Below are positions 1 to 64,000 of a DNA stretch of 64,000 bases, piece after piece. The translations under genes were made by a program, and so were the position numbers. This DNA is from Flavobacteriaceae bacterium LYZ1037 (GTDB taxonomy: Bacteria; Bacteroidota; Bacteroidia; Flavobacteriales; Flavobacteriaceae): NCBI GenBank assembly GCA_003144015.1, contig QFWS01000006.1, forward strand, positions 62,001 to 126,000, written 5' to 3'. The number at the start of each line of letters is the position of its first letter. Position 1 is the first letter of the stretch. The notes below the pieces were generated by a model. The model was not told the DNA's origin. It saw only the letters and a program-made list of their open reading frames with translations, and searched no databases.

Positions 1-79
1 TACATGGTCCTGCTATCACTAGAGGATGATCTAAATTGAAAGCATTTAACCAATTTCTTAATTCTTTTTTATTTTCCAT
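1..79 (-). CDS. aroF: DAHP synthase / chorismate mutase, N-terminal fragment (cut by window edge)
   Basis: Only the first 26 codons lie in the window, starting at the ATG at 79. The visible peptide ends in HPLVIAGPC, the start of the first barrel strand of the DAHP synthase family found in Bacteroidota as a fusion with a C-terminal type II chorismate mutase. That enzyme condenses phosphoenolpyruvate with erythrose 4-phosphate and then turns chorismate into prephenate. It is the last visible gene of the pheA-aminotransferase-tyrA operon and would feed the two prephenate enzymes upstream. The fusion itself is inferred from the family and the operon; the mutase part is outside the window. A small palindromic repeat separates it from tyrA. 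Confidence 0.8.
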   Translation of the reverse strand, partial: MENKKELRNWLNAFNLDHPLVIAGPC

Positions 80-96
80 AATCTATTTATTATTTA

Positions 97-121
97 GGTC
101 TCGACTGCGCTCGACCTGACA
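97..121 (-). repeat. Small TGTCA-headed palindromic repeat (copy a)
   Basis: Read on the minus strand, TGTCA is followed by a palindrome with GGTC/GACC ends and two TCGA cores. It fills most of the short gap between tyrA and aroF, so it is transcribed inside the operon. The same layout, TGTCA followed by an inverted repeat, occurs near 7593, 15401, 34227 and 37813. Confidence 0.6.
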
Positions 122-131
122 CTATTCTTTT

Positions 132-983
132 TTAGGCGATTCCATTAAGGATCTCTTTGATATGATTGGTGTTTTCCATCTCATTAAATATGTCGTCGAA
201 ATTATCAGCTTCCATAAACTCCTTAAATTTAGTCAGATTGTTTATATACTCATCTAAAGTTTCGATGACATTTACTTTGTTTTGCTTAAAAATGGGTGTC
301 CACATGTGTGGTGAACTTTTTGCTAACCTAACTGTTGAGGCAAATCCACTACCAGCCAGATCAAAAATATCGCGTTCATTTTTTTCTTTTTCAATCACTG
401 TCTTACCAAGCATAAATGCACTGATATGAGACAAATGCGACACATAAGCAATGTGTTTATCGTGTGCAACTGGATTCATATAGCGCATATTCATTCCCAT
501 AATTTTAAAAATGGTTAAAGCACGTTCTTGCAACTTAAAAGCTGTTTTTTCTATTTCACAAATAATGTTTGTTTTGTTTACAAACAGGCCTTCAATGGCA
601 GCTTTAGGTCCAGAAAATTCGGTACCAGCAATGGGATGCGTTGCTAAAAAATTTCTGCGTTTTGGATGATTTTCAACAGCTTTACAAATACTTACTTTTG
701 TGGATCCAGCATCAATAACTAAGGTGTTATCTGAGACTTTATCTAAAATTTCGGGTAACAAAGTTTCTGTAGCATCTACTGGAATGGAAACGATAACCAA
801 ATCTGCTTGATTTAAATCTTCAAAAGTTGCTTTATGGTCTATAATTTTCAAGGATAACGCTTCATCTAAATGGGCTTCGTTTTTATCAACGCCATGAATC
901 ATTATTTCTGGATTTAATTTTTTGACATCTTTAGCGATACTTCCTCCAATTAATCCTACTCCTATGATATATATGTTTTTCAT
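132..983 (-). CDS. tyrA: Prephenate dehydrogenase
   Basis: Oxidatively decarboxylates prephenate to 4-hydroxyphenylpyruvate, the tyrosine branch of aromatic synthesis, in the cytoplasm. A Rossmann NAD(P) motif GVGLIGGS sits at residues 8-15 and the family motif HPIAGTE near residue 115. At 283 residues it is a stand-alone dehydrogenase without a fused chorismate mutase or ACT domain. I chose the ATG at 983 because it follows the stop of the upstream aminotransferase by one base and places the Rossmann strand at the N-terminus; an in-frame ATG at 1001 would add six unlikely residues and overlap that gene. Third gene of the pheA operon. Confidence 0.93.
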   Translation of the reverse strand: MKNIYIIGVGLIGGSIAKDVKKLNPEIMIHGVDKNEAHLDEALSLKIIDHKATFEDLNQADLVIVSIPVDATETLLPEILDKVSDNTLVIDAGSTKVSICKAVENHPKRRNFLATHPIAGTEFSGPKAAIEGLFVNKTNIICEIEKTAFKLQERALTIFKIMGMNMRYMNPVAHDKHIAYVSHLSHISAFMLGKTVIEKEKNERDIFDLAGSGFASTVRLAKSSPHMWTPIFKQNKVNVIETLDEYINNLTKFKEFMEADNFDDIFNEMENTNHIKEILNGIA

Positions 984-984
984 A

Positions 985-2130
985 TTATTTAATTCTTGCA
1001 ATTGCTTCTTCTATAGCTTCTGTTGTGGCACAAAGAGAAAACCGAACATAACCTTCTCCTTGGCTTCCAAAAATGGTTCCTGGCGCTATAAAAATGTCAT
1101 GTTCTTTTAGTAATAAATCGATGAATTCTTCAGATTTTAAAAACGCTGGAGTTTTTGCCCAAACAAATAATCCGGCTGCATCTTTATTGTAAGTACAGTT
1201 TAAACCATCGGCTAATTGCCAAATTAATTTACGTCTTTCTTCATATACATTGTTCAAACTTACATACCATAATTTAGAGCATTTTAAAGCTTCTATAGCG
1301 CCTTTCTGAATGCCATAAAACATGCCTGAATCCATGTTGCTTTTTACTTTTAACACATGATTTATATACTCTGATTTCCCTAAAACCATCCCCACTCTCC
1401 AGCCAGACATATTAAATGTTTTGCTTAAAGAGTTCAGCTCTAAACAAACATCTTTAGCTCCTGGAACACTTAAAATACTTCGTGGTGAATCATTCAAAAC
1501 AAAGCTATAAGGATTATCGTTTACAATTAAAATCTGATGCTTTTTTGCAAAAGCAATTAATTCTTCAAAAAAAGCTTCCGTTGCCAAAGCTCCTGTTGGC
1601 ATGTGTGGATAATTGGTCCACATTATTTTAACGTTGCTTAAGTCCTGTTCTTCAAGTTTTTTAAAATCCGGCAACCAATTTTCATCTTCATTTAAATCAT
1701 ACAAAACAGGTTTAGCTCCAACTAAGTTTGTAACTGACGCATAGGTTGGATACCCAGGATTTGGAATAAGCACCTGATCTCCTGGATTTAAAAAAGCCAT
1801 TGATATATGCATAATTCCTTCCTTACTTCCCATTAGTGGTAACACTTCTGTTGTTGGACTTAAATGCACTTGAAATTGGTTTCTATAAAAAGACACCATG
1901 GCTTCGCGTAATTCTGGTAAGCCTTGGTAACTTTGATATTGATTAGCTGATGCATCCTTTAAACTTTCACATAATGTGGTTATTACTTTTTGTGGTGGTT
2001 GCAAATCTGGACTTCCAATCCCTAAATTAATGATTGGTTTGCCATTAGCTTCTAGCAATCTTACTTCTCTTAATTTTCTGGAAAAGTAGTATTCTTCAAT
2101 GGTTTGCAATCTTTGCGCTGCTTCAATCAT
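985..2130 (-). CDS. PLP-dependent aminotransferase of the aromatic operon
   Basis: Fold-type I class I/II aminotransferase of 381 residues. The PLP lysine is in SLSKTFNMSGWR near residue 236, and NPGYPTY and NDNPYSF are typical cofactor-pocket segments. It lies between pheA and tyrA, overlapping pheA by 8 bases and ending one base before tyrA, so it most likely transaminates phenylpyruvate and 4-hydroxyphenylpyruvate, or prephenate. Sequence alone cannot separate it from LL-diaminopimelate or aspartate aminotransferases, so the aromatic role is inferred from the operon. Confidence 0.88.
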   Translation of the reverse strand: MIEAAQRLQTIEEYYFSRKLREVRLLEANGKPIINLGIGSPDLQPPQKVITTLCESLKDASANQYQSYQGLPELREAMVSFYRNQFQVHLSPTTEVLPLMGSKEGIMHISMAFLNPGDQVLIPNPGYPTYASVTNLVGAKPVLYDLNEDENWLPDFKKLEEQDLSNVKIMWTNYPHMPTGALATEAFFEELIAFAKKHQILIVNDNPYSFVLNDSPRSILSVPGAKDVCLELNSLSKTFNMSGWRVGMVLGKSEYINHVLKVKSNMDSGMFYGIQKGAIEALKCSKLWYVSLNNVYEERRKLIWQLADGLNCTYNKDAAGLFVWAKTPAFLKSEEFIDLLLKEHDIFIAPGTIFGSQGEGYVRFSLCATTEAIEEAIARIK

Positions 2131-2953
2131 TGTTTTGTGTTTTATATTCGCCTAATATTTTAAAGTCTTCTGTCATGATTTCCATGATGGATATTGCCTT
2201 CACATAATCCTCAAAATCATTAAATGTCACATCTACAAAAAAGGCATATTTCCAGGGAGTTTCTATTTTTGGCAGAGATTGTATTTTGGTTAAGTTTAAT
2301 TTACAATCGCTCATCACATTTAACATGGTTGCCAAACTACCTCTTTTGTGTTCTAATTCGAATTTTAAAGAGGCTTTGTTTCTTTTATTCTCTGAAATTT
2401 CATGATTTTCTCTTTTAACAATTACAAATCGTGTTTCGTTGTGCTTAATGGTCTGTATGCTTTCTGAAATAATATTTAATTCAAATAACTGAGAGGCTAG
2501 TTTACTCGCTATTGCAGCTACTCCTTTTAAATTTTTACTTTGAATTCGTTGTGCAACTTCAGCTGTATCTTTATCTTCTATAAGTTTGATATGAGGGTGT
2601 TTTTTAAAAAATTCTTTGCATTGCAATAAAGCCATTGGATGCGAATAGACCTCAACAATATCATTGATATCCTGATTTGGAAGGGCCATTAAATGATGTT
2701 GTACATCTAAATAATGTTCTCCAATAATCTGCAAGTTATGTGTGTCTATTAAAGCATAATTTGGAATAATAGACCCTGCAATTGAATTTTCTAAAGCCAT
2801 AACTACAGCATCTGTTTTCCCAGCAATCAAGCTTTGTACAGCTTCATCAAAAGTTAAACATTCTTTTACAGCTACTTGGTTTCCAAAATATTGCTGAGAC
2901 ACAATATGATGGAAAGATCCAATTACTCCTTGTATGGCTACTGTTTTTATCAA
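2123..2953 (-). CDS. pheA: Prephenate dehydratase (TTG start proposed)
   Basis: Converts prephenate to phenylpyruvate. The N-terminal catalytic domain begins AIQGVIGSFHH and has the active-site TRF motif in NETRFVIVKRE. A C-terminal ACT domain (about residues 195-270) would bind phenylalanine, but its usual ESRP motif reads QSLP. The longest ORF begins at an ATG at 3004, but that codon lies in the loop of the attenuator hairpin. The TTG at 2953 puts the family N-terminus immediately after the start, giving 276 residues, so I prefer it. First structural gene of the operon; it overlaps the aminotransferase by 8 bases. Confidence 0.9.
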   Translation of the reverse strand: MIKTVAIQGVIGSFHHIVSQQYFGNQVAVKECLTFDEAVQSLIAGKTDAVVMALENSIAGSIIPNYALIDTHNLQIIGEHYLDVQHHLMALPNQDINDIVEVYSHPMALLQCKEFFKKHPHIKLIEDKDTAEVAQRIQSKNLKGVAAIASKLASQLFELNIISESIQTIKHNETRFVIVKRENHEISENKRNKASLKFELEHKRGSLATMLNVMSDCKLNLTKIQSLPKIETPWKYAFFVDVTFNDFEDYVKAISIMEIMTEDFKILGEYKTQNND

Positions 2954-2984
2954 AATTATTTTTCTAATTTGAGTTTTTATCAAA

Positions 2985-3016
2985 AAAAAAGTCCCGATTT
3001 TCATCGAGACTTTTTT
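2985..3016 (-). terminator. Attenuator terminator in the pheA leader
   Basis: On the minus strand a 14-bp stem (one T-G pair) closes on a GAAA tetraloop and runs into nine T residues, a classic intrinsic terminator. It lies between the Phe/Tyr-rich leader ORF and pheA. Its 5' arm contains GTCTCG (3005-3010 on the plus strand), which is complementary to CGAGAC inside the leader ORF (3054-3059), so an antiterminator pairing is available. Confidence 0.85.
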
Positions 3017-3040
3017 AACATGTATTATTATTTATTAAAA

Positions 3041-3121
3041 TTACACATACAGCGTCTCGTTTCTTCTGTTAAAAAAGAAATAATACCAATTGTAATATGC
3101 AAAATTTGATGTTGCTTTCAT
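3041..3121 (-). CDS. Phe/Tyr-rich leader peptide of the pheA operon
   Basis: A 26-codon ORF with ATG at 3121 and TAA at 3041, too short for usual gene calling. Residues 7-20 read FAYYNWYYFFFNRR: four Phe, four Tyr and one Trp in a short run, as expected for a leader peptide whose translation rate senses aromatic tRNA charging. The promoter lies directly upstream and the intrinsic terminator 25 bases downstream. The codons after the aromatic run contain CGAGAC, which can pair with the terminator 5' arm. The arrangement is visible in the sequence; regulation by ribosome stalling is inferred from the known pheA and trp attenuators. Confidence 0.85.
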   Translation of the reverse strand: MKATSNFAYYNWYYFFFNRRNETLYV

Positions 3122-3131
3122 AATGTGACCG

Positions 3132-3162
3132 CTAATGTAGCCAATAAATTGAAAAAACAAAA
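3132..3162 (-). promoter_or_regulatory. Promoter of the aromatic operon
   Basis: Minus strand: TTTTG (3162-3158), 18 bases, then TACATTAG (3139-3132), one mismatch from the Bacteroidota -7 consensus TAnnTTTG. Transcription would start near 3125, a few bases before the leader-peptide ATG. Confidence 0.6.
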
Positions 3163-3230
3163 TGTAAAGACTATTTTTTAATTAAAAACGTTACTAAATA
3201 GTTATTTTTACAAAAAAATCGAAGTCTTTT

Positions 3231-4127
3231 ATGTCTATTCAAGTTGAAAACATCACAAAAATTTACGGTTCACAAAAAGCATTAAATAATATTTCCTTTA
3301 AGGTGAATAAACCAGAAATTGTTGGTTTTTTAGGTCCGAATGGTGCCGGAAAATCGACCATGATGAAGATTTTAACCACCTATATTGATGCTTCTGAAGG
3401 ACAAGCAAAAGTGAATAATTTTGATGTAAACACCAACAAACAAAAGGTGCAACAAAGTGTTGGGTATTTACCAGAGCACAATCCCTTATATTTAGAACAA
3501 TATGTTAGAGAATACCTAGATTTTAATGCAAAAGTATATGGTGTTACCAAAGAACGTATTGAAGAAGTGATACAGCTTTCTGGCTTGAAACCAGAAGCTC
3601 ATAAAAAAATTGGACAACTCTCTAAAGGTTATAGACAACGTGTTGGTCTGGCAAATGCTTTATTACACAATCCGGACGTGTTGATTTTAGATGAACCCAC
3701 TACTGGTTTAGACCCAAACCAATTGGTTGAAATAAGAGGTTTGATAAAAAATATGGGGAAAGAAAAAACTGTTTTTCTTTCTACACATATTATGCAAGAA
3801 GTAGAAGCCATGTGCGACCGAGTAATTATTATTAATAAAGGTGAAATAGTTGCAGATAAAAAACTAAAAGAACTACGTGATGGACAAGAACAAATTGTTG
3901 TTGTAGAGTTTGATTACAGAGTGGAAGACGCTTTTTTATTAAACTTGCCAAATGCCAAACAGGTTATAAATACGCACGATTTTACTTATGAAATTACGTT
4001 TTCAACAACCGAAGACATGCGTTCTCATGTGTTTGATTTTGCCCATGACAACCAATTAAAAATTCTTCAGTTGAATCAGAAAAATGTGAGCTTGGAGAGT
4101 TTGTTTAGAGAGTTGACTAGCAACTAG
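3231..4127 (+). CDS. gldA: Gliding-motility ABC transporter ATPase GldA
   Basis: ATP-binding subunit of the Gld ABC transporter linked to gliding motility in flavobacteria. It has Walker A GPNGAGKST at residues 35-43, an LSKGYRQR signature near 130 and Walker B LILDEPTTGLDP near 150, followed by the D-loop and switch His in STHIM. The 298-residue length, the extended C-terminus and the opening MSIQVENITKIYG match GldA closely. GldF and GldG are not in the window. It converges with the DUF2807 gene, the stops being one base apart with no clear terminator between them. Confidence 0.88.
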   Translation: MSIQVENITKIYGSQKALNNISFKVNKPEIVGFLGPNGAGKSTMMKILTTYIDASEGQAKVNNFDVNTNKQKVQQSVGYLPEHNPLYLEQYVREYLDFNAKVYGVTKERIEEVIQLSGLKPEAHKKIGQLSKGYRQRVGLANALLHNPDVLILDEPTTGLDPNQLVEIRGLIKNMGKEKTVFLSTHIMQEVEAMCDRVIIINKGEIVADKKLKELRDGQEQIVVVEFDYRVEDAFLLNLPNAKQVINTHDFTYEITFSTTEDMRSHVFDFAHDNQLKILQLNQKNVSLESLFRELTSN

Positions 4128-4128
4128 T

Positions 4129-4875
4129 TTAATCAAAAATGAGTTCTCCAGTATAAAATTGTTCTACCTCAACTATTGGTGGGTTATTTTTAGAAATTAC
4201 ATCTCCAGTACCTCGTAATTCTCCTTCTAAAGATTGTTGCGGATTTACAATCATATCGTTACTCCCTCTATGATAGATAGTCACTTCTTGTGCTATTAAA
4301 TTAGCTGCTTCAAAACGTCCTGTTCCTGAGAAAAAACCAACATAAAGCTTATTTGTTTCACCAGAAATATAAAATGAAGAGAGGTTATTAGCTGTTACTT
4401 TTAAATTATTACTATTTACTTGCAGTCTAAAATCACCCATGGTAAAGGCTCCTTCTGAATTAAAATCCTCAGAAAACAATTTTAAGTTATTATAGTTTAA
4501 AACACCATCCGAAGAGATATCAAATTGTGTCGAGCTCCTTATGTCTGTAATATTTGGCGCAGACACATATATTTTAGTTGGCTCGTAGTCACGAACAAAA
4601 TTACACGTATTATTATCTATTAATTGTAATTGATTGTCAATAACAACTACCTCAACATCATTCATTAAATTTTCTCCTGTTTCAATTAAAACATGAGTTT
4701 CAGGAGCGTCTTTTAATATTAATTCAATGTTTCTATTTACGTATATTTTCTCAAAATCGCCAACTGTCACTTCTTTCTGAATGATGTTTCCTGATTTTTG
4801 AAAACAATCATTAGCATCTTCGCTATCACAAGCAAAAAGACATCCTATAATAAATATGTAAAGTATTTTTTTCAT
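4129..4875 (-). CDS. Head-GIN (DUF2807) domain lipoprotein
   Basis: A 248-residue protein with a lipoprotein signal peptide ending in LFAC (Cys at about residue 16). The body is a repetitive right-handed beta structure typical of DUF2807, with the F-x-K-I-Y-V-x-R opening strand and repeated short Asn/Ser turns. Its function is unknown in the family; such proteins are predicted to sit in the outer membrane facing the periplasm or the surface. Three bases separate it from the upstream PagL-like gene, so the two are probably cotranscribed. Confidence 0.8.
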   Translation of the reverse strand: MKKILYIFIIGCLFACDSEDANDCFQKSGNIIQKEVTVGDFEKIYVNRNIELILKDAPETHVLIETGENLMNDVEVVVIDNQLQLIDNNTCNFVRDYEPTKIYVSAPNITDIRSSTQFDISSDGVLNYNNLKLFSEDFNSEGAFTMGDFRLQVNSNNLKVTANNLSSFYISGETNKLYVGFFSGTGRFEAANLIAQEVTIYHRGSNDMIVNPQQSLEGELRGTGDVISKNNPPIVEVEQFYTGELIFD

Positions 4876-4878
4876 TTT

Positions 4879-5970
4879 TTACAATCTGATTCCTACACCA
4901 AGCTCTACTGCTTCTGCTTTGGCACCATGAGACTTTAAAGTTAATGCTGCAAATATTTTCTCTCCAAAATAACGTTTCAAACCAATTCTTAAATACGTTC
5001 TTCCTTCAAAATCGTATGGGTAATATACGTAGTAACCTACTTGCGTAACTAAAGACATTTTATTAATAAATAATTCGTGTCCTGCAAAAACACCAACACG
5101 CTTATAATCTTCATCTCCAGAAACATGTTCTTCTGGAAAGGAAACCGATTTATAATAAATTAACTCCTTTAAAAACATAGAAAAGAAGACATCTGTTCCT
5201 AATTGCAAAGCACTTTTTCGAGATAAACGTTTGTCGGCATAAGCCGAAAGGATATAGAACGGATATTGTCCACTTCCTATCACATCACTTTCATTAATCC
5301 CACTTCTAAAAACCACGTTGTATTTTATTGGCTGAGTAAATTTTTCTTTGGTAACTGTATTAATAAATTCTGGATCTGCTTCATCTAAATTATATGTTAC
5401 ACCAACATTAAAAGCAATGGTATTAACACTAGTATTAGGTGCTTTTACATTGGCATTGGAATAATGTAATAATGAAAAACCTGCCTGTACGCCGAATCTA
5501 TTAAAAATGCGTTCTTTTTTATAATTAAGCATTAAATAGGTTGCACTTAATATAGTAGATCCAAAAGCCACATTTTTATGATTTTCAACTTTATCGTATG
5601 GATTTGTATTATAAGCCAAACCTTGACCAATACGCAACATTAAATTGCGCTTTAAGAAATAAAAATTATAATGAGCATAAAGCGAATAGTTATTTCCTAA
5701 AACATCGTTTTTTAAATCTTGATAGGCAAAAGACACTCCCCAATCTGGATAACCATAACGCTGTTCCCAGTCTTTTTCACCAAACGATTTTTTGTTCCAG
5801 CTTAATATAACTCCTTCAGGATGTCCTTTAATTAAATGAAGAATATCGTTATTGTGTAAAGCAATATTTCCAGTAAAATAATTAACATCGAAATACGATT
5901 TGGTTTGCTTTTCTTGTGAAAAAACAAATCCGAAACTTAAACATAAGAAGTAGGTAACTAATTGCCTCAT
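4879..5970 (-). CDS. PagL-like acyloxyacyl hydrolase, outer-membrane beta-barrel
   Basis: A 363-residue protein with a signal peptide ending FVFSQ and alternating beta strands to a terminal aromatic/hydrophobic strand, as in outer-membrane barrels. The segment LLHYSNANVKAPNTSVN (near 155-171) matches the catalytic His-Ser region of lipid A 3-O-deacylases. The family removes an acyl chain from lipid A. It is larger than enterobacterial PagL because of extra N- and C-terminal strands, and activity is inferred. It heads a two-gene unit with the DUF2807 lipoprotein. Confidence 0.72.
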   Translation of the reverse strand: MRQLVTYFLCLSFGFVFSQEKQTKSYFDVNYFTGNIALHNNDILHLIKGHPEGVILSWNKKSFGEKDWEQRYGYPDWGVSFAYQDLKNDVLGNNYSLYAHYNFYFLKRNLMLRIGQGLAYNTNPYDKVENHKNVAFGSTILSATYLMLNYKKERIFNRFGVQAGFSLLHYSNANVKAPNTSVNTIAFNVGVTYNLDEADPEFINTVTKEKFTQPIKYNVVFRSGINESDVIGSGQYPFYILSAYADKRLSRKSALQLGTDVFFSMFLKELIYYKSVSFPEEHVSGDEDYKRVGVFAGHELFINKMSLVTQVGYYVYYPYDFEGRTYLRIGLKRYFGEKIFAALTLKSHGAKAEAVELGVGIRL

Positions 5971-6004
5971 TTAGATTATTTGTGAAGCAAAAATAGCAGA
6001 ATAT

Positions 6005-6961
6005 TTAAAATACCTGTGATGCAATGGCTTTTATATTATCACTTTTTCCCATAGAGTAAAAATGAAGCACAGAAATTCCAGCTTTTTGAAGCTCTTTAGA
6101 TTGTTGAATACACCACTCAATACCTAATTGTCTCACTTGCTCATTGTCTTTACATTTTACAATTTCCAATATTAATGCTTCAGGTAAATCCACATGAAAA
6201 CGATGCGGAATTAAATTCAGTTGTTTTTTGGTTGCTATAGGCTTTAATCCTGGTATAATAGGAACTGTAATACCTTCTTTTCTACATTTTTCTACAAATT
6301 CGAAATACTTCGCATTATCAAAAAACATCTGTGTAACTATATATTCTGCACCATTATTTATTTTCTTTTTTAAGAAATGTATATCACTATCCAAGCTTGG
6401 TGCTTCCATATGTTTTTCAGGATATGCAGCAACGCCAACACAGAAATTTGTTGCTGAAGAATTGAGTAGCTCTTCATCTAAATACACGCCTTTATTTAAC
6501 TCTGAAATCTGGGAGACTAACTCACTTGCATAATTATGGCCTTCTTTTTCGGCTTTAAAATAGGTTTCTGTTTTTACGGCATCGCCACGTAAAGCCATGA
6601 CATTATTGATTCCTAAGAAATCTAAATCAATTAAAAAATTCTCGGTGTCTTCTTTAGTAAATCCACCACATAAAATGTGTGGAATGGCATCTACATGGTA
6701 TTTATTTTGAATGGCTGCACAAATACCAACCGTTCCTGGTCGCTTTTTTACCACTTTTTTCTGCAACAACCCATTATCAAGCTCTTTGTAAACATATTCT
6801 TCACGATGATAGGTAACATCTATAAACGGAGGTTTAAATTCCATTAAGGGATCGATATTATCGAATATAGATTGTATATGCTGCCCTTTTAATGGTGGTA
6901 AAATCTCGAATGAAAACTGGGTGTTTCCATTGGCTCTTTTTATATGTTCTATAACTTTCAT
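6005..6961 (-). CDS. metF: Methylenetetrahydrofolate reductase
   Basis: Reduces 5,10-methylene-THF to 5-methyl-THF, the methyl donor for MetH, using FAD and NAD(P)H. The 318-residue TIM-barrel protein has FSFEILPP at the N-terminus (catalytic Glu), the ALRGD segment near residue 120 and the FAD/folate loop TQMFFDN. It lies two bases downstream of the MetH C-terminal gene and closes the SAM-riboswitch methionine operon. Confidence 0.94.
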   Translation of the reverse strand: MKVIEHIKRANGNTQFSFEILPPLKGQHIQSIFDNIDPLMEFKPPFIDVTYHREEYVYKELDNGLLQKKVVKKRPGTVGICAAIQNKYHVDAIPHILCGGFTKEDTENFLIDLDFLGINNVMALRGDAVKTETYFKAEKEGHNYASELVSQISELNKGVYLDEELLNSSATNFCVGVAAYPEKHMEAPSLDSDIHFLKKKINNGAEYIVTQMFFDNAKYFEFVEKCRKEGITVPIIPGLKPIATKKQLNLIPHRFHVDLPEALILEIVKCKDNEQVRQLGIEWCIQQSKELQKAGISVLHFYSMGKSDNIKAIASQVF

Positions 6962-6963
6962 AT

Positions 6964-9702
6964 TTAATCTGCTAAATTAGGACGTAACCACTTTTCAGCT
7001 TCGTCTTCAGTAATACCTCTACGTTTTGCGTAATCTTTTATTTGATCTTCTTTTATTTTTCCAAGCCCAAAATATTTAGCTTCCGTATTGGCAAAATAAT
7101 AACCACTCACACTTGCTGCCGGCCACATGGCTAGGCTTTCTGTAAGTTCAACTCCAATATTTTCCTCTACATCTAAAAGTTTCCAAATAGTTTTCTTTTC
7201 TAAATGATCTGGACAAGCAGGATACCCAGGAGCCGGACGAATACCTTTATAGTTTTCTTTAATTAAATCGTCGTTGGTTAAGCTTTCGTCTTGTGTATAA
7301 TTCCAATAATTGGTTCTTACTTCTTTATGTAAATATTCTGCAAAGGCTTCAGCCAATCTATCGGCCAATGCTTTAACCATAATGGCATTATAATCGTCAT
7401 GATTTTTTTCAAACGCTTTTGCTAAAGCTTCTGTTCCAAAACCAGTTGAGACACAGAAACACCCCATATAATCTTGAATTCCTGTTTCTTTTGGCGCAAT
7501 AAAATCGGCCAAGGCCAAGTTTGGTTTTCCGGATGCTTTTTTTGATTGCTGACGAAGGGTTAGGAATGTTAGGTTGTTATTAGGATCTCTAAGAGATGCT
7601 TCGACAGGCTCAGCATGACAGTTTTCAATTGTCAATTCAATATCGTCATCATTGACTGTATTTACCGGAAACAACCCGAAAACAGCTTTGGCTTCCAAGA
7701 GTTCTTCATCAATAATACGCTTAAGCAAAAGGTTAGCATCTTTAAATAATTCTCTGGCTTGTTCGCCAACAACAGCATCTTCTAGAATATTTGGATAACG
7801 ACCATGTAAATCCCAGCTTCTAAAAAATGGACTCCAATCAATATAGTCTTCTAATTTTCTTAAATCGAAATCTTCAAGAACCTGAATACCTAATTGCTTT
7901 GGCTTTACTATTTCTGTAATGTTCCAGTCAATGCGAAAATTGTTTTTTCGTGCCTCCTCAATCGTCAAGTATTCTTTTTCTCTGGTTCGTTTTAAAAATT
8001 GATTTCTAAACTTTTCGTACTCTTCTCTAATTTCTTCTTTAAAAACACCATTATCTTTCTTTAATAAATTCCCAACGACTGTTACAGCACGTGACGCATC
8101 ATTAATATGCACTACAGTATGCTTATAATTTGGTGCAATCTTAACAGAAGTATGTGCTCTAGAGGTTGTGGCGCCACCAATAATTAAAGGAATATCTAAA
8201 TTTTTCTTTTCCATTTCTTTAGAAACAAAAGACATTTCATCTAAAGAAGGAGTAATTAAGCCACTTAAACCAATGATGTCCACATTCTCTCTAATGGCCG
8301 TTTCTATAATTTTTTCTGGCGCCACCATGACACCTAAATCTACAATCTCGTAATTATTACAACCCAAGACTACACTCACGATATTTTTTCCAATATCATG
8401 TACATCGCCTTTAACCGTTGCCATTAAAATTTTACCTGCAAATTCTTGTTTCCCATCTTTTTCTGCTTCAATAAATGGTTGTAAATAAGCAACGGCCTTT
8501 TTCATAACTCTTGCAGATTTCACCACCTGTGGCAGGAACATTTTTCCACTTCCAAACAAATCGCCAACAACATTCATCCCTATCATTAAATGGCCTTCTA
8601 TGACCTCAATTGGCTTCGATGAAGCTAGTCTGGCTTCTTCAATATCTTCAATAATAAAAGTGTCAATTCCTTTTACTAGAGCATGTGTGATTCTCTCTTG
8701 CAACGGATGCTCTCGCCATTCTAAAACCGTAGCCTCTATATCTTTTTTATTTCCTTTTACTGTTTCGGCAAAATCTAATAAGCGTTCGGTGGCGTCTTCT
8801 CTTCTATCGAAAAACACATCTTCTACCAACTCTAACAATTGGTTATCAATCTCATCATAAACCTCTATCAAAGCAGGATTGACGATCCCTAAATTCATTC
8901 CATGTTGAATGGCATGATATAAAAATGAGGCATGCATAGCTTCACGAACTGTATCATTTCCTCTAAAAGAAAAAGACACATTACTTACGCCTCCTGACAC
9001 ATTCGCATAAGGAAGGTTTTCGCGAATCCATTTGGTAGCCATGAAAAAATCCAAAGCGTTTTTTCTGTGTTCTTCCATGCCTGTGGCAACAGGGAAAATA
9101 TTAGGGTCGAAAATAATGTCTTGTGGAGGAAAGTTAACTTGGTTAACCAAAATATCATACGAACGTTTACAAATTTCTATTCTGCGTTCGTAAGTATCAG
9201 CTTGTCCATCTTCATCAAAAGCCATGACAATGACAGCTGCTCCATAACGCTTTACCAATTTTGCATGATGAATAAATTCAGCCTCACCCTCTTTTAAACT
9301 AATTGAATTCACAACCGATTTCCCCTGAACCACTTTCAATCCAGCTTCAATAATCTCCCATTTGGAGCTATCAATCATAATCGGAATTCGAGCAATATCA
9401 GGTTCAGAAGCAATAAGATTTAAGAATTTGGTCATCGCAAACACACCATCCAGCATGCCTTCATCCATATTCACATCTAGAATTTGAGCACCACCTTCCA
9501 CTTGATGCCTGGCAACCTCCAAAGCTTCGTTATAATTCCCTTCTTTAATTAATCGAAGAAATTTTCTAGAACCTGTTACATTGGTTCGCTCACCAACATT
9601 AATAAAGTTGCTTTCAGGAGTTACAACTAGTGGCTCTAATCCTGATAATGTTAAATACTTTTGGTGTTTGGTATTTAATGTTTGGTATTTGGTATCATTC
9701 AT
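6964..9702 (-). CDS. metH: Methionine synthase, C-terminal half (folate, B12 and activation domains)
   Basis: Cobalamin-dependent transfer of methyl from methyl-THF to homocysteine, as the second subunit of a split MetH. The order is a pterin-binding barrel (GERTNVTGS near 37), a cobalamin cap and B12 domain with the His ligand in GDVHDIGKN (near 432), and a SAM-dependent reactivation domain with [12 protein letters not shown] (near 820). The homocysteine barrel is the separate gene at 10085. Two oddities: the first about 15 residues are encoded by tandem heptamers, and about residues 694-704 (CHAEPVEAS) are encoded by a dispersed palindrome inserted in frame before [16 protein letters not shown]. 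The reading frame is intact. Confidence 0.94.
7584..7620 (-). repeat. TGTCA-headed palindromic repeat inside metH (copy b)
   Basis: On the minus strand TGTCA is followed by a hairpin with ATGCT/AGCAT arms and the TCGA core, then by a second small palindrome (ATCTCT/AGAGAT). It is translated as the [12 protein letters not shown] segment of the MetH reactivation domain without breaking the frame. Confidence 0.75.
9659..9697 (+). repeat. Tandem TTTGGTA-type heptamers at the 5' end of metH C-terminal gene
   Basis: About five degenerate heptamers of the form TTTRRTR lie in a row on the plus strand, overlapping the start of the metH C-terminal gene. Related heptamers in the opposite orientation lie at 10079-10097, on the far side of the IVP gene. 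Confidence 0.6.
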
Positions 9703-9704
9703 TA

Positions 9705-10064
9705 CTATAATTTGTTTTTGAAATAGTTAATGAATCCGTTTAGTAATTTCTTGCAGGATGTTAATTGCTCTAGAATTACATTTAATTGTTCTTCAGAAAT
9801 GTATTCTAAATCGAATGCAAGATATATCTGTGTCTCTAATTCAAACAAAGAGCCTTTTGCTATATACAAAAACTGAATAGTTTCTTTGTCTGATTGCCTT
9901 CCTATACCTTCAGCTATATTTGAAGGTACCGAAACCACACTTCTATTAATCTGATTTGTTAAACTATATAATTCTGTATTTGGAAAGTGCTTAGTTAGTT
10001 CATAAACCGATTTCACCAATGCTCTTGCAAATTTCCAAACGTCTAATTCCGTATAATTTTTCAT
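9705..10064 (-). CDS. Four-helix-bundle protein (23S rRNA intervening-sequence protein family)
   Basis: A 119-residue all-alpha protein with family hallmarks: [22 protein letters not shown] near the start, then [18 protein letters not shown] and [21 protein letters not shown]. Relatives are encoded within 23S rRNA intervening sequences and are also scattered through Bacteroidota genomes; their molecular role is not settled. Here it interrupts the met operon between the two metH halves, two bases before the second half. It has no evident link to methionine synthesis and is flanked by inverted heptamer repeats, which suggests insertion as a small cassette. Confidence 0.85.
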
Positions 10065-10078
10065 TATTTATATTTTTC

Positions 10079-10097
10079 TAAACACTAAACACTAACA
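10079..10097 (-). repeat. GTTTAGT heptamer repeats flanking the IVP gene
   Basis: Two to three copies of GTTTAGT on the minus strand, overlapping the stop of the metH N-terminal gene. They are inverted relative to the TTTGGTA-type heptamers at 9659-9697, so the IVP gene is framed by related repeats pointing inward from both sides. Confidence 0.55.
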
Positions 10098-11083
10098 ACC
10101 ATTCTTGGTTTATAATTTTTAGCCACATCTGCAATGGCTTTAATGTGCTCCGGATTTGTACCACAACAGCCACCAATAATATTAATAAGCCCATCTTTTA
10201 AATAATTTTCAATCAACACTTGCATTTCTTTGGGTGACTGGTCGTATTCCCCAAAAGCATTTGGCAAACCTGCATTTGGATGTGCCGATGTGTAAAACTG
10301 TGTTGCATTTGACAGTCTTTGTAAATATGGTTGCAGCTGTTCGGCTCCAAGAGCACAATTAAACCCAACACTTAGTAAGGGGATATGAGAAATTGAAGTT
10401 AAAAATGCCTCAACGGTTTGCCCAGACAGCGTTCTTCCTGATGCATCTGTAATGGTTCCAGAAACCATAATTGGAATATCGATGTTGCGTGCTTCTTTAA
10501 CCTCATCAATGGCAAACAAGCAAGCCTTAGCATTAAGTGTATCGAAAATAGTTTCAACCAAAAGCACATCAACACCTCCATCAATCAAAGCTTCCACCTG
10601 TTGTTTGTAAGCAATTCTAAGGTCATCAAAAGTGACTGCTCGAAATTCGGGTCTGTTGACATCTGGAGACAAACTCGCCGTTCTATTTGTTGGCCCAATA
10701 CTTCCAGCTACAAATCGGGGTTTTTCAGGATTTGCCTTGGTGAAATCATCTGCTACTTTTCTTGCTATTTTAGCCGATTCAAAATTAAGCTCGTACACCA
10801 AATCTTCCATGTTATAATCTCCCATAGCAATGGTAGTTCCTGAAAAGGTATTGGTCTCTACAATATCTGCCCCTGCTTCAAAATACTTTCTATGCACCTC
10901 GGCAATAGCTTCTGGTTGCGTCAAGGAAAGCAAGTCGTTATTACCTTTTAGCGAGGTTGGGTAATCCTTAAAGCGTTCACCTCTAAAATCTTCTTCAGAA
11001 AATTTATAGCGTTGCAACATGGTTCCCATGGCTCCATCGAGAACCAAAATGCGTTTTTGTATGTCTTGCTTAATATCTCTCAT
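10085..11083 (-). CDS. metH: Methionine synthase, N-terminal half (homocysteine methyltransferase)
   Basis: Zinc-dependent homocysteine-binding barrel of MetH, here a separate 332-residue protein. LDGAMGTMLQ opens the barrel; zinc ligands are the Cys in GFNCALG (near 240) and the CC pair in IGGCCGTNPEHI (near 305). It must work with the B12/folate subunit encoded at 6964. Its last codons lie in a GTTTAGT repeat, so the C-terminal VVSV may have been altered by that repeat. It starts six bases after the homoserine dehydrogenase gene. Confidence 0.93.
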   Translation of the reverse strand: MRDIKQDIQKRILVLDGAMGTMLQRYKFSEEDFRGERFKDYPTSLKGNNDLLSLTQPEAIAEVHRKYFEAGADIVETNTFSGTTIAMGDYNMEDLVYELNFESAKIARKVADDFTKANPEKPRFVAGSIGPTNRTASLSPDVNRPEFRAVTFDDLRIAYKQQVEALIDGGVDVLLVETIFDTLNAKACLFAIDEVKEARNIDIPIMVSGTITDASGRTLSGQTVEAFLTSISHIPLLSVGFNCALGAEQLQPYLQRLSNATQFYTSAHPNAGLPNAFGEYDQSPKEMQVLIENYLKDGLINIIGGCCGTNPEHIKAIADVAKNYKPRMVVSV

Positions 11084-11088
11084 AATTT

Positions 11089-12171
11089 TTAATTTAAACT
11101 GTTTGAAAGCTTCACGATGTCTGAAAACAATCCTCTGGCTGTCACACCCTTCCCTGCTCCTGCACCTTGAATCACCAAAGGGAAGTCTTGGTAAGACTCT
11201 GAATAAATTTCAAACACAGAATCTGCACCTTTTAATTGTCCGATAGCTGAGCTTTTTTCTTCTGAAACCAATTTCACTTCCAAGGTGTTTTTAATAACAT
11301 CCAATTCGCCAACATAACGCAACACCTGATTTTCTAAAAGCTGTTCTTTTAACAAGTGAAACGGAACATCTAATTCCTTGCTTCTACTAATAAACTGATG
11401 AACCGTTGTTTTACCATTAAGTGTTTTAGGCACTAAAGATTCTACTAAAACATCATGGAATTCCGTTTTTAAATGAAGCTCTCTAGCTAAAATCAATAAT
11501 TTCCTAGCCACATCATTTCCTGATAAATCTTCTCGTGCATCAGGCTCTGTTAAACCTAACTGATTTGCTTGTTTTAAAATTTCTGAAAAAGAAATATTTT
11601 CAGATGAAAACGCATTAAAAATATAACTTAAGGAGCCTGAAAAAACGCCACGTATTTTTTGAATTTGCTCACCAGAATCATACAGTCTTTTAACCGTTTC
11701 AATAATTGGCAAACCTGCACCAACATTGGTTTCGTATAAAAAGGACTTATGATGTTTTTTTAATGTGAGTCTCAATTGTTCGTAAAAATCAAAACTTAAA
11801 GTATTCGCTACTTTATTTGCCGACACAATATGAAATCCGTTTTCAATTAAAGGCACATAATTCTGCACAAAATCTTTACTTGCTGTCGCATCAATAGCTA
11901 CTAAATTCTGAAAATGATGTGTCTTCACATAACTAATAATATCTTCAATTTTATAAGGAATCGAAGCCTTTTCAAAATCAGAATGCCAAGAATTTTCAAT
12001 GCCAAATTCATTGAAAAATGCCACTTTAGAATTTGTAACAACAGGAATATGAATGTCTAAATTCTGCTGGGCTTGTAATTGCGACTTGGCAGCTTGAATT
12101 TGATTAATTAAGGTACTGCCAACATTCCCTATTCCGAAAATAACCACATGTAGGCTTTTACTGTTTGACAT
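11089..12171 (-). CDS. hom: Homoserine dehydrogenase
   Basis: Reduces aspartate semialdehyde to homoserine, the branch point to methionine and threonine. The 360-residue protein has a Rossmann motif FGIGNVGST near the N-terminus and SANKVANTLSF near 130; no aspartokinase or ACT domain is present. I chose the ATG at 12171, which puts the Rossmann strand at the start; the in-frame start at 12204 would overlap metB by 47 bases. With the chosen start the overlap is 14 bases. Placement in a SAM-controlled operon makes this homoserine supply methionine-responsive. Confidence 0.9.
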   Translation of the reverse strand: MSNSKSLHVVIFGIGNVGSTLINQIQAAKSQLQAQQNLDIHIPVVTNSKVAFFNEFGIENSWHSDFEKASIPYKIEDIISYVKTHHFQNLVAIDATASKDFVQNYVPLIENGFHIVSANKVANTLSFDFYEQLRLTLKKHHKSFLYETNVGAGLPIIETVKRLYDSGEQIQKIRGVFSGSLSYIFNAFSSENISFSEILKQANQLGLTEPDAREDLSGNDVARKLLILARELHLKTEFHDVLVESLVPKTLNGKTTVHQFISRSKELDVPFHLLKEQLLENQVLRYVGELDVIKNTLEVKLVSEEKSSAIGQLKGADSVFEIYSESYQDFPLVIQGAGAGKGVTARGLFSDIVKLSNSLN

Positions 12172-13333
12172 AACCTGTTTCTTTATTTTTGTTAATAGAT
12201 GCAAAAGCTTGACTTAAATCGTTTATCAAATCTTCAGCCTCTTCAATCCCACAAGACAAACGTATCAAGGAATCTTTAATTCCTGACTGCAATCTTTTTT
12301 CACGAGGAATAGAAGCATGTGTCATTTGTGGTGGATGGCAAAGCAAACTTTTTACGCCACCAAGGCTTTCTGCCAGTTTGAAATAATGGGTGTTTGTTAC
12401 AAAGTGGTTGGCTGCTTCTTGCGTGTCTTCTTTTAGAGTGAAAGAAACAATTCCTCCAAACAAACCGTTTTGCTGACGCTTCGCTATCTCATGATTCTTA
12501 TGAGATACCAATCCTGGGAAATACACTTTTTCAACAGCATCATGGTTCACTAAAAAGGCAGCAACTGCAAAAGCATTTTCGCATTGTTTTTTAAAACGCA
12601 ACTCTAAGGTTTCAATACCTCGAATGGTTAAAAAGCAATCCCAAGGCCCCAAAATGCCACCTGAAGCATTTTGAACAAATTTTAATTTTTCAGATAATTC
12701 TTGTGTTTTAGTCACTACCAAACCAGCCACTAAATCTGAATGACCTCCAATGTACTTGGTGCCACTATGGATAATAATATCTGCTCCAAGAGTTATAGGT
12801 TGTTGAGCAATAGGGCTCGCAAAAGTATTATCGACCACTAAAAGGGCATTCACACTCTTGGCAATCTTAGATATTTCCTGAATATCAGATACTTTTAAGG
12901 TTGGATTTGTTGGAGATTCAATCCAAACCAACTTTGTTTTGCTGCTAATAACATTTGCTACATTTTCAGCATCTGTAGTATCTACATAATGTACTTTAAT
13001 CCCTAGTTTTTCGTACACATGGGTAAATAAACGATAAGCACCCCCATAGATGTCATCTACAGCTACAATCTCATCGCCAGCAGATAATAATTTTAACACA
13101 GCATCAATAGCTGCCAAGCCAGTAGCAAAAGCAAAACCAGAATGTCCTCCCTCTAATTGAGCTACCACGTTTTCTAAAACTTGACGTGTTGGGTTGTTGC
13201 TTCGTGCATAATCAAAGCCTTTGTTTACTCCAGGAGCATCCTGAATAAAAGTGGATGTTTGGTACACTGGTACCGAAATAGCGCCTGTTAATGGATCGCT
13301 TGGAATGGAATGAATAATTTTTGTTGCACTCAT
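12158..13333 (-). CDS. metB: Cystathionine gamma-synthase / trans-sulfuration PLP enzyme
   Basis: Cys/Met-metabolism PLP enzyme of 391 residues. YARSNNPTR (near 43) binds the neighbouring subunit's phosphate, and the PLP lysine lies in SGTKYIGGHSD near residue 190. It would join an activated homoserine with cysteine (gamma-synthase) or with sulfide (sulfhydrylase); sequence alone does not settle the donor or whether it also acts as a lyase. It is the first gene of the SAM-I riboswitch operon, which favours a biosynthetic role. Confidence 0.85.
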   Translation of the reverse strand: MSATKIIHSIPSDPLTGAISVPVYQTSTFIQDAPGVNKGFDYARSNNPTRQVLENVVAQLEGGHSGFAFATGLAAIDAVLKLLSAGDEIVAVDDIYGGAYRLFTHVYEKLGIKVHYVDTTDAENVANVISSKTKLVWIESPTNPTLKVSDIQEISKIAKSVNALLVVDNTFASPIAQQPITLGADIIIHSGTKYIGGHSDLVAGLVVTKTQELSEKLKFVQNASGGILGPWDCFLTIRGIETLELRFKKQCENAFAVAAFLVNHDAVEKVYFPGLVSHKNHEIAKRQQNGLFGGIVSFTLKEDTQEAANHFVTNTHYFKLAESLGGVKSLLCHPPQMTHASIPREKRLQSGIKDSLIRLSCGIEEAEDLINDLSQAFASINKNKETGYVKQ

Positions 13334-13613
13334 TTTTCTAATTTTTTTTGAGTTAATAATGAGTGCTATTTGCAGAACAAGATAAATGGAGTAAAAAGCA
13401 TTTTTTTCGCTTATACTTCAAAATAAAAATTAACAATAGCGATGCTATTCTGAATTTTTCTTTCTTGTCTAATCAAAAAATCTATCTGTTTCCTCGTCAT
13501 CAATCTCGCTCAACAAATAGCACGATTAAACCAAAAGTCAAATGCGTCTTTGCAGACGTACCTAATAGAAAAATGTTAAAAAGAAAATTGAAATAACAGA
13601 TGAGTCATTTCGT
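13334..13613 (-). other. Long untranslated leader between SAM-I aptamer and metB
   Basis: A 280-base transcribed spacer. It holds small hairpins (CGTCT/AGACG near 13549-13562 and AATAGC/GCTATT near 13434-13450) but no strong G+C stem followed by a T-run directly after the aptamer. A plus-strand ORF here (13363-13596) is not credible. The expression platform is not clear from inspection. Confidence 0.45.
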
Positions 13614-13740
13614 TTTAGTTATCTATCCAATAAATCGATAAATGAATCGATCATTAAGTAGAATGTAGCACCTTCTTAATTGCTTAAGGGTTGCTAAGGC
13701 TTCACAGGGTCTAATCCCTCCACCTTTCTTGATAACATTT
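13614..13740 (-). ncRNA. SAM-I (S-box) riboswitch of the methionine operon
   Basis: The minus strand carries the S-box core in order: TTATCAAGAAAGGTGGAGGG, GACCCTGTGAAGCC, TTAGCAACC, AAGGTGCTACATTCTAC and the closing GATAGATAAC, which pairs with GTTATC at the 5' end (P1). These are the conserved SAM-binding blocks. About 280 bases separate it from metB. Binding of SAM should reduce expression of the metB-hom-metH-metF operon. Confidence 0.93.
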
Positions 13741-13766
13741 CAGTAAGTTTTTGAACTTTGTGAGCA

Positions 13767-13799
13767 CAAATATAGCATCAGAAAAATTTAATATCCAAA
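13767..13799 (-). promoter_or_regulatory. Promoter of the methionine operon
   Basis: Minus strand: TTTG (13799-13796), 21 bases, then TATATTTG (13774-13767), a perfect TAnnTTTG. Transcription would start near 13760, just before the SAM-I aptamer. Confidence 0.75.
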
Positions 13800-13825
13800 T
13801 ATTTTGGGAAAAAAAGTTAATTTAA

Positions 13826-13855
13826 TTTGCCATCCATTTAATTTTTCTACATTTG
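13826..13855 (+). promoter_or_regulatory. metK promoter
   Basis: TTTG (13826-13829), 18 bases, then TACATTTG (13848-13855), a perfect -7 element. The predicted start near 13862 lies just before the SAM-II-like aptamer. Confidence 0.78.
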
Positions 13856-13868
13856 CAATTCAAATATC

Positions 13869-13921
13869 AAGAGGAAAAATTTGTCTGATTGCAACCTCTA
13901 TAAAAAAATGCTAAAGCAGTA
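13869..13921 (+). ncRNA. SAM-II-like riboswitch upstream of metK
   Basis: AGAGG (13870-13874) pairs with CCTCT (13895-13899) to form P1. Between them lies ATTTGTCTGATTGCAA, matching the SAM-II loop pattern AUUUG..CNGAUUGCAA. Downstream come TAAAAAAATGCTAAAG and a CAG (13917-13919) that can pair with CTG in the loop (13885-13887), giving the H-type pseudoknot. Position before metK, directly after a promoter, supports the call. The class is recognised from the consensus by eye; no covariance search was run. Confidence 0.82.
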
Positions 13922-13931
13922 AAAATCTACT

Positions 13932-13961
13932 CCTCTAGCAATAGCAATCCGATATTTTTTT
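13932..13961 (+). promoter_or_regulatory. Possible expression platform of the metK riboswitch
   Basis: A second CCTCT (13932-13936) could replace the P1 3' strand, and GCAATC (13944-13949) can pair with GATTGC in the aptamer loop (13887-13892). GCAATC is followed by a run of seven T (13955-13961). The parts of an alternative fold are present; how they switch is not clear. Confidence 0.45.
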
Positions 13962-13993
13962 CATACATTAATTAAATATTAAAACAGGAATAT

Positions 13994-15283
13994 ATGTCTT
14001 ATTTATTTACTTCTGAAAGTGTTTCAGAAGGACATCCAGACAAAGTAGCAGATCAGATTAGTGATGCTTTGATTGACAACTTTTTAGCATTCGATAAAGA
14101 CTCTAAAGTAGCTTGTGAAACCCTTGTTACAACAGGACAAGTCGTGCTAGCAGGTGAAGTAAAATCGAACACCTATTTGGATGTTCAGAAAATTGCCAGA
14201 GATACCATCAACAAAATTGGCTATACAAAAAGTGCTTATATGTTTGACGGTAATTCGTGTGGCGTTTTTTCTGCAATTCACGAACAATCTGATGATATCA
14301 ATCGTGGTGTAGATAGAGCAAGCAAAGAAGAACAAGGTGCAGGAGATCAGGGAATGATGTTTGGTTATGCCACAAATGAAACTGAAAACTACATGCCTTT
14401 AGCTTTAGATTTAGCACATAGAATTCTTATTGAATTGGCTGCTTTACGAAGAGAAAATAAAGACATTACCTACTTAAGACCAGATTCTAAAAGTCAGGTA
14501 ACGATTGAATATAGCGACGATAATGTCCCACAACGTATTGATGCCATTGTGGTGTCTACGCAGCACGACGATTTTGTCAAGCCAAAATCAAACTCTAAGA
14601 AAGCTGTGACTGCTGCCGATGAAGCCATGTTAGCAAAAATTAGAAAAGATATTGTGGATATTTTAATTCCACGTGTTATTGCTTCTTTACCACAAAATAT
14701 TCAAGCCTTATTTACAGACAACATAAAATACCATATCAATCCAACAGGAAAATTTGTAATAGGTGGCCCACATGGAGATACCGGATTAACAGGACGAAAA
14801 ATTATTGTCGATACCTATGGTGGAAAAGGGGCTCATGGTGGAGGAGCTTTTTCAGGAAAAGACCCTAGTAAAGTAGATAGAAGTGCAGCCTATGCTACCA
14901 GACATATTGCAAAAAACTTGGTTGCTGCAGGTGTTTGTACAGAAGTATTAGTTCAAGTTAGCTACGCCATTGGTGTTGCTGAGCCAACTTCAATTTATAT
15001 TAACACTTTTGGAACCTGTGAGTTTAATTTAACCGATAGTGAGATTGCAGAAAAAGTAACTGAACTTTTCGATATGCGTCCAGCTGCAATAGAAAAACGT
15101 TTAAACTTACGCCAACCAATGTACAGCGAAACAGCTGCTTATGGCCATATGGGAAGAAAAAACGAAGTCATTACTAAAACTTTTGAGCAAATTAACGGTA
15201 GAAAGAAAAAAGTAGAAGTAGAATTGTTTACATGGGAAAAATTAAATTATGTAGAAAAAGTAAAAGCGGCTTTTGGGTTGTAA
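13994..15283 (+). CDS. metK: S-adenosylmethionine synthetase
   Basis: Makes SAM from methionine and ATP. Signature segments: [13 protein letters not shown] near residue 15 (methionine/ATP), [12 protein letters not shown] near 115 and [19 protein letters not shown] near 280. The 429 residues are slightly longer than the E. coli enzyme (384) because of insertions such as the Lys/Ser-rich stretch near 195-205, as in other Bacteroidota. It is divergent from the methionine operon and preceded by its own SAM-II-like riboswitch, so product and substrate pathways both answer to SAM. Confidence 0.97.
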
Positions 15284-15400
15284 AACCTTTAGTTGTTTAT
15301 TTTATAAATTCCCATTCAAAATTAATATTAATTTAATCAAACATACAAAAACCAGATTTGAGTTCATATAAGCGCTGTAGTTTTTATCTACAACAATATA

Positions 15401-15430
15401 CAGGATTAACTTCGTTGATCCTGCTTGACA
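15401..15430 (-). repeat. TGTCA-headed hairpin repeat downstream of metK (copy e)
   Basis: On the minus strand TGTCA is followed after two bases by a 10-bp hairpin (CAGGATCAAC with GTTAATCCTG, one G-T pair, loop GAA). Same architecture as the other TGTCA palindromes in the window but with a different stem. Confidence 0.5.
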
Positions 15431-15450
15431 CTTTTGTAAAATGAAAAATC

Positions 15451-15477
15451 AAACTGCTACTGCAGTTTCTTTTTTTG
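15451..15477 (+). terminator. metK terminator
   Basis: AAACTGC and GCAGTTT form a 7-bp stem with a TACT loop, followed by a T-rich tract. It is the first intrinsic-terminator-like hairpin after metK. Confidence 0.6.
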
Positions 15478-15531
15478 TTTTAAATAATATGCTTTTGAGT
15501 GAACTCACGCATATTATTTAAAACAAAAAAA
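15470..15531. repeat. Long perfect inverted repeat between metK and tRNA-Tyr
   Basis: A perfect 23-bp inverted repeat (15470-15492 and 15509-15531) with a 16-base loop holding a further TGAGT/ACTCA palindrome. The arms are almost entirely A+T. It could form a cruciform or a bidirectional terminator. Confidence 0.7.
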
Positions 15532-15555
15532 ATCCACACTTCCGTGTGGATTTTT
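15528..15555 (-). terminator. Terminator downstream of tRNA-Tyr
   Basis: CCACAC/GTGTGG stem extended by A/T pairs, loop TTCC on the plus strand, with T-runs in both directions. It lies about 10 bases past the tRNA-Tyr 3' end on the minus strand. Confidence 0.75.
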
Positions 15556-15565
15556 CGAGTTAAAG

Positions 15566-15647
<82 letters not shown>

Positions 15648-15722
15648 AAAACCGAGTACAAATATATTATAGTTTTTAAATTATTTTGTAAAAATCTTTT
15701 ACTTTTTTATTCTTAAAACACA

Positions 15723-15765
15723 AAAAACTCATAATGACTTCTTTAGTGAGTCATTATGAGTTTTT
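15723..15765. terminator. Terminator between the M28 peptidase and tRNA-Tyr
   Basis: A perfect 17-bp stem with an A-run on one side and a T-run on the other, loop of nine bases. It can end transcripts from the peptidase gene (minus strand) about 80 bases past its stop and insulates the tRNA. Confidence 0.75.
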
Positions 15766-15844
15766 AATATTAATTTAAAAGTTCTCGCTACAATTTTTTT
15801 CAAAAAAAATTACTCGAACTGACGATGCTCAGATTTTTTGGTTT

Positions 15845-17401
15845 CTAATCCAATCCTCCTTTACGTTCTGGCGAACGTGGCTCTGGCCAGGTACGTTGTT
15901 CTCCTGTTCTAGAATTTACTGGTAATATAATTTTCTCGGTTGAGGTTCTGTTAGGATCTTCGCTAGCCATATATACCAGAATAGCTGTTAAAATAGCATT
16001 GCTTCTTACGTCGTCAAACACAATTTTATCATAGGTATCTCTATTGGTGTGCCAAGTATAATTCCAGTAAGACCAGCTTAATGAACTTAAATTAAAAGCC
16101 GGAGCTCCTGCTGCCAAGAATGAGGCATTATCAGATCCTCCTCCACTTGGAGAACCAGGAAAATGAGTTTCAATATGTTTTGTAATATCTTTCGGCACAG
16201 CCTCCAACCATCTGGATAAATATTCGTAAGAATGTAAAAACCCTGCTCCTGATAGGTTCACCACACGACCAGTTCCGTTGTCTTGATTAAACATGGCTTG
16301 CGTATTATTTACAATCTCTGGATGATCTTCAACAAATGCTCTAGAACCATTTAAACCTTGCTCTTCGCTTCCCCAATGTCCAACCAGAATAGTTCGTTTT
16401 GGATTAGGATATACTTTTTTAAGGATACGCATGGCTTCCATCATGACTAAAGTTCCGGTACCATTATCTGTGGCTCCTGTGCCTCCATCCCAGGAATCAA
16501 AATGTGCTGAAAGAATGACATATTCGTCTGGTTTTTCTGAGCCTTTTATTTCTGCAATGGTATTTAACGTTGGTGCAACTCCTAAATCTTTAGATTCTGC
16601 TACAATTTTAACTACTGGTTTATTACCATATTCTGCCAATCTATAAAGCATGGTATAATCTTCAAGTTCGATATCTACTGTTGGAATTTTTTTAGTTCTG
16701 GCACTAAATATTTTATTAGACCCAAAAGCTTTAGACCAATAAGATGTAATAATACCAGCTGCACCTGCTGCTTCTAAAGCTTGATTTATTTCTCTTCTGC
16801 CATAACCAGTACGTTCCATATTCGCACGCCATTCTTTCTCTAATGCATCTCTTTCACTTTTCATTTTTGCAAAAGATTCTTCAGTAGCAAATTCTTCCCA
16901 GTTATAATCTGGACGCCCTGTTGCTTGATATATAGACGTCATAACAAATTTGCCTTTCACGCTTTTCATCCAATTTTGAAACTCTAAAGAATCTTTGACA
17001 GTTGGAATAGTAACCACTTCAGCTGTAACACCTTTTGGTCCTGTACTAGGATTCCACGCTAACTGCATACCATCTAAAGATTGTACACGAGGTTCTAACA
17101 TATCAATATGTGTAATGCCTCTTTCCCAGGCTTTCCATTCTCCCCATTGCTCATTTCTGGCCGAAATCCCCCATTTGCTATATGTATCTACTGCCCAATC
17201 GTTGGCTTGTTGCATTTGTGGTGTACCTACAAGACGTGGTCCAATAACATCCAATAACTCGTGAGCTAAAATCTCTAATTGTGAATTATTGGTAGCTTCT
17301 TCAATAATGTTTTTTACTACTGGATCTTGTTCCTGTGCTAGGAAACTCATGTGGTTTAGCAATAAAACAAATGCTAAAAGGTATTTAAATGTCTTTTTCA
17401 T
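15845..17401 (-). CDS. Secreted M28 family zinc aminopeptidase
   Basis: A 518-residue exported peptidase with a signal peptide ending SFLAQ, a PA-like inserted domain (about 110-270, with GAAGIITSYW) and an M28 catalytic domain. Di-zinc ligands are visible in SAHFDSWDGGTGATDNGTG (His and Asp), WGSEEQGLNGS (Glu-Glu), FNQDNGTG (Asp) and HTNRDTYD (His). Probably periplasmic or outer-membrane associated, releasing N-terminal amino acids or processing dipeptides. It is a single gene with a terminator downstream; substrate unknown. Confidence 0.88.
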   Translation of the reverse strand: MKKTFKYLLAFVLLLNHMSFLAQEQDPVVKNIIEEATNNSQLEILAHELLDVIGPRLVGTPQMQQANDWAVDTYSKWGISARNEQWGEWKAWERGITHIDMLEPRVQSLDGMQLAWNPSTGPKGVTAEVVTIPTVKDSLEFQNWMKSVKGKFVMTSIYQATGRPDYNWEEFATEESFAKMKSERDALEKEWRANMERTGYGRREINQALEAAGAAGIITSYWSKAFGSNKIFSARTKKIPTVDIELEDYTMLYRLAEYGNKPVVKIVAESKDLGVAPTLNTIAEIKGSEKPDEYVILSAHFDSWDGGTGATDNGTGTLVMMEAMRILKKVYPNPKRTILVGHWGSEEQGLNGSRAFVEDHPEIVNNTQAMFNQDNGTGRVVNLSGAGFLHSYEYLSRWLEAVPKDITKHIETHFPGSPSGGGSDNASFLAAGAPAFNLSSLSWSYWNYTWHTNRDTYDKIVFDDVRSNAILTAILVYMASEDPNRTSTEKIILPVNSRTGEQRTWPEPRSPERKGGLD

Positions 17402-17455
17402 AAGTACTTAGTTTGAATTAATTTTACTGCTAAACAAAATACAACTTATTTAAAC

Positions 17456-17486
17456 AAAAACCTTTTCAATTTGAAAAGGTTTTTTG
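17456..17486 (-). terminator. Terminator downstream of the beta-barrel receptor gene
   Basis: CCTTTTC/GAAAAGG stem with flanking A and T runs, about 27 bases past the stop of the 17513 gene. Confidence 0.75.
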
Positions 17487-17512
17487 TATTAAGACGAACT
17501 ATTATCTTTTGA

Positions 17513-20218
17513 TTAAAGCGAATAAATGGCTCTAAGCGTTAAGTATCTTGGCTGAATAAAATATTCGGTAGTGCTTACCGAAATACTGCTCGTACTACTT
17601 TGACTCTGTGATTGTGTGTTTAATAAGTTGGTTGCCTTGAGTTCAAATTCCCATTTGGCATCCGCATTTTTTCTATAGGCTAAAGAGGCATCCCAGAAAT
17701 CAAACGTGTTAATGGTTCGATCTTCATTACTAAAGTTATTATAGGCATAAGATGTTTTAAACGTGAGGCTTTCCCATATTAAAGCATCGAATTCAATACT
17801 TGGTGCTTTGGTAAAAAACTTACTTCTGCTAGAACCCTGATCGTTGTCTTGAATGGTATATCGATAAGCTAATTCAACATTTGGAGCTGTTTTAAAATTG
17901 GTTCTTAATTCGGCACCATAGGTTTGAGAATAGTTTTCGTTTACAGATGGGATATTCTGAATAAACTGATTAAACTTCGTATAAGTAAAGTTTCCATTGA
18001 CAGTTGCTCTTAATTTCCCAAAAGATCTTTGAAATCTTCCACTTGCTGAAAGCGACTCGTCTGCATAGTTAGAGTTAAATGGCGAATTGCTTCTAATAAC
18101 ACTTTCGAAATTGGTGATGTTTCTAATTTGATCAATGCTTTTTCTATAATTTACATTTGCAAAGACGTTAGTATAGTTAAACATATTAAAGCTAAAATAG
18201 GTTAGATTGATATTGTGTGCCGTGGCATTTTCTAGTTCTGGATTTCCATAAAAATACGAGTTGTAATTGTTCATAACATACCCACGTGCAAAATTGGTAA
18301 TGTCTGTAAATTGTGTTTGCATGGTATAATTGAAGATTAACTGTTCACTTTTTTTCAATTGAATTCTAGCATCGAAATCTGGTAAGATTCTAAAGAAATT
18401 ATCTTTATACTTGTCTCCAAATTGAGTGTTATTGACATTATATGCATGTGCTGAAAATCCTGGAGTAAGTGTGAATTTACCTAATTTTACAGTGTAATGA
18501 ACTCCTAAATAAAGATCTGTGAAATTATATGTAATATCGTTAGTTGCCAGACCATCGTTATCTATAGGAATGGGATTAAATTCTGAACCATCATCTAAAA
18601 ATTGAAATAATTCAGACGTAAATTTTTGATTGCTATATATGGTTCCAAGGGTTACATTAATATTACTCTTATTATTTAACACATTCCAGTAATCTATTTT
18701 CCCATCAAGCTGGTTAGATTTAACACGTTTATCTTGAGCCACATTATAATTAGATTGTGTGGTATCAAAACCAACAACATTAGCTACATCATCGTAACTA
18801 CTTTTTTCTTCTAGAATAGCATTGTAAAACGGATCTTCATCTTGTATTAATGACTGTATTTCTAATGAAAATATATTTCTTTCATCTAGAGTGTAGTAGT
18901 AATTCAAACTTTGTTTAACACTAAATGGACTGGATTCTTCGTTAATATCTGTATTTCCTAAAACTGAAGAAAACACATGTTGTTCTTGCGATTCTTTTGA
19001 AAACCGTCCTAACACATCATAATCTAATTGATTATTTCCATTTGGTTTGTATTTTCCACTTAATTTAAGCATTCCTAAATCGCTACGCTGAATGGTATTA
19101 CTTTGCGTTGTTTCGTCCGGAATTCCTAATTCAGGATCTGTATAAACAATATCATTGTTCTCTTGCAACTCATTTTTACTATTCGAATAGATAGCAAAAC
19201 CACTGATATCCAGAGTTTCTTTTGGCGAATAGCTAAAATTAGCTGCACCAAAATTAGACTCAATACTTTTGGCTCTGTTATTTTGAAGCGTTAAAAACCC
19301 TAAATCGTTATTTCCTAAATCAATGCTTGTACCACTTTTACGACTTGGCATTCTAAAGCCTCCTGAAAAGTTAAAATAATCGCGACGTGTAAAAGCTTGT
19401 TCCCCAATATTATTCATATCCCCAATGACGTTGATACTTAATTTCGGGCTGTAATAAAACAGTTTGGGCTGTACTAAATACAGGCCATTGTCGCTTGTTG
19501 CTCCTCCTCCAGCTGTTACAGTTCCAAACCAGAAATTCTCTTTTCCTTCTTTTAATTTGATATTAATTGCCACATTGTCCTGGTTATTAGTTACAGAACT
19601 TAATTGACCAACTTCGGAATAGTTTTTTAGCACTTGAACCTTATCTACAGCATTCGAAGGAATGTTTTTTGAAGCCAATTTAGAATCCCCATCAAAGAAA
19701 TCTTTGCCATCGACCATGACTTTAGATACCTTTTTGCCTTCTACTTCAATTTCACCATCATCGTTAATCTCAACGCCTGGTAATTTTTTAAGAACATCTT
19801 CTAGTTTTCTTTCTGTACCATCTTTAAAAGAATCTGCATTGTAAACAATGGTATCTCCTTTAATGGTTACAGGCATTTCATAGGTAAGTTCTATTTCATC
19901 TAAGGTATTATCGTTTTGAAGTGTAAAATCTTGAGATATATTATCGGTTTTGGTTTCAATCAATGCGTCTGTCGCTTTCATTCCAATATAACTAACTTGA
20001 ATTTTGTAGCTTGAATTAGCTTCTAGGGAAAGTTTATATTTACCTGTATCGTTCGTAATGCCATAAGCATCCATGTTTTTTGTTGCCTGATTTATAGCCA
20101 CCACATTGGCAAGCTCTAAAGGATTGCCAATACTATCTTTTACGACACCTTCTATTTTAACTTGTGCAAAAGCGATGTTTGCTACAAGTATTAACAGTAG
20201 CGTAATTATATGTTTCAT
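17513..20218 (-). CDS. TonB-dependent-receptor-like outer-membrane beta-barrel protein
   Basis: A 901-residue protein with a signal peptide ending NIAFAQ, a carboxypeptidase-regulatory-like beta-sandwich (about 20-105), a plug-like region with VLKKLPGVEINDDGEIEVEGK and a large C-terminal barrel ending in an aromatic strand. It matches the outer-membrane beta-barrel family 3 group found in Bacteroidota. The clear partner is the GLPGLI gene 30 bases upstream, a pairing often seen. The ligand is unknown; no SusD partner is present, which argues against glycan import. Confidence 0.85.
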   Translation of the reverse strand: MKHIITLLLILVANIAFAQVKIEGVVKDSIGNPLELANVVAINQATKNMDAYGITNDTGKYKLSLEANSSYKIQVSYIGMKATDALIETKTDNISQDFTLQNDNTLDEIELTYEMPVTIKGDTIVYNADSFKDGTERKLEDVLKKLPGVEINDDGEIEVEGKKVSKVMVDGKDFFDGDSKLASKNIPSNAVDKVQVLKNYSEVGQLSSVTNNQDNVAINIKLKEGKENFWFGTVTAGGGATSDNGLYLVQPKLFYYSPKLSINVIGDMNNIGEQAFTRRDYFNFSGGFRMPSRKSGTSIDLGNNDLGFLTLQNNRAKSIESNFGAANFSYSPKETLDISGFAIYSNSKNELQENNDIVYTDPELGIPDETTQSNTIQRSDLGMLKLSGKYKPNGNNQLDYDVLGRFSKESQEQHVFSSVLGNTDINEESSPFSVKQSLNYYYTLDERNIFSLEIQSLIQDEDPFYNAILEEKSSYDDVANVVGFDTTQSNYNVAQDKRVKSNQLDGKIDYWNVLNNKSNINVTLGTIYSNQKFTSELFQFLDDGSEFNPIPIDNDGLATNDITYNFTDLYLGVHYTVKLGKFTLTPGFSAHAYNVNNTQFGDKYKDNFFRILPDFDARIQLKKSEQLIFNYTMQTQFTDITNFARGYVMNNYNSYFYGNPELENATAHNINLTYFSFNMFNYTNVFANVNYRKSIDQIRNITNFESVIRSNSPFNSNYADESLSASGRFQRSFGKLRATVNGNFTYTKFNQFIQNIPSVNENYSQTYGAELRTNFKTAPNVELAYRYTIQDNDQGSSRSKFFTKAPSIEFDALIWESLTFKTSYAYNNFSNEDRTINTFDFWDASLAYRKNADAKWEFELKATNLLNTQSQSQSSTSSISVSTTEYFIQPRYLTLRAIYSL

Positions 20219-20248
20219 TTGTGATTTTTTGATTGGTTAAATAAGTAA

Positions 20249-21118
20249 TTAACGGCCTCTTCCTCCTCCACGACCTCCATACATGTCTCGCATTTCTTCT
20301 ATTTTCTTTTTCATGATGGCATTATACTCGTCTTGTGTGACTTCCTTTCCTTTTTCTGGTCTTTTAATACCCTCCTTTTCTTCAGGGTTTAATACAATTT
20401 TAGAACACAAGATGGTTGTTCTATCTGCATTAACTTCTAGAATAAGTCCTGGTAACCCCCAAAAATCACCTGGGCCTTGATTCACTGGGATTTGCATAGT
20501 GTACCAAGCTGTTACTTCAATAGTTTCTGGGATTTCAATGTCTTCCATCAGGTCTTTGGTCTTCGTGCTATCTGTTTCTTTTTTAGCATCATCGTCGTTA
20601 TTTCTTCTTCTCATACTTCTAAAATCCATAGCATCTACTTTTTTAGTTGCAGTTGCCTTAAAACATGTATATTGACCAATCTGTTTCGTTTCTCCACTCA
20701 TTTTCCATTCTAATTTTGGTAAGGAATCTTTAATTAAAAACTGCTTTCCAAAAAATTCTTGCTCTTGTAGTAAAACATTCTCCTTAACATTTTTGTATTG
20801 TGCACCTCCCGTAAAGTTCCCCATCATCATTCTAAAACCTCCACCTTGACCTGGTGCAGCTAATTTTTCTTCTTCTTTATAAGTGGACTCTGTTTTATTA
20901 AAAACTAAGAAATAAGTTTTTTCAAGCATGGATTTCATTCTCTCTGCAAATTGCTTTTTTTGTTCTTCACTAAAATTTCCACCTCCAAAATTATCCATAT
21001 CTATAGTGGTTTTTGATAAATAGGTGGCTTTACCTTGAAAATCTTGTTGAGAAAACATCCAAGTAGTGGATGCAAAAAATAAGACTACAATTAATGTTTT
21101 TTTAAAAAGCTGATTCAT
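20249..21118 (-). CDS. GLPGLI family protein
   Basis: A 289-residue exported protein with a signal peptide ending WMFSQ and the family-naming GLPGLI motif in DFWGLPGLILEVNAD (near 225). It has Asp/Glu-rich linkers in the middle and a Gly/Arg-rich tail (GGRGGGRGR). The family's role is unknown; members are periplasmic and often sit beside TonB-receptor-like genes, as here. Probably cotranscribed with the receptor. Confidence 0.88.
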   Translation of the reverse strand: MNQLFKKTLIVVLFFASTTWMFSQQDFQGKATYLSKTTIDMDNFGGGNFSEEQKKQFAERMKSMLEKTYFLVFNKTESTYKEEEKLAAPGQGGGFRMMMGNFTGGAQYKNVKENVLLQEQEFFGKQFLIKDSLPKLEWKMSGETKQIGQYTCFKATATKKVDAMDFRSMRRRNNDDDAKKETDSTKTKDLMEDIEIPETIEVTAWYTMQIPVNQGPGDFWGLPGLILEVNADRTTILCSKIVLNPEEKEGIKRPEKGKEVTQDEYNAIMKKKIEEMRDMYGGRGGGRGR

Positions 21119-21294
21119 TTTTACAGAGTTTTAGTTTTAACTAATGTACAATTAATTACTATTAGACTAAGCTACTGTCAAAACGTTTAAACCGATATGT
21201 TAAAATATACTCTTTACAGATTATTAATATTCGAAGTTATGCTTATAAATTAATAGTTTAAAAGTGGTTCTATTTTTGTACTTTTCAATTCTCA

Positions 21295-22071
21295 ATGAAA
21301 ACACTTTTATACTTTTTATTTTTTATTTCTCTTTCCATCTTTGGGCAAGAGCCCATTGAAACGACCTTTGTTTCCAAAACTCCTTTTGAAGCTGATAAAA
21401 TCATTGGAATTGATAATTTTGGAACAGTTTATTTTATAAAAAAGAATACGCTTTATAAAATAGAAGACCAAAATAATTACTCTTATAGCAATGTGCAATT
21501 TGGAAAAATAACTTCGGCAAACAGTTTTAATCCATTAAAAATCACAGTCTTTTATGAAGATTTTAATACCGCATTTATTCTAGACAATAGGTTTGCTGAA
21601 ATTATTAAAATCGATTTTAGTCGTTTAGAATATTACAAAAATGTGGCATTTGTGTCTACTGCAAACGATAATGCGTTATGGATCTTTAATCAAGATATTC
21701 AGCAATTAGAGTTATTCGATTATAAAACAAGAAAAGTAAGAGCTACCACACAACCGACACAGTCTAAAGCTTTAGATTTAAAAAGCAATTATAATTATGC
21801 ATGGATGCTAACTGAGAAGTTTCTCTATAAATATAATTATTTTGGCAGTTTGGTTTATAAGGTAAAAAACGATGGTTTTACTTCTATATTTGAAAATAAC
21901 GAACAGGTGTATTTAGTAAAAGAAAATAACCTTTATTACTTTAATGAAAGTGAACAAGTCTATCAATTAATTATAACACCTGAATTGTTAACAAAACAGT
22001 TTTTAGTAACCAATGAAACCTTGTATATTTACGATTCTAAAAATTTACACAAATTCCAACTAAATAAATAA
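21295..22071 (+). CDS. Hypothetical exported protein upstream of deoxynucleoside kinase
   Basis: A 258-residue protein not assigned to a named family. The signal peptide ends SIFGQ. The rest has recurring short beta strands with Tyr/Asn/Phe-rich turns (YKIEDQNNY, LFDYKTRK, YKYNYFG, LYYFNESE, LYIYDSKN), suggesting a beta-propeller-like fold. It ends six bases before the kinase gene and is probably cotranscribed. A TATTTTTG promoter element lies at 21271-21278. Function unknown. Confidence 0.75.
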   Translation: MKTLLYFLFFISLSIFGQEPIETTFVSKTPFEADKIIGIDNFGTVYFIKKNTLYKIEDQNNYSYSNVQFGKITSANSFNPLKITVFYEDFNTAFILDNRFAEIIKIDFSRLEYYKNVAFVSTANDNALWIFNQDIQQLELFDYKTRKVRATTQPTQSKALDLKSNYNYAWMLTEKFLYKYNYFGSLVYKVKNDGFTSIFENNEQVYLVKENNLYYFNESEQVYQLIITPELLTKQFLVTNETLYIYDSKNLHKFQLNK

Positions 22072-22077
22072 ACACTT

Positions 22078-22692
22078 ATGCACGTTGCAATAGCCGGAAA
22101 CATTGGTGCAGGTAAAACCACACTTACTAAATTACTTGCTAAACATTACAAATGGGAATCTCAATTAGAAGATGTGGTTGATAATCCTTATCTAGACGAT
22201 TTCTATAATCAAATGGAACGTTGGAGTTTTAACCTACAAGTCTACTTTTTAAATAGTAGGTTTCGTCAAGTGGCTCAAATTCGTGAAAGCGGTAAAGACA
22301 TTATCCAAGACAGAACCATTTATGAAGATGCGCATATATTTGCACCAAACCTTCATGCTATGGGATTAATGACGAATCGTGATTTTGAAAATTATCGTTC
22401 ATTATTCGATTTAATGGAGTCTTTTGTTCAAGGTCCCGATTTATTGATTTATTTAAGGAGTTCTATTTCAAATTTGGTATCTCAAATTCATAAAAGAGGT
22501 CGTGATTATGAGAATTCTATAAGTATTGATTATTTAAGCAGACTGAATGAACGTTATGAAGCTTGGATTCATGGTTACGACAAAGGAAATCTTTTGATTA
22601 TTGATGTAGATAATTTAGATTTTGTTGCAAATCCTGAAGATTTAGGAAGCATTATCAATAAGATAGATGCTGAGATAAATGGTTTGTTTTAA
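22078..22692 (+). CDS. Deoxynucleoside kinase
   Basis: Phosphorylates deoxyribonucleosides in the salvage pathway. Its 204 residues have a P-loop GNIGAGKTT at 7-15, the base-binding DRTIYEDAHIF near 83 and the lid KRGRDYE near 141, all typical of the dNK/deoxyadenosine kinase family. Substrate preference (dA/dG or broad) cannot be read with certainty. A second copy of this fold is fused to FolK at 60272. Confidence 0.9.
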   Translation: MHVAIAGNIGAGKTTLTKLLAKHYKWESQLEDVVDNPYLDDFYNQMERWSFNLQVYFLNSRFRQVAQIRESGKDIIQDRTIYEDAHIFAPNLHAMGLMTNRDFENYRSLFDLMESFVQGPDLLIYLRSSISNLVSQIHKRGRDYENSISIDYLSRLNERYEAWIHGYDKGNLLIIDVDNLDFVANPEDLGSIINKIDAEINGLF

Positions 22693-22712
22693 TCTTAGCC
22701 TTTTTATTACAC

Positions 22713-22743
22713 AAAAAAAGCCACGAAATTCGTGGCTTTTTTT
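22713..22743. terminator. Bidirectional terminator between dNK and hppA
   Basis: GCCACGA/TCGTGGC stem with a 3-base loop, flanked by seven A and seven T, between two convergent genes. Confidence 0.85.
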
Positions 22744-22764
22744 GTGATTATATTTTAAAAAGTC

Positions 22765-25221
22765 TTATTTAATAATAATTTCTTCTGAGAATTCTTCATC
22801 AAGATCTGCTTGATTAGATTTCACTTTGATGGCCGAAGCACCTACTTTTAGCTCTTCAACTTTCGCTTTTACTTCCTCTAAAGTTCCAGTGATAACTCGT
22901 TCTTCAACTTTTATTTCTCCGTTTTCTTTGGTCGTAATACTAACAACTGCTTTCGCCAGGTTGTTTTCTTTAACTTCCATTTCTACATACACTTTTTTAA
23001 GAACTTCGTTACTTACTGAAGTTCCTGCCATAGCGACACCTTCATCCAATGCATGACCTCCTAAAATTGGAGCAATTACTAAACCAATTAAACAAGTTAA
23101 TTTAATTAAGATATTCATTGAAGGTCCAGATGTATCTTTAAATGGATCCCCAACAGTGTCTCCTGTTACAGCCGCTTTATGTGCTTCAGAACCTTTATAA
23201 GTCATTTCTCCATTAATCATCACACCTGCTTCAAAAGATTTCTTAGCATTATCCCAAGCCCCACCAGCATTGTTTTGGAAAATAGCCCAAAGCACACCAG
23301 AAACTGTTACACCAGCCATATAACCTCCTAACATTTCAGCAATTGCCATGTTGTTCATTCCAAAAATCATAGGAACAAAAGCAATGACTAAAGGAAATCC
23401 AATAGTTAATAAACCTGGCAACATCATTTCTTTTAAAGATGCTTCCGTAGAAATTGCTACACATTTATCGTATTCTGGTTTCCCAGTACCTTCCATAATT
23501 CCTGGAATATCTCTAAACTGACGACGCACTTCTTCTACCATTTCCATGGCTGCTTTTCCTACAGCATTCATGGCTAAAGCAGAAAACACGACTGGTACCA
23601 TTCCACCAACAAATAACATGGCTAAAACAGGTGCTTTAAAGATGTTAATTCCATCGATTCCTGTAAATGTTACATAAGCAGCAAATAATGCTAACGATGT
23701 TAAAGCTGCAGAAGCGATTGCAAATCCTTTTCCTGTTGCAGCAGTTGTATTACCAACGGAGTCTAATATATCTGTACGTTCTCTAACAATAGGTTCTTGT
23801 TCGCTCATTTCGGCAATACCACCTGCATTATCAGAAATTGGTCCGAAAGCATCAATAGCTAACTGCATAGCAGTTGTAGCCATCATAGCTGAAGCAGCTA
23901 AAGCCACTCCATAGAATCCAGCAAAGGCATAAGATGCCCAAATAGCTCCAGCAAATAATAATACCGAAGGGAAAGTAGAAATCATACCAGTTGCTAAACC
24001 AGCAATAATATTTGTTCCAGCCCCTGTACTTGATTGTTGTACAATATTTAAAATTGGTTTTTTACCTAATCCTGTATAATATTCAGTTACCGAAGAAATA
24101 ACAGCTCCAACAACTAACCCTACTAAGGTTGCATAAAATACTCTCATTGAAGAAATTTCTTGTAAACCTTCTCCAAAGAAATTCATTTGCATCGTTTCAG
24201 GTAACATCCAAGTAACCAAACCAAAACATGATATGGCTACTAAAGCAATAGATGTCCAGTTACCAATATTTAAAGCTCCCATAACTTGAGCCTCTTTAGC
24301 ATCGTTATTTTTAATTTTCACTAACATGGTACCAATTACAGAAATAATTATTCCAGCACCAGCAATCGCCATAGGTAATAAAATTGGTCCAATACCACCA
24401 AAGGCATCTGCAATATTTCCACCCATGTCTTTAATAACATAGTTACCAAGAACCATTGCAGCTAAAACTGTAGCTACATAAGACCCAAATAAATCGGCCC
24501 CCATTCCAGCAACATCACCAACGTTGTCACCAACGTTATCTGCAATCGTAGCAGGATTTCTTGGATCATCTTCTGGAATACCAGCTTCTACTTTACCAAC
24601 CAAATCGGCTCCAACATCGGCAGCTTTGGTATAGATTCCTCCACCTACACGAGCAAATAATGCAATAGATTCAGCACCTAGAGAGAAACCAGCTAATGTT
24701 TCAAGAACAATAGTCATATCCATCGTGTTTGTCCAAACACCTCCCATAAAAAAGTGAAAGAAAAATATAAAGAATGCTGTTAAACCTAAAACGGCTAATC
24801 CAGCAACTCCAAGTCCCATAACTGTTCCACCACCAAAAGAAATCTTTAGTGCATTTGGCAAGCTTGTTCTAGCAGCTTGAGTCGTTCTTACGTTAGTTTT
24901 AGTTGCTATTTTCATCCCAATGTTTCCAGCGAAAGCAGAAAAAATTGCTCCAAAAATAAAGGCAACTACTATTAACCAATGTGTTGTTGGCACTATAAAA
25001 GATACAGCCGCTAAAGCAACACTTACAATTACTACAAAGATTGCCAAAAGTCTGTATTCTGCATTTAAGAATGCCAAAGCACCTTCGTATATATGATCTG
25101 AAATTTCTTTCATCTTTCCATCTCCTGCATCTTGTTTCATAACCCAAGATTTCTTAACGATCATGTAAATTAATCCTAAAAGTGCCATTGCAATTGGCAT
25201 ATAAATCATCATTGATTCCAT
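22765..25221 (-). CDS. hppA: Membrane ion-translocating pyrophosphatase (K+-dependent type)
   Basis: Integral-membrane pyrophosphatase that pumps H+ and/or Na+ using PPi. The 818-residue protein has many membrane segments and core motifs [38 protein letters not shown] and a C-terminal [25 protein letters not shown] (near 505) has Ala where K+-independent enzymes have Lys, so K+ dependence is inferred. The last ~85 residues form a charged soluble extension after the final membrane segment, beyond the usual end. It lies downstream of the soluble pyrophosphatase, separated by a terminator. Confidence 0.94.
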
Positions 25222-25282
25222 ATTGTATTTTTTGTTTGATTAGTTTTAAGCAGCGCAAATGTAACAAAATACGTTAACATTT

Positions 25283-25318
25283 AAAAACCCTTCTACATGT
25301 ATTGTAGAAGGGTTTTTT
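25283..25318 (-). terminator. Terminator downstream of ppa
   Basis: ACCCTTCTACA/TGTAGAAGGGT stem with flanking A and T runs, about 22 bases past the ppa stop and upstream of hppA, so the two pyrophosphatases are likely separate transcripts. Confidence 0.8.
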
Positions 25319-25340
25319 CAATATAAGTTAAAGCTACTAT

Positions 25341-25868
25341 TTAAATAGTGAAATCTCCATTGGTTTTATGTTCGCTATTTTCATAACGATTCACACATTT
25401 ATTAAGAATATCGTAGGCTTCTTTGGCATCTCCCCAACCTCCAACATCAACTCTCTTTTTCTCTAAATCTTTATAAACCTGAAAGAAATGCTCAATTTCT
25501 TTTATTTGATGAGGGTTCATATCTGATAAATCATTTAAATTATTCCAGATCGGATCAGAAACTGGTACACAAATCACTTTTTCATCTGGTCCTTTTTCAT
25601 CAGCCATATGGAATACACCTATTGGTTTTACCTCAACCACACACATAGGAAACGTTGGTTCTCCACCCATGACCAATACATCTAATGGATCGCCATCAAG
25701 TGCTAGAGTTTCAGGAATAAACCCATAATCTGCAGGATACATCATGGATGAAAACAACATCCTGTCGAAACGTATTTTCTTTAGTTCAAAATCGTATTCG
25801 TATTTATTTCTACTTCCTTTTGGTATTTCTATCAATACATCAAACGTTAATTTCCCTTTACTTGTCAT
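25341..25868 (-). CDS. ppa: Soluble inorganic pyrophosphatase (family I)
   Basis: Hydrolyses PPi to phosphate with Mg2+. The 175-residue protein carries the family I metal site DGDPLDVLV (near 60-68), the substrate residues in GSRNKYEYD near 18 and YPADYGFIPET near 44. It neighbours the membrane pyrophosphatase, so soluble and energy-conserving PPi hydrolysis are encoded side by side. It has its own strong promoter. Confidence 0.96.
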   Translation of the reverse strand: MTSKGKLTFDVLIEIPKGSRNKYEYDFELKKIRFDRMLFSSMMYPADYGFIPETLALDGDPLDVLVMGGEPTFPMCVVEVKPIGVFHMADEKGPDEKVICVPVSDPIWNNLNDLSDMNPHQIKEIEHFFQVYKDLEKKRVDVGGWGDAKEAYDILNKCVNRYENSEHKTNGDFTI

Positions 25869-25887
25869 CTTATTTTTTTTAGGACTG

Positions 25888-25918
25888 CAAAGGTACGTAA
25901 GTGTTTGGTTTTGGGCAA
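25888..25918 (-). promoter_or_regulatory. ppa promoter
   Basis: Minus strand: TTG (25918-25916), 20 bases, then TACCTTTG (25895-25888), a perfect -7 element close to the ppa start codon. The rest of the gap up to 26169 holds no gene; a weak TATCTTGC lies before the M1 peptidase. Confidence 0.75.
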
Positions 25919-26169
25919 CAAAAACGTATTTGACTTTGTTGTTTTTAATTAACTTCGTTTAATTGGAAGTCGAATGGAATGGATTGAATTTAACTTTAGT
26001 CTTTGGTTATGTGCAAACTGAAAAACAATCTTCAGATGAGCTAGCAAAATTTCTACCTTTAAGTAAGTCTCTTCTTAAACTCTAAACATCAATCTGTTAA
26101 AATAAAAATCTACATTTCATTTTTTCATATCTTGCTGTATCAATCAAAAATAAAACCAACCTTCTCAGC

Positions 26170-28395
26170 ATGAAATACTTATTAATCCTTCTCGTGTCCC
26201 TTTTTAGTTTTTCAACCATACAGTCTCAAACCCAACCATGGCAAGGGAAATTTGAGCCTATTGACAACATGATTCCTCCACCAAATACCTATAGAACAGC
26301 AAGTGGAGCTCCAGGAAAAGCCTATTGGCAACAACGAGCAGATTATAAAATAAAAGCAACATTAGACGAAAAAAACAATTTACTTTCTGGAGAAGAAACC
26401 ATTACTTATTATAACAATTCTCCTGATGACTTAAATTATATCTGGATACAATTAGAGCAAAACGTTAATAAAAAAGGAAATGAAGATTTTGGTGATGTTT
26501 TTGGTGGTGTTTCAGATTCTATTAGCACCAGACAAATGCAGTTTCTTACTAGAGCTGTAGATTTTCCTGCTGGATATACCATAAAATATATTAAAGATGC
26601 TTCTGAAAAAGACCTGAAGACTTATGTTAACAACACCATGATGAAAGTGATGCTTAACCAACCTTTAAAATCTGGTTCTTCTGTAAGTTTTTCTTTAGCT
26701 TGGTCCTACCCAATTACAGATAGAAGTATGTTTTTATTGTCCAGAGAAGGTTACGAATACTTTCCAGAAGACGACAACACAGTCTATTTACTTGGGCATT
26801 GGTTTCCAAGAATGGCTGTGTATAACGATACCGAAGGTTGGCAAAACAAACAGTTTAATAGATTGGGAGAATTCGCTTTAGAATTTGGAGATTATGAGGT
26901 GGAAATAACCGTTCCAGAAGATCACATTGTGGCATCCACTGGAAAACTACAAAATAGTGAGTCTGTATTAACTAAGACTCAAAGACAGCGCTTGCTTGAA
27001 GCTGAGAAATCTTTTGATAAACCTGTAATGATAATCACGCCAGAAGAAGCTACTCAAAATGAAAAAACTAAAGCGAGTAAATTAAAAACATGGAGGTTTC
27101 ATGCAAAAAATGTGCGTGATTTTGCTTTTGCTTCGTCACGTAAATTTATTTGGGATGCACAAGCACATCAGTTTTCAGATCATGTTACTATGGCTATGTC
27201 TTATTATCCAAAAGAAGGCTTACCTGTTTGGAGTGACGAATCTACAAAAGCTATTGTTGCTGCATTAGAAGTATATTCTGAAGCCACTTTTGAATATCCA
27301 TATCCTGTTGCCATTTCTGTAAACACATCGAACATTGGAATAGAATTTCCTATGATTAGTTTTAATGGAGGTCGACCTAAAAATGGAAAAATGAGCGACA
27401 GAGCTAAAGCTGGAATGATTGGCACCATAATCCACGAAGTTGGGCACAACTGGTTTCCAATGATAGTTAGCTCTGATGAAAGAAAATGGATGTGGATGGA
27501 CGAAGGCTTAAACACCTACTTACACCAAAGAACAGTTGCTGAAAAATATCCAGAATTCCATAGCACCACACCTAAAGATATTGTACCATTTATGAGTGGC
27601 GATCAAAATATTTTAAGACCCATTATGACGACTTCAGACAACGAATTGCTAACACAATTTGGAGCTAATTTTTACCAGAAACCTACTGTTGGCTTACAAA
27701 TGTTAAGAGAATCAATTATTGGTCCAGAGCTATTTGACCAAGCTTTTAAAGAGTATGCTAACCGTTGGAAATACAAACATCCAAATCCTGCAGATTTGTT
27801 TAGAACACTTGAAGATGCTACTGCTACAGATTTAGATTGGTTTTTTAGAGGTTGGTTTTTTACAACTGATAAAGTTGACATGGAGCTTTCTAACGTAAAA
27901 TGGTTTAAAGTATATGAAGATGATTTAAATATTGAAGATCAGCATAAAAAAACCACCTTTAAAATAGAAGGCGAAAGCACGGAGACTATTGCTACCGATT
28001 TTTCTGGAGGTCCAGAAGTTATTACCATGACTCCAACCTCAGAGAATAGCTATGGTGGTTTTTTATCTAGAATAGACGAACCAGAAGTTAGAAAACAATT
28101 ATCTGGAAAGAATATTTACGAATTAACCATTAAAAACATTGGAGGGTTGGTCATGCCAGTAACTATAGAGTGGATTTATAAAGATAACACTAAAGAAATT
28201 GACAAAATACCTGCTGAAGTTTGGCGTTTAAATGAATATGAAATAAGTAAAACTTTTGTAAAGACTAAAGTAGTGAAACAAATAAACCTAGATCCAAATT
28301 TTGAGTTTGCAGATACAGACACAAAAAACAATAGCTTTCCAAAAGTGGAAACACCTTCAGATTTTGATGCTTTTAAAAAAACGAAAAAGGATTAA
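26170..28395 (+). CDS. Secreted M1 family metallopeptidase
   Basis: A 741-residue exported zinc peptidase. The signal peptide ends TIQSQ. The M1 zinc site is HEVGHNW (near 423-429) followed by the third ligand Glu in MDEGLNTYLHQ (near 446), and GIEFPMISFNGG serves as the aminopeptidase GxMEN-like region in altered form. The divergent GAMEN-type motif means exopeptidase activity is not assured. Probably periplasmic or surface-located. It is a single gene; the next gene converges on it. Confidence 0.9.
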   Translation: MKYLLILLVSLFSFSTIQSQTQPWQGKFEPIDNMIPPPNTYRTASGAPGKAYWQQRADYKIKATLDEKNNLLSGEETITYYNNSPDDLNYIWIQLEQNVNKKGNEDFGDVFGGVSDSISTRQMQFLTRAVDFPAGYTIKYIKDASEKDLKTYVNNTMMKVMLNQPLKSGSSVSFSLAWSYPITDRSMFLLSREGYEYFPEDDNTVYLLGHWFPRMAVYNDTEGWQNKQFNRLGEFALEFGDYEVEITVPEDHIVASTGKLQNSESVLTKTQRQRLLEAEKSFDKPVMIITPEEATQNEKTKASKLKTWRFHAKNVRDFAFASSRKFIWDAQAHQFSDHVTMAMSYYPKEGLPVWSDESTKAIVAALEVYSEATFEYPYPVAISVNTSNIGIEFPMISFNGGRPKNGKMSDRAKAGMIGTIIHEVGHNWFPMIVSSDERKWMWMDEGLNTYLHQRTVAEKYPEFHSTTPKDIVPFMSGDQNILRPIMTTSDNELLTQFGANFYQKPTVGLQMLRESIIGPELFDQAFKEYANRWKYKHPNPADLFRTLEDATATDLDWFFRGWFFTTDKVDMELSNVKWFKVYEDDLNIEDQHKKTTFKIEGESTETIATDFSGGPEVITMTPTSENSYGGFLSRIDEPEVRKQLSGKNIYELTIKNIGGLVMPVTIEWIYKDNTKEIDKIPAEVWRLNEYEISKTFVKTKVVKQINLDPNFEFADTDTKNNSFPKVETPSDFDAFKKTKKD

Positions 28396-28415
28396 GTTTG
28401 GGTTAAACACATGGG

Positions 28416-30917
28416 TTAAAACTGAAAACCGAAGCTACCAGTAATTCCAAAATCTCTAGCACCTGGGTTATCGAAATAATTCCCTCTAAAGTTAAAATCA
28501 ATTCGAAACACTCTAAAAATATTAGCAATACCAACGCTATATTCGTAATATATTTCGTCTGTTGGAGCTATCAATGGAATATTAGATGGTGCACTTATAT
28601 CTATGTTTTTTTGTGACAAATCTCCCCAAACAGCTCTAAAACCAACAATTTCTCGCCAATTAAGCTTTCGTAAGAATGGAATTCTAGAAAACAAACGTCC
28701 ATTAAAATTATGCTCCAAGTGCATGGCTGCATAAGTATCTGTAACAAATTCGTAATAGTTTAACTGCGAAAACGATTTGTAAACAGAAAAATACGACTGG
28801 TTTCCAGGTACAACACTTAGTAATCCAAGTGGTACGGTCCCAAATGTTTTTCCAGCTTCTAAAGTAGATTTAAGTCTTCCTATACCTCCTAATTGCCATG
28901 GTTGAATATAGGATAGTTGTATTTTTGTATAATTAAAATCGCTTTTAAAGATATGTTTATCTCCTAAACTATATTGTGCAAAAATAGATGCATAGGTATC
29001 GTTTGCATTCCTTCTTTCAACACCATGACCAGTCATTTTTCTACCAGGAAAATAAGAAATAGCAAAGGTGCTTTCAAATTGTTTTAAATCGGAAGAAATA
29101 CCTGTAGGAGAGTCTGGATCTATATAATCCAAACTAAAGGCATCTGAAGCCGAAGACAGGGTTCTATAATCACCACCTATTCTAAACAACACATTTTTTA
29201 TAGGCTCCATTTCTATAGCCAGAGCCGTTAATTTAATATTAGATAATTTATCGTTAGGAGCCGTTGTAAAAAGAGCATTCGAAGCCAAACTTCGTCCTAA
29301 AACATCAGTAGAGGTGGTTAAACTAGCTCCAATTTGTTCAATATCGCGCCTATGTCCAGCAGAAATAATGAGTCGGTTTTTTTGATTTAATAACCATTTA
29401 GCAGAAAAGCCATATTTAAACTTATCATCTTTAAGACCATAAGCAACAAAACCTTGCAAACGCCATAAATCGTTTGGCCCAAAATAAGTTCTTCCTCCTG
29501 CTCTTATTCGTAAACCTTCCACATCATTATAACCGAAGCTTGAGAAAATAGGACCATAATCTAAGTTTAGTTTATCAATTTCAATATATCCTGAAGCCAG
29601 AATACTTCCTAAATTGTAAAGCCTTTTAAATTTCCCAACCGTCTTAAGCGTGTCTAACATTTTGTAAACGCCTTTTTCGTCTTTGCTTAGGGCTTCCATT
29701 CGGTTTTCATCCCAGAAAGCATCTTCCCGATTGTAAGCATCTTTATTATAATCGAAAACTTCATCTTTATAGAATTTATCGTCTTTAACTTCATTAAACA
29801 CATAATTATCATAAAGAGTGGTACGTTTTCCATAAACACCACGCGATTTTTCCTTTTTATTAAAGGTGAAATCAGACATAAAATAATCGCGTTTCACTAA
29901 AAAGATGGAATCGTTTAAAACATCAAATTCTTGCTCAATATAGATTTCTTTTACCCAATTGATGTTAGCACTTTTTGAGGCTTGCATATTAATATCTTTA
30001 ATAGCATAGGTTGTGTCTGCCACCCAGAAATCGCCTTTAAAGGTCAGCTCGTTTTTACGTCTAGGATAATAAATAATATTGTAACACCATTTGTTATCGA
30101 TATAAGCACTATCAGCTAATACATAATTATACGTATTAATTCCGGTAGTAGAAATAGGACTTACAAAACTCTTATCGAAAAATTTAAGATAGTTATCGTA
30201 AATATCATATTCCGAATATAGATCCTTTATAAAATCTATGATGGTTTGGTTATTACTAAATCCTGAATTTTTATTTCCTTTTAATTCGACTTTCTCTTTT
30301 TTAAGAATATTATCTCCATAAACTTTTGCAGCTTCTTCATTTACAAAAATGGGCAAGTATGTTTTACCAGTTACTTTGGAAGTGTCTACATGTTCGAAAA
30401 CAAATTCCATGCCTTTAAACAGATTGCTTTTCATTAAGGCACTATCGACTGTATTAATGTCAAATTCTACTTTTTCGTAACGATCGTAATTGTATTGTTT
30501 AAACTGCTTGAGACCATTTTTACGTTTGTTCTCCCAAATTTTACGCATGATGGCAATAGCTGGGTTTTCTTCAGCTTTTTTAGATTGTTTTCCGGAAACG
30601 ATAACCACTTCGTTTAAAGCCGATGCTGCTTCAATAATATTAAAACTCAAATTGTAGTTAACTTTCTTATCTAAAGGGTATTCTATGGTCTCGTAACCTA
30701 TAAATGAAACTATTAAAGTTTCCCAAGTATTACTAGACTCTAAGTAAAACGTTCCGTTTTCATCTGTTATGGTTCCTTCGGAAGAATTTTTAAAAATAAT
30801 GTTGGCATAAGCTACTGGCTCGTTATATTCATCAAAGACATGACCACTAACTTTTGTTTGCGCAAACAAAGAGCTAATGGTACATAGAAAAAATATAGCT
30901 AATAACTTAAATTTCAT
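28416..30917 (-). CDS. DUF5686 outer-membrane protein with carboxypeptidase-regulatory-like domain
   Basis: An 833-residue protein with a signal peptide ending SLFAQ, an N-terminal CarboxypepD_reg-like beta-sandwich (about 22-100) and a long DUF5686 region ending in many amphipathic strands and a terminal GFQF strand, as for a beta-barrel. It lacks a recognisable TonB plug. The function of DUF5686 is unknown. It is read in the same direction as, and downstream of, pdhB, but 65 bases separate them and no metabolic link is evident. Confidence 0.82.
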   Translation of the reverse strand: MKFKLLAIFFLCTISSLFAQTKVSGHVFDEYNEPVAYANIIFKNSSEGTITDENGTFYLESSNTWETLIVSFIGYETIEYPLDKKVNYNLSFNIIEAASALNEVVIVSGKQSKKAEENPAIAIMRKIWENKRKNGLKQFKQYNYDRYEKVEFDINTVDSALMKSNLFKGMEFVFEHVDTSKVTGKTYLPIFVNEEAAKVYGDNILKKEKVELKGNKNSGFSNNQTIIDFIKDLYSEYDIYDNYLKFFDKSFVSPISTTGINTYNYVLADSAYIDNKWCYNIIYYPRRKNELTFKGDFWVADTTYAIKDINMQASKSANINWVKEIYIEQEFDVLNDSIFLVKRDYFMSDFTFNKKEKSRGVYGKRTTLYDNYVFNEVKDDKFYKDEVFDYNKDAYNREDAFWDENRMEALSKDEKGVYKMLDTLKTVGKFKRLYNLGSILASGYIEIDKLNLDYGPIFSSFGYNDVEGLRIRAGGRTYFGPNDLWRLQGFVAYGLKDDKFKYGFSAKWLLNQKNRLIISAGHRRDIEQIGASLTTSTDVLGRSLASNALFTTAPNDKLSNIKLTALAIEMEPIKNVLFRIGGDYRTLSSASDAFSLDYIDPDSPTGISSDLKQFESTFAISYFPGRKMTGHGVERRNANDTYASIFAQYSLGDKHIFKSDFNYTKIQLSYIQPWQLGGIGRLKSTLEAGKTFGTVPLGLLSVVPGNQSYFSVYKSFSQLNYYEFVTDTYAAMHLEHNFNGRLFSRIPFLRKLNWREIVGFRAVWGDLSQKNIDISAPSNIPLIAPTDEIYYEYSVGIANIFRVFRIDFNFRGNYFDNPGARDFGITGSFGFQF

Positions 30918-30982
30918 AATAACAAAAAAACTTCATCAACAATATTGCCAACGAAGTCAATTTTAATTAAAATAATAACATT

Positions 30983-31960
30983 TTATTTGTATAACACCTT
31001 TTTAACAGCCTTAATAACCTCTTCACTATTTGGCAACCAGTGCTCAAATAGAACTGGTGAATAAGGTGCAGGTGTATCTGCTGTATTTATTTTTATAATA
31101 GGTGCATCTAGATAATCGAAGGCTTCAGATTGGATGATATAAGTAATCTCAGTAGAAACGTTTCCAAAAGGCCAAGCCTCTTCAAGAATTACTAATCTGT
31201 TTGTTTTTTTTACCGAAGTTAAAATAGCTTCTTTATCTAAAGGACGAACTGTTCTAAGGTCGATAATTTCACAAGAAATACCTTCTTTTTCTAATTCATC
31301 TGCAGCTTTATAAGCTTCTTTAATTATCTTTCCAAAAGATACGATGGTAACATCTTTTCCTTCACGTTTAATTTCTGCAACTCCTAATGGAATGGTGTAT
31401 TCTCCTTCTGGTACTTCGCCTTTATCGCCATACATCTGTTCACTTTCCATAAAAATAACAGGATCATCGTCACGAATAGCCGATTTTAAAAGTCCTTTAG
31501 CATCGTAAGGATTAGAAGGCACAACAACTTTTAAACCTGGTGTGTTGGCAAACCAACTTTCAAACGCTTGAGAGTGTGTTGCTGCTAACTGACCTGCAGA
31601 AGCAGTAGGGCCACGAAACACAATTGGACATTTAAATTGTCCACCAGACATTTGTCTAATTTTTGCGGCATTATTTATAATTTGATCGATACCAACTAAC
31701 GAGAAGTTAAACGTCATATATTCTACAATAGGTCTGTTTCCAGTCATGGTAGAACCAATAGCAATCCCTGCAAAACCTAGCTCTGCAATAGGCGTATCGA
31801 TAACTCGTTTAGGACCAAATTCGTCAAGCATCCCTTTACTTGCTTTATAAGCACCATTATATTCAGCTACTTCCTCTCCCATTAAATAAATGCTTTCATC
31901 TCTGCGCATTTCTTCGCTCATGGCTTCACATATAGCTTCTCTAAATTGAATTGTCTTCAT
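30983..31960 (-). CDS. pdhB: Pyruvate dehydrogenase E1 component, beta subunit
   Basis: The 325-residue beta subunit of the alpha2beta2 E1 enzyme, which with thiamine diphosphate decarboxylates pyruvate for acetyl-CoA. Recognisable segments: REAICEAMSEEM, MGEEVAEYNGAYKASKGM (with the ThDP-activating Glu), FRGPTASAGQLAATHSQ and EEAWPFGNVSTEI. The alpha subunit and E2 are not adjacent, as is common in flavobacteria. A branched-chain 2-oxoacid E1 beta is the alternative, judged less likely. Confidence 0.92.
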   Translation of the reverse strand: MKTIQFREAICEAMSEEMRRDESIYLMGEEVAEYNGAYKASKGMLDEFGPKRVIDTPIAELGFAGIAIGSTMTGNRPIVEYMTFNFSLVGIDQIINNAAKIRQMSGGQFKCPIVFRGPTASAGQLAATHSQAFESWFANTPGLKVVVPSNPYDAKGLLKSAIRDDDPVIFMESEQMYGDKGEVPEGEYTIPLGVAEIKREGKDVTIVSFGKIIKEAYKAADELEKEGISCEIIDLRTVRPLDKEAILTSVKKTNRLVILEEAWPFGNVSTEITYIIQSEAFDYLDAPIIKINTADTPAPYSPVLFEHWLPNSEEVIKAVKKVLYK

Positions 31961-31983
31961 TTGTATAACTTTATTACGAAAAG

Positions 31984-31991
31984 CAAAAGTA
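31984..31991 (-). promoter_or_regulatory. -7 element of the pdhB promoter
   Basis: TACTTTTG on the minus strand, 23 bases before the pdhB start codon. No convincing -33 element was seen. Confidence 0.5.
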
Positions 31992-32082
31992 AGAATTATT
32001 GCTAAGAAATAATATAATTTTTAAAGGGTATAATCCAGCCCCTTTTAAAATTTCTTATCTTTAAGAATTCAAATATTAAATC

Positions 32083-33219
32083 ATGCTCAAAAACTACTTT
32101 GTTATTTTATTCTCTTTGTTCTTTTATAGTTCCACTTTTGCCCAAGAGAATATATTGTGTCCTGCTTTAGAATTAATAGTCTTTTTTGATGATCTTGACA
32201 ATATTCCTACGGCTTCAGAAAATGGCGATGGCACTTTTACCTTAACGTTTACACAACCTTATATTACCGACATTTTCTCTAATTACACCATCTATAATTT
32301 TGTAAAAACATATCCAGGAAACTCTTCTAATGCTTTAAGAACTTTCACCATATTTCATAATTCTAATAATCTAAATGATGATCTTTTAACGGATGTCCCT
32401 GAGAGTATTTTAAGAATTTTAGATTCAGAAAATTATGTTTCTAGTTTACCAACAAATACACCCATTGACACTAATATTATAACTGCACTTGAGGGTAAAA
32501 CATTTGATCTGATTAAATATGTAAATACCTCTGACATTGATATTTGCACTTATACCTACGATTGCCCTTTAATTGGTGTTCCAGAAGATTTCGAACTGCA
32601 AGTCTCCTTTAATTATGATATGAGTAGTGATATTATTTATGCAGTAAGCAATAATCCATCTAGTTGTGGCAACACATTTTCTATTGGCTTAAAAGGTGGT
32701 TATCCTGGAAGCAGTTATCCGCTTAATAATACTTTAAACCTATGGGAAGTAACAGATTGGACTGCTACTCCATCAGAATATACACAACCTTGTTATCAAG
32801 TCGAAAACACCTTATTTTCAATTTTAGGTATTTCTTGTGATAATTTTTATAATTATGATAATATAAGGGTAGAAATAGACTCAGAAACTAACAATATAAG
32901 ATTTAGTAGAGTTAATGCTTTTTTTGGTTATGATGCTATTGAATTTACAGAAGCGAATCTGATTTCAGTTGAAGAACACAAATTAGCCCAAATTAAAATC
33001 TTCGAAAAAGAAGGCAATCCGTATTTACAAGTTTCGAAATTAGACAACAAACAATACCAAGTAGAGTTAATTTCAATTTCTGGTCAAGTTATAAAAAAAC
33101 AGAAATTTTTTGTAAATAATACTTTGAAAATTGACGCTTTATCCTATGGCTTGTACTTTTTAAATATCACTTCTACTGATACAAATGCAACAAGAGTCAT
33201 CAAATTTGTAAAAAGATAA
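32083..33219 (+). CDS. Secreted protein with T9SS type A sorting domain
   Basis: A 378-residue protein with a signal peptide ending STFAQ and a C-terminal Por-type sorting domain (about 300-378) that shows the expected VELISISGQVIKK, a KIDALSYGLYFLNI-type segment and a final basic VIKFVKR. This marks it for export through the type IX system and surface attachment. The middle is an Asn/Tyr/Thr-rich region with several Cys and no recognised domain. It agrees with gldA in pointing to a T9SS organism. Confidence 0.85.
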   Translation: MLKNYFVILFSLFFYSSTFAQENILCPALELIVFFDDLDNIPTASENGDGTFTLTFTQPYITDIFSNYTIYNFVKTYPGNSSNALRTFTIFHNSNNLNDDLLTDVPESILRILDSENYVSSLPTNTPIDTNIITALEGKTFDLIKYVNTSDIDICTYTYDCPLIGVPEDFELQVSFNYDMSSDIIYAVSNNPSSCGNTFSIGLKGGYPGSSYPLNNTLNLWEVTDWTATPSEYTQPCYQVENTLFSILGISCDNFYNYDNIRVEIDSETNNIRFSRVNAFFGYDAIEFTEANLISVEEHKLAQIKIFEKEGNPYLQVSKLDNKQYQVELISISGQVIKKQKFFVNNTLKIDALSYGLYFLNITSTDTNATRVIKFVKR

Positions 33220-33264
33220 CTTGATCTAAATATGTTTTTAAAAAAATATTCATAAAATTAAAAA

Positions 33265-33286
33265 TTTATTATGCGTGCATAGTAAA
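33265..33286. promoter_or_regulatory. Palindromic operator-like site upstream of etfB
   Basis: A 22-base near-palindrome with TTTA/TAAA ends and a TATGC-GT-GCATA centre; 18 of 22 positions are symmetric. It lies about 130 bases before etfB. The regulator is unknown; the form would suit a MarR- or TetR-type dimer. Confidence 0.5.
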
Positions 33287-33417
33287 TATTTTGAATAAAA
33301 TAAGTAACTTCGTAGCCTCATTTCTGTTGGCTGTATTCAGTGCGTTATTTTCTGCCTGATGTTTTTATTATTCCAACTGAAAAAAACAATATTATAAACA
33401 TATAAATTATTCAAAAA

Positions 33418-34164
33418 ATGAAAATATTAGTATGTATTAGTCATGTACCTGATACGACTTCAAAAATTAATTTTACTGAAGGAGATACCAAATTTGACAC
33501 TACAGGAGTGCAATTTGTAATCAACCCGAATGATGAATTTGGTTTAACTCGTGCCATGTGGTTTAAAGAAAAACAAGGAGCAAGTGTCGATGTTGTAAAT
33601 GTGGGTGGTCCAGAAACTGAACCAACGTTGCGTAAAGCTTTAGCCATTGGTGCAGATGGAGCTATTAGAGTTAATACAGCAGCAACAGATGGTTTTGCTG
33701 TAGCACAACAATTAGCAAAAGTAGTTCAAGATGGTGGTTACGATTTAGTAATTGCTGGTCGTGAATCTATTGATTATAATGGAGGCATGGTTCCAGGCAT
33801 GTTAGCTGGTTTATTAAATGCCAATTATGTTACAAACTGTATTAGTTTAGAAGTAGATGGAACAAATGCCAAAGCAGTGAGAGAAATTGATGGTGGAAAA
33901 GAAACTGTTTCTACATCTCTACCACTAGTTATAGGTGGACAAAAAGGTTTGGTTGAAGAAAGTGATTTACGTATTCCAAACATGAGAGGAATTATGATGG
34001 CTCGCCAAAAACCATTAAAAGTGGTTGAACCTGTAGACGCAAATACAGAGACAGCATCTGTGAAATTTGAAAAACCTGCACCAAAAGGCGCTATCAAGTT
34101 AATTGATCCAGATAATGTAGAAGAATTAGTAAACTTACTTCATAACGAAGCTAAGGTGATTTAG
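33418..34164 (+). CDS. etfB: Electron transfer flavoprotein, beta subunit
   Basis: The 248-residue beta subunit of ETF, which takes electrons from acyl-CoA dehydrogenases. It begins MKILVCISHVPDT and has NPNDEFGLTRAMWFKE (AMP-site region) and AGRESIDYNGGMVPGMLAGLL, both characteristic. It is paired with etfA; a hairpin and a small repeat lie between them. The palindrome at 33265 may control the pair. Confidence 0.94.
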   Translation: MKILVCISHVPDTTSKINFTEGDTKFDTTGVQFVINPNDEFGLTRAMWFKEKQGASVDVVNVGGPETEPTLRKALAIGADGAIRVNTAATDGFAVAQQLAKVVQDGGYDLVIAGRESIDYNGGMVPGMLAGLLNANYVTNCISLEVDGTNAKAVREIDGGKETVSTSLPLVIGGQKGLVEESDLRIPNMRGIMMARQKPLKVVEPVDANTETASVKFEKPAPKGAIKLIDPDNVEELVNLLHNEAKVI

Positions 34165-34178
34165 CAATAGACTAAATC

Positions 34179-34205
34179 ATCCCAAACTAGATTTGGGGTA
34201 TTTTT
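34179..34205 (+). terminator. Hairpin with T-run between etfB and etfA
   Basis: ATCCCAAA/TTTGGGGT stem (one T-G pair), loop CTAGA, then ATTTTT. Terminator-like but located inside the etfBA pair, so it may be partial. Confidence 0.55.
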
Positions 34206-34226
34206 CAAGCTTACAAAAATATTAAT

Positions 34227-34254
34227 GAGATCCTGAATTAAGTTCAGGATGACA
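34227..34254 (-). repeat. TGTCA-headed palindromic repeat before etfA (copy c)
   Basis: Minus strand: TGTCA, then ATCCTGAA/TTCAGGAT arms, ending ATCTC. It contains an in-frame ATG (34249) that would falsely extend etfA. Confidence 0.75.
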
Positions 34255-34266
34255 AAACAAAAAATT

Positions 34267-35226
34267 ATGTCAGTTTTAGTATATACAGAATCCGATAAAG
34301 GAACCTTTAAAAAAACAGCTTTAGAAGTTGCTTCCTATGCAAAAACCGTTGCAGATCAAATGGGAACAACTGTTACAGCCATTACTTTTAATGCAGACGA
34401 CACATCCGTTTTAGGAAATTATGGTGTGGACAAGGTTTTAAAAGTAAACAACTCCCAATTAGAAACTTTTAATGCCAGTGGTTATGCTAGTGCTATTGCA
34501 GATGCTGCTAAAAATGAAGGCACCAAAGTTATTGTTGTAAGCTCAAGTGCAGACAGCAAATATTTAGCACCTCTTTTAGCTATCAAACTAGATGCAGGTT
34601 ATGCATCGAACGTGGTTGAAGCTCCTTCAAGCACATCACCATTTACAGTAAAACGTACAGCTTTTACCAATAAAGCTTTTAATATGACAGCTATCAATAC
34701 AGATGTCAAGATTGTAGGAGTCTCAAAAAACGCTTTTGGAGTAAAGGAAAACTCTGGGAGTGCCACAGCTGAAGATTTTTCGCCTGCCATTCCAGAATTA
34801 GGTGTTAAAGTAGAATCTGTCGATAAAGTTACTGGACAAGTAACGATAGCAGATGCCGAAATTGTTGTATCAGGTGGACGTGGTCTAAAAGGCCCTGAAA
34901 ACTGGGGAATGATTGAAGAACTAGCAGATGTCTTAGGTGCAGCAACAGCTTGCTCTAAACCTGTGAGTGATTTAGGTTGGAGACCACATAGCGAACACGT
35001 TGGACAAACAGGAAAACCAGTAGCTGCAAACTTATATATTGCCATAGGTATTTCTGGAGCTATTCAGCATCTTGCTGGAATAAATTCTAGTAAAGTTAAA
35101 GTCGTTATCAATACAGACCCAGAAGCACCTTTCTTTAAAGCTGCAGATTATGGAATTGTTGGAGACGCTTTTGAAGTGGTTCCAAAATTAATCGAAAAAT
35201 TAAAGGAATTTAAAGCACAACAATAA
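34267..35226 (+). CDS. etfA: Electron transfer flavoprotein, alpha subunit
   Basis: The 319-residue FAD-carrying alpha subunit. The C-terminal FAD domain shows VSGGRGLKGPENWGMIEELA, SDLGWRPHSEHVGQTGK and YIAIGISGAIQHLAG, ending with the usual INTDPEAPFFKAADYGIVGD. I chose the ATG at 34267, giving MSVLVYTES; the in-frame ATG at 34249 lies inside a palindromic repeat and adds six atypical residues. It partners EtfB. Confidence 0.94.
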   Translation: MSVLVYTESDKGTFKKTALEVASYAKTVADQMGTTVTAITFNADDTSVLGNYGVDKVLKVNNSQLETFNASGYASAIADAAKNEGTKVIVVSSSADSKYLAPLLAIKLDAGYASNVVEAPSSTSPFTVKRTAFTNKAFNMTAINTDVKIVGVSKNAFGVKENSGSATAEDFSPAIPELGVKVESVDKVTGQVTIADAEIVVSGGRGLKGPENWGMIEELADVLGAATACSKPVSDLGWRPHSEHVGQTGKPVAANLYIAIGISGAIQHLAGINSSKVKVVINTDPEAPFFKAADYGIVGDAFEVVPKLIEKLKEFKAQQ

Positions 35227-35253
35227 CTATTTTTTTTTAAATTGTGTTTTACA

Positions 35254-35331
35254 AAAGGGCTGTTTAAATTAGTGTATTATCCTAAATCTGTTTCATTCGG
35301 TTTGGTAAAGTCCTAATTTAAACAGTTCTTT
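35254..35331 (+). terminator. Long-stem structured terminator after etfA
   Basis: Arms 35254-35272 and 35313-35331 form a 19-bp stem (two G-T pairs) enclosing a 40-base loop that can fold further (CCTAAATC with GGTTTGG). A T-rich tract follows. It is larger than the other terminators in this window. Confidence 0.55.
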
Positions 35332-35346
35332 GTTTTTTAAAATCAT

Positions 35347-35961
35347 ATGAGTTTAGTACGACTAAATATAAAAGGAATTTCTTACAGTCAAACCCAAAAT
35401 GGTGCTTATGCACTCATTTTAAACGAAGTAGATGGCGACCGGAAATTACCTATTGTTATTGGAGCTTTCGAAGCACAATCTATAGCTATCGCTCTTGAAA
35501 AAGAGATTAGACCTCCAAGACCTCTAACTCACGATTTATTTAAAAATTTTGCCGACCGTTTCGATATTGTTGTAAAACAAGTCATTATTCACAAATTAGT
35601 AGATGGCGTATTTTATTCAAGCTTAATTTGCGAAAGAGATAAAATTGAAGAAATAATAGACGCCAGAACTAGCGATGCTATTGCTTTAGCACTTCGTTTT
35701 AACGCTCCTATTTTTACATATAAAAACATCTTAGACAAAGCCGGAATTTATTTGAAAGTAAATCCGAAAGATGAAGACGAAAGTCAAGAAGATAGTATTT
35801 TGGTGGACGATTTTATAGCAGAAGAATTAGAATCTGCATCTGTAAAAGATATTTATTCAACCAGAACTCTAGACGAATTGCACACCCTTCTAGATGAAGC
35901 TGTAGCTAATGAAGATTACGAAAAAGCAGCAAAAATTCGTGATGAAATTTCTAAGCGATAA
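35347..35961 (+). CDS. Bifunctional nuclease family protein with UvrB/UvrC motif
   Basis: A 204-residue protein. The N-terminal DUF151 domain (about 1-130) shows LPIVIGAFEAQSIA and the ARTSDAIALALR segment of the bifunctional (RNase/DNase) nuclease family. The C-terminal UVR motif LDEAVANEDYEKAAKIRDEI (about 180-200) is a protein-interaction hairpin seen in UvrB and UvrC. Nuclease activity is inferred from distant homologues. It lies 17 bases upstream of the nucleoside transporter and is probably cotranscribed. Confidence 0.85.
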   Translation: MSLVRLNIKGISYSQTQNGAYALILNEVDGDRKLPIVIGAFEAQSIAIALEKEIRPPRPLTHDLFKNFADRFDIVVKQVIIHKLVDGVFYSSLICERDKIEEIIDARTSDAIALALRFNAPIFTYKNILDKAGIYLKVNPKDEDESQEDSILVDDFIAEELESASVKDIYSTRTLDELHTLLDEAVANEDYEKAAKIRDEISKR

Positions 35962-35978
35962 CTAACCCAACTTTACAA

Positions 35979-37691
35979 ATGAAACAATTTTTACTAGCAT
36001 TTATAGCTATTTTTTTAGGAATTACTTCAACCTTACAATCTCAAGAACTAGAAAAAAAATGGCAACTTGAAAACATTCAAGATCAAGCTGGTAACCAATT
36101 AAAAGTTAATAAAAATACCGACGACTTAGAGCTTTATCAAGGTGTTTTTAAATTTTCGGTAAGCAAAGATTCGCTCCATGCATCTGGCGATTATATTCAC
36201 CAAAATAATCTCTTGGTTTTTTACTATAACAAACCTTTTGATTCTGTAAAAAGATACCGAATTAACGAACTTACAGATTCCACATTAGTGGTTAAAGAAA
36301 ATGAGAATACATATTATTTTTCAAGTGCTAAAACATCGTTAAATGAAGCCATAACAATTAGTACAGATAGCCCTATAAAACCTAGTGAAGGCTTCTCTTT
36401 CAATAGTCTTTGGAGAGGACTTTTAGGGATGGTTTCATTAATATTTATCGCTTTTTTATTCAGTTCAAACAAAAAAGCCATTAACTGGAAAACGGTTGGA
36501 ATTGGTTTAATTTTTCAATTAATAATAGCTATTGGCGTTTTAAAAGTTCCATTTATTCAAAGTGCTTTCGAATCTGTTGGACAAGTTTTTATCAGTATTT
36601 TAGATTTCACCAGAGCAGGAAGTAAATTTCTATTTGAAGGCTTAGTGGTAGATATGGACACCTTTGGGTTTATATTTGCTTTTCAAGTTTTACCTACCAT
36701 AATATTCTTTTCAGCGCTAACGTCTGTATTATTTTACATGGGCATCATACAAAGAGTTGTAAAACTAATGGCCATGCTCCTAACCAAACTCTTAAAAATA
36801 TCTGGAGCAGAAAGTTTAAGCGTCGCTGGAAATATCTTTTTAGGACAAACGGAAGCGCCTCTTTTAATAAAAGCGTATTTAGAAAAAATGACTAAAAGTG
36901 AAATGCTACTAGTCATGATTGGAGGCATGGCAACCGTTGCTGGAGCTGTTCTAGCAGCTTATATTGGGTTTTTAGGTGGTGACGACCCTGCATTGAGACT
37001 GATTTATGCTAAACATTTATTAGCGGCTTCTGTCATGGCTGCACCAGGCGCCATTGTCATTTCAAAAATATTATATCCTCAAACTGAAGAAATTAATTCT
37101 GAAGTAGAAGTGTCTTCTGAAAAAATAGGATCTAACATACTAGACGCTATTGCCAACGGAACGACCGAAGGCTTAAGATTGGCTGTAAATGTTGGAGCCA
37201 TGCTTTTAGTTTTTGTAGCATTTATTGCCATGATAAATGGTATTCTAGGTTGGATTGGCGATTTTTCTACCATCAACACCTGGATGGCTGCAAACACACC
37301 TTATCCTGCCCTTTCATTAGAAGCTCTATTAGGAACTATTTTTGCGCCATTAATGTGGCTTATTGGTGTTGCAAATGAAGACATCATGATGATGGGACAA
37401 TTGTTAGGCATTAAACTTGTAGCTAGTGAATTTGTTGGATATATCCAATTGGCCGATTTAAAAAATGTCGCTAATGAGGTACATTTAAATTATAATAAAT
37501 CCATCATAATGGCAACTTACATGCTTTGTGGTTTTGCCAACTTTGCTTCTATTGGAATACAAATTGGTGGTATTGGGTCTTTAGCTCCCGGACAACGTAA
37601 AGTGTTGTCAGAATTTGGAATGAAAGCTTTAATTGGTGGAACCATAGCTTCTTTAATTTCAGCAACTATTGCTGGAATGATTATCGGCTAA
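35979..37691 (+). CDS. CNT-family (NupC) nucleoside transporter with extracytoplasmic N-terminal domain
   Basis: Concentrative nucleoside transporter of 570 residues. The transporter core (about 145-570) has many membrane segments and the substrate motif GQTEAPLLIKAYL near 287 plus GVANEDIMMMGQ near 465. It is preceded by an atypical module: a signal-peptide-like start (to about 22) and a roughly 100-residue beta-rich lipocalin-like region (KKWQLENIQDQAGNQLK onward) that would lie in the periplasm. E. coli NupC has about 400 residues and lacks this. It imports nucleosides, fitting with the kinases and thyA nearby. Confidence 0.88.
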   Translation: MKQFLLAFIAIFLGITSTLQSQELEKKWQLENIQDQAGNQLKVNKNTDDLELYQGVFKFSVSKDSLHASGDYIHQNNLLVFYYNKPFDSVKRYRINELTDSTLVVKENENTYYFSSAKTSLNEAITISTDSPIKPSEGFSFNSLWRGLLGMVSLIFIAFLFSSNKKAINWKTVGIGLIFQLIIAIGVLKVPFIQSAFESVGQVFISILDFTRAGSKFLFEGLVVDMDTFGFIFAFQVLPTIIFFSALTSVLFYMGIIQRVVKLMAMLLTKLLKISGAESLSVAGNIFLGQTEAPLLIKAYLEKMTKSEMLLVMIGGMATVAGAVLAAYIGFLGGDDPALRLIYAKHLLAASVMAAPGAIVISKILYPQTEEINSEVEVSSEKIGSNILDAIANGTTEGLRLAVNVGAMLLVFVAFIAMINGILGWIGDFSTINTWMAANTPYPALSLEALLGTIFAPLMWLIGVANEDIMMMGQLLGIKLVASEFVGYIQLADLKNVANEVHLNYNKSIIMATYMLCGFANFASIGIQIGGIGSLAPGQRKVLSEFGMKALIGGTIASLISATIAGMIIG

Positions 37692-37762
37692 TGAGGAATC
37701 ACCACAGATAAATTTACACTATTTGTACGCAAAATAATTAGTTAATAACTTTTAATATAAAT

Positions 37763-37798
37763 AAGAGCTTCAATTTATTAGAGTTGAAGCTTTTTTTT
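37763..37798 (+). terminator. Terminator after the nucleoside transporter
   Basis: AGCTTCAA/TTGAAGCT stem with a ten-base loop and eight following T, about 70 bases past the transporter stop. Confidence 0.8.
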
Positions 37799-37812
37799 AT
37801 TTTAGCTTTTAG

Positions 37813-37840
37813 CGTCATGCTGAATTTATTTCAGCATCTT
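37813..37840 (+). repeat. CGTCA-headed palindromic repeat (copy d)
   Basis: Plus strand: CGTCA, then ATGCTGAA/TTCAGCAT arms and a trailing CTT. Same family as the repeats at 7593 and 34227. It lies between the transporter terminator and thyA. Confidence 0.7.
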
Positions 37841-37859
37841 TTGTATAATTAAAAAGAAA

Positions 37860-37877
37860 TTTTCGCTTTCGCGAAAA
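37860..37877 (+). promoter_or_regulatory. Hairpin directly before the thyA start
   Basis: TTTTCGC/GCGAAAA, a 7-bp stem with a TTTC loop, ends six bases before the thyA ATG at 37884, so it would occupy the ribosome landing site. It may be a small repeat or a translational control element. Confidence 0.5.
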
Positions 37878-37883
37878 ATAAAC

Positions 37884-38708
37884 ATGAAACAATATTTAGA
37901 TTTAGTTAGCCACGTTTTAGAGAACGGAAATGAAAAAGGAGATAGAACAGGTACAGGAACTAAAAGTGTTTTTGGCTATCAAATGCGTTTTGATTTAAGC
38001 AAAGGTTTCCCCATGGTTACCACCAAAAAACTTCATTTAAAATCTATTGTTTACGAATTACTTTGGTTTTTAAAAGGCGACACGAATATTAACTATTTAA
38101 CGGAAAATGGCGTTCGAATCTGGAATGAATGGGCCGACGAGAATGGCGATTTAGGCCCTGTTTATGGACATCAATGGCGAAATTGGAATAGCGACGAGAT
38201 TGACCAAATACAAGATATAATAGATACTTTAAAGAAAAATCCAAATAGCAGACGTATGTTGGTTTCTGCTTGGAATCCGTCGGTATTACCAGATACGTCA
38301 AAGAGTTTTAGCGAAAATGTTGCTAATGGCAAAGCAGCGCTTCCTCCTTGTCATGCGTTTTTTCAATTTTATGTAGCTGATGGTAAATTGTCTTGTCAAC
38401 TTTATCAACGTAGTGCAGACATCTTTTTAGGCGTACCTTTTAATATAGGCTCTTACGCACTTTTCACCATGATGATGGCTCAAGTTTGTGGCTATGAAGC
38501 AGGAGAGTTTATCCATACCTTTGGAGATGCACATATTTATAACAACCACAAAGAACAGTTAAAATTACAACTTTCAAGAGACCCAAAACCCCTTCCAAAA
38601 ATGCTAATTAACCCAGATGTGAAAGACATCTTCGATTTTAAATTTGAAGATTTCACGTTGGTAGACTACCATCCACATCCACATATTAAAGGCAAAGTGG
38701 CAGTATAA
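37884..38708 (+). CDS. thyA: Thymidylate synthase
   Basis: Methylates dUMP to dTMP using methylene-THF and releases dihydrofolate. The 274-residue protein has [12 protein letters not shown] near 21, the catalytic Cys in [12 protein letters not shown] (near 156), and [18 protein letters not shown] for dUMP binding. A dihydrofolate reductase gene follows about 1.4 kb downstream on the same strand, completing the cycle. Confidence 0.97.
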
Positions 38709-38724
38709 GTCAAAATTTAATTTT

Positions 38725-39252
38725 ATGAAACTTAACATCTTTCTATTGCTTTTTGTAACTAGCTTAATCTCTTTTTCACAAGAAGAAAATGCCACAGAAT
38801 TAGAATTAAAGGATGTTACTAAAGAATCTGAAGAAGTTCCTTTTGCCATTGTAGAAAAAGTCCCTGTGTATTCTGGTTGTGATGAGAATATGGGAAATCA
38901 GGCACTTAAACAATGTATGAGTTCTCAAATATCTACTCTAATAGGTGAAAATTTCAACATTAATAAAGCTAAATATTTAAATTTACCTGAAGATAAAGTT
39001 AGAATTATGGCTTTCTTTAAAATTGGTGTAAATGGAGAAATAAGAGATATCAAAGTAAATGCACCACATATAGAATTAGAAAATGAAACCATAAGAGTTA
39101 TTAAACTAATCCCTAATTTAAATAAGCCTGGTTATCTTCTTGGAAAGGCTGTAGTTGTACCTTATGCATTACCAATTGTTTTTACTGTTGAAAACAAAAA
39201 AACGTTATCAAAAAGGGAACAAAGGAAACTTGATAAAAAAAGAAAAGCCTAA
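38725..39252 (+). CDS. TonB C-terminal-like exported protein, single domain
   Basis: A 175-residue protein with a signal peptide ending LISFSQ. One TonB-C-like module (about 45-150) begins VPVYSGCDENMGNQALKQC, with two conserved Cys, and ends in the IRVIKLIPNL - VVPYALPIVF strands. It has no N-terminal membrane anchor or Pro-rich spacer, so it is not a classic TonB. The tail is Lys/Arg-rich. It is followed after 18 bases by a two-module paralogue. Role unknown. Confidence 0.75.
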   Translation: MKLNIFLLLFVTSLISFSQEENATELELKDVTKESEEVPFAIVEKVPVYSGCDENMGNQALKQCMSSQISTLIGENFNINKAKYLNLPEDKVRIMAFFKIGVNGEIRDIKVNAPHIELENETIRVIKLIPNLNKPGYLLGKAVVVPYALPIVFTVENKKTLSKREQRKLDKKRKA

Positions 39253-39270
39253 TTAATTAAAACCCAATTT

Positions 39271-40098
39271 ATGAAATACAACCTGCTACTATTACTTTAT
39301 TTGGCTTCCATTCTTTTTACTTTTGCTCAAGAAAATACCATAGAATTAAAAGTTAATGACAAAAATGAAATTACAGAACCTGTCCCATTCAATATCATTG
39401 AACAAGTTCCCGTTTACAAAGGTTGCGACGAAAACATGGGAAGTCAAGCTTTAATGGCGTGTTTTGGTGAAAAAGTGAGTGCATTAATCAGTAAAAATTT
39501 TGATTCAACTATTGCTAATAATTTAGGTTTACCAGACCAAAGCAATATAAAAATTCAAGTAACCTTCAATATAAACCAAGAAGGTCAAGTAGTAGATATA
39601 GTAGCAAAAACCGAATATCCTGAACTTGAAGCAGAAGCTATTCGTGTGGTGAATTTAATACCAAATCTAAAACCAGGTTATTTTAAAGACGAACCTGTAA
39701 TCGTTCCTTATTCTTTACCAATTAAATTTCAAGTAAGCAACCCGAAACTAGCAAAAGGCGAAAAATTTCCAGTCTATAGAAGTTGTGATGAAACATTAAG
39801 TTTCGAAGCTCAAAAAGAATGTACCACAAATAAAATAAAGGACTATATAAAAGTAAGTATCAATTACGATTTAGCCGACAAACTTTTTCCTTTGGATAAA
39901 TCCACACAATTTTTAGTAAATTTCACAATAAACAAAAAAGGAAAAACAGAAAATATTACGGCTAAAGCCCACAAAAAAGAGATGGCAGCTGAAGCCATTA
40001 ATGTCCTTAGAAGGATGCCGAAATTAAAAGAGCCAGGTTATAAATACGGCAAACCTGTTGATACTAAAATGGAAATTTTAATGACCATCTATTTCTAA
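39271..40098 (+). CDS. TonB C-terminal-like exported protein, two domains
   Basis: A 275-residue paralogue of the preceding protein, with a signal peptide ending LFTFAQ. Module one (about 40-155) begins VPVYKGCDENMGSQALMAC; module two (about 168-275) begins FPVYRSCDETLSFEAQKEC. Each has the same Cys pair and final helix-strand unit. Duplication inside and between genes is clear. It is likely cotranscribed with its neighbours in the thyA-folA stretch. Function unknown. Confidence 0.75.
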   Translation: MKYNLLLLLYLASILFTFAQENTIELKVNDKNEITEPVPFNIIEQVPVYKGCDENMGSQALMACFGEKVSALISKNFDSTIANNLGLPDQSNIKIQVTFNINQEGQVVDIVAKTEYPELEAEAIRVVNLIPNLKPGYFKDEPVIVPYSLPIKFQVSNPKLAKGEKFPVYRSCDETLSFEAQKECTTNKIKDYIKVSINYDLADKLFPLDKSTQFLVNFTINKKGKTENITAKAHKKEMAAEAINVLRRMPKLKEPGYKYGKPVDTKMEILMTIYF

Positions 40099-40138
40099 GT
40101 GTATCAAGAAAAGTACTAAATTTACATAAACTATTCAA

Positions 40139-41044
40139 ATGATGTTTGGAAAGAAAAAAGAGACGCCACAAATAGATAAAGAGCAGTTAGAATTAATTAA
40201 AACAGCTCAAAAACGCATCAAGCAGAAAAGAAGCTTATACATTCATTTTGTCCTGTTTTTAATTGGCTCCGTTGCCATGATTGTTGCCAGTCTTGTTTTT
40301 GATGTGGGCGTCATGGTTAATTTATTTGGCATTAACTGGTTCGTGTATGCCATACTTATCTGGTTTTTAATTTTACTATACCATGCATTCAGTGTCTATT
40401 TTACGAATAAATTTTTAGGCGACGCTTGGGAACAAGAACAGCTTACAAAATTAGTTGCACTTCAAAAAGAACGAATCGCTAAATTACAGCAACAAGTCGA
40501 AAAAAATAATCCTCTTCCCACTGAAAAAAAAATACCGTTACCAAGTTCTAAAAAATCTGAAGTAACCTTAATAGTTGCTGCTGGAGAAAATGATGAAATT
40601 GGAAAAGACAACCAATTAATTTGGCATTTAAGTGATGACCTTAAACGTTTCAAAGCACTTACCAATGGACATCATATTATTATGGGGAGAAAAACTTTTG
40701 AGAGTTTTCCAAAACCTCTACCAAACAGAACACATATCGTAATTTCTAGGCAAGCAAATTACCAAGTTCCTTCTGGTGTCATCGTGGTTAATAATCTGGA
40801 AGATGCTTTCGATGCTGCCAAATCAGACAAACAACCTTTTGTAATTGGTGGTGGCGAAATCTATAAACAAGCCATGGCTTATGCTAATAAAATAGAGCTT
40901 ACTAGAGTTCATGAAACGTTTGATGCAGACACCTTTTTTCCTAAAATTGATACAGCGATTTGGAAAGAAGTTAACAATACTAATCATCCTAAAGATGAAA
41001 AACACCAACATGCTTTTTCGTTTTTAACTTACATAAGAGGGTAA
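40139..41044 (+). CDS. folA: Dihydrofolate reductase fused to an N-terminal two-transmembrane domain
   Basis: Reduces dihydrofolate to THF. Residues 141-300 are a full DHFR: VTLIVAAGENDEIGKDNQLIWHL, GRKTFESFPKPLPNRTHIVIS and FVIGGGEIYKQAM. Residues 1-140 are a 2TM-type domain with two hydrophobic helices (about 33-57 and 64-88), then a coiled Lys/Gln-rich linker. No start codon is seen near the DHFR domain, so one polypeptide is expected, anchoring DHFR to the inner membrane with the enzyme in the cytoplasm. Normal bacterial DHFR has about 160 residues. Confidence 0.9.
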   Translation: MMFGKKKETPQIDKEQLELIKTAQKRIKQKRSLYIHFVLFLIGSVAMIVASLVFDVGVMVNLFGINWFVYAILIWFLILLYHAFSVYFTNKFLGDAWEQEQLTKLVALQKERIAKLQQQVEKNNPLPTEKKIPLPSSKKSEVTLIVAAGENDEIGKDNQLIWHLSDDLKRFKALTNGHHIIMGRKTFESFPKPLPNRTHIVISRQANYQVPSGVIVVNNLEDAFDAAKSDKQPFVIGGGEIYKQAMAYANKIELTRVHETFDADTFFPKIDTAIWKEVNNTNHPKDEKHQHAFSFLTYIRG

Positions 41045-41068
41045 ATTTCATTTATAAACAACCAAAAA

Positions 41069-42349
41069 GTGAAACTAAAACGAAAAAGGCAATTAGTTAC
41101 TTACCTCAATCTTTTAGATCAACCCATTCAATTTAATCCTTTTGTGTTTAGCAGAAAGTTTTTATTATGGGCATTATTAGGTTTGTTTGGTGGACTAATA
41201 GCAGGATTATATTGGATAACCTTAGAGTTTATAACACATCAACTAGGTTATTTTCAAGGCTGGTTAGTTATTCCAACTATGGCTATTTGTGGTTTATTTG
41301 CTGGGTTAATAATTCACTTTATTGGAGATCCAGGAGAAATTCAATTAATTGTAAACAACATTCGTTTTAATAAAGGGAAATTAGACCCTAAAAACAATCC
41401 ATCCATGCTATTATCCTCTTTACTTTGTATTGGTTCAGGAGGAAGTTTAGGTCCAGAAGCACCATTGGTTCAAGTAATAGGTTCTTCAGGAACTTGGTTA
41501 GGGAAACTGTTTAGATTGAAAGGTGAAGATTTACGCTCTATGAGTATTGCTGGTATGGCATCTGGATTTACGGCTATGTTTGGTGCACCATTAGGAGGAA
41601 GTTTATTTGCTTTAGAAATTTTACATCATGAGCATGCTGTTGAATATTACAAAGCTATTATGCCAGCATTTGTTGCCAGCTGTTTTAGCTATGTCATTTT
41701 CGCACTAATAACACAATTAGATCTTGGTGCACTTTGGATTTTACCAAGCTATGAAATGCTAGATAAATTTGATTTTTTATATGCTGTGTTTTTTGCAATA
41801 ATAGCAACTTGTTTTGGTTGGTTTTTTATTTTTTGCACCAAATTTTTTAAAAACCTTTTTAAAAAGTTACATGTTCCAATTTATATTAAAACGTTTATTG
41901 GAGGAGTTTTACTTGGAGTAATCGTGTTTTATGTACCAATTACTAGATACTTTAGTCATTACGAACTGTCCACGCTTTTATCTAGCGAGTTCTCAATCCA
42001 AATGTTAATTGCTATCTTATTTTTAAAAATAATAGCCATTTCTATTACTGTTACTTCAGGATGGCGAGGCGGATTTATAATTCCATTATTTTTTACAGGT
42101 GCTACCTTAGGATTAATAATTCATCATTTTATTCCTTCCATAAATTTATCACTTACCATTGTAAGTTGTATGGCTGCAATAAATGCCTGTGTTACCCGAA
42201 CGCCAATGAGCACCACCATCTTGCTGGCAACCCTAACTGGATTTTCATATTTTATCCCTATACTGTTTGCGAGTTTAACAGGGTATTTTTTAGCACCAAA
42301 AATTCCTTTTATTTCGGCACAGTTGAAGAGTGAGAAAAAAATGATTTAG
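41069..42349 (+). CDS. ClC-family chloride channel/transporter
   Basis: A 426-residue integral-membrane protein. Selectivity motifs: GSGGSLGPEAPLVQ (near 119, with the gating Glu), a GAPLGGSLFALEI segment near 173 and GWRGGFIIPLFFTGA near 331. There is no C-terminal CBS pair. Whether it is a channel or a Cl-/H+ exchanger is not readable. It starts with GTG at 41069, 24 bases after the DHFR gene. Confidence 0.9.
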   Translation: MKLKRKRQLVTYLNLLDQPIQFNPFVFSRKFLLWALLGLFGGLIAGLYWITLEFITHQLGYFQGWLVIPTMAICGLFAGLIIHFIGDPGEIQLIVNNIRFNKGKLDPKNNPSMLLSSLLCIGSGGSLGPEAPLVQVIGSSGTWLGKLFRLKGEDLRSMSIAGMASGFTAMFGAPLGGSLFALEILHHEHAVEYYKAIMPAFVASCFSYVIFALITQLDLGALWILPSYEMLDKFDFLYAVFFAIIATCFGWFFIFCTKFFKNLFKKLHVPIYIKTFIGGVLLGVIVFYVPITRYFSHYELSTLLSSEFSIQMLIAILFLKIIAISITVTSGWRGGFIIPLFFTGATLGLIIHHFIPSINLSLTIVSCMAAINACVTRTPMSTTILLATLTGFSYFIPILFASLTGYFLAPKIPFISAQLKSEKKMI

Positions 42350-42457
42350 TGATTGTTTAGTTAAGGTTTCACAGAGATTAATATTGATGTATTCCAAATT
42401 AAAGCAATTACAACTAAACAACTTAGAAGAACGTAACAAGCATCTCCTATTTTTTCC

Positions 42458-42465
42458 TAATTTTG
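42458..42465 (+). promoter_or_regulatory. -7 element very close to the 42470 gene start
   Basis: TAATTTTG ends five bases before the ATG at 42470, so the transcript may be leaderless or nearly so. Confidence 0.5.
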
Positions 42466-42469
42466 CCAC

Positions 42470-44026
42470 ATGATAAAAGACCTTCAGTTACGCATAAGTT
42501 TAAAAGAAGAAGAAATTCCAAATATTCTTTTAATTAAATCTGCTGAAAACTTAGGCATGTCCAGAGATCAAATTTCTGGTATCAAAGTACTTCGAAAGTC
42601 TATCGACGCTCGTAAACCTAAAATAATTTTAAACTATAAAGTTGCTGTTTACATAAACGAACCCGTTCCAGAAACTTCTGAATACACTTTCGATTATAAA
42701 GATGTTTCTAAGGCCAAAGCCATTCATATTATAGGTTTTGGTCCAGCAGGTATGTATGCAGCATTGCGTTGTATTGAATTAGGCTTCAAACCAATAGTTT
42801 TGGAACGTGGTAAAAATGTTCAAGATAGACGTCGCGATTTAAAAGCCATTAATCAAGACCACTTTGTAAACGAAGACTCTAACTATTGCTTTGGTGAAGG
42901 TGGTGCAGGAACCTATAGCGATGGAAAACTATACACACGAAGTTTAAAACGTGGTGATGTTCGAAGGATTTTTGAAAATCTAGTATTTCACGGAGCCACA
43001 GACCAAATTTTGGTAGATGCTCATCCGCATATTGGTACTAATAAACTCCCAAAAGTGGTGACAAATATTCGTGAAACCATTTTAAAATATGGTGGCGAAG
43101 TTCATTTTGAAGCTCGTGTAACCGATTTTAAAATAAAGAATCATAAAATACAAGCCATTCATTTATTGAATGGTGAAGAATTGCCTGCCAATCGTGTCAT
43201 CCTAGCAACAGGACATTCGGCAAGAGATATTTTTTACATGTTGCATAAAAAGAAAATAGCTTTAGAAGCGAAATCTTTTGCCATGGGAGTACGTGTGGAA
43301 CACCCACAACATATTATCGATTCTATTCAATATCATTGTTCTGGACAAAGAGACGAACTACTTCCAGCTGCTTCTTATAGTTTGGTACAACAAATAAATA
43401 ATAGAGGTGTCTATTCCTTTTGCATGTGTCCTGGAGGCTTTATTGTACCAGCTGCTACAGACAATGGTGAGGTCGTTGTTAACGGAATGTCTCCATCCAG
43501 ACGAAATAACCAATTTGCAAATTCAGGAATAGTCGTTGAGTTAAATGTGGAGAGAGATTTTCCTAAATACGAACACTTTGGTGTACTAAAAGGCTTAGAG
43601 TATCAAAAAGATTTAGAGCGTTTGGCATTTACAGCTGGAGGAAGAACACAAACGGCTCCAGCACAACGTTTAACTGACTTTGTAGAAGGTAGGTTATCAG
43701 TAGATTTAAATCCAACATCTTACCAACCAGGATTAAAATCGGCACCATTGCATTCACTTTTACCAAAACTTATTGGAGGAAATTTACGTCAAGGCTTTAA
43801 AGCTTTTGGCAATAAAATGAAAGGCTATTATACTGATGAAGCCAATATTGTTGGTGTTGAAAGTAGAACCTCATCTCCAGTAAGTATTCCTAGAAATGAA
43901 CAACTAGAGCATCCAGAAATTGAAGGCCTGTTTCCTTGTGGTGAAGGTGGTGGCTATGCTGGTGGTATTGTTTCAGCAGCTATGGACGGCGAACGGTGTG
44001 CTGAGGCTGCAATTGTTGGGTTATAA
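42470..44026 (+). CDS. NAD(P)/FAD-dependent dehydrogenase (COG2509 type)
   Basis: A 518-residue flavoprotein. The N-terminal ~80 residues form a small alpha/beta domain usual for this family, followed by the FAD Rossmann motif IIGFGPAGMYAALRCIELG (near 92) and EGGAGTYSDGKLYTR, and a C-terminal GEGGGYAGGIVSAAMDGERCAEA that closes the FAD site. The substrate is unknown in the family. It stands alone with a promoter element at its start. Confidence 0.85.
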   Translation: MIKDLQLRISLKEEEIPNILLIKSAENLGMSRDQISGIKVLRKSIDARKPKIILNYKVAVYINEPVPETSEYTFDYKDVSKAKAIHIIGFGPAGMYAALRCIELGFKPIVLERGKNVQDRRRDLKAINQDHFVNEDSNYCFGEGGAGTYSDGKLYTRSLKRGDVRRIFENLVFHGATDQILVDAHPHIGTNKLPKVVTNIRETILKYGGEVHFEARVTDFKIKNHKIQAIHLLNGEELPANRVILATGHSARDIFYMLHKKKIALEAKSFAMGVRVEHPQHIIDSIQYHCSGQRDELLPAASYSLVQQINNRGVYSFCMCPGGFIVPAATDNGEVVVNGMSPSRRNNQFANSGIVVELNVERDFPKYEHFGVLKGLEYQKDLERLAFTAGGRTQTAPAQRLTDFVEGRLSVDLNPTSYQPGLKSAPLHSLLPKLIGGNLRQGFKAFGNKMKGYYTDEANIVGVESRTSSPVSIPRNEQLEHPEIEGLFPCGEGGGYAGGIVSAAMDGERCAEAAIVGL

Positions 44027-44161
44027 TAAATAGAACCAAGATCGCTACGCTTTTAGAACCAAGAACAAAGACCTATTTTTAATCCTTTAAAAATTTTTTA
44101 ATCATTAATTTAGTATCCTCTGAATACCGTTAACTGAGACTGAAAACTAATAATAAATTCC

Positions 44162-44169
44162 TATTTTTG
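44162..44169 (+). promoter_or_regulatory. -7 element of the fabD-lspA promoter
   Basis: TATTTTTG, 22 bases before the fabD ATG. In the gap before it (44032-44070) AGAACCAAGA occurs twice, a degenerate repeat of unknown meaning. Confidence 0.55.
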
Positions 44170-44191
44170 CAGCAATTAAAACTAGAAACAT

Positions 44192-45085
44192 ATGAATGCA
44201 TATATATTCCCTGGACAAGGAGCACAATTTTCAGGAATGGGCTTAGACCTATATGAAGGCTCGACTTTAGCACAAGAATTATTTGAACAGGCCAATGATA
44301 TTTTAGGCTTTTCAATAACAGATGTCATGTTTCAAGGATCTGCAGAAGATCTAAAAGAAACAAAAGTGACACAGCCTGCCATCTTTCTACACTCAGTTAT
44401 TTTAGCTAAAATTTTAGGAGACAGTTTTAAACCAGACATGGTAGCAGGGCATTCACTTGGTGAGTTTTCTGCCTTAGTTGCAAATGGCACATTAACCTTT
44501 GAAGATGGTTTAAAATTAGTTTCTCAACGAGCTATTGCCATGCAAAAAGCTTGCGAATTACAACCAAGCACTATGGCTGCCGTTTTAGGGTTAGACGATG
44601 ATATTGTTGAAAAAATATGTGCAACTACTGAAGGTATTGTTGTTCCTGCAAATTATAACTGTCCTGGGCAACTTGTTATTTCAGGTGAAGTGGATGCCAT
44701 AGATAGAGCTTGCGTAAGTTTAAAAGAAGAAGGAGCTAGACGTGCTTTAGTATTACCAGTTGGTGGTGCTTTTCACTCCCCTTTAATGGAACCTGCACGT
44801 GAAGAATTGGCTGCAGCTATTGAGAATACATTTTTCAATAAACCTAATTGCCCTATTTACCAAAACGTGACTGCCGCTGCCGTTCATGATGCGGTTGAAA
44901 TAAAGACCAACTTGATTTCACAATTAACAGCTCCTGTAAAATGGACGCAATCTGTACAACAAATGATTACTGATGGTGCTACGTTATTTACTGAAGTGGG
45001 ACCCGGAAATGTGTTACAAGGTTTGGTAAAGAAAATTAATAGAGAAGCCCAAACAGCATCTGCTGCATATACAAAAGAAGCTTAA
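44192..45085 (+). CDS. fabD: Malonyl-CoA:ACP transacylase
   Basis: Moves malonyl from CoA to acyl carrier protein for fatty-acid synthesis. The 297-residue protein has FPGQGAQFSGMG at the start, the nucleophile Ser in AGHSLGEFSAL (near 88), and the catalytic His in GGAFHSPLMEPA (near 196). The start matches the family. Its stop overlaps the lspA start by one base. Confidence 0.96.
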   Translation: MNAYIFPGQGAQFSGMGLDLYEGSTLAQELFEQANDILGFSITDVMFQGSAEDLKETKVTQPAIFLHSVILAKILGDSFKPDMVAGHSLGEFSALVANGTLTFEDGLKLVSQRAIAMQKACELQPSTMAAVLGLDDDIVEKICATTEGIVVPANYNCPGQLVISGEVDAIDRACVSLKEEGARRALVLPVGGAFHSPLMEPAREELAAAIENTFFNKPNCPIYQNVTAAAVHDAVEIKTNLISQLTAPVKWTQSVQQMITDGATLFTEVGPGNVLQGLVKKINREAQTASAAYTKEA

Positions 45086-45582
45086 TGAAAATATCACGCA
45101 ACACTTTTATTGTTCTTCTTATAGTCCTTAATATTGCTTTAGATCAAATTACAAAAATATTGACGCGACTTTATGTAGCACCAGGAAGCGAAACACCAAT
45201 CATTGGAGATTTTTTCACTTTGCATAATGTGGAGAACTCTGGAGCTTTTCTTGGAATGGGAAGCGATTTAAGTCCCACATTAAGACTCATTTTCCTATTA
45301 ATTCTACCAATTCTTGTTTTAGGCTATGTAACCGTTCATATTATTAAAAATAAAGAGCTAGACAGATTATCTTTAATAGGTTTCTGCTGCATTATTGGTG
45401 GAGGAGTTGCTAATGTTTACGACAGGATAGTCTATGGGTCTGTTACAGATTTTTTCCATATTGATTTAGGAGGAGTCTTTAGAACTGGTATTTTTAATCT
45501 AGCCGACATGTCGGTTATGCTGGGACTTGGACTACTTTTGTTTGCAGGTTTCAAAAACCAAAAAGAAACAAAAAACGCATAA
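45085..45582 (+). CDS. lspA: Lipoprotein signal peptidase (SPase II)
   Basis: Inner-membrane aspartic protease that removes lipoprotein signal peptides. The 165-residue protein has four hydrophobic segments and the catalytic Asp pair in VANVYDRIVYGSVTDFF and FNLADMSVMLG. DQITK near residue 20 is the usual first motif. It overlaps fabD by one base, indicating translational coupling. Several lipoproteins in this window (4129, 49561) would be its substrates. Confidence 0.95.
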   Translation: MKISRNTFIVLLIVLNIALDQITKILTRLYVAPGSETPIIGDFFTLHNVENSGAFLGMGSDLSPTLRLIFLLILPILVLGYVTVHIIKNKELDRLSLIGFCCIIGGGVANVYDRIVYGSVTDFFHIDLGGVFRTGIFNLADMSVMLGLGLLLFAGFKNQKETKNA

Positions 45583-45586
45583 AAAA

Positions 45587-45607
45587 AAGCCTCTTAAAAA
45601 GAGGCTT
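45587..45607. terminator. Bidirectional terminator after lspA
   Basis: AAGCCTCTT/AAGAGGCTT stem, loop AAA, with A and T runs on the two sides, between convergent genes. Confidence 0.8.
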
Positions 45608-45614
45608 ATATTTT

Positions 45615-45806
45615 TTATCTTGTTAATTTGCATGCTTCACAATCTTTAACTTCACCATAGTAAGTTTCTCGATATTTGTGAATTGTTTTAATTGGAATAC
45701 TTAAAAAAGCTTTCTTAATATAAGTCACTTTTGTAAGTAGCTCTCCCATTTTAGGTGTGTACCTTTTCTCTTCTTTTGTTTCTCTTTGTACTGTAATCAA
45801 TTTCAT
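45615..45806 (-). CDS. Small conserved-looking protein with C-terminal CxxC
   Basis: A 63-residue basic protein, not assigned to a family. It ends GEVKDCEACKLTR, a CxxC that could bind metal or be redox active. A strong promoter (TTTG, then TAAATTTG) lies directly upstream, which supports a real gene. The in-frame ATG at 45821 is almost at the predicted transcription start, so I prefer the ATG at 45806. It has no signal peptide or membrane segment. Confidence 0.6.
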   Translation of the reverse strand: MKLITVQRETKEEKRYTPKMGELLTKVTYIKKAFLSIPIKTIHKYRETYYGEVKDCEACKLTR

Positions 45807-45829
45807 GTTTTCCGTTATCATTTAGGGTA

Positions 45830-45861
45830 CAAATTTACAAAAATCCATACGAAACACCAAA
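45830..45861 (-). promoter_or_regulatory. Promoter of the small CxxC gene
   Basis: Minus strand: TTTG (45861-45858), 20 bases, TAAATTTG (45837-45830). Both elements match the Bacteroidota consensus. Confidence 0.65.
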
Positions 45862-45975
45862 GAACCAATACTAAAACCTTGTTAATCAATATATTATTTT
45901 GGATTCTTCAACAGATAGGACATATCATTAACAGATTGTCAGCATCTAGGCCTTTTGTATGAATATTCTTAAATT

Positions 45976-46998
45976 TTAGAGTTTTGAAAGTTTTTGTTCC
46001 CATTTCCATGCAGAGCGCATAGCATCATCAAGTGATAATTTGGCTTTCCAACCAAGTTCTTCATTTGCTTTATTTGTATCTGCATATACTGAAATTACAT
46101 CTCCTGATCTTCTTTCAGAAAACTTAAAGTTTAGTTTTTCACCAGAAACTCGTTCAAAAGAATGAATCACTTCCAAAACAGAACTCCCTGTTCCTGTCCC
46201 TAAATTAAATACTTCAAAAGTTTCTTTGTTTTTATTAGCTAATAATCTCTCTAAAGCTACTACATGTGCTTTGGCAAGATCTACCACATGAATATAATCT
46301 CTAATACAAGTCCCATCCGAAGTTGGATAATCGTTACCAAAAACTGAAAGCTGATGTCTTTTCCCAATGGCCGTTTGTGTAATAAATGGCACTAAATTTT
46401 GTGGTATCCCAAGTGGTAATTCGCCAATATGATAAGATTCATGAGCTCCAATAGGATTGAAATATCTTAATGACACAACATTAAAATTCGGATTAATATG
46501 GGAAACATCTTTTAAAATCTCTTCTCCTATTTGCTTAGTATTTCCATAAGGCGATAATGCTGATTTTATAGGGGCTTGTTCAGTTATTGGCAATTTATCA
46601 GGCTCTCCGTATACAGTACAAGATGAACTGAAAATAAAATTACTTCTATTTATATTGCTATATTCTTGAAGTAAATAAACTAGAGAATTAATATTGTTTT
46701 CATAATAAAATAAGGGTTCGCTAACGCTTTCTCCAACTGCCTTACTTGCAGCAAAATGAATAACACCTTGAATATTATTGTGTGTTTTAAAGAAATTTTG
46801 AACTAGATTTTTATCCTTTAAATCTAACTTTACAAATTCAGGCTTTTTACCTGTAATTGCAGTAATACCATCTATAACTTCTAAAGAAGAATTAGATAAA
46901 TTATCAATAATTACGACTTCAAAACCTTTACCCTGAAGCTCGACAACTGTGTGAGACCCAATAAAACCTAAACCTCCAGTAACTAAAATTTTAGCCAT
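45976..46998 (-). CDS. galE: UDP-glucose 4-epimerase
   Basis: Short-chain dehydrogenase-type epimerase of 340 residues. NAD motif GGLGFIGSHT at 8-17, catalytic SSSCTVYGEP and YGNTK (Tyr/Lys, near 150), and RYFNPIGAHES typical of GalE. It supplies UDP-galactose or, in Gne-type members, UDP-GalNAc for glycans. It overlaps the DegT aminotransferase by 8 bases, and with kdtA diverging from that pair points to surface polysaccharide or LPS work. Confidence 0.92.
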   Translation of the reverse strand: MAKILVTGGLGFIGSHTVVELQGKGFEVVIIDNLSNSSLEVIDGITAITGKKPEFVKLDLKDKNLVQNFFKTHNNIQGVIHFAASKAVGESVSEPLFYYENNINSLVYLLQEYSNINRSNFIFSSSCTVYGEPDKLPITEQAPIKSALSPYGNTKQIGEEILKDVSHINPNFNVVSLRYFNPIGAHESYHIGELPLGIPQNLVPFITQTAIGKRHQLSVFGNDYPTSDGTCIRDYIHVVDLAKAHVVALERLLANKNKETFEVFNLGTGTGSSVLEVIHSFERVSGEKLNFKFSERRSGDVISVYADTNKANEELGWKAKLSLDDAMRSAWKWEQKLSKL

Positions 46999-48124
46999 TT
47001 ATAAATTGAATGATTTTTTCTGAAATAAATGAGATTTGTTCGTTATCTAATTCTGTATGCATTGGCAAAGAAATAACATCTTTTACTAACTGATTTGTGA
47101 TTACAAAATCTGTTTCGTTATAGCGTGAGTCTTGATATGCTTTTTGCTTGTGAAGTGGGATTGGATAATAAACACCACATGGAATATTGTTTTCATTTAA
47201 AAACTTAACAAGTCCATCCCTATCAACACCATTTAACTTAAGTGTATATTGGTGATACACATGGTTGTCTGTTGTCCCATATTCATAAGGTGTTGTTATT
47301 TTTTCTATATTCTTAAAAGCTTCGTTATATTTATTGGCTGCTTCTCTCCTAGCTTGATTATAACTATCTAAAAATTTTAATTTAACATCTAAAACGGCCG
47401 CTTGAATAGAATCCAGTCTCGAATTGACACCAACCACATCATGATGATAACGTTCGTACATACCGTGATTTACAATACCTCTAATCATATGAGCCAAATC
47501 ATCATCGTTAGTAAAAATAGCACCACCATCTCCATAACAACCTAAGTTTTTAGAAGGAAAGAAAGAAGTTGAAGCCACATGACCTATAGTTCCTGCTTTT
47601 GCTTTTTCACCATTTTTAAAGGTATAAGTAGCGCCAATTGCCTGGGCATTATCTTCAATAACATATAAATTATGCTCTTTGGCAAGTTCCATAATCGCTT
47701 CCATGTTGGCACATTGACCAAATAAATGAACAGGAACAATAGCCTTCGTTTTTGGTGTTATGGCTTTTTTAATGGCTGCAACATCTATGTTAAAATCGTC
47801 TGGATTTACGTCCACCAAAACAGGTGTTAATTGCAATAGAGCAATCACTTCAACAGTTGCTGCGAAGGTAAAGTCTGCAGTAATAACCTCATCTCCTGGC
47901 TTTAAACCCAATCCCATCATAGCTATTTGCAAAGCATCTGTACCATTAGCACATGGAATAACATGTTTAACACCTAAGTAGTTTTCAAGATTTTTTTGAA
48001 ACTCATGAACCTTTGGTCCATTAATAAAAGATGTGTTCTCAATAACTTCCTGAATGGCAGGGTTAACAGCATCTTTGATACCTTTATACTGACCTTTAAG
48101 GTCAACCATTTGAATTTTTTTCAT
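46991..48124 (-). CDS. DegT/DnrJ/EryC1/StrS family sugar aminotransferase
   Basis: PLP-dependent aminotransferase acting on nucleotide-linked keto-sugars. The 377-residue protein has the PLP lysine in FFPSKNLGCYGDGGAI (near 185) and EDNAQAIGATY near 160. The start at 48124 (MKKIQMVDLKGQY) fits the family; an in-frame start at 48175 would add 17 residues and run into the divergent promoter region. Product not known: an amino sugar for LPS or capsule is likely. It is cotranscribed with galE. Confidence 0.88.
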   Translation of the reverse strand: MKKIQMVDLKGQYKGIKDAVNPAIQEVIENTSFINGPKVHEFQKNLENYLGVKHVIPCANGTDALQIAMMGLGLKPGDEVITADFTFAATVEVIALLQLTPVLVDVNPDDFNIDVAAIKKAITPKTKAIVPVHLFGQCANMEAIMELAKEHNLYVIEDNAQAIGATYTFKNGEKAKAGTIGHVASTSFFPSKNLGCYGDGGAIFTNDDDLAHMIRGIVNHGMYERYHHDVVGVNSRLDSIQAAVLDVKLKFLDSYNQARREAANKYNEAFKNIEKITTPYEYGTTDNHVYHQYTLKLNGVDRDGLVKFLNENNIPCGVYYPIPLHKQKAYQDSRYNETDFVITNQLVKDVISLPMHTELDNEQISFISEKIIQFING

Positions 48125-48206
48125 ACTGTACGAAATTACGAAATTAGTAAACGTTAACCAATGAAATTTTATCAAAGAAGTGTATTTTAGCAGGAAAGAT
48201 TTAAAA

Positions 48207-49442
48207 TTGCAGCTAATTTATAATATAGGCATTTTCATAACCCAAATAGCGTTGAGAATTATTTCTATTTTCAACCATAAAATAAAACTTGGCGTTAAAG
48301 GAAGACAGGAAACTTTCAAAATCTTAACAAAAAGAATTTCAGAAACAGATAAAACCTTTTGGTTTCATTGTGCGTCTTTAGGCGAATATGAACAAGGACT
48401 ACCAGTTTTTAAGGAATTACGAAAAAACCATCCAAACCACAAGATTGTTTTAACCTTCTTTTCACCCTCTGGTTATGAAATTAGAAAAAACACAGACATT
48501 GCTGATGTAGTTGTCTATCTTCCAATTGATACAAAATCTAATGCAAAAAGATTTTTAAATGTAGTACACCCAGAATTAACCATATTTGTAAAGTATGATG
48601 TTTGGCCAAATATTTTAATAGAATTAAAAAAAAGACAGCTTAAAGCGATATTGATTTCAGCTTTGTTTAGAGGTAATCAAATATACTTCAAGTCATATAG
48701 CGGTTTTATGAAACAAGCCTTGTTTGCTTTTGAACATATTTTTACTCAAGATGTAGATTCAAAAACCTTATTAGAGAGTATTGACTATAATCATGTTACT
48801 GTGTCTGGAGACACGAGGTTCGATCGTGTTTATAATCAATTAGAACAAGACAACTCATTAGATTTTATTAAACAGTTTAAAGACAACAAACTTTGCGTAG
48901 TAGCGGGAAGCACATGGCCGGAAGATGAAGTATATTTAATAAAATACATAAATGCTATTGAAACAGAACACGTAAAATTCATCATTGCACCACACAATAT
49001 AAAAAAAGCTCAAATACTGAAGCTTAAACAGGCTATTACTAAAAAAACAGTGCTCTTTTCTGAAAAAAACGAAAGCACTCTTTCTACTTGTCAAGTGCTC
49101 ATTTTAGATACCATTGGACTTCTCTCTAAAGTTTATAGCTATGCAGATATAGCTTATGTAGGTGGAGCAGTAGGTAAAACTGGTTTACACAACACTCTAG
49201 AACCAGCCATTTTTGGAATTCCTATTATAATAGGCAAACACTTTACCAATTTTCCTGAAGCAAAAACTATGATTAAAAATCATGGAATGGTTTCTGTTAG
49301 TACTCAAAACCAGCTCAACCAACATCTTGATAATCTGATTCATAACAAAAACATTAGAATTGAAAATGGTAAGCAAAATTTAAATTACATAAAAAATAAC
49401 CGAGGAGCAATAATCCAAATCATGTCTTACATACGTATATAA
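48207..49442 (+). CDS. kdtA: Kdo transferase (3-deoxy-D-manno-octulosonic-acid transferase)
   Basis: Adds Kdo to lipid A precursor at the inner membrane (GT30/GT-B fold). About 411 residues, with an N-terminal hydrophobic anchor, FWFHCASLGEYEQG (near 50, catalytic Glu), FTFFSPSGYE, VKYDVWPN and VAGSTWPEDE in the C-terminal half, then YVGGAVGKTGLHNTLEPA. I propose the TTG at 48207, since relatives begin just before LIYNIGI; a GTG at 48180 is an in-frame alternative but overlaps a possible TATTTTAG promoter element. Confidence 0.9.
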   Translation: MQLIYNIGIFITQIALRIISIFNHKIKLGVKGRQETFKILTKRISETDKTFWFHCASLGEYEQGLPVFKELRKNHPNHKIVLTFFSPSGYEIRKNTDIADVVVYLPIDTKSNAKRFLNVVHPELTIFVKYDVWPNILIELKKRQLKAILISALFRGNQIYFKSYSGFMKQALFAFEHIFTQDVDSKTLLESIDYNHVTVSGDTRFDRVYNQLEQDNSLDFIKQFKDNKLCVVAGSTWPEDEVYLIKYINAIETEHVKFIIAPHNIKKAQILKLKQAITKKTVLFSEKNESTLSTCQVLILDTIGLLSKVYSYADIAYVGGAVGKTGLHNTLEPAIFGIPIIIGKHFTNFPEAKTMIKNHGMVSVSTQNQLNQHLDNLIHNKNIRIENGKQNLNYIKNNRGAIIQIMSYIRI

Positions 49443-49560
49443 GAAGATTAATTTGTGAAGATTAATAAATAATGTTAAAAAATGTTAATAAACTTATACA
49501 ATGTTTGGCATAAAGTTATTAAATTCGTGAATTATTTTATAACACTAAAACTTTAAACTA

Positions 49561-49938
49561 ATGAAAAAATTATTATTAAGTACTGTATTATTATTATGCT
49601 TAAGTTTAACTTTCACTTCTTGTAGAGACACTAAGAATGCTGAAACTGCTGAAGACGCAATGGAAAATGCTGCTGACGCAATGGAAGATGCTGCTGATGC
49701 AACTGAAGAAGCTGCTGATGACGCAATGGATGCTGTTGAAGAAACTGCTGAAGATGCTGGTGACGCTATTGACGAAGCTACAGATGCTGCTGGTGATGCT
49801 ATCAACGATGCTACTGATGCTGCTGGTAATGCTGTAGACAAAGCTGTTGATGCAACTGAGAAAGCTGCTAATGATGCTGCTGATGCAACTAAAAAAGCTG
49901 CTAACGATGCTGCTAACGCAGTAAAAGGAGGTAACTAA
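49561..49938 (+). CDS. Ala/Asp-rich helical repeat lipoprotein
   Basis: A 125-residue protein with a lipobox signal LTFTSC (Cys at about 21). The mature part is almost wholly Ala, Asp, Glu, Thr, Asn and Lys in short repeats such as DAMENAA, DAMEDAA, DATEEAA and KAANDAADA, giving Ala at regular spacing as in an amphipathic or coiled helix. The first half is acidic; the last third gains Lys. No aromatic residues occur after the signal. Resembles LEA/apolipoprotein-like helical proteins; function unknown. Long antisense ORFs across it result from the codon repeats. Confidence 0.8.
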   Translation: MKKLLLSTVLLLCLSLTFTSCRDTKNAETAEDAMENAADAMEDAADATEEAADDAMDAVEETAEDAGDAIDEATDAAGDAINDATDAAGNAVDKAVDATEKAANDAADATKKAANDAANAVKGGN

Positions 49939-49963
49939 TATTACATACTTCAAGAAAATTAAT

Positions 49964-49995
49964 AAAGACCCTCAATAACTTGAGGGTCTTTTTTT
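49964..49995 (+). terminator. Terminator after the repeat lipoprotein gene
   Basis: AAAGACCCTCAA/TTGAGGGTCTTT stem, loop of four bases, then T-run, 26 bases past the stop. Confidence 0.88.
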
Positions 49996-50119
49996 GTTTA
50001 TTTTTGTCCTTAACACATTAAATTCTTTCTTTTTCTTTTGCAGTTCTATTCGTATCTTAATTGACTAATCTAAAAAAGTCAAATTTATTATTACAAAAAT
50101 TTGAAATGCAATAAAATCC

Positions 50120-51337
50120 ATGAAAAGTTATTCATTCTTCACTATCTTACTTCTCTGTTTAGCCATATTTATCGTAGATTTTCTTGCTTTCCATTGGCTA
50201 AAATCTATCACGAATCTCATCAGTTCTCCCTTCTTAAAAAACTTGATTCATATCGTATTCTGGTTCTTTACTATTGGATTAATAACAGCTATTATTATTT
50301 TAAAAATCAGGCTGGACCACATACAACCTAGAAGAAAACAGTTACTCATTTCTTCCTTATATGGTTTAACAATTTCATCTTTTATTCCAAAAATAATTTT
50401 TGTCATTGTTATGGCTGTATTCTTTTTTAGCAATTACATAATTTCAGAAAAAACATCGCTATTAATCATTCCATTTATAGGGCTGTTTGCTGGATTTCTT
50501 CCTTTTTTCGTGATAGTATATGGCATTTTTAAAGCTAGATATCACTTTAAAGTACACCATATAAAGCTGTCATTCAAACAACTACCAGACGTATTCCATG
50601 GATTAAAAGTAGTACATATTTCCGATTTACACTTAGGAAGTTTCAACCATCAGTTTCATATTTTAGATCGTGCCATTTATAAAATCAATCAATTAGAACC
50701 AGACTTGCTTTTCTTTACAGGAGATTTAGTTAATAACTTTGCATGGGAATTACGTGGCTGGAGAAAAGCTTTTAGAAATTTCTCTCCTAAGATTAACAAG
50801 TTTGCTGTTTTAGGGAATCATGATTATGGAGATTATTGCAAATGGGATTCTAAAACAGCTAAACAAGAAAATTTTAATGCCATCAAAACGTTTTATAAAG
50901 AAAACGATTTTAAACTGCTACTTAACGAATCTGAAATCATTGAAAAAGAAAACGAGAAAATAGCACTAATAGGTGTTGAAAACTGGGGAAAACCACCATT
51001 TAAGCAATATGGCGATTTAGAAATAGCATTAAAAGGTACTGAAGACATTCCTTTTAAAATTCTCTTATCTCACGATCCATCTCATTGGCCAGAAGAAGTC
51101 ATTGACCAAACCAACATCGCTTTAACCCTTTCGGGACACACACACGGCATGCAAGCTGCTTTTAAATTGAAAAATAAAGAATGGAGTCCAATAAAATACA
51201 AATACAAACATTGGGCTGGTTTGTATAAGGAAAACCAGCAATGTTTATATGTAAACAGAGGTTTGGGGTGGCTTGGATTTCCTGGAAGATTAGGCATGCG
51301 ACCTGAAATCACATTCATTGAATTACTAAAAGATTAA
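50120..51337 (+). CDS. Membrane-anchored metallophosphoesterase
   Basis: A 405-residue protein with four N-terminal hydrophobic segments (about 1-150) followed by a calcineurin-like phosphoesterase domain: HISDLHLGSF (near 175), FTGDLVNN, GNHDYGDY, SHDPSHWP and SGHTHGMQ, giving the full set of dimetal ligands. Relatives include YaeI-type and UDP-2,3-diacylglucosamine-like hydrolases; substrate not known. Monocistronic by context. Confidence 0.88.
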   Translation: MKSYSFFTILLLCLAIFIVDFLAFHWLKSITNLISSPFLKNLIHIVFWFFTIGLITAIIILKIRLDHIQPRRKQLLISSLYGLTISSFIPKIIFVIVMAVFFFSNYIISEKTSLLIIPFIGLFAGFLPFFVIVYGIFKARYHFKVHHIKLSFKQLPDVFHGLKVVHISDLHLGSFNHQFHILDRAIYKINQLEPDLLFFTGDLVNNFAWELRGWRKAFRNFSPKINKFAVLGNHDYGDYCKWDSKTAKQENFNAIKTFYKENDFKLLLNESEIIEKENEKIALIGVENWGKPPFKQYGDLEIALKGTEDIPFKILLSHDPSHWPEEVIDQTNIALTLSGHTHGMQAAFKLKNKEWSPIKYKYKHWAGLYKENQQCLYVNRGLGWLGFPGRLGMRPEITFIELLKD

Positions 51338-51419
51338 GTGTTTACTGATTTATGTCATAGTCTTTAAGTTTAAAAAGCATTAGGTTCGTATATACATTTA
51401 GTTGCAAAAACACATAGTT

Positions 51420-51875
51420 ATGATTACAAATATAGAAACCAAGGAATGCCACTTTATCCTTGAAAACAATTACATAGGCCATTTAGGATACATTTTCCAG
51501 AACAAACCTTTTGTGGTTCCAATTACCTACTATTTTGATAAAAAAAACAACCATATTATTTGCTATTCTGGCGAAGGACACAAAATTCAAGCCATGCGAA
51601 AAAACAATACAGTCTCCATACAGATAGCAGAAATAGCATCTGTAAACAACTGGAAGTCTGTTTTAATTCATGGACATTTTGAGCTTTATTTTGGTAGTGA
51701 AGCCAAAGCCTATCTTCATGATTTTTCTTTAGGTGTAAAAGATGTCATTATCGAGAAAGAACACATAAAACCAAATCAAATAAGCGATTTTTCAAGTAAA
51801 ATTTACAAAGGTGAAACACCTTTTGTATTTTTAATTAAAATTACAGATATAACAGGTAAAAAAAGAATGCATTAA
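51420..51875 (+). CDS. Pyridoxamine 5'-phosphate oxidase-like flavin-binding protein
   Basis: A 151-residue protein of the PPOX-like split-barrel group, with CHFILENNYIGHLGY, PFVVPITYYFDKKNNHIICYSG and VSIQIAEI-type strands. Family members bind FMN or F420/haem. It is too short and divergent to be PdxH. The ATG at 51420 is preferred over an in-frame TTG at 51402. Function not resolved. Confidence 0.8.
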   Translation: MITNIETKECHFILENNYIGHLGYIFQNKPFVVPITYYFDKKNNHIICYSGEGHKIQAMRKNNTVSIQIAEIASVNNWKSVLIHGHFELYFGSEAKAYLHDFSLGVKDVIIEKEHIKPNQISDFSSKIYKGETPFVFLIKITDITGKKRMH

Positions 51876-51913
51876 ATACATTCGTTTCTATTAAAATTAA
51901 AAATCTTAAAAAA

Positions 51914-52801
51914 ATGCCATATATCGATTATTATAAAATATTAGGCATCCCTAAAAATGCCACAGAAAAGGACATAAAGAAAGCATATAGAAAATTAGCT
52001 AGGAAATACCATCCGGACCTAAATCCTAACGATAAAGAAGCAGAGAAGAAATTCAAAGAAATTAACGAAGCTAATGAGGTTTTAAGTCATCCGGAAAATC
52101 GTAAAAAATACGATGAACACGGGAAAGACTGGAAACATGCTGAAGAGTTTGAAAAAGCCAAACAACAGCAGCAACAGTATCAAGGCAATAGACAACAACA
52201 ATATTCTGGCAACTTTAATGAAAGTGATTTTTCAGATTTTTTCGAATCAATGTTTGGTGGATCTTCTAAACAAAGAAGTAGTAATACCATGTTTCGAGGA
52301 CAGGATTTTAATGCTGAATTACAACTAAATTTAAAAGATGTTTACACAAGCCATAAACGCACTTTAACGGTCAATAATAAAAATATTAGAATCACCATTC
52401 CTGCAGGTATCGAAAATGGTCAAGTCATTAAAATTACTGGTCATGGTGGCAAAGGCATCAATAATGGTCCAAATGGCGATTTATATATTACATTCAATAT
52501 TGTAAACAACACTCATTTTAAAAGAGACAAAAACAACTTATATACAACTATAGATTTAGATTTATACAATGCGCTTTTAGGTGGAGAGGTTACCGTTGAT
52601 ACTTTTGACGGAAAAGTAAAACTAAAAGTAAAACCAGAAACCCAAAACGGAACTCAAATAAAACTCAAAAACAAAGGGTTTCCTGTGTATAAAAAAGATG
52701 GTCAGTTTGGCGACTTATACATTACTTTCAACATAAAAACACCTACAAACTTGACAGATAAGGAAAAAGAGTTATTCACCGAATTATCAAAATTAAGATG
52801 A
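51914..52801 (+). CDS. cbpA: CbpA-type DnaJ co-chaperone
   Basis: A 295-residue type B J-protein. The J domain (about 1-70) has the HPD motif in KYHPDLNP. A Gln-rich linker (KQQQQQYQGNRQQQY) replaces the usual Gly/Phe region, and two C-terminal substrate-binding beta domains follow without a zinc finger. It stimulates DnaK. The stop overlaps cbpM by four bases, and the pairing with that modulator supports the CbpA assignment. Confidence 0.9.
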   Translation: MPYIDYYKILGIPKNATEKDIKKAYRKLARKYHPDLNPNDKEAEKKFKEINEANEVLSHPENRKKYDEHGKDWKHAEEFEKAKQQQQQYQGNRQQQYSGNFNESDFSDFFESMFGGSSKQRSSNTMFRGQDFNAELQLNLKDVYTSHKRTLTVNNKNIRITIPAGIENGQVIKITGHGGKGINNGPNGDLYITFNIVNNTHFKRDKNNLYTTIDLDLYNALLGGEVTVDTFDGKVKLKVKPETQNGTQIKLKNKGFPVYKKDGQFGDLYITFNIKTPTNLTDKEKELFTELSKLR

Positions 52802-53100
52802 TCATGGACAGAGAGAATTTAATACCAATACAAGACTTTTGCTCAATATATAAGGTTCCAGAAACGTTTATTGCCTCCTTATACGAATACGAATTAATTG
52901 AAATTACAACCACTGAAAATACCCAATGTGTAAGTGTTACACAGATAAAAAATATTGAAAAACTCATCAGGTTTCATTTCGAAATGGATATTAACCTGGA
53001 AGGTATCCATGCTATTTCAAATTTATTGGATAAAGTAGAAACCTTGCAGGATGAAATTAAGAAACTACATAATAAGATTGATTTTTACGAAAGAGAATAA
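52798..53100 (+). CDS. cbpM: Chaperone modulator CbpM
   Basis: A 100-residue MerR-like helical protein that binds the J domain of CbpA and restrains it. It shows IPIQDFCSIYKVPETFIASLYEYELIEI, then the helix EKLIRFHFEMDINLEGIHAISNLLDKVETLQ and a coiled C-terminus, matching the family. It starts within ATGA shared with the cbpA stop; a second in-frame ATG lies at 52804. Confidence 0.88.
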   Translation: MIMDRENLIPIQDFCSIYKVPETFIASLYEYELIEITTTENTQCVSVTQIKNIEKLIRFHFEMDINLEGIHAISNLLDKVETLQDEIKKLHNKIDFYERE

Positions 53101-53157
53101 AATCCTTCCTTTTAATTCAATATCTTGTAAAAAACTTGAAAAAACACAATTAATAAT

Positions 53158-53913
53158 ATGAATTTAAACCTAGCAGTTCTTATAGATGGAGATAATATTC
53201 CTTCGGCTCACGTGAAAGAAATGATGGAAGAAATTGCAAAGTATGGCAATCCAACTATTAAAAGAATTTATGGAGATTGGACCAAACCTCATCTTTCTAA
53301 ATGGAAAGATCTTTTGCTACAAAATGCCATTACTCCTATTCAACAATACGCTTATACTACTGGAAAAAACGCCACAGATTCTGCTATGATAATCGACGCT
53401 ATGGATATTCTATATTCCAATAAAGTGAACGGCTTTTGTTTGGTGTCTAGCGATAGTGATTTTACAAGATTAGCAACCAGACTAAGAGAAGCTGGCATGC
53501 AAGTAATTGGTATTGGAGAAAAAAAGACACCAACGCCTTTTATTGTAGCATGCGATAAATTTATATACGTTGAAATATTAAGAAATCAATCTGAAAAGAA
53601 AGACGAAACTAGCAATAAAGATAAAAGTAAAGACAGCATCGATAAAATTACACCTCAAGTAATCAAGCTTATCTCTACAACTATTGACGATCTATCAGAT
53701 GAGGAAGGCTGGGCGTTTTTAGGAGATGTTGGAAGTTTACTTCAAAAGAAACAACCCAATTTCGATTCTAGAAACTATGGGTTTGAAAAATTAACTCCTT
53801 TGATTAAATCGACTGAAAGTTTTGAAATTGAACAAAGAGAAACACCAAAAAGCAAGCACAAATTAATTTATGTGAAAAACATAGAAAAGTCCAAAAAAAG
53901 ATCTAAAAAATAA
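53158..53913 (+). CDS. NYN-domain nuclease-like protein with C-terminal OST-HTH/LOTUS domain
   Basis: A 251-residue protein. The NYN (PIN-like) domain (about 1-145) has its acidic residues in LIDGDNIP, ATDSAMIIDAMDIL and SSDSDFTRLATRLRE. A charged linker leads to a LOTUS-like winged-helix region (about 165-245, with GWAFLGDVGSLLQKKQPNFDSRNYGFEKLTPLI), which binds RNA in relatives. RNase activity is inferred. Nine bases separate it from the next gene. Confidence 0.87.
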   Translation: MNLNLAVLIDGDNIPSAHVKEMMEEIAKYGNPTIKRIYGDWTKPHLSKWKDLLLQNAITPIQQYAYTTGKNATDSAMIIDAMDILYSNKVNGFCLVSSDSDFTRLATRLREAGMQVIGIGEKKTPTPFIVACDKFIYVEILRNQSEKKDETSNKDKSKDSIDKITPQVIKLISTTIDDLSDEEGWAFLGDVGSLLQKKQPNFDSRNYGFEKLTPLIKSTESFEIEQRETPKSKHKLIYVKNIEKSKKRSKK

Positions 53914-53922
53914 TACTCCTTT

Positions 53923-54807
53923 ATGAAACAAATCACATTAACAGGATTGATCATTTTAGCTTTTGTAAGTCTTATGACTGCTCAAAGCAAACCTGCATAT
54001 CAATTATTTAAAAATAATGGCAAAACGGCTGATTACAACAAAATGATTACCGATTTAGCAGAAAGTGACATGGTTTTTTTTGGAGAATACCATAACAATC
54101 CTATTTCGCATTGGCTGCAATTAGAAATGAGTAAGAGTTTTTTAGACATTAAAGGAGATAAATTGTTTTTTGGTGCAGAAATGTTTGAAAATGGCAATCA
54201 ATTGGTTTTAAATGAATATTTAAATGGTTTTTATGCTGAAGATAAAATGCTTCCAGAAATCACGCAATTATGGAGTAATTACAAAACCGATTATAAGCCT
54301 TTAGTTGAATTTGCCAAAGATAATAACCTACGTTTTATAGCTACAAACATCCCAAGACGTTATGCTTCTATGTTGAGTAAAAAAGGCATGGACGCTTTAA
54401 AGGAATTAAGCCCTGAAGCACTTTCAATGATTGGACCAGATTTAGAAACCTATTTCGACCCAACCGTTAAAGCTTATGCAGAAATGGCAGATAAAATGGG
54501 TGGCCATGTACCACCAAATATGCTAAATATTCAAATTGCTCAAGCCTCTAAAGACGCAACCATGGCACATTTTTCTTTACAGAATTTTAATGCTGGAGAT
54601 TTCCTCTTTCATTTTGAAGGGTCTTATCATTCTAACTACAATCAAGGCATTATTTGGTGGATCAATAAAATTCAACCTGGTTTAAATATAAAATCTATTA
54701 CAACGGTTATGCAATCTGAATGGGATGAGATGAGTAAAGAAGATAAAGCCGAAATAGCTAATTATATTATTGTTGTTGCAGATTCTATGACGTTGACAAA
54801 AGGATAG
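53923..54807 (+). CDS. ChaN-like haem-binding/iron-regulated protein
   Basis: A 294-residue exported protein with a signal peptide ending LMTAQ. VFFGEYHNNPISHWLQLEM and EGSYHSNYNQGIIWW are the two His-containing segments typical of ChaN-type proteins, which bind haem in some members. It probably acts in the periplasm. It follows the NYN gene by nine bases but the functional link is unclear. Confidence 0.82.
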   Translation: MKQITLTGLIILAFVSLMTAQSKPAYQLFKNNGKTADYNKMITDLAESDMVFFGEYHNNPISHWLQLEMSKSFLDIKGDKLFFGAEMFENGNQLVLNEYLNGFYAEDKMLPEITQLWSNYKTDYKPLVEFAKDNNLRFIATNIPRRYASMLSKKGMDALKELSPEALSMIGPDLETYFDPTVKAYAEMADKMGGHVPPNMLNIQIAQASKDATMAHFSLQNFNAGDFLFHFEGSYHSNYNQGIIWWINKIQPGLNIKSITTVMQSEWDEMSKEDKAEIANYIIVVADSMTLTKG

Positions 54808-54905
54808 ATTTAGAATAAAAGCTTTAATCTATTAAGATCAAAGTTTTGTAATGATGATAAAAATTGCCTAAAGGCGAGTCCCATATCAACATCTTGAGAA
54901 AAGCC

Positions 54906-54931
54906 AATCCAAATAATTGGATTACTTTTTT
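54906..54931 (+). terminator. Terminator after the ChaN-like gene
   Basis: AATCCAA/TTGGATT stem, four-base loop, followed by ACTTTTTT, about 100 bases past the stop. Confidence 0.65.
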
Positions 54932-54979
54932 GTTTAAAATTTTACTTGAAAGCGAGTTTTCCGTAAATTTTTAAAACAA

Positions 54980-55007
54980 AAAAGTCGAAACTTTCGTTTC
55001 GACTTTT
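54980..55007 (-). terminator. Terminator after the tRNA-Gly/tRNA-Leu pair
   Basis: GTCGAAAC/GTTTCGAC stem extended by four A-T pairs, loop TTTC on the plus strand, with A-runs that give a T-tract on the minus strand, directly after tRNA-Leu. Confidence 0.8.
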
Positions 55008-55013
55008 CATCTG

Positions 55014-55097
55014 TACTGAAGACGGGACTTGAACCCGTACGTCCTAATGGACATTGGATTTTAAGTCCAACGTGTCTACCAATTCCACCACTTCAGC
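55014..55097 (-). tRNA. tRNA-Leu (TAA)
   Basis: An 84-base tRNA with acceptor arm GCTGAAG/CTTCAGT, D arm GGTGGAATTGGTAGACA, anticodon loop GACTTAAAATCC (anticodon TAA), a long variable arm and GGTTCAAGTCC. The first acceptor pair is G-T. No CCA is encoded. Confidence 0.94.
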
Positions 55098-55122
55098 TTG
55101 GTATGTTTTAATCAGTGTATAG

Positions 55123-55194
55123 AGCGAAAGACGGGATTTGAACCCGCGACCTCCACCTTGGCAAGGTGATGCTCTACCCCTGAGCTACTTTCGC
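55123..55194 (-). tRNA. tRNA-Gly (GCC)
   Basis: A 72-base tRNA with acceptor arm GCGAAAG/CTTTCGC, anticodon loop CTTGCCAAGG (anticodon GCC) and GGTTCAAATCC in the T arm. It lies 25 bases upstream of tRNA-Leu on the same strand, so both likely come from one transcript. Confidence 0.95.
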
Positions 55195-55291
55195 AGTTTT
55201 TAATGAACGTACAATCTCTCGATTGCGGTTGCAAATTTAAAATATTTATATGAACTGCAAAGCCTTTTTTTAAAAATAATGTAAATTATTT

Positions 55292-57904
55292 TTAAGCCAT
55301 CTTTTTCTTCACCAACATACGCTTTATTTCATTCAGTTTCATGAGTGCTTCTACTGGTGTAAGTGTATCTATATCAATGTGTAAAATCTCTTCTTTAATA
55401 TTTTCCAACAACGGATCGTCTAGATTGAAAAAACTTAACTGCATCTCATTATCTAAAGTTTTTACTTTTTCTGTTAACTCTTCACTGGAATGAGATTGTT
55501 CTAATTTTTTTAATATTTTATTTGCTCGATGTAAGACTTGCTGTGGCATACCAGCCATTTTAGCCACATGGATTCCAAAACTATGTGCTGATCCTCCAGC
55601 AACCAACTTTCTTAAAAAAAGCACATTGTCTTTTAATTCTTTTACCGAAACATTATAGTTTTTAATACGCTCGAAGGTTTCAGTCATTTCGTTAAGCTCA
55701 TGATAATGCGTAGCAAACAACGTTTTTGCTTTAGCTGGGTGCTCATGTAGATATTCACTTATAGCCCAAGCAATAGAAATCCCATCATAGGTACTTGTTC
55801 CTCTTCCTATTTCGTCTAGTAACACCAAACTTCTTTCAGATAAGTTATTTAAAATAGAAGCCGTTTCGTTCATTTCTACCATAAAAGTCGATTCTCCCAT
55901 GGAAATATTATCACTCGCTCCTACTCTAGTAAATATTTTATCCACTACACCAATTCTGGCTTCTTTTGCTGGCACAAAACTACCTGTTTGAGCTAAGAGT
56001 ACAATTAAAGCTGTTTGACGCAAAATAGCCGACTTACCAGACATATTTGGCCCAGTAATCATGATGATTTGTTGTGTTTCTCTATTTAAAAACACATCGT
56101 TTGCTATATAAGCTTCACTTGGTGGTAATTGTTTTTCAATAACTGGATGCCTTCCGTCTTTAATATCTAAATCGGTTGAATTATCCATGGTTGGATACAC
56201 ATAATGATTATCGTTTGCTAATTGCGCAAAACCACATAAGCAATCTAATTGTCCAATTAAATTGGCATTCTGCTGAACAGCTTTTATGTATTGCATCATC
56301 CAACCAATCAATTCTGAAAACAACTGTTGTTCGATTGCTAAAATGCGTTCTTCAGCTCCAAGAATTTTAGCTTCGTATTCTTTAAGTTCTTCGGTAATAT
56401 AACGCTCAGCATTTACTAAGGTTTGCTTTCTAATCCATGCTTCTGGAACCTTGTCTTTATGTGTATTTCTAACTTCAATATAATAACCATAAACATTGTT
56501 TGAACCTATTTTTAAAGAGGTAATTCCTGTGCGTTCGCTTTCACGTTTCAGCATAGTATCTAAATAGGTTTTTCCAGAGAGTGATAACCCACGTAATTCG
56601 TCTAATTCCGAAGAGAACCCTTCAGCAATTGTAAATCCCTTTAAGACGTTTACAGGAGCATCTTCATTTAAAGTCTCCTTTATTTTCGCACGAAGTACGT
56701 CGCAACTTTGAAGTGTATCTCCAATAACTTTTAAAGCTTCATTCTCACAATTCGACGCTAAAGCTTTTATAGGAACAATTGCTTCTAACGAATTTTTAAG
56801 CTGAATAACCTCGCGAGGATTTACTTTGCCAGTTGCTACTTTAGAAATTAATCGCTCTAAATCACCAATATGTTTTATATGATTTTGAACCTTCTGAAGA
56901 AAACTTTTGTTTTTCCTCAAAAAATCGACAACTTCATGACGTTGCTTTATTTTCTTAACATCTTTTAAAGGAAGTGCTAACCAGCGTTTTAGCAAACGCC
57001 CTCCCATGGGTGAAATAGTTCTATCAATGACATTTAAAAGCGTGACTGCATTATTGTTTGTCGAATAATACAACTCTAGATTTCTAATGGTAAATTTATC
57101 CATCCATACATAATCGTCTTCAGCAATTCTACTAATGGACGTGATGTGTTGCAGTTTATTGTGTTGTGTTTCGGTTAAATAATGTAAAATAGAACCTGAA
57201 GCTATTATCCCTTCATGTAAATCTTCAATACCAAAGCCTTTTAAGGTTTTTGTGTTAAAATGTTTGATTAAAGTTTCGTTGGAATAATCTATTTGATATA
57301 CCCAATCTTCTAAATAAAACGTGTGAAAATCATCCCCAAAAGCAGCCTTAAAATCGTTTCGCTTTTGTTTGGAGACAAGTACTTCACTAGGGTTGAAATT
57401 TTGAAGCAGTTTATCGATATATTCTTCATTCCCTTGAGACGTTAGAAATTCACCTGTTGTAATATCTAAAAATGAAATTCCAATATGTGTTTTTCCGAAG
57501 TATACAGAACACAAAAAGTTATTGGATTTTGACTTCAATACTTCATCATTAAAAGCCACTCCAGGAGTTACCAGTTCGGTAACACCTCGTTTAACAATCG
57601 TTTTGGTTTGTTTTGGATCTTCCAACTGATCGCAAATAGCCACTCGTTCGCCAGCTTTTACTAGTTTTGGTAAATAGGTGTTTAATGAATGATGGGGAAA
57701 TCCAGCTAATTCTATTTCACTTTCGCTTCCTGCTCCTCTTTTGGTTAGGATAATCCCTAAAATCCCAGCTGTTTTAATAGCATCTTCTCCAAAAGTTTCA
57801 TAAAAATCTCCTACACGAAACAACAACAAGGCATCAGGATATTTTACCTTGATGGCATTATATTGTTTCATTAAAGGCGTTACTTTTTTAGTTTTTTTTG
57901 CCAA
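55292..57904 (-). CDS. mutS: DNA mismatch repair protein MutS
   Basis: Recognises mismatches and starts repair. An 870-residue full-length MutS: mismatch-binding [10 protein letters not shown] (Phe and Glu near 29-38), Walker [14 protein letters not shown] near 617, Walker [17 protein letters not shown] near 690 and the helix-turn-helix end with [14 protein letters not shown]. The start is a TTG at 57904, giving [15 protein letters not shown], the family N-terminus; no upstream ATG exists. A possible -7 element (TAAATTCG) lies at 57949-57942. Confidence 0.97.
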
Positions 57905-58018
57905 GAGCTAGGTGTTTTTATTATCTAATTTCAATTCATTGCGAATTTAGTCAATTTAATAGTTGTTATAAAATAATGTTAAAAATAAAAATCTAATTAT
58001 AGTTGCGTAATCTTTTAG

Positions 58019-58026
58019 TAATTTTG
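58019..58026 (+). promoter_or_regulatory. -7 element upstream of the DUF1573 gene
   Basis: TAATTTTG, 33 bases before the start codon at 58060. The upstream TTG is too close to be a standard -33 element. Confidence 0.45.
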
Positions 58027-58059
58027 AGGTAACTTATTCTTAATTAAATCATTCTAAAT

Positions 58060-58503
58060 ATGAAAAAAATAATGCTATTAAGCTTTACCATGCTAGCTAT
58101 GGTAACAGTTAGTGTGGCTCAAAACACAACTGAAACAAGCGCCACAAAAGCAATTGCTACACAAGATGGAGCAAAAATTGAATTTGAAACAGAAACCATA
58201 GATTATGGAACTATTGAAAACAATTCAGACGGAAACAGAGAATTCCATTTTACAAATACAGGTAATACACCTCTTGTAATTACAAATGCTAAAGGGTCTT
58301 GTGGATGTACAGTTCCTACTGTGCCAAAAGGAGCAATTGCACCTGGAGAATCTGCTGTTATTGGAGTAAAATATGCAACTAACAGAACAGGAGCTTTCAA
58401 TAAAAGTATTACTATAACGTCAAATGCAGTTAATGCACCAACAAAAGTCATTAACATTAAAGGTACAGTTAATCCTCCAGCTACTGCTACTGTTGAAAAA
58501 TAA
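58060..58503 (+). CDS. DUF1573 periplasmic protein
   Basis: A 147-residue exported protein with a signal peptide ending SVAQ. It is one immunoglobulin-like DUF1573 domain with IDYGTIENNSDGNREFHFTNTG, the SCGCTVP motif near residue 85 and PGESAVIGVKY. The family is common in Bacteroidota, often in several copies, and has no firm function; an MSP/ASPM-like fold is probable. A terminator follows. Confidence 0.9.
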   Translation: MKKIMLLSFTMLAMVTVSVAQNTTETSATKAIATQDGAKIEFETETIDYGTIENNSDGNREFHFTNTGNTPLVITNAKGSCGCTVPTVPKGAIAPGESAVIGVKYATNRTGAFNKSITITSNAVNAPTKVINIKGTVNPPATATVEK

Positions 58504-58525
58504 TTTCAGCTTTAAAAGTTATATT

Positions 58526-58558
58526 AAAAACTTCCTTTTTATAAGGAAGTTTTTTTTT
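58526..58558 (+). terminator. Terminator after the DUF1573 gene
   Basis: ACTTCCTT/AAGGAAGT stem with flanking A-T pairs and a long T-run, 23 bases past the stop. The next gene's promoter must lie within or just after it. Confidence 0.8.
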
Positions 58559-58571
58559 GAATATTTGTATT

Positions 58572-59111
58572 ATGAGGAAATTAAAAAATAGTGAGTTAGG
58601 TAGGCTAAGTGTTGAAGATTTTAAAGGTGTAAAGAAAACACCGTTAATTATTGTGCTCGATAACATAAGAAGTTTAAACAATATTGGTTCTGTTTTTAGA
58701 ACCAGTGATGCCTTTTTAATTGAAAAAATTTATCTCTGTGGCATCACAGCAACACCTCCACATAAAGACATCAACAAAACTGCTTTAGGAAGTACAGAAA
58801 CCGTTGCTTGGGAATATGTAGAAAGCACCTTAGAATTAGTTGAAAAACTAAAAAAAGACAAGGTTAAAATAATATCTATTGAACAAGCTGAAAACGCGAC
58901 CATGTTGAATAATTTTACACCTGAAAAGAATACAACTTACGCTTTGGTTTTTGGTAATGAAGTAAAAGGTGTGGCTCAAAACATTGTTAGTAATAGCGAT
59001 TTGGTTATAGAAATTCCACAATATGGAACCAAGCATTCTTTAAATATTTCTGTAAGCTGTGGTGTGGTGGTTTGGGATTTGTTTTCAAAACTTACAGCAA
59101 ACTTAAAATAG
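58572..59111 (+). CDS. SpoU/TrmH-family RNA 2'-O-methyltransferase
   Basis: A 179-residue SPOUT methyltransferase. Motif 1 is LDNIRSLNNIGSVFRTSDAF, motif 2 FGNEVKGVAQ and motif 3 IPQYGTKHSLNISVSCGVVVW, forming the knotted SAM site. The target (tRNA or rRNA) is not readable, and the short length lacks an added RNA-binding domain. The ATG at 58572 fits better than one at 58557, which would lie next to the terminator T-run. Confidence 0.88.
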   Translation: MRKLKNSELGRLSVEDFKGVKKTPLIIVLDNIRSLNNIGSVFRTSDAFLIEKIYLCGITATPPHKDINKTALGSTETVAWEYVESTLELVEKLKKDKVKIISIEQAENATMLNNFTPEKNTTYALVFGNEVKGVAQNIVSNSDLVIEIPQYGTKHSLNISVSCGVVVWDLFSKLTANLK

Positions 59112-59771
59112 GTGACAAAAAAAATAAAGTCTCCTTGGCCTACTAAAGAGGTGATGAATCAAATTTATGACCTAAAACTCTGGGGAGGAAAAGCACACGA
59201 TTTTTATTCTGGAATAGGCTCACACGACCCAAAAATCATTAATCCATATTTAGATGTTGTCATCGAATTTTTAGAATCTAAAAACAAGACTTTAGTGGTT
59301 TGCGATTTAGGTTGTGGCGATTTTAATATTGGCAAACATCTAACAAAATACACCAAAAAATATATAGCTATTGATATTGTTGAAAAACTCATTGTTAGAA
59401 ATCAAAAACGTTACCAAGAAGATAATTTAGAGTTTCTTTGTTTAGACATTATAAAAGACAATCTTCCTGCCGGTGATTGTTTGATAATACGACAAGTACT
59501 GCAACATTTGTCTAATATTGACATACAAAGCTTTATTAAAAAAATAGCTCTTTATAAATATATTATTCTCACAGAACATATCCCTTTAGGTACGTTTACA
59601 CCAAATAAAGATATTATTTCTGGTCAAGGCATCAGGCTCAAACAACACAGTGGTGTTATTCTAACAGAATCTCCATTTAATTTAAACATTAAAGATGAAA
59701 AAAGTCTTGGAGAACATATTCTAGAAAACAATAAAGGACGTATAGTAACCACATTATACAAACTACCTTAA
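59112..59771 (+). CDS. Class I SAM-dependent methyltransferase
   Basis: A 219-residue protein with the SAM motif VVCDLGCGDFNIGKHL (near 57), AIDIVEKLI at the acidic end of strand two and CLIIRQVLQHLSN in place of motif four. It starts with GTG immediately after the stop of the SpoU-family gene, so the two are translationally linked. The substrate is unknown. Confidence 0.82.
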   Translation: MTKKIKSPWPTKEVMNQIYDLKLWGGKAHDFYSGIGSHDPKIINPYLDVVIEFLESKNKTLVVCDLGCGDFNIGKHLTKYTKKYIAIDIVEKLIVRNQKRYQEDNLEFLCLDIIKDNLPAGDCLIIRQVLQHLSNIDIQSFIKKIALYKYIILTEHIPLGTFTPNKDIISGQGIRLKQHSGVILTESPFNLNIKDEKSLGEHILENNKGRIVTTLYKLP

Positions 59772-59793
59772 TCCAACTGGTACCTTAAAAAAA

Positions 59794-60285
59794 TTAGCTT
59801 CTTTCTTTAATAGGAATCCAAACGTCTTCTTCAGTATTCTGTAAGTCTTTACTATAGTTCTCAGATAATTCTTCAAAATGTGCTTTGTTATCTAATTGGT
59901 AGTTGGAGTTCGGCAACCAGCTCTGAAAAATATATTGTCTGCTTTTTGGAAAATCTTGAATGGAACCTTTATAAGTAAAAACAGCATAAGTACCTGCTTT
60001 TAAAACAAACGTTTCCATACCATTCGGGATATTGTCTAAGTTAGAAACCTCAACACCAATCCATTTTTCAAAAACGGTTTGAGGACTCATCTCTTTTATA
60101 TTAAGGGTTCCATAATTTTGAATTGAAAAAACATGTTTCCCAACTCGAGATGCAACTTCTTGACGTCTAGGCATAAATTGTCTAGCTAGTTTCCCTGTTT
60201 CTTGCTGAATTGTTTGAATGCTCATGTTGGTCTTTATGCCAATAACATATCTATCTTCTGTTTGCTCAATTCTATGCTGCATCAT
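59794..60285 (-). CDS. GyrI-like small-molecule-binding protein
   Basis: A 163-residue stand-alone GyrI/AraC effector-binding domain: RYVIGIKTNMS at the start, WIGVEVSN in the middle and GTYAVFTYKGSIQDF near 115, ending with WIPIKE. No DNA-binding domain is present. Its start overlaps the end of the folK-dNK gene by 14 bases (two adjacent ATG codons are possible), so it is in one operon with it. Ligand unknown. Confidence 0.8.
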   Translation of the reverse strand: MMQHRIEQTEDRYVIGIKTNMSIQTIQQETGKLARQFMPRRQEVASRVGKHVFSIQNYGTLNIKEMSPQTVFEKWIGVEVSNLDNIPNGMETFVLKAGTYAVFTYKGSIQDFPKSRQYIFQSWLPNSNYQLDNKAHFEELSENYSKDLQNTEEDVWIPIKERS

Positions 60286-61414
60286 TTTCTTTACAAATTT
60301 CGCTTAATACCCAAAGATAATCTTCTCTATTTTCAACAAAATCTCTGTTAGAAATATCTATAATTTTTACATTTAATTCCGATTGATTTTTTAAAAACTC
60401 AAGATATCCGGAATTAATTTTATCTAAATAATCGTTTTCAATATTTTGTTCGTATTCTCGTCCACGTTTTTTAATGTTTTCTTGCAAACGTTCTGTGTTT
60501 TGATACAAATACACATACAATTCTGGTTTCGCAATGTCTTTATACATTAAATAGAACAATTTTCGATACAGCTTAAACTCGTCTTCAGGCAAGGTGATTT
60601 TCGAGAAAATTAATGATTTATAGATATCATAATCGCTAATAATAAAATCTTTAAATAAATCTAATTGCGATAAATCGTCGCTAATTTGTTGGTATCTATC
60701 AGCAAGAAAAGACATTTCCAAAGTAAACGCATAACGCTTGGCGTCTTGGTAAAACTTTGGTAAAAACGGATTTTCAGCAAAGCGCTCTAAAACCTGCTTT
60801 GCATTAAAGTCTTTAGAGATCATGCTTGCCAGACTGGTTTTTCCAGCTCCAATATTTCCTTCTATAGCTATGTAATTGTAGTTTGAAAACTGAAACTGTT
60901 TGCTTGGGTTTTTCAACCAAATATTTATAGGTTCTAATTCACTGGTATCTTCACATGCTTCCAATAATTCTGCCATGTCTTTACCTAAGGTAGGGTGGAT
61001 TAACTTAGGAGCTATTTCTAATAAAGGTTTTAAAACAAATTTTCGTTTATGAAGTTCTGGATGTGGGACTTGAAGTAGCTTGCTATCTATAACTGCTTCA
61101 TCTACAAACAAGATATCTAAATCAATTATTCTAGATTGATAACCTTGTAATTCTGTCCTTACTCTCCCTAAAGAAGTTTCGACAACTAGTAGTTCTTGCA
61201 TCACTTTTTCTGGAGCCAAATCTGTTTCTAGAATAACACAACAATTCAAAAAATCGTCACCATCAAAACCTACAGCAGGTGTATTATACACTTTAGATAT
61301 GATGTTTATTTTTCCAATTTTATTGAAAATTAAATTCATAGCATCCTGCAGATGTTTTAATCTGTCACCTTTATTACTGCCTAGAGAAATGTAAATTTTT
61401 TGTCGCTTATCCAT
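60272..61414 (-). CDS. folK: FolK-deoxynucleoside kinase fusion protein
   Basis: A two-domain enzyme of 380 residues. Residues 1-160 are HPPK (6-hydroxymethyl-7,8-dihydropterin pyrophosphokinase) with YISLGSNKGDRL, ALD-type LGRVRTELQGYQSRIIDLDIL and HPELHKRKFVLKPL. Residues 178-380 are a deoxynucleoside kinase with P-loop EGNIGAGKTSLAS, FAENPFLPKFY and KRGREYEQNIENDYL. It thus joins folate synthesis to deoxynucleoside salvage in one chain. The second domain is a paralogue of the kinase at 22078. Confidence 0.92.
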   Translation of the reverse strand: MDKRQKIYISLGSNKGDRLKHLQDAMNLIFNKIGKINIISKVYNTPAVGFDGDDFLNCCVILETDLAPEKVMQELLVVETSLGRVRTELQGYQSRIIDLDILFVDEAVIDSKLLQVPHPELHKRKFVLKPLLEIAPKLIHPTLGKDMAELLEACEDTSELEPINIWLKNPSKQFQFSNYNYIAIEGNIGAGKTSLASMISKDFNAKQVLERFAENPFLPKFYQDAKRYAFTLEMSFLADRYQQISDDLSQLDLFKDFIISDYDIYKSLIFSKITLPEDEFKLYRKLFYLMYKDIAKPELYVYLYQNTERLQENIKKRGREYEQNIENDYLDKINSGYLEFLKNQSELNVKIIDISNRDFVENREDYLWVLSEICKENDAA

Positions 61415-61485
61415 TGAAAAAACAAATTAACTAAAAGAAATTTTAATAGTTTATATTTACCAAGCCTATTTATCCACAATTTTTC

Positions 61486-62202
61486 ATGAGTTTAAAAGAC
61501 AAACTTGCTGCACAACGTATCTATCTGCTTTTGGCTGCATTATTTATAACCTCATTAGTGGTTTCAAATTTAATTTTTCAAAAATTCTTTTATTGGCACC
61601 CAATAGATCCCGACTTATCTGAAAGCATATTTGGAACAAAATTATTCGAGATTTCCGTTGGTATATTACCTTACCCTGTTACCTTTTTAATTACCGATTT
61701 AATTAGTGAAATTTATGGCAAAAAAAGAGCCAATCAAGTTGTTATTACTGGCATTTTTGCTTCGCTTTTTTCACTTTTAATTATATCGGTATCCAATGTG
61801 GCTCCTGCAACAAGTTGGTCTCCAATAAACGATCAATTGTTTTCTAAAGTTTTTGGAAATACCGTAATTGCAGTTACAGCAAGCATGTTGGCTTATCTAT
61901 TTGCTCAATTTGTTGATATTCAAATTTATCATTTTTGGAAACAACTCACTAAAGGCAAACACTTATGGTTACGTAATAATTTTTCAACATTTTTATCGCA
62001 ATTTGTAGATACTTGTACCATACTACTTTTACTTTGCTCTTTCAACATCATTGCATGGGATAAATTTTACGGTCTGCTTTTAGCTGGCTTTTTATTTAAA
62101 GTTTTAATTGCTATGCTAGACACGCCTTTTCTTTATTTAGGTGTTTATCTTTTCAAAAAACGTTTCAACTTAAAAACAAACGAAGAAATCGACCTTCTTT
62201 AG
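61486..62202 (+). CDS. yhhQ: Queuosine-precursor transporter (YhhQ family)
   Basis: A 238-residue membrane protein with about six hydrophobic segments. VSNLIFQKFF, LPYPVTFLITDLISEIYGKKRAN and FLSQFVDTCTILLLL are characteristic of the VUT_1/YhhQ family, which imports queuine precursors such as preQ0/preQ1. The substrate is inferred from the family. No preQ1 riboswitch was seen upstream. Confidence 0.88.
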   Translation: MSLKDKLAAQRIYLLLAALFITSLVVSNLIFQKFFYWHPIDPDLSESIFGTKLFEISVGILPYPVTFLITDLISEIYGKKRANQVVITGIFASLFSLLIISVSNVAPATSWSPINDQLFSKVFGNTVIAVTASMLAYLFAQFVDIQIYHFWKQLTKGKHLWLRNNFSTFLSQFVDTCTILLLLCSFNIIAWDKFYGLLLAGFLFKVLIAMLDTPFLYLGVYLFKKRFNLKTNEEIDLL

Positions 62203-62294
62203 GAGTATTAAAGTTTTATTAAACTTTTGTATATAAACAACTTTGATGCTATTTTATACGTATATACTTACAATTAACCAGAAAATCACTTAAC

Positions 62295-64000
62295 ATGAAG
62301 AAAGTATTCAAAATTATTGGAATTACTTTATTAACCATATTATTAATACTAATTATTATCCCTTTTGCTTTTCAATCTAAAATTAAAGAGATTGTAAAAC
62401 GAACGATTAACGAAAACCTCAATGCTCATGTAGAATTTAGAGATGTAAATTTAAGCTTTATACGAAGTTTCCCTCAAGCACAAGTAGATGTAAGCGACTT
62501 GGTAATTACCAATTTCGAGCCTTTTAAAGATGAAAAATTAGCGACAGCAAAATCCATTTCGCTTAACATGTCTATAAAAGAACTGTTTAAAAAAGCGAGC
62601 GATGGACCTATTGTTATTAACCAAATAAATTTAGATGAAGCACTAATTATACTTAAAACAAACAAAAGAGGCGAAACCAATTACGATATTTTTAAAGATA
62701 AAAACGAAAAAGAAAGTACTAACCAAAACTCTACAAATGGGTTTACCTTAGATGTTAAAGATTATTCTATAGATAATAGTGCTATTACCTATCTTGACGA
62801 GGGTTCTAACACAACATTTTATATTACCGAATTCAACCATTCTGGAAAAGGCAAGTTTTCTGAAACCACTTCTGAATTAGACACCAAAACAACAACCAGA
62901 GTTAGTTTACAAATAGATAGCACCAATTATTTAAGTAATAACGAACTAAAACTTGATGCTTTAATAGGTCTTGATTTAGAGAATAATAAATATACTTTTA
63001 AAGAAAATAAAGCTATTATCAATCTGTTACCAATAGAATTTCAAGGCTATGTGCAATTGCTTGAAGAAGGACAAGAAATCGATATTACGTTTGAAAATTT
63101 AGGATCCGATTTTAAAGATTTCTTAGCCGTAATCCCAAAAGCTTATTCAAAAAACATTGAAGAAGTTGAAACTACTGGAAATTTTAAATTAAAAGGAATG
63201 ATTAAAGGTTTAGCGTCTAATGAAACCATCCCGAATTTAGACATTCAAGTCACTTCAGATAATGCCTCATTTAAATATCCCGATTTGCCAAAACGTGTTG
63301 ATAACATTACAATCAATGCAGCTGTAAAAAACAACACTGGAAATGCTGCAGACACCTATATAAACATCCAAGCTTTAAATTTTAAAATTGATCAAGATGT
63401 CTTTAAATCGTCTGCAACCTTAAAAAACATTACAGAGAACATGTTAGTCAATGCAGATATAGATGGTGTTTTAAATCTAGCCAATTTAAGCAAAGCCTAC
63501 CCTATTCAATTAGAAAATGAATTAAATGGGATTCTAAAAGCAAAATTAAATACAGCTTTCGACATGAATGCAATTGAAACCAATGCTTATCAACGTATAA
63601 AAAACAATGGCTCAGCCTCCATTACAGATTTTACCTTTTCATCTGAAGATATGGTAAACCCTATTCATATTAAAAAAGCAAATATGACATTTAATCCAGG
63701 AACGGTTTCACTTAGTCAATTTGAAGCTATTACAGGTAAGAGTGATATAAATGTAAACGGAACCATTAATAATTTACTGGGTTTCTTATTTAGCGACAAC
63801 AAATTACAAGGGAATTTTAATGTCAATTCTAATCTTTTTATTCTTGAAGATTTTATGGTTGAAAATAAAACAGCATCCAATAACAATAAAACAACTTCTG
63901 AAAAAGAATCGTTAAAAATCCCTTCCTTTTTAGATTGTACCATTCAGGCTGATGCAAAAACAGTTGTTTATGATAATTTAAATTTAGAAAATGTTCAAGG
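62295..64000 (+). CDS. AsmA-family protein, 5' portion (cut by window edge)
   Basis: An ORF open from the ATG at 62295 to the window end (568 codons). An N-terminal membrane anchor (about 5-27) is followed by NAHVEFRDVNLSFIRSFPQAQVDVSDLVI, the start of the AsmA/chorein-like beta-groove fold, then long repetitive beta structure. AsmA proteins span the periplasm and are linked to lipid movement to the outer membrane. An Asn/Lys/Thr-rich stretch lies near 520-535. The C-terminus is missing only because the window ends. Confidence 0.85.
   Translation, partial: MKKVFKIIGITLLTILLILIIIPFAFQSKIKEIVKRTINENLNAHVEFRDVNLSFIRSFPQAQVDVSDLVITNFEPFKDEKLATAKSISLNMSIKELFKKASDGPIVINQINLDEALIILKTNKRGETNYDIFKDKNEKESTNQNSTNGFTLDVKDYSIDNSAITYLDEGSNTTFYITEFNHSGKGKFSETTSELDTKTTTRVSLQIDSTNYLSNNELKLDALIGLDLENNKYTFKENKAIINLLPIEFQGYVQLLEEGQEIDITFENLGSDFKDFLAVIPKAYSKNIEEVETTGNFKLKGMIKGLASNETIPNLDIQVTSDNASFKYPDLPKRVDNITINAAVKNNTGNAADTYINIQALNFKIDQDVFKSSATLKNITENMLVNADIDGVLNLANLSKAYPIQLENELNGILKAKLNTAFDMNAIETNAYQRIKNNGSASITDFTFSSEDMVNPIHIKKANMTFNPGTVSLSQFEAITGKSDINVNGTINNLLGFLFSDNKLQGNFNVNSNLFILEDFMVENKTASNNNKTTSEKESLKIPSFLDCTIQADAKTVVYDNLNLENVQ

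Follow-up and report, generated by a model that had tools for sequence, protein, structure and literature searches.

Two SAM riboswitch classes back to back upstream of metB-hom-metH-metF and metK in a flavobacterium: family-wide co-occurrence, gene partition and predicted start masking

How do two unrelated RNA folds divide the sensing of one ligand when they lie side by side in one genome? The locus described here, a divergent intergenic region of the marine Flavobacteriaceae bacterium LYZ1037 with aptamers of two SAM riboswitch classes, raises this question and bears on why several unrelated RNA folds for one ligand persist in bacteria. We analyzed the window, a stretch of 64,000 nucleotides (contig QFWS01000006.1, positions 62,001 to 126,000), together with the distribution of both classes in the family and the phylum. 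An earlier note on this DNA had read the minus strand as carrying a SAM-I (S-box) aptamer for a metB-hom-metH-metF operon and the plus strand, about 130 bases away, as carrying a SAM-II-like aptamer for metK, each behind its own TAnnTTTG box.

The two aptamers and their genes in the window

Searches with the Rfam models confirmed that two SAM riboswitch classes lie back to back in the window, each model having a single match in the draft genome:

13616-13738, minus strand: SAM-I (S-box) aptamer, RF00162 (cmscan 69.7 bits, gathering score 44.4, model positions 1-108 of 108)
13865-13924, plus strand: SAM-II long-loop aptamer, RF01726 (cmscan 73 bits, gathering score 44, model positions 1-60 of 60)

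The gap between the two aptamers measures 126 nt, close to the distance first estimated. A few non-standard pairs are flagged in the alignment of the SAM-I aptamer and none in that of the SAM-II aptamer, whose sequence also holds complementary CUG and CAG segments as a candidate for an H-type pseudoknot that would join the P1 loop to the 3' segment, the Rfam model itself having no pseudoknot. The earlier note had staked its reading of the metK leader on the SAM-II model, and the leader passes it over its full length; the assignment to the SAM-II class stands and the name SAM-alpha does not, the family being the long-loop RF01726 and not RF00521. The interval given for the pair, 13614-13921, is the right region, with the SAM-II end placed too early, since the model reaches 13924, and the parts that we predict to do the switching lie mostly outside that interval (13566-13585 and 13331-13340 on the minus strand, 13928-13962 on the plus strand).

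TAnnTTTG is the -7 promoter consensus, and such a box is present 28 nt upstream of the SAM-I aptamer and 9 nt upstream of the SAM-II aptamer, giving the following predicted promoter elements:

13767-13774, minus strand: -7 type box TATATTTG, predicted promoter of the met operon
13795-13799, minus strand: candidate -33 box TTTGG, met operon
13848-13855, plus strand: -7 type box TACATTTG, predicted promoter of metK
13826-13829, plus strand: candidate -33 box TTTG, metK

Since the aptamers lie on opposite strands and their promoter boxes diverge, they do not form a tandem within one transcript. The genes downstream, compared with NCBIfam models, agree with those named in the earlier note:

13994-15283, plus strand: metK, S-adenosylmethionine synthetase (TIGR01034, 502.5 bits, cut-off 309.4)
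12158-13333, minus strand: metB-like gene, cystathionine gamma-synthase/lyase family (NCBIfam; no cut-off passed among the best 25 of 68 matches)
11089-12204, minus strand: hom, homoserine dehydrogenase, as the listed ORF (C-terminal half of ThrA, below cut-offs); its true start is probably nearer 12168
10085-11083, minus strand: N-terminal part of metH, homocysteine methyltransferase domain (model positions 11-338 of 1234)
6964-9702, minus strand: C-terminal part of metH (TIGR02082, 1236.1 bits, cut-off 1010.85; model positions 339-1230 of 1234)
6005-6961, minus strand: metF (TIGR00676, 308.9 bits, cut-off 293.7)

Between the split halves of metH lies an ORF (9705-10064, minus strand) for a four-helix-bundle protein (TIGR02436, 132.3 bits). 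With the corrections given above and below, the sequence comparisons support the first interpretation of the locus.

Distribution of the two classes and partition of their genes

The earlier note expected only some Bacteroidota examples of SAM-II; the class proved instead to be near-universal in Flavobacteriaceae. Model searches of 299 genomes of the family found RF01726 in 283 and RF00162 in 234; both classes are present in 228, SAM-II alone in 55, SAM-I alone in 6 (G048, G066, G118, G138, G151 and G170, six of the 16 genomes without SAM-II) and neither in 10, counts in which some absences may be false because the stricter filters used for the family searches drop some weak matches. Carrying both SAM-I and SAM-II is the norm in this family; in the parts of a 2007 survey cited here, no species is reported with both. 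A sample of 247 genomes from the phylum contains SAM-II in 38 (35 above the cut-off) and SAM-I in 208, and 35 of the 38 SAM-II-bearing genomes also have SAM-I. Of the SAM-II matches, 27 fall in the window's family (every member listed), 3 in another family of the same order, and 5 and 2 in two further families of the class, with one weak match below the cut-off elsewhere. The counts of 208 and 38 in 247 genomes indicate that SAM-I is phylum-wide and SAM-II narrower.

The two classes also differ in the genes that they precede. We sampled 110 SAM-II loci, namely, that of the window, 29 from the family search and 80 that were fetched, all drawn from roughly the better-scoring half of the matches; one of them, L023, duplicates L063 and is included in the present count but excluded from the anti-aptamer test of the SAM-II leaders onward. 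The placement of SAM-II upstream of metK, read by the earlier note from a single leader, holds across the sampled loci of Flavobacteriaceae: the aptamer lies within 300 nt of the metK start in 108 of the 110 loci, and in the two exceptions, both without metK, it precedes a metY-like gene (L028) and a short operon ending in metH (L006). The 85 SAM-I cores in the sampled loci were reduced to 80 distinct ones by removal of repeats of the same place, and for none of these 80 does a same-strand metK follow within 700 nt (in 73, the available sequence extends 700 nt or more past the core). The sampled loci show a strict division of genes: SAM-II goes with metK, and SAM-I does not.

Seven of the 299 family genomes have two SAM-II matches, and all seven are without a SAM-I match. 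In G298, G290, G081 and G052, one SAM-II precedes metK and the other stands at the head of an operon that includes metH or a metY-like gene; in G004 neither copy is before metK, one heading a metY-like gene and the other a metH operon (six loci fetched as extra SAM-II copies stand outside the 110). The presence of a second SAM-II on metH/metY-like operons in SAM-I-less genomes suggests that SAM-II is able to take the place of SAM-I. A small gene after the further SAM-II in SAM-I-less genomes (L006 1501-2624; L223, L224 and L226) is one that we take, by eye, to be queF-like, and a tie of queuosine synthesis to SAM control through the further SAM-II is possible. In L006, a membrane protein gene also follows the further SAM-II, before metH.

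These genomes bear as well on whether both RNAs sense SAM, or whether one of them has drifted to another ligand in the manner of the spermidine-sensing variants of SAM-I. Such a variant class exists according to the passages of PMC10853860 cited here, but the SAM-I aptamer of the window lies before methionine synthesis genes and not before polyamine genes, both RNAs match their models end to end, and in all five genomes examined of the seven with two SAM-II matches and no SAM-I, SAM-II also heads metH/metY-like operons, as if the classes were interchangeable. We find it scarcely credible that only one of the two RNAs senses SAM.

A scenario in which metK was originally under SAM-I and later came under SAM-II was also considered and is unsupported. 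We located metK in 30 genomes belonging to other families, of which 5 had matched SAM-II in the phylum search and 25 had not, and SAM-I lay beside metK on its strand in 0 of the 30. SAM-II above the cut-off was found beside metK in three of the five genomes with SAM-II (L157, L161 and L165); a match of 43.3 bits in G394, just under the cut-off, is also upstream of metK, and one of 31.9 bits in G446 is on a contig other than that of metK. One of the 30, from another family within the class, has a SAM-I aptamer (L174, 1218-1316, minus strand) head to head with metK, and no SAM-II above the cut-off is present. The SAM-Chlorobi RNA (RF01724) is found beside metK in 2 of the 30 genomes (L180, 2757-2844, minus strand; L182, 1305-1391, plus strand).

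The back-to-back pair, real in the window, is a minority arrangement. We surveyed 81 metK loci, those of the window and of the 80 fetched stretches. A SAM-I core lies inside the stretch in 43 of them and in none of the other 38; the 43 comprise 17 loci in which the two aptamers diverge within 400 nt, 11 in which they diverge over more than 400 nt and 15 in which SAM-I follows metK on the same strand. The 17 head-to-head loci include the window, its genus mates L062 and L063, and L064 to L068, which were fetched for showing the divergent pair; among loci not picked by arrangement, the tight form accounts for 9 of 60. TAnnTTTG is present upstream of SAM-II in all 17 head-to-head loci, and the exact motif occurs at the SAM-I side position in just 3 of the 16 relatives of the window, many of which carry AATATTTG.

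The spacing of the head-to-head pairs is nearly constant. From core to core it amounts to 159-162 nt in 12 of the 17 loci, and a pattern search of the GTDB 220 collection yielded 35 contigs with the head-to-head form, all with a SAM-I core and 32 with metK downstream (the remaining three end too soon), in 33 of which the spacing falls within 4 nt of one another even though the pattern allowed 28 nt of play. The SAM-I text pattern is approximate: it put 27 of 30 SAM-I loci at the expected place and missed L033, L045 and L058, the first of which, a cut-short stretch, was later placed at its true SAM-I position. Fifteen genus names occur among the 35 contigs, 11 of them from isolates (Aequorivita, Altibacter, Aquaticitalea, Bizionia, Cochleicola, Formosa, Halomarinibacterium, Hanstruepera, Marixanthomonas, Subsaxibacter and Xanthomarina). 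Many of the 35 loci are near relatives (Aequorivita), and common descent may explain the constant spacing. On whether the back-to-back placing has any function of its own we are evenly divided. The met genes and metK may simply cluster, with the spacing inherited, an explanation compatible with the dual switches proposed below: other layouts are common in the 81 loci (the wide divergent, the in-line and those without a SAM-I core), and common descent together with two minimal promoters could yield a constant spacing. Only the constancy itself, in the 12 of 17 and the 33 of 35 loci, opposes it.

Predicted start masking in the two leaders

We consider it probable, on the basis of modeled folds, that the two leaders are independent SAM feedback switches with unrelated folds, both OFF and acting mainly on translation. 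SAM-I would sense SAM for metB-hom-metH-metF, and the long-loop SAM-II would sense it for metK. In the absence of SAM, the strand downstream of each aptamer would pair back onto the 5' part of that aptamer, leaving the start site open; upon SAM binding, the aptamer would close, the downstream strand would be freed and the start site would be masked, a design that would need no Shine-Dalgarno sequence. With two such OFF switches, rising SAM would shut off the synthesis of its precursor and its own. To represent the SAM-bound state, we "locked" the aptamer region by setting it unpaired, with no ligand energy, which is a crude stand-in, and the cost of opening the start was measured over -15 to +6 around the start codon. 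The shuffle and permutation tests reported below leave common descent in.

The elements of the SAM-I leader are as follows:

13725-13742, minus strand: 5' strand of the SAM-I P1 with flanks, partner of the downstream anti-aptamer strand in the duplex test
13566-13585, minus strand: anti-P1/anti-start strand, predicted to pair with the P1 5' strand in the free fold or with the metB start region in the locked fold
13331-13340, minus strand: UAGAAAAAUG, metB start codon region, exact complement of 13566-13575 (CAUUUUUCUA)
13590-13611, minus strand: 8-bp hairpin between P1 and the anti-P1 strand, in the free and locked folds

Among 69 SAM-I leaders (L064, with no P1 match, was left out), the anti-P1 duplex has a mean z of -2.68, and 48 leaders have at most 5 of 100 shuffles as good, the window having 3 of 100. 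With the aptamer locked, the start-opening cost of 57 leaders goes up by a mean of 2.27 kcal/mol (-0.01 for shuffles; P = 2e-8), and for 40 of the 57 no more than 1 of 20 shuffles reaches the same rise; three leaders shift by more than 0.5 kcal/mol in the wrong direction, two of which have mis-called starts, and the mis-called starts L036 and L049 were retained in these counts. The loss of openness upon locking is greatest at -5 to +4. Taken by itself, the duplex between the downstream strand and the start is modest against shuffles (mean z, -0.88; no more than 5 of 100 shuffles as good in 9 of 56 leaders, and 15 of 100 in the window), and such duplexes fit their own partner better than the starts of other leaders (0 of 5000 permutations). 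Leaders of this class in which no start could be called were left out of the strand-to-start, opening-cost and openness-profile tests. In the window, locking adds 2.8 kcal/mol to the opening cost, with 0 of 20 shuffles as high, and the locked fold contains a 10-bp helix in which the freed CAUUUUUCUA would pair with UAGAAAAAUG, start codon included, across a 161-nt stretch. In these models, the SAM-I leader of the window is a clear case of a start-masking translational OFF switch.

Three further features of the SAM-I leaders were observed. The 161-nt stretch between the switch and metB (13363-13523, minus strand) has 10-nt perfect terminal inverted repeats (GTGCTATTTG and CAAATAGCAC), and the leader is 284 nt long in the window versus 115-142 nt in other leaders with the same metB start (MSAT...); a mobile repeat was considered and rejected, the stretch being single-copy in the draft genome. 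Between the SAM-I promoter box and the aptamer (13739-13766, minus strand), UGCUCACAAAGUUCAAAAACUUACUGAA is strongly conserved by eye in many head-to-head relatives and may extend the anti-P1 pairing. The metH-type SAM-I leaders (e.g., L034, L038, L041 and L059) have a different anti-P1 strand, UUCUUGAUGACAU, the UGACAU of which complements the start AUGUCA in L038, L041 and L059, a second form of the same design.

The SAM-II leader is built from four segments:

13874-13892, plus strand: segment A, 5' part of the SAM-II aptamer, pairing with A' in the free fold
13909-13921, plus strand: segment B, 3' part of the SAM-II aptamer, pairing with B' in the free fold
13928-13940, plus strand: segment B', complementary to B (window, 5 of 100 shuffles as good)
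13944-13962, plus strand: segment A', anti-aptamer strand, complementary to A (window, 0 of 100 shuffles as good)

Closure of the aptamer on SAM would free A' and B' (13928-13962). The A:A' pairing has a mean z of -2.37 in 106 SAM-II leaders (L138 left out), 71 of which have at most 5 of 100 shuffles as good, and cognate pairs average -16.27 kcal/mol versus -14.52 kcal/mol for permuted ones (a difference of 1.75, with 0 of 2000 permutations as low). B and B' pair weakly across these leaders (mean z, -1.14; no more than 5 of 100 shuffles as good in 26 of the 106). Over 105 metK leaders, locking makes the start costlier to open by a mean of 2.02 kcal/mol (-0.14 for shuffles; Wilcoxon P = 6e-15); for 55 of them no more than 1 of 20 shuffles reaches the same rise, and 7 shift the wrong way by more than 0.5 kcal/mol. 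L138 and L140, the latter of identical sequence, were left out of this test and of the openness profile. That profile is noisy, the change at +50 to +54 (-0.13) being no smaller than the one before the start codon (-0.06 to -0.10). The effect is small in the window (+1.3 kcal/mol, 2 of 20 shuffles as high) and absent in both sampled genus mates (L062, -0.1; L063, -0.2). With a mean shift across the 105 leaders but next to none in the genus mates, it is the sampled set that supports a translational OFF switch, and a blocking partner near the metK start is only weakly predicted in the window's genus.

Both RNAs could instead be genuine SAM riboswitches that act through intrinsic termination of transcription, SAM closing the aptamer and letting a terminator form. 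The SAM-I aptamer is indeed followed by the 8-bp hairpin and a U-rich stretch, and the A' strand of the SAM-II leader ends in a U run. However, the SAM-I hairpin is present in the free and locked folds alike and is thus not conditional in these folds, whereas the U run of the SAM-II leader complements the A run of the aptamer itself and follows a hairpin just in the SAM-free fold. Moreover, downstream of the aptamer, six consecutive U are absent from 83 of the 106 metK leaders, and a simple terminator scan, in which at least three G-C pairs were required, gave just an unrelated hairpin (13558-13545, minus strand). We have therefore demoted intrinsic termination as the mechanism and hold it to be unlikely.

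The SAM-free fold of the window's metK leader also allows the opposite polarity. This fold is a long hairpin in which A:A' encloses B:B' (-22.7 kcal/mol; z, -4.25), and with its stem ending in a U run it could end transcription until relieved by SAM, making SAM-II an ON switch. SAM synthetase is normally essential, and an ON switch would mean positive feedback on the very enzyme that makes SAM. The run of six U is found in just 23 of the 106 leaders, and locking lowers the mean start openness across the 105 leaders, which is the OFF direction. An ON switch at metK is, in our judgment, very improbable.

We return to start masking as the mechanism favored for both leaders. Sequestration of a Shine-Dalgarno sequence at metK was considered, the window's leader having AGGA before the AUG and UCCU in B'. 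This candidate was rejected, as AGGA, GGAG or GAGG occurs within 18 nt of the start in just 5 of 107 metK leaders, the window's included, and ribosomes of the phylum ignore such sequences according to the passages of PMC9976891 cited here. In those passages and the corresponding ones of PMC6847099, Bacteroidia ribosomes are described as failing to recognize Shine-Dalgarno sequences, and mRNA structure as tuning initiation in F. johnsoniae; the direct masking of the start that we infer for both leaders would fit such a phylum. The leaders thus suggest, at the level of modeled folds, a riboswitch control of translation that works without Shine-Dalgarno recognition, the start codon itself being masked.

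As a more tentative extension, which we regard as rather doubtful, the two folds might share this Shine-Dalgarno-free control, split the pathway, with SAM-I on methionine synthesis and SAM-II on SAM synthesis, and be tuned to different SAM levels, so that its branches close in a set order, with SAM-II taking over the genes of a lost SAM-I. The locus lends itself to such questions, since the affinity, speed and output of both sensors can be compared within a single cell, or even on a single DNA fragment, about 670 nt being enough to include both start codons.

Relation to known SAM riboswitch systems

Two SAM aptamer classes at one locus are known from the tandem SAM-II/SAM-V and SAM-II/SAM-I-IV systems (PMC9481103, in the passages cited here). 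Those tandems lie on one transcript, whereas the window has two predicted divergent transcripts serving two branches of the pathway, and the partner of SAM-II is SAM-I itself. The cited passages of that 2022 review contain no divergent pair, and the word "divergent" is absent from its main text. Among titles and opening abstracts in the open-licence part of PubMed Central, with subscription papers and supplements outside this scope, we found none on a division of labor between SAM-I and SAM-II in Flavobacteriaceae.

A separate RNA class dedicated to metK also has parallels in the SAM-Chlorobi and SAM/SAH RNAs, the latter being reported upstream of metK in Rhodobacterales in the passages of PMC2864571 cited here. 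Their folds are unrelated to that of SAM-II, and the SAM-Chlorobi matches lie in other families of the phylum-level sample.

Taken singly, each aptamer resembles its known family. The SAM-I aptamer matches RF00162 in full, above the curated score, and precedes methionine synthesis genes as expected. Its expression platform differs in that it is predicted to mask the start codon through an anti-P1 strand rather than to use the classical terminator or Shine-Dalgarno block, and SAM-I precedes metK in none of the 80 distinct cores examined here, whereas SAM-I of Firmicutes also controls metK (PMC4239095, in the part cited here). The SAM-II aptamer is likewise a full match to RF01726, a variant whose long loops are listed for "Bacteroidetes, marine," that is, for Bacteroidetes and marine DNA, in the cited passages of the 2010 report (PMC2864571). 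Compared with those passages, it is here near-universal in one family, mostly dedicated to metK and followed by a putative downstream anti-aptamer strand. The parts are thus known, and what is new, as far as could be seen, is the family-wide co-occurrence of the two classes, the partition of their genes and the start-masking design that both leaders are predicted to share.
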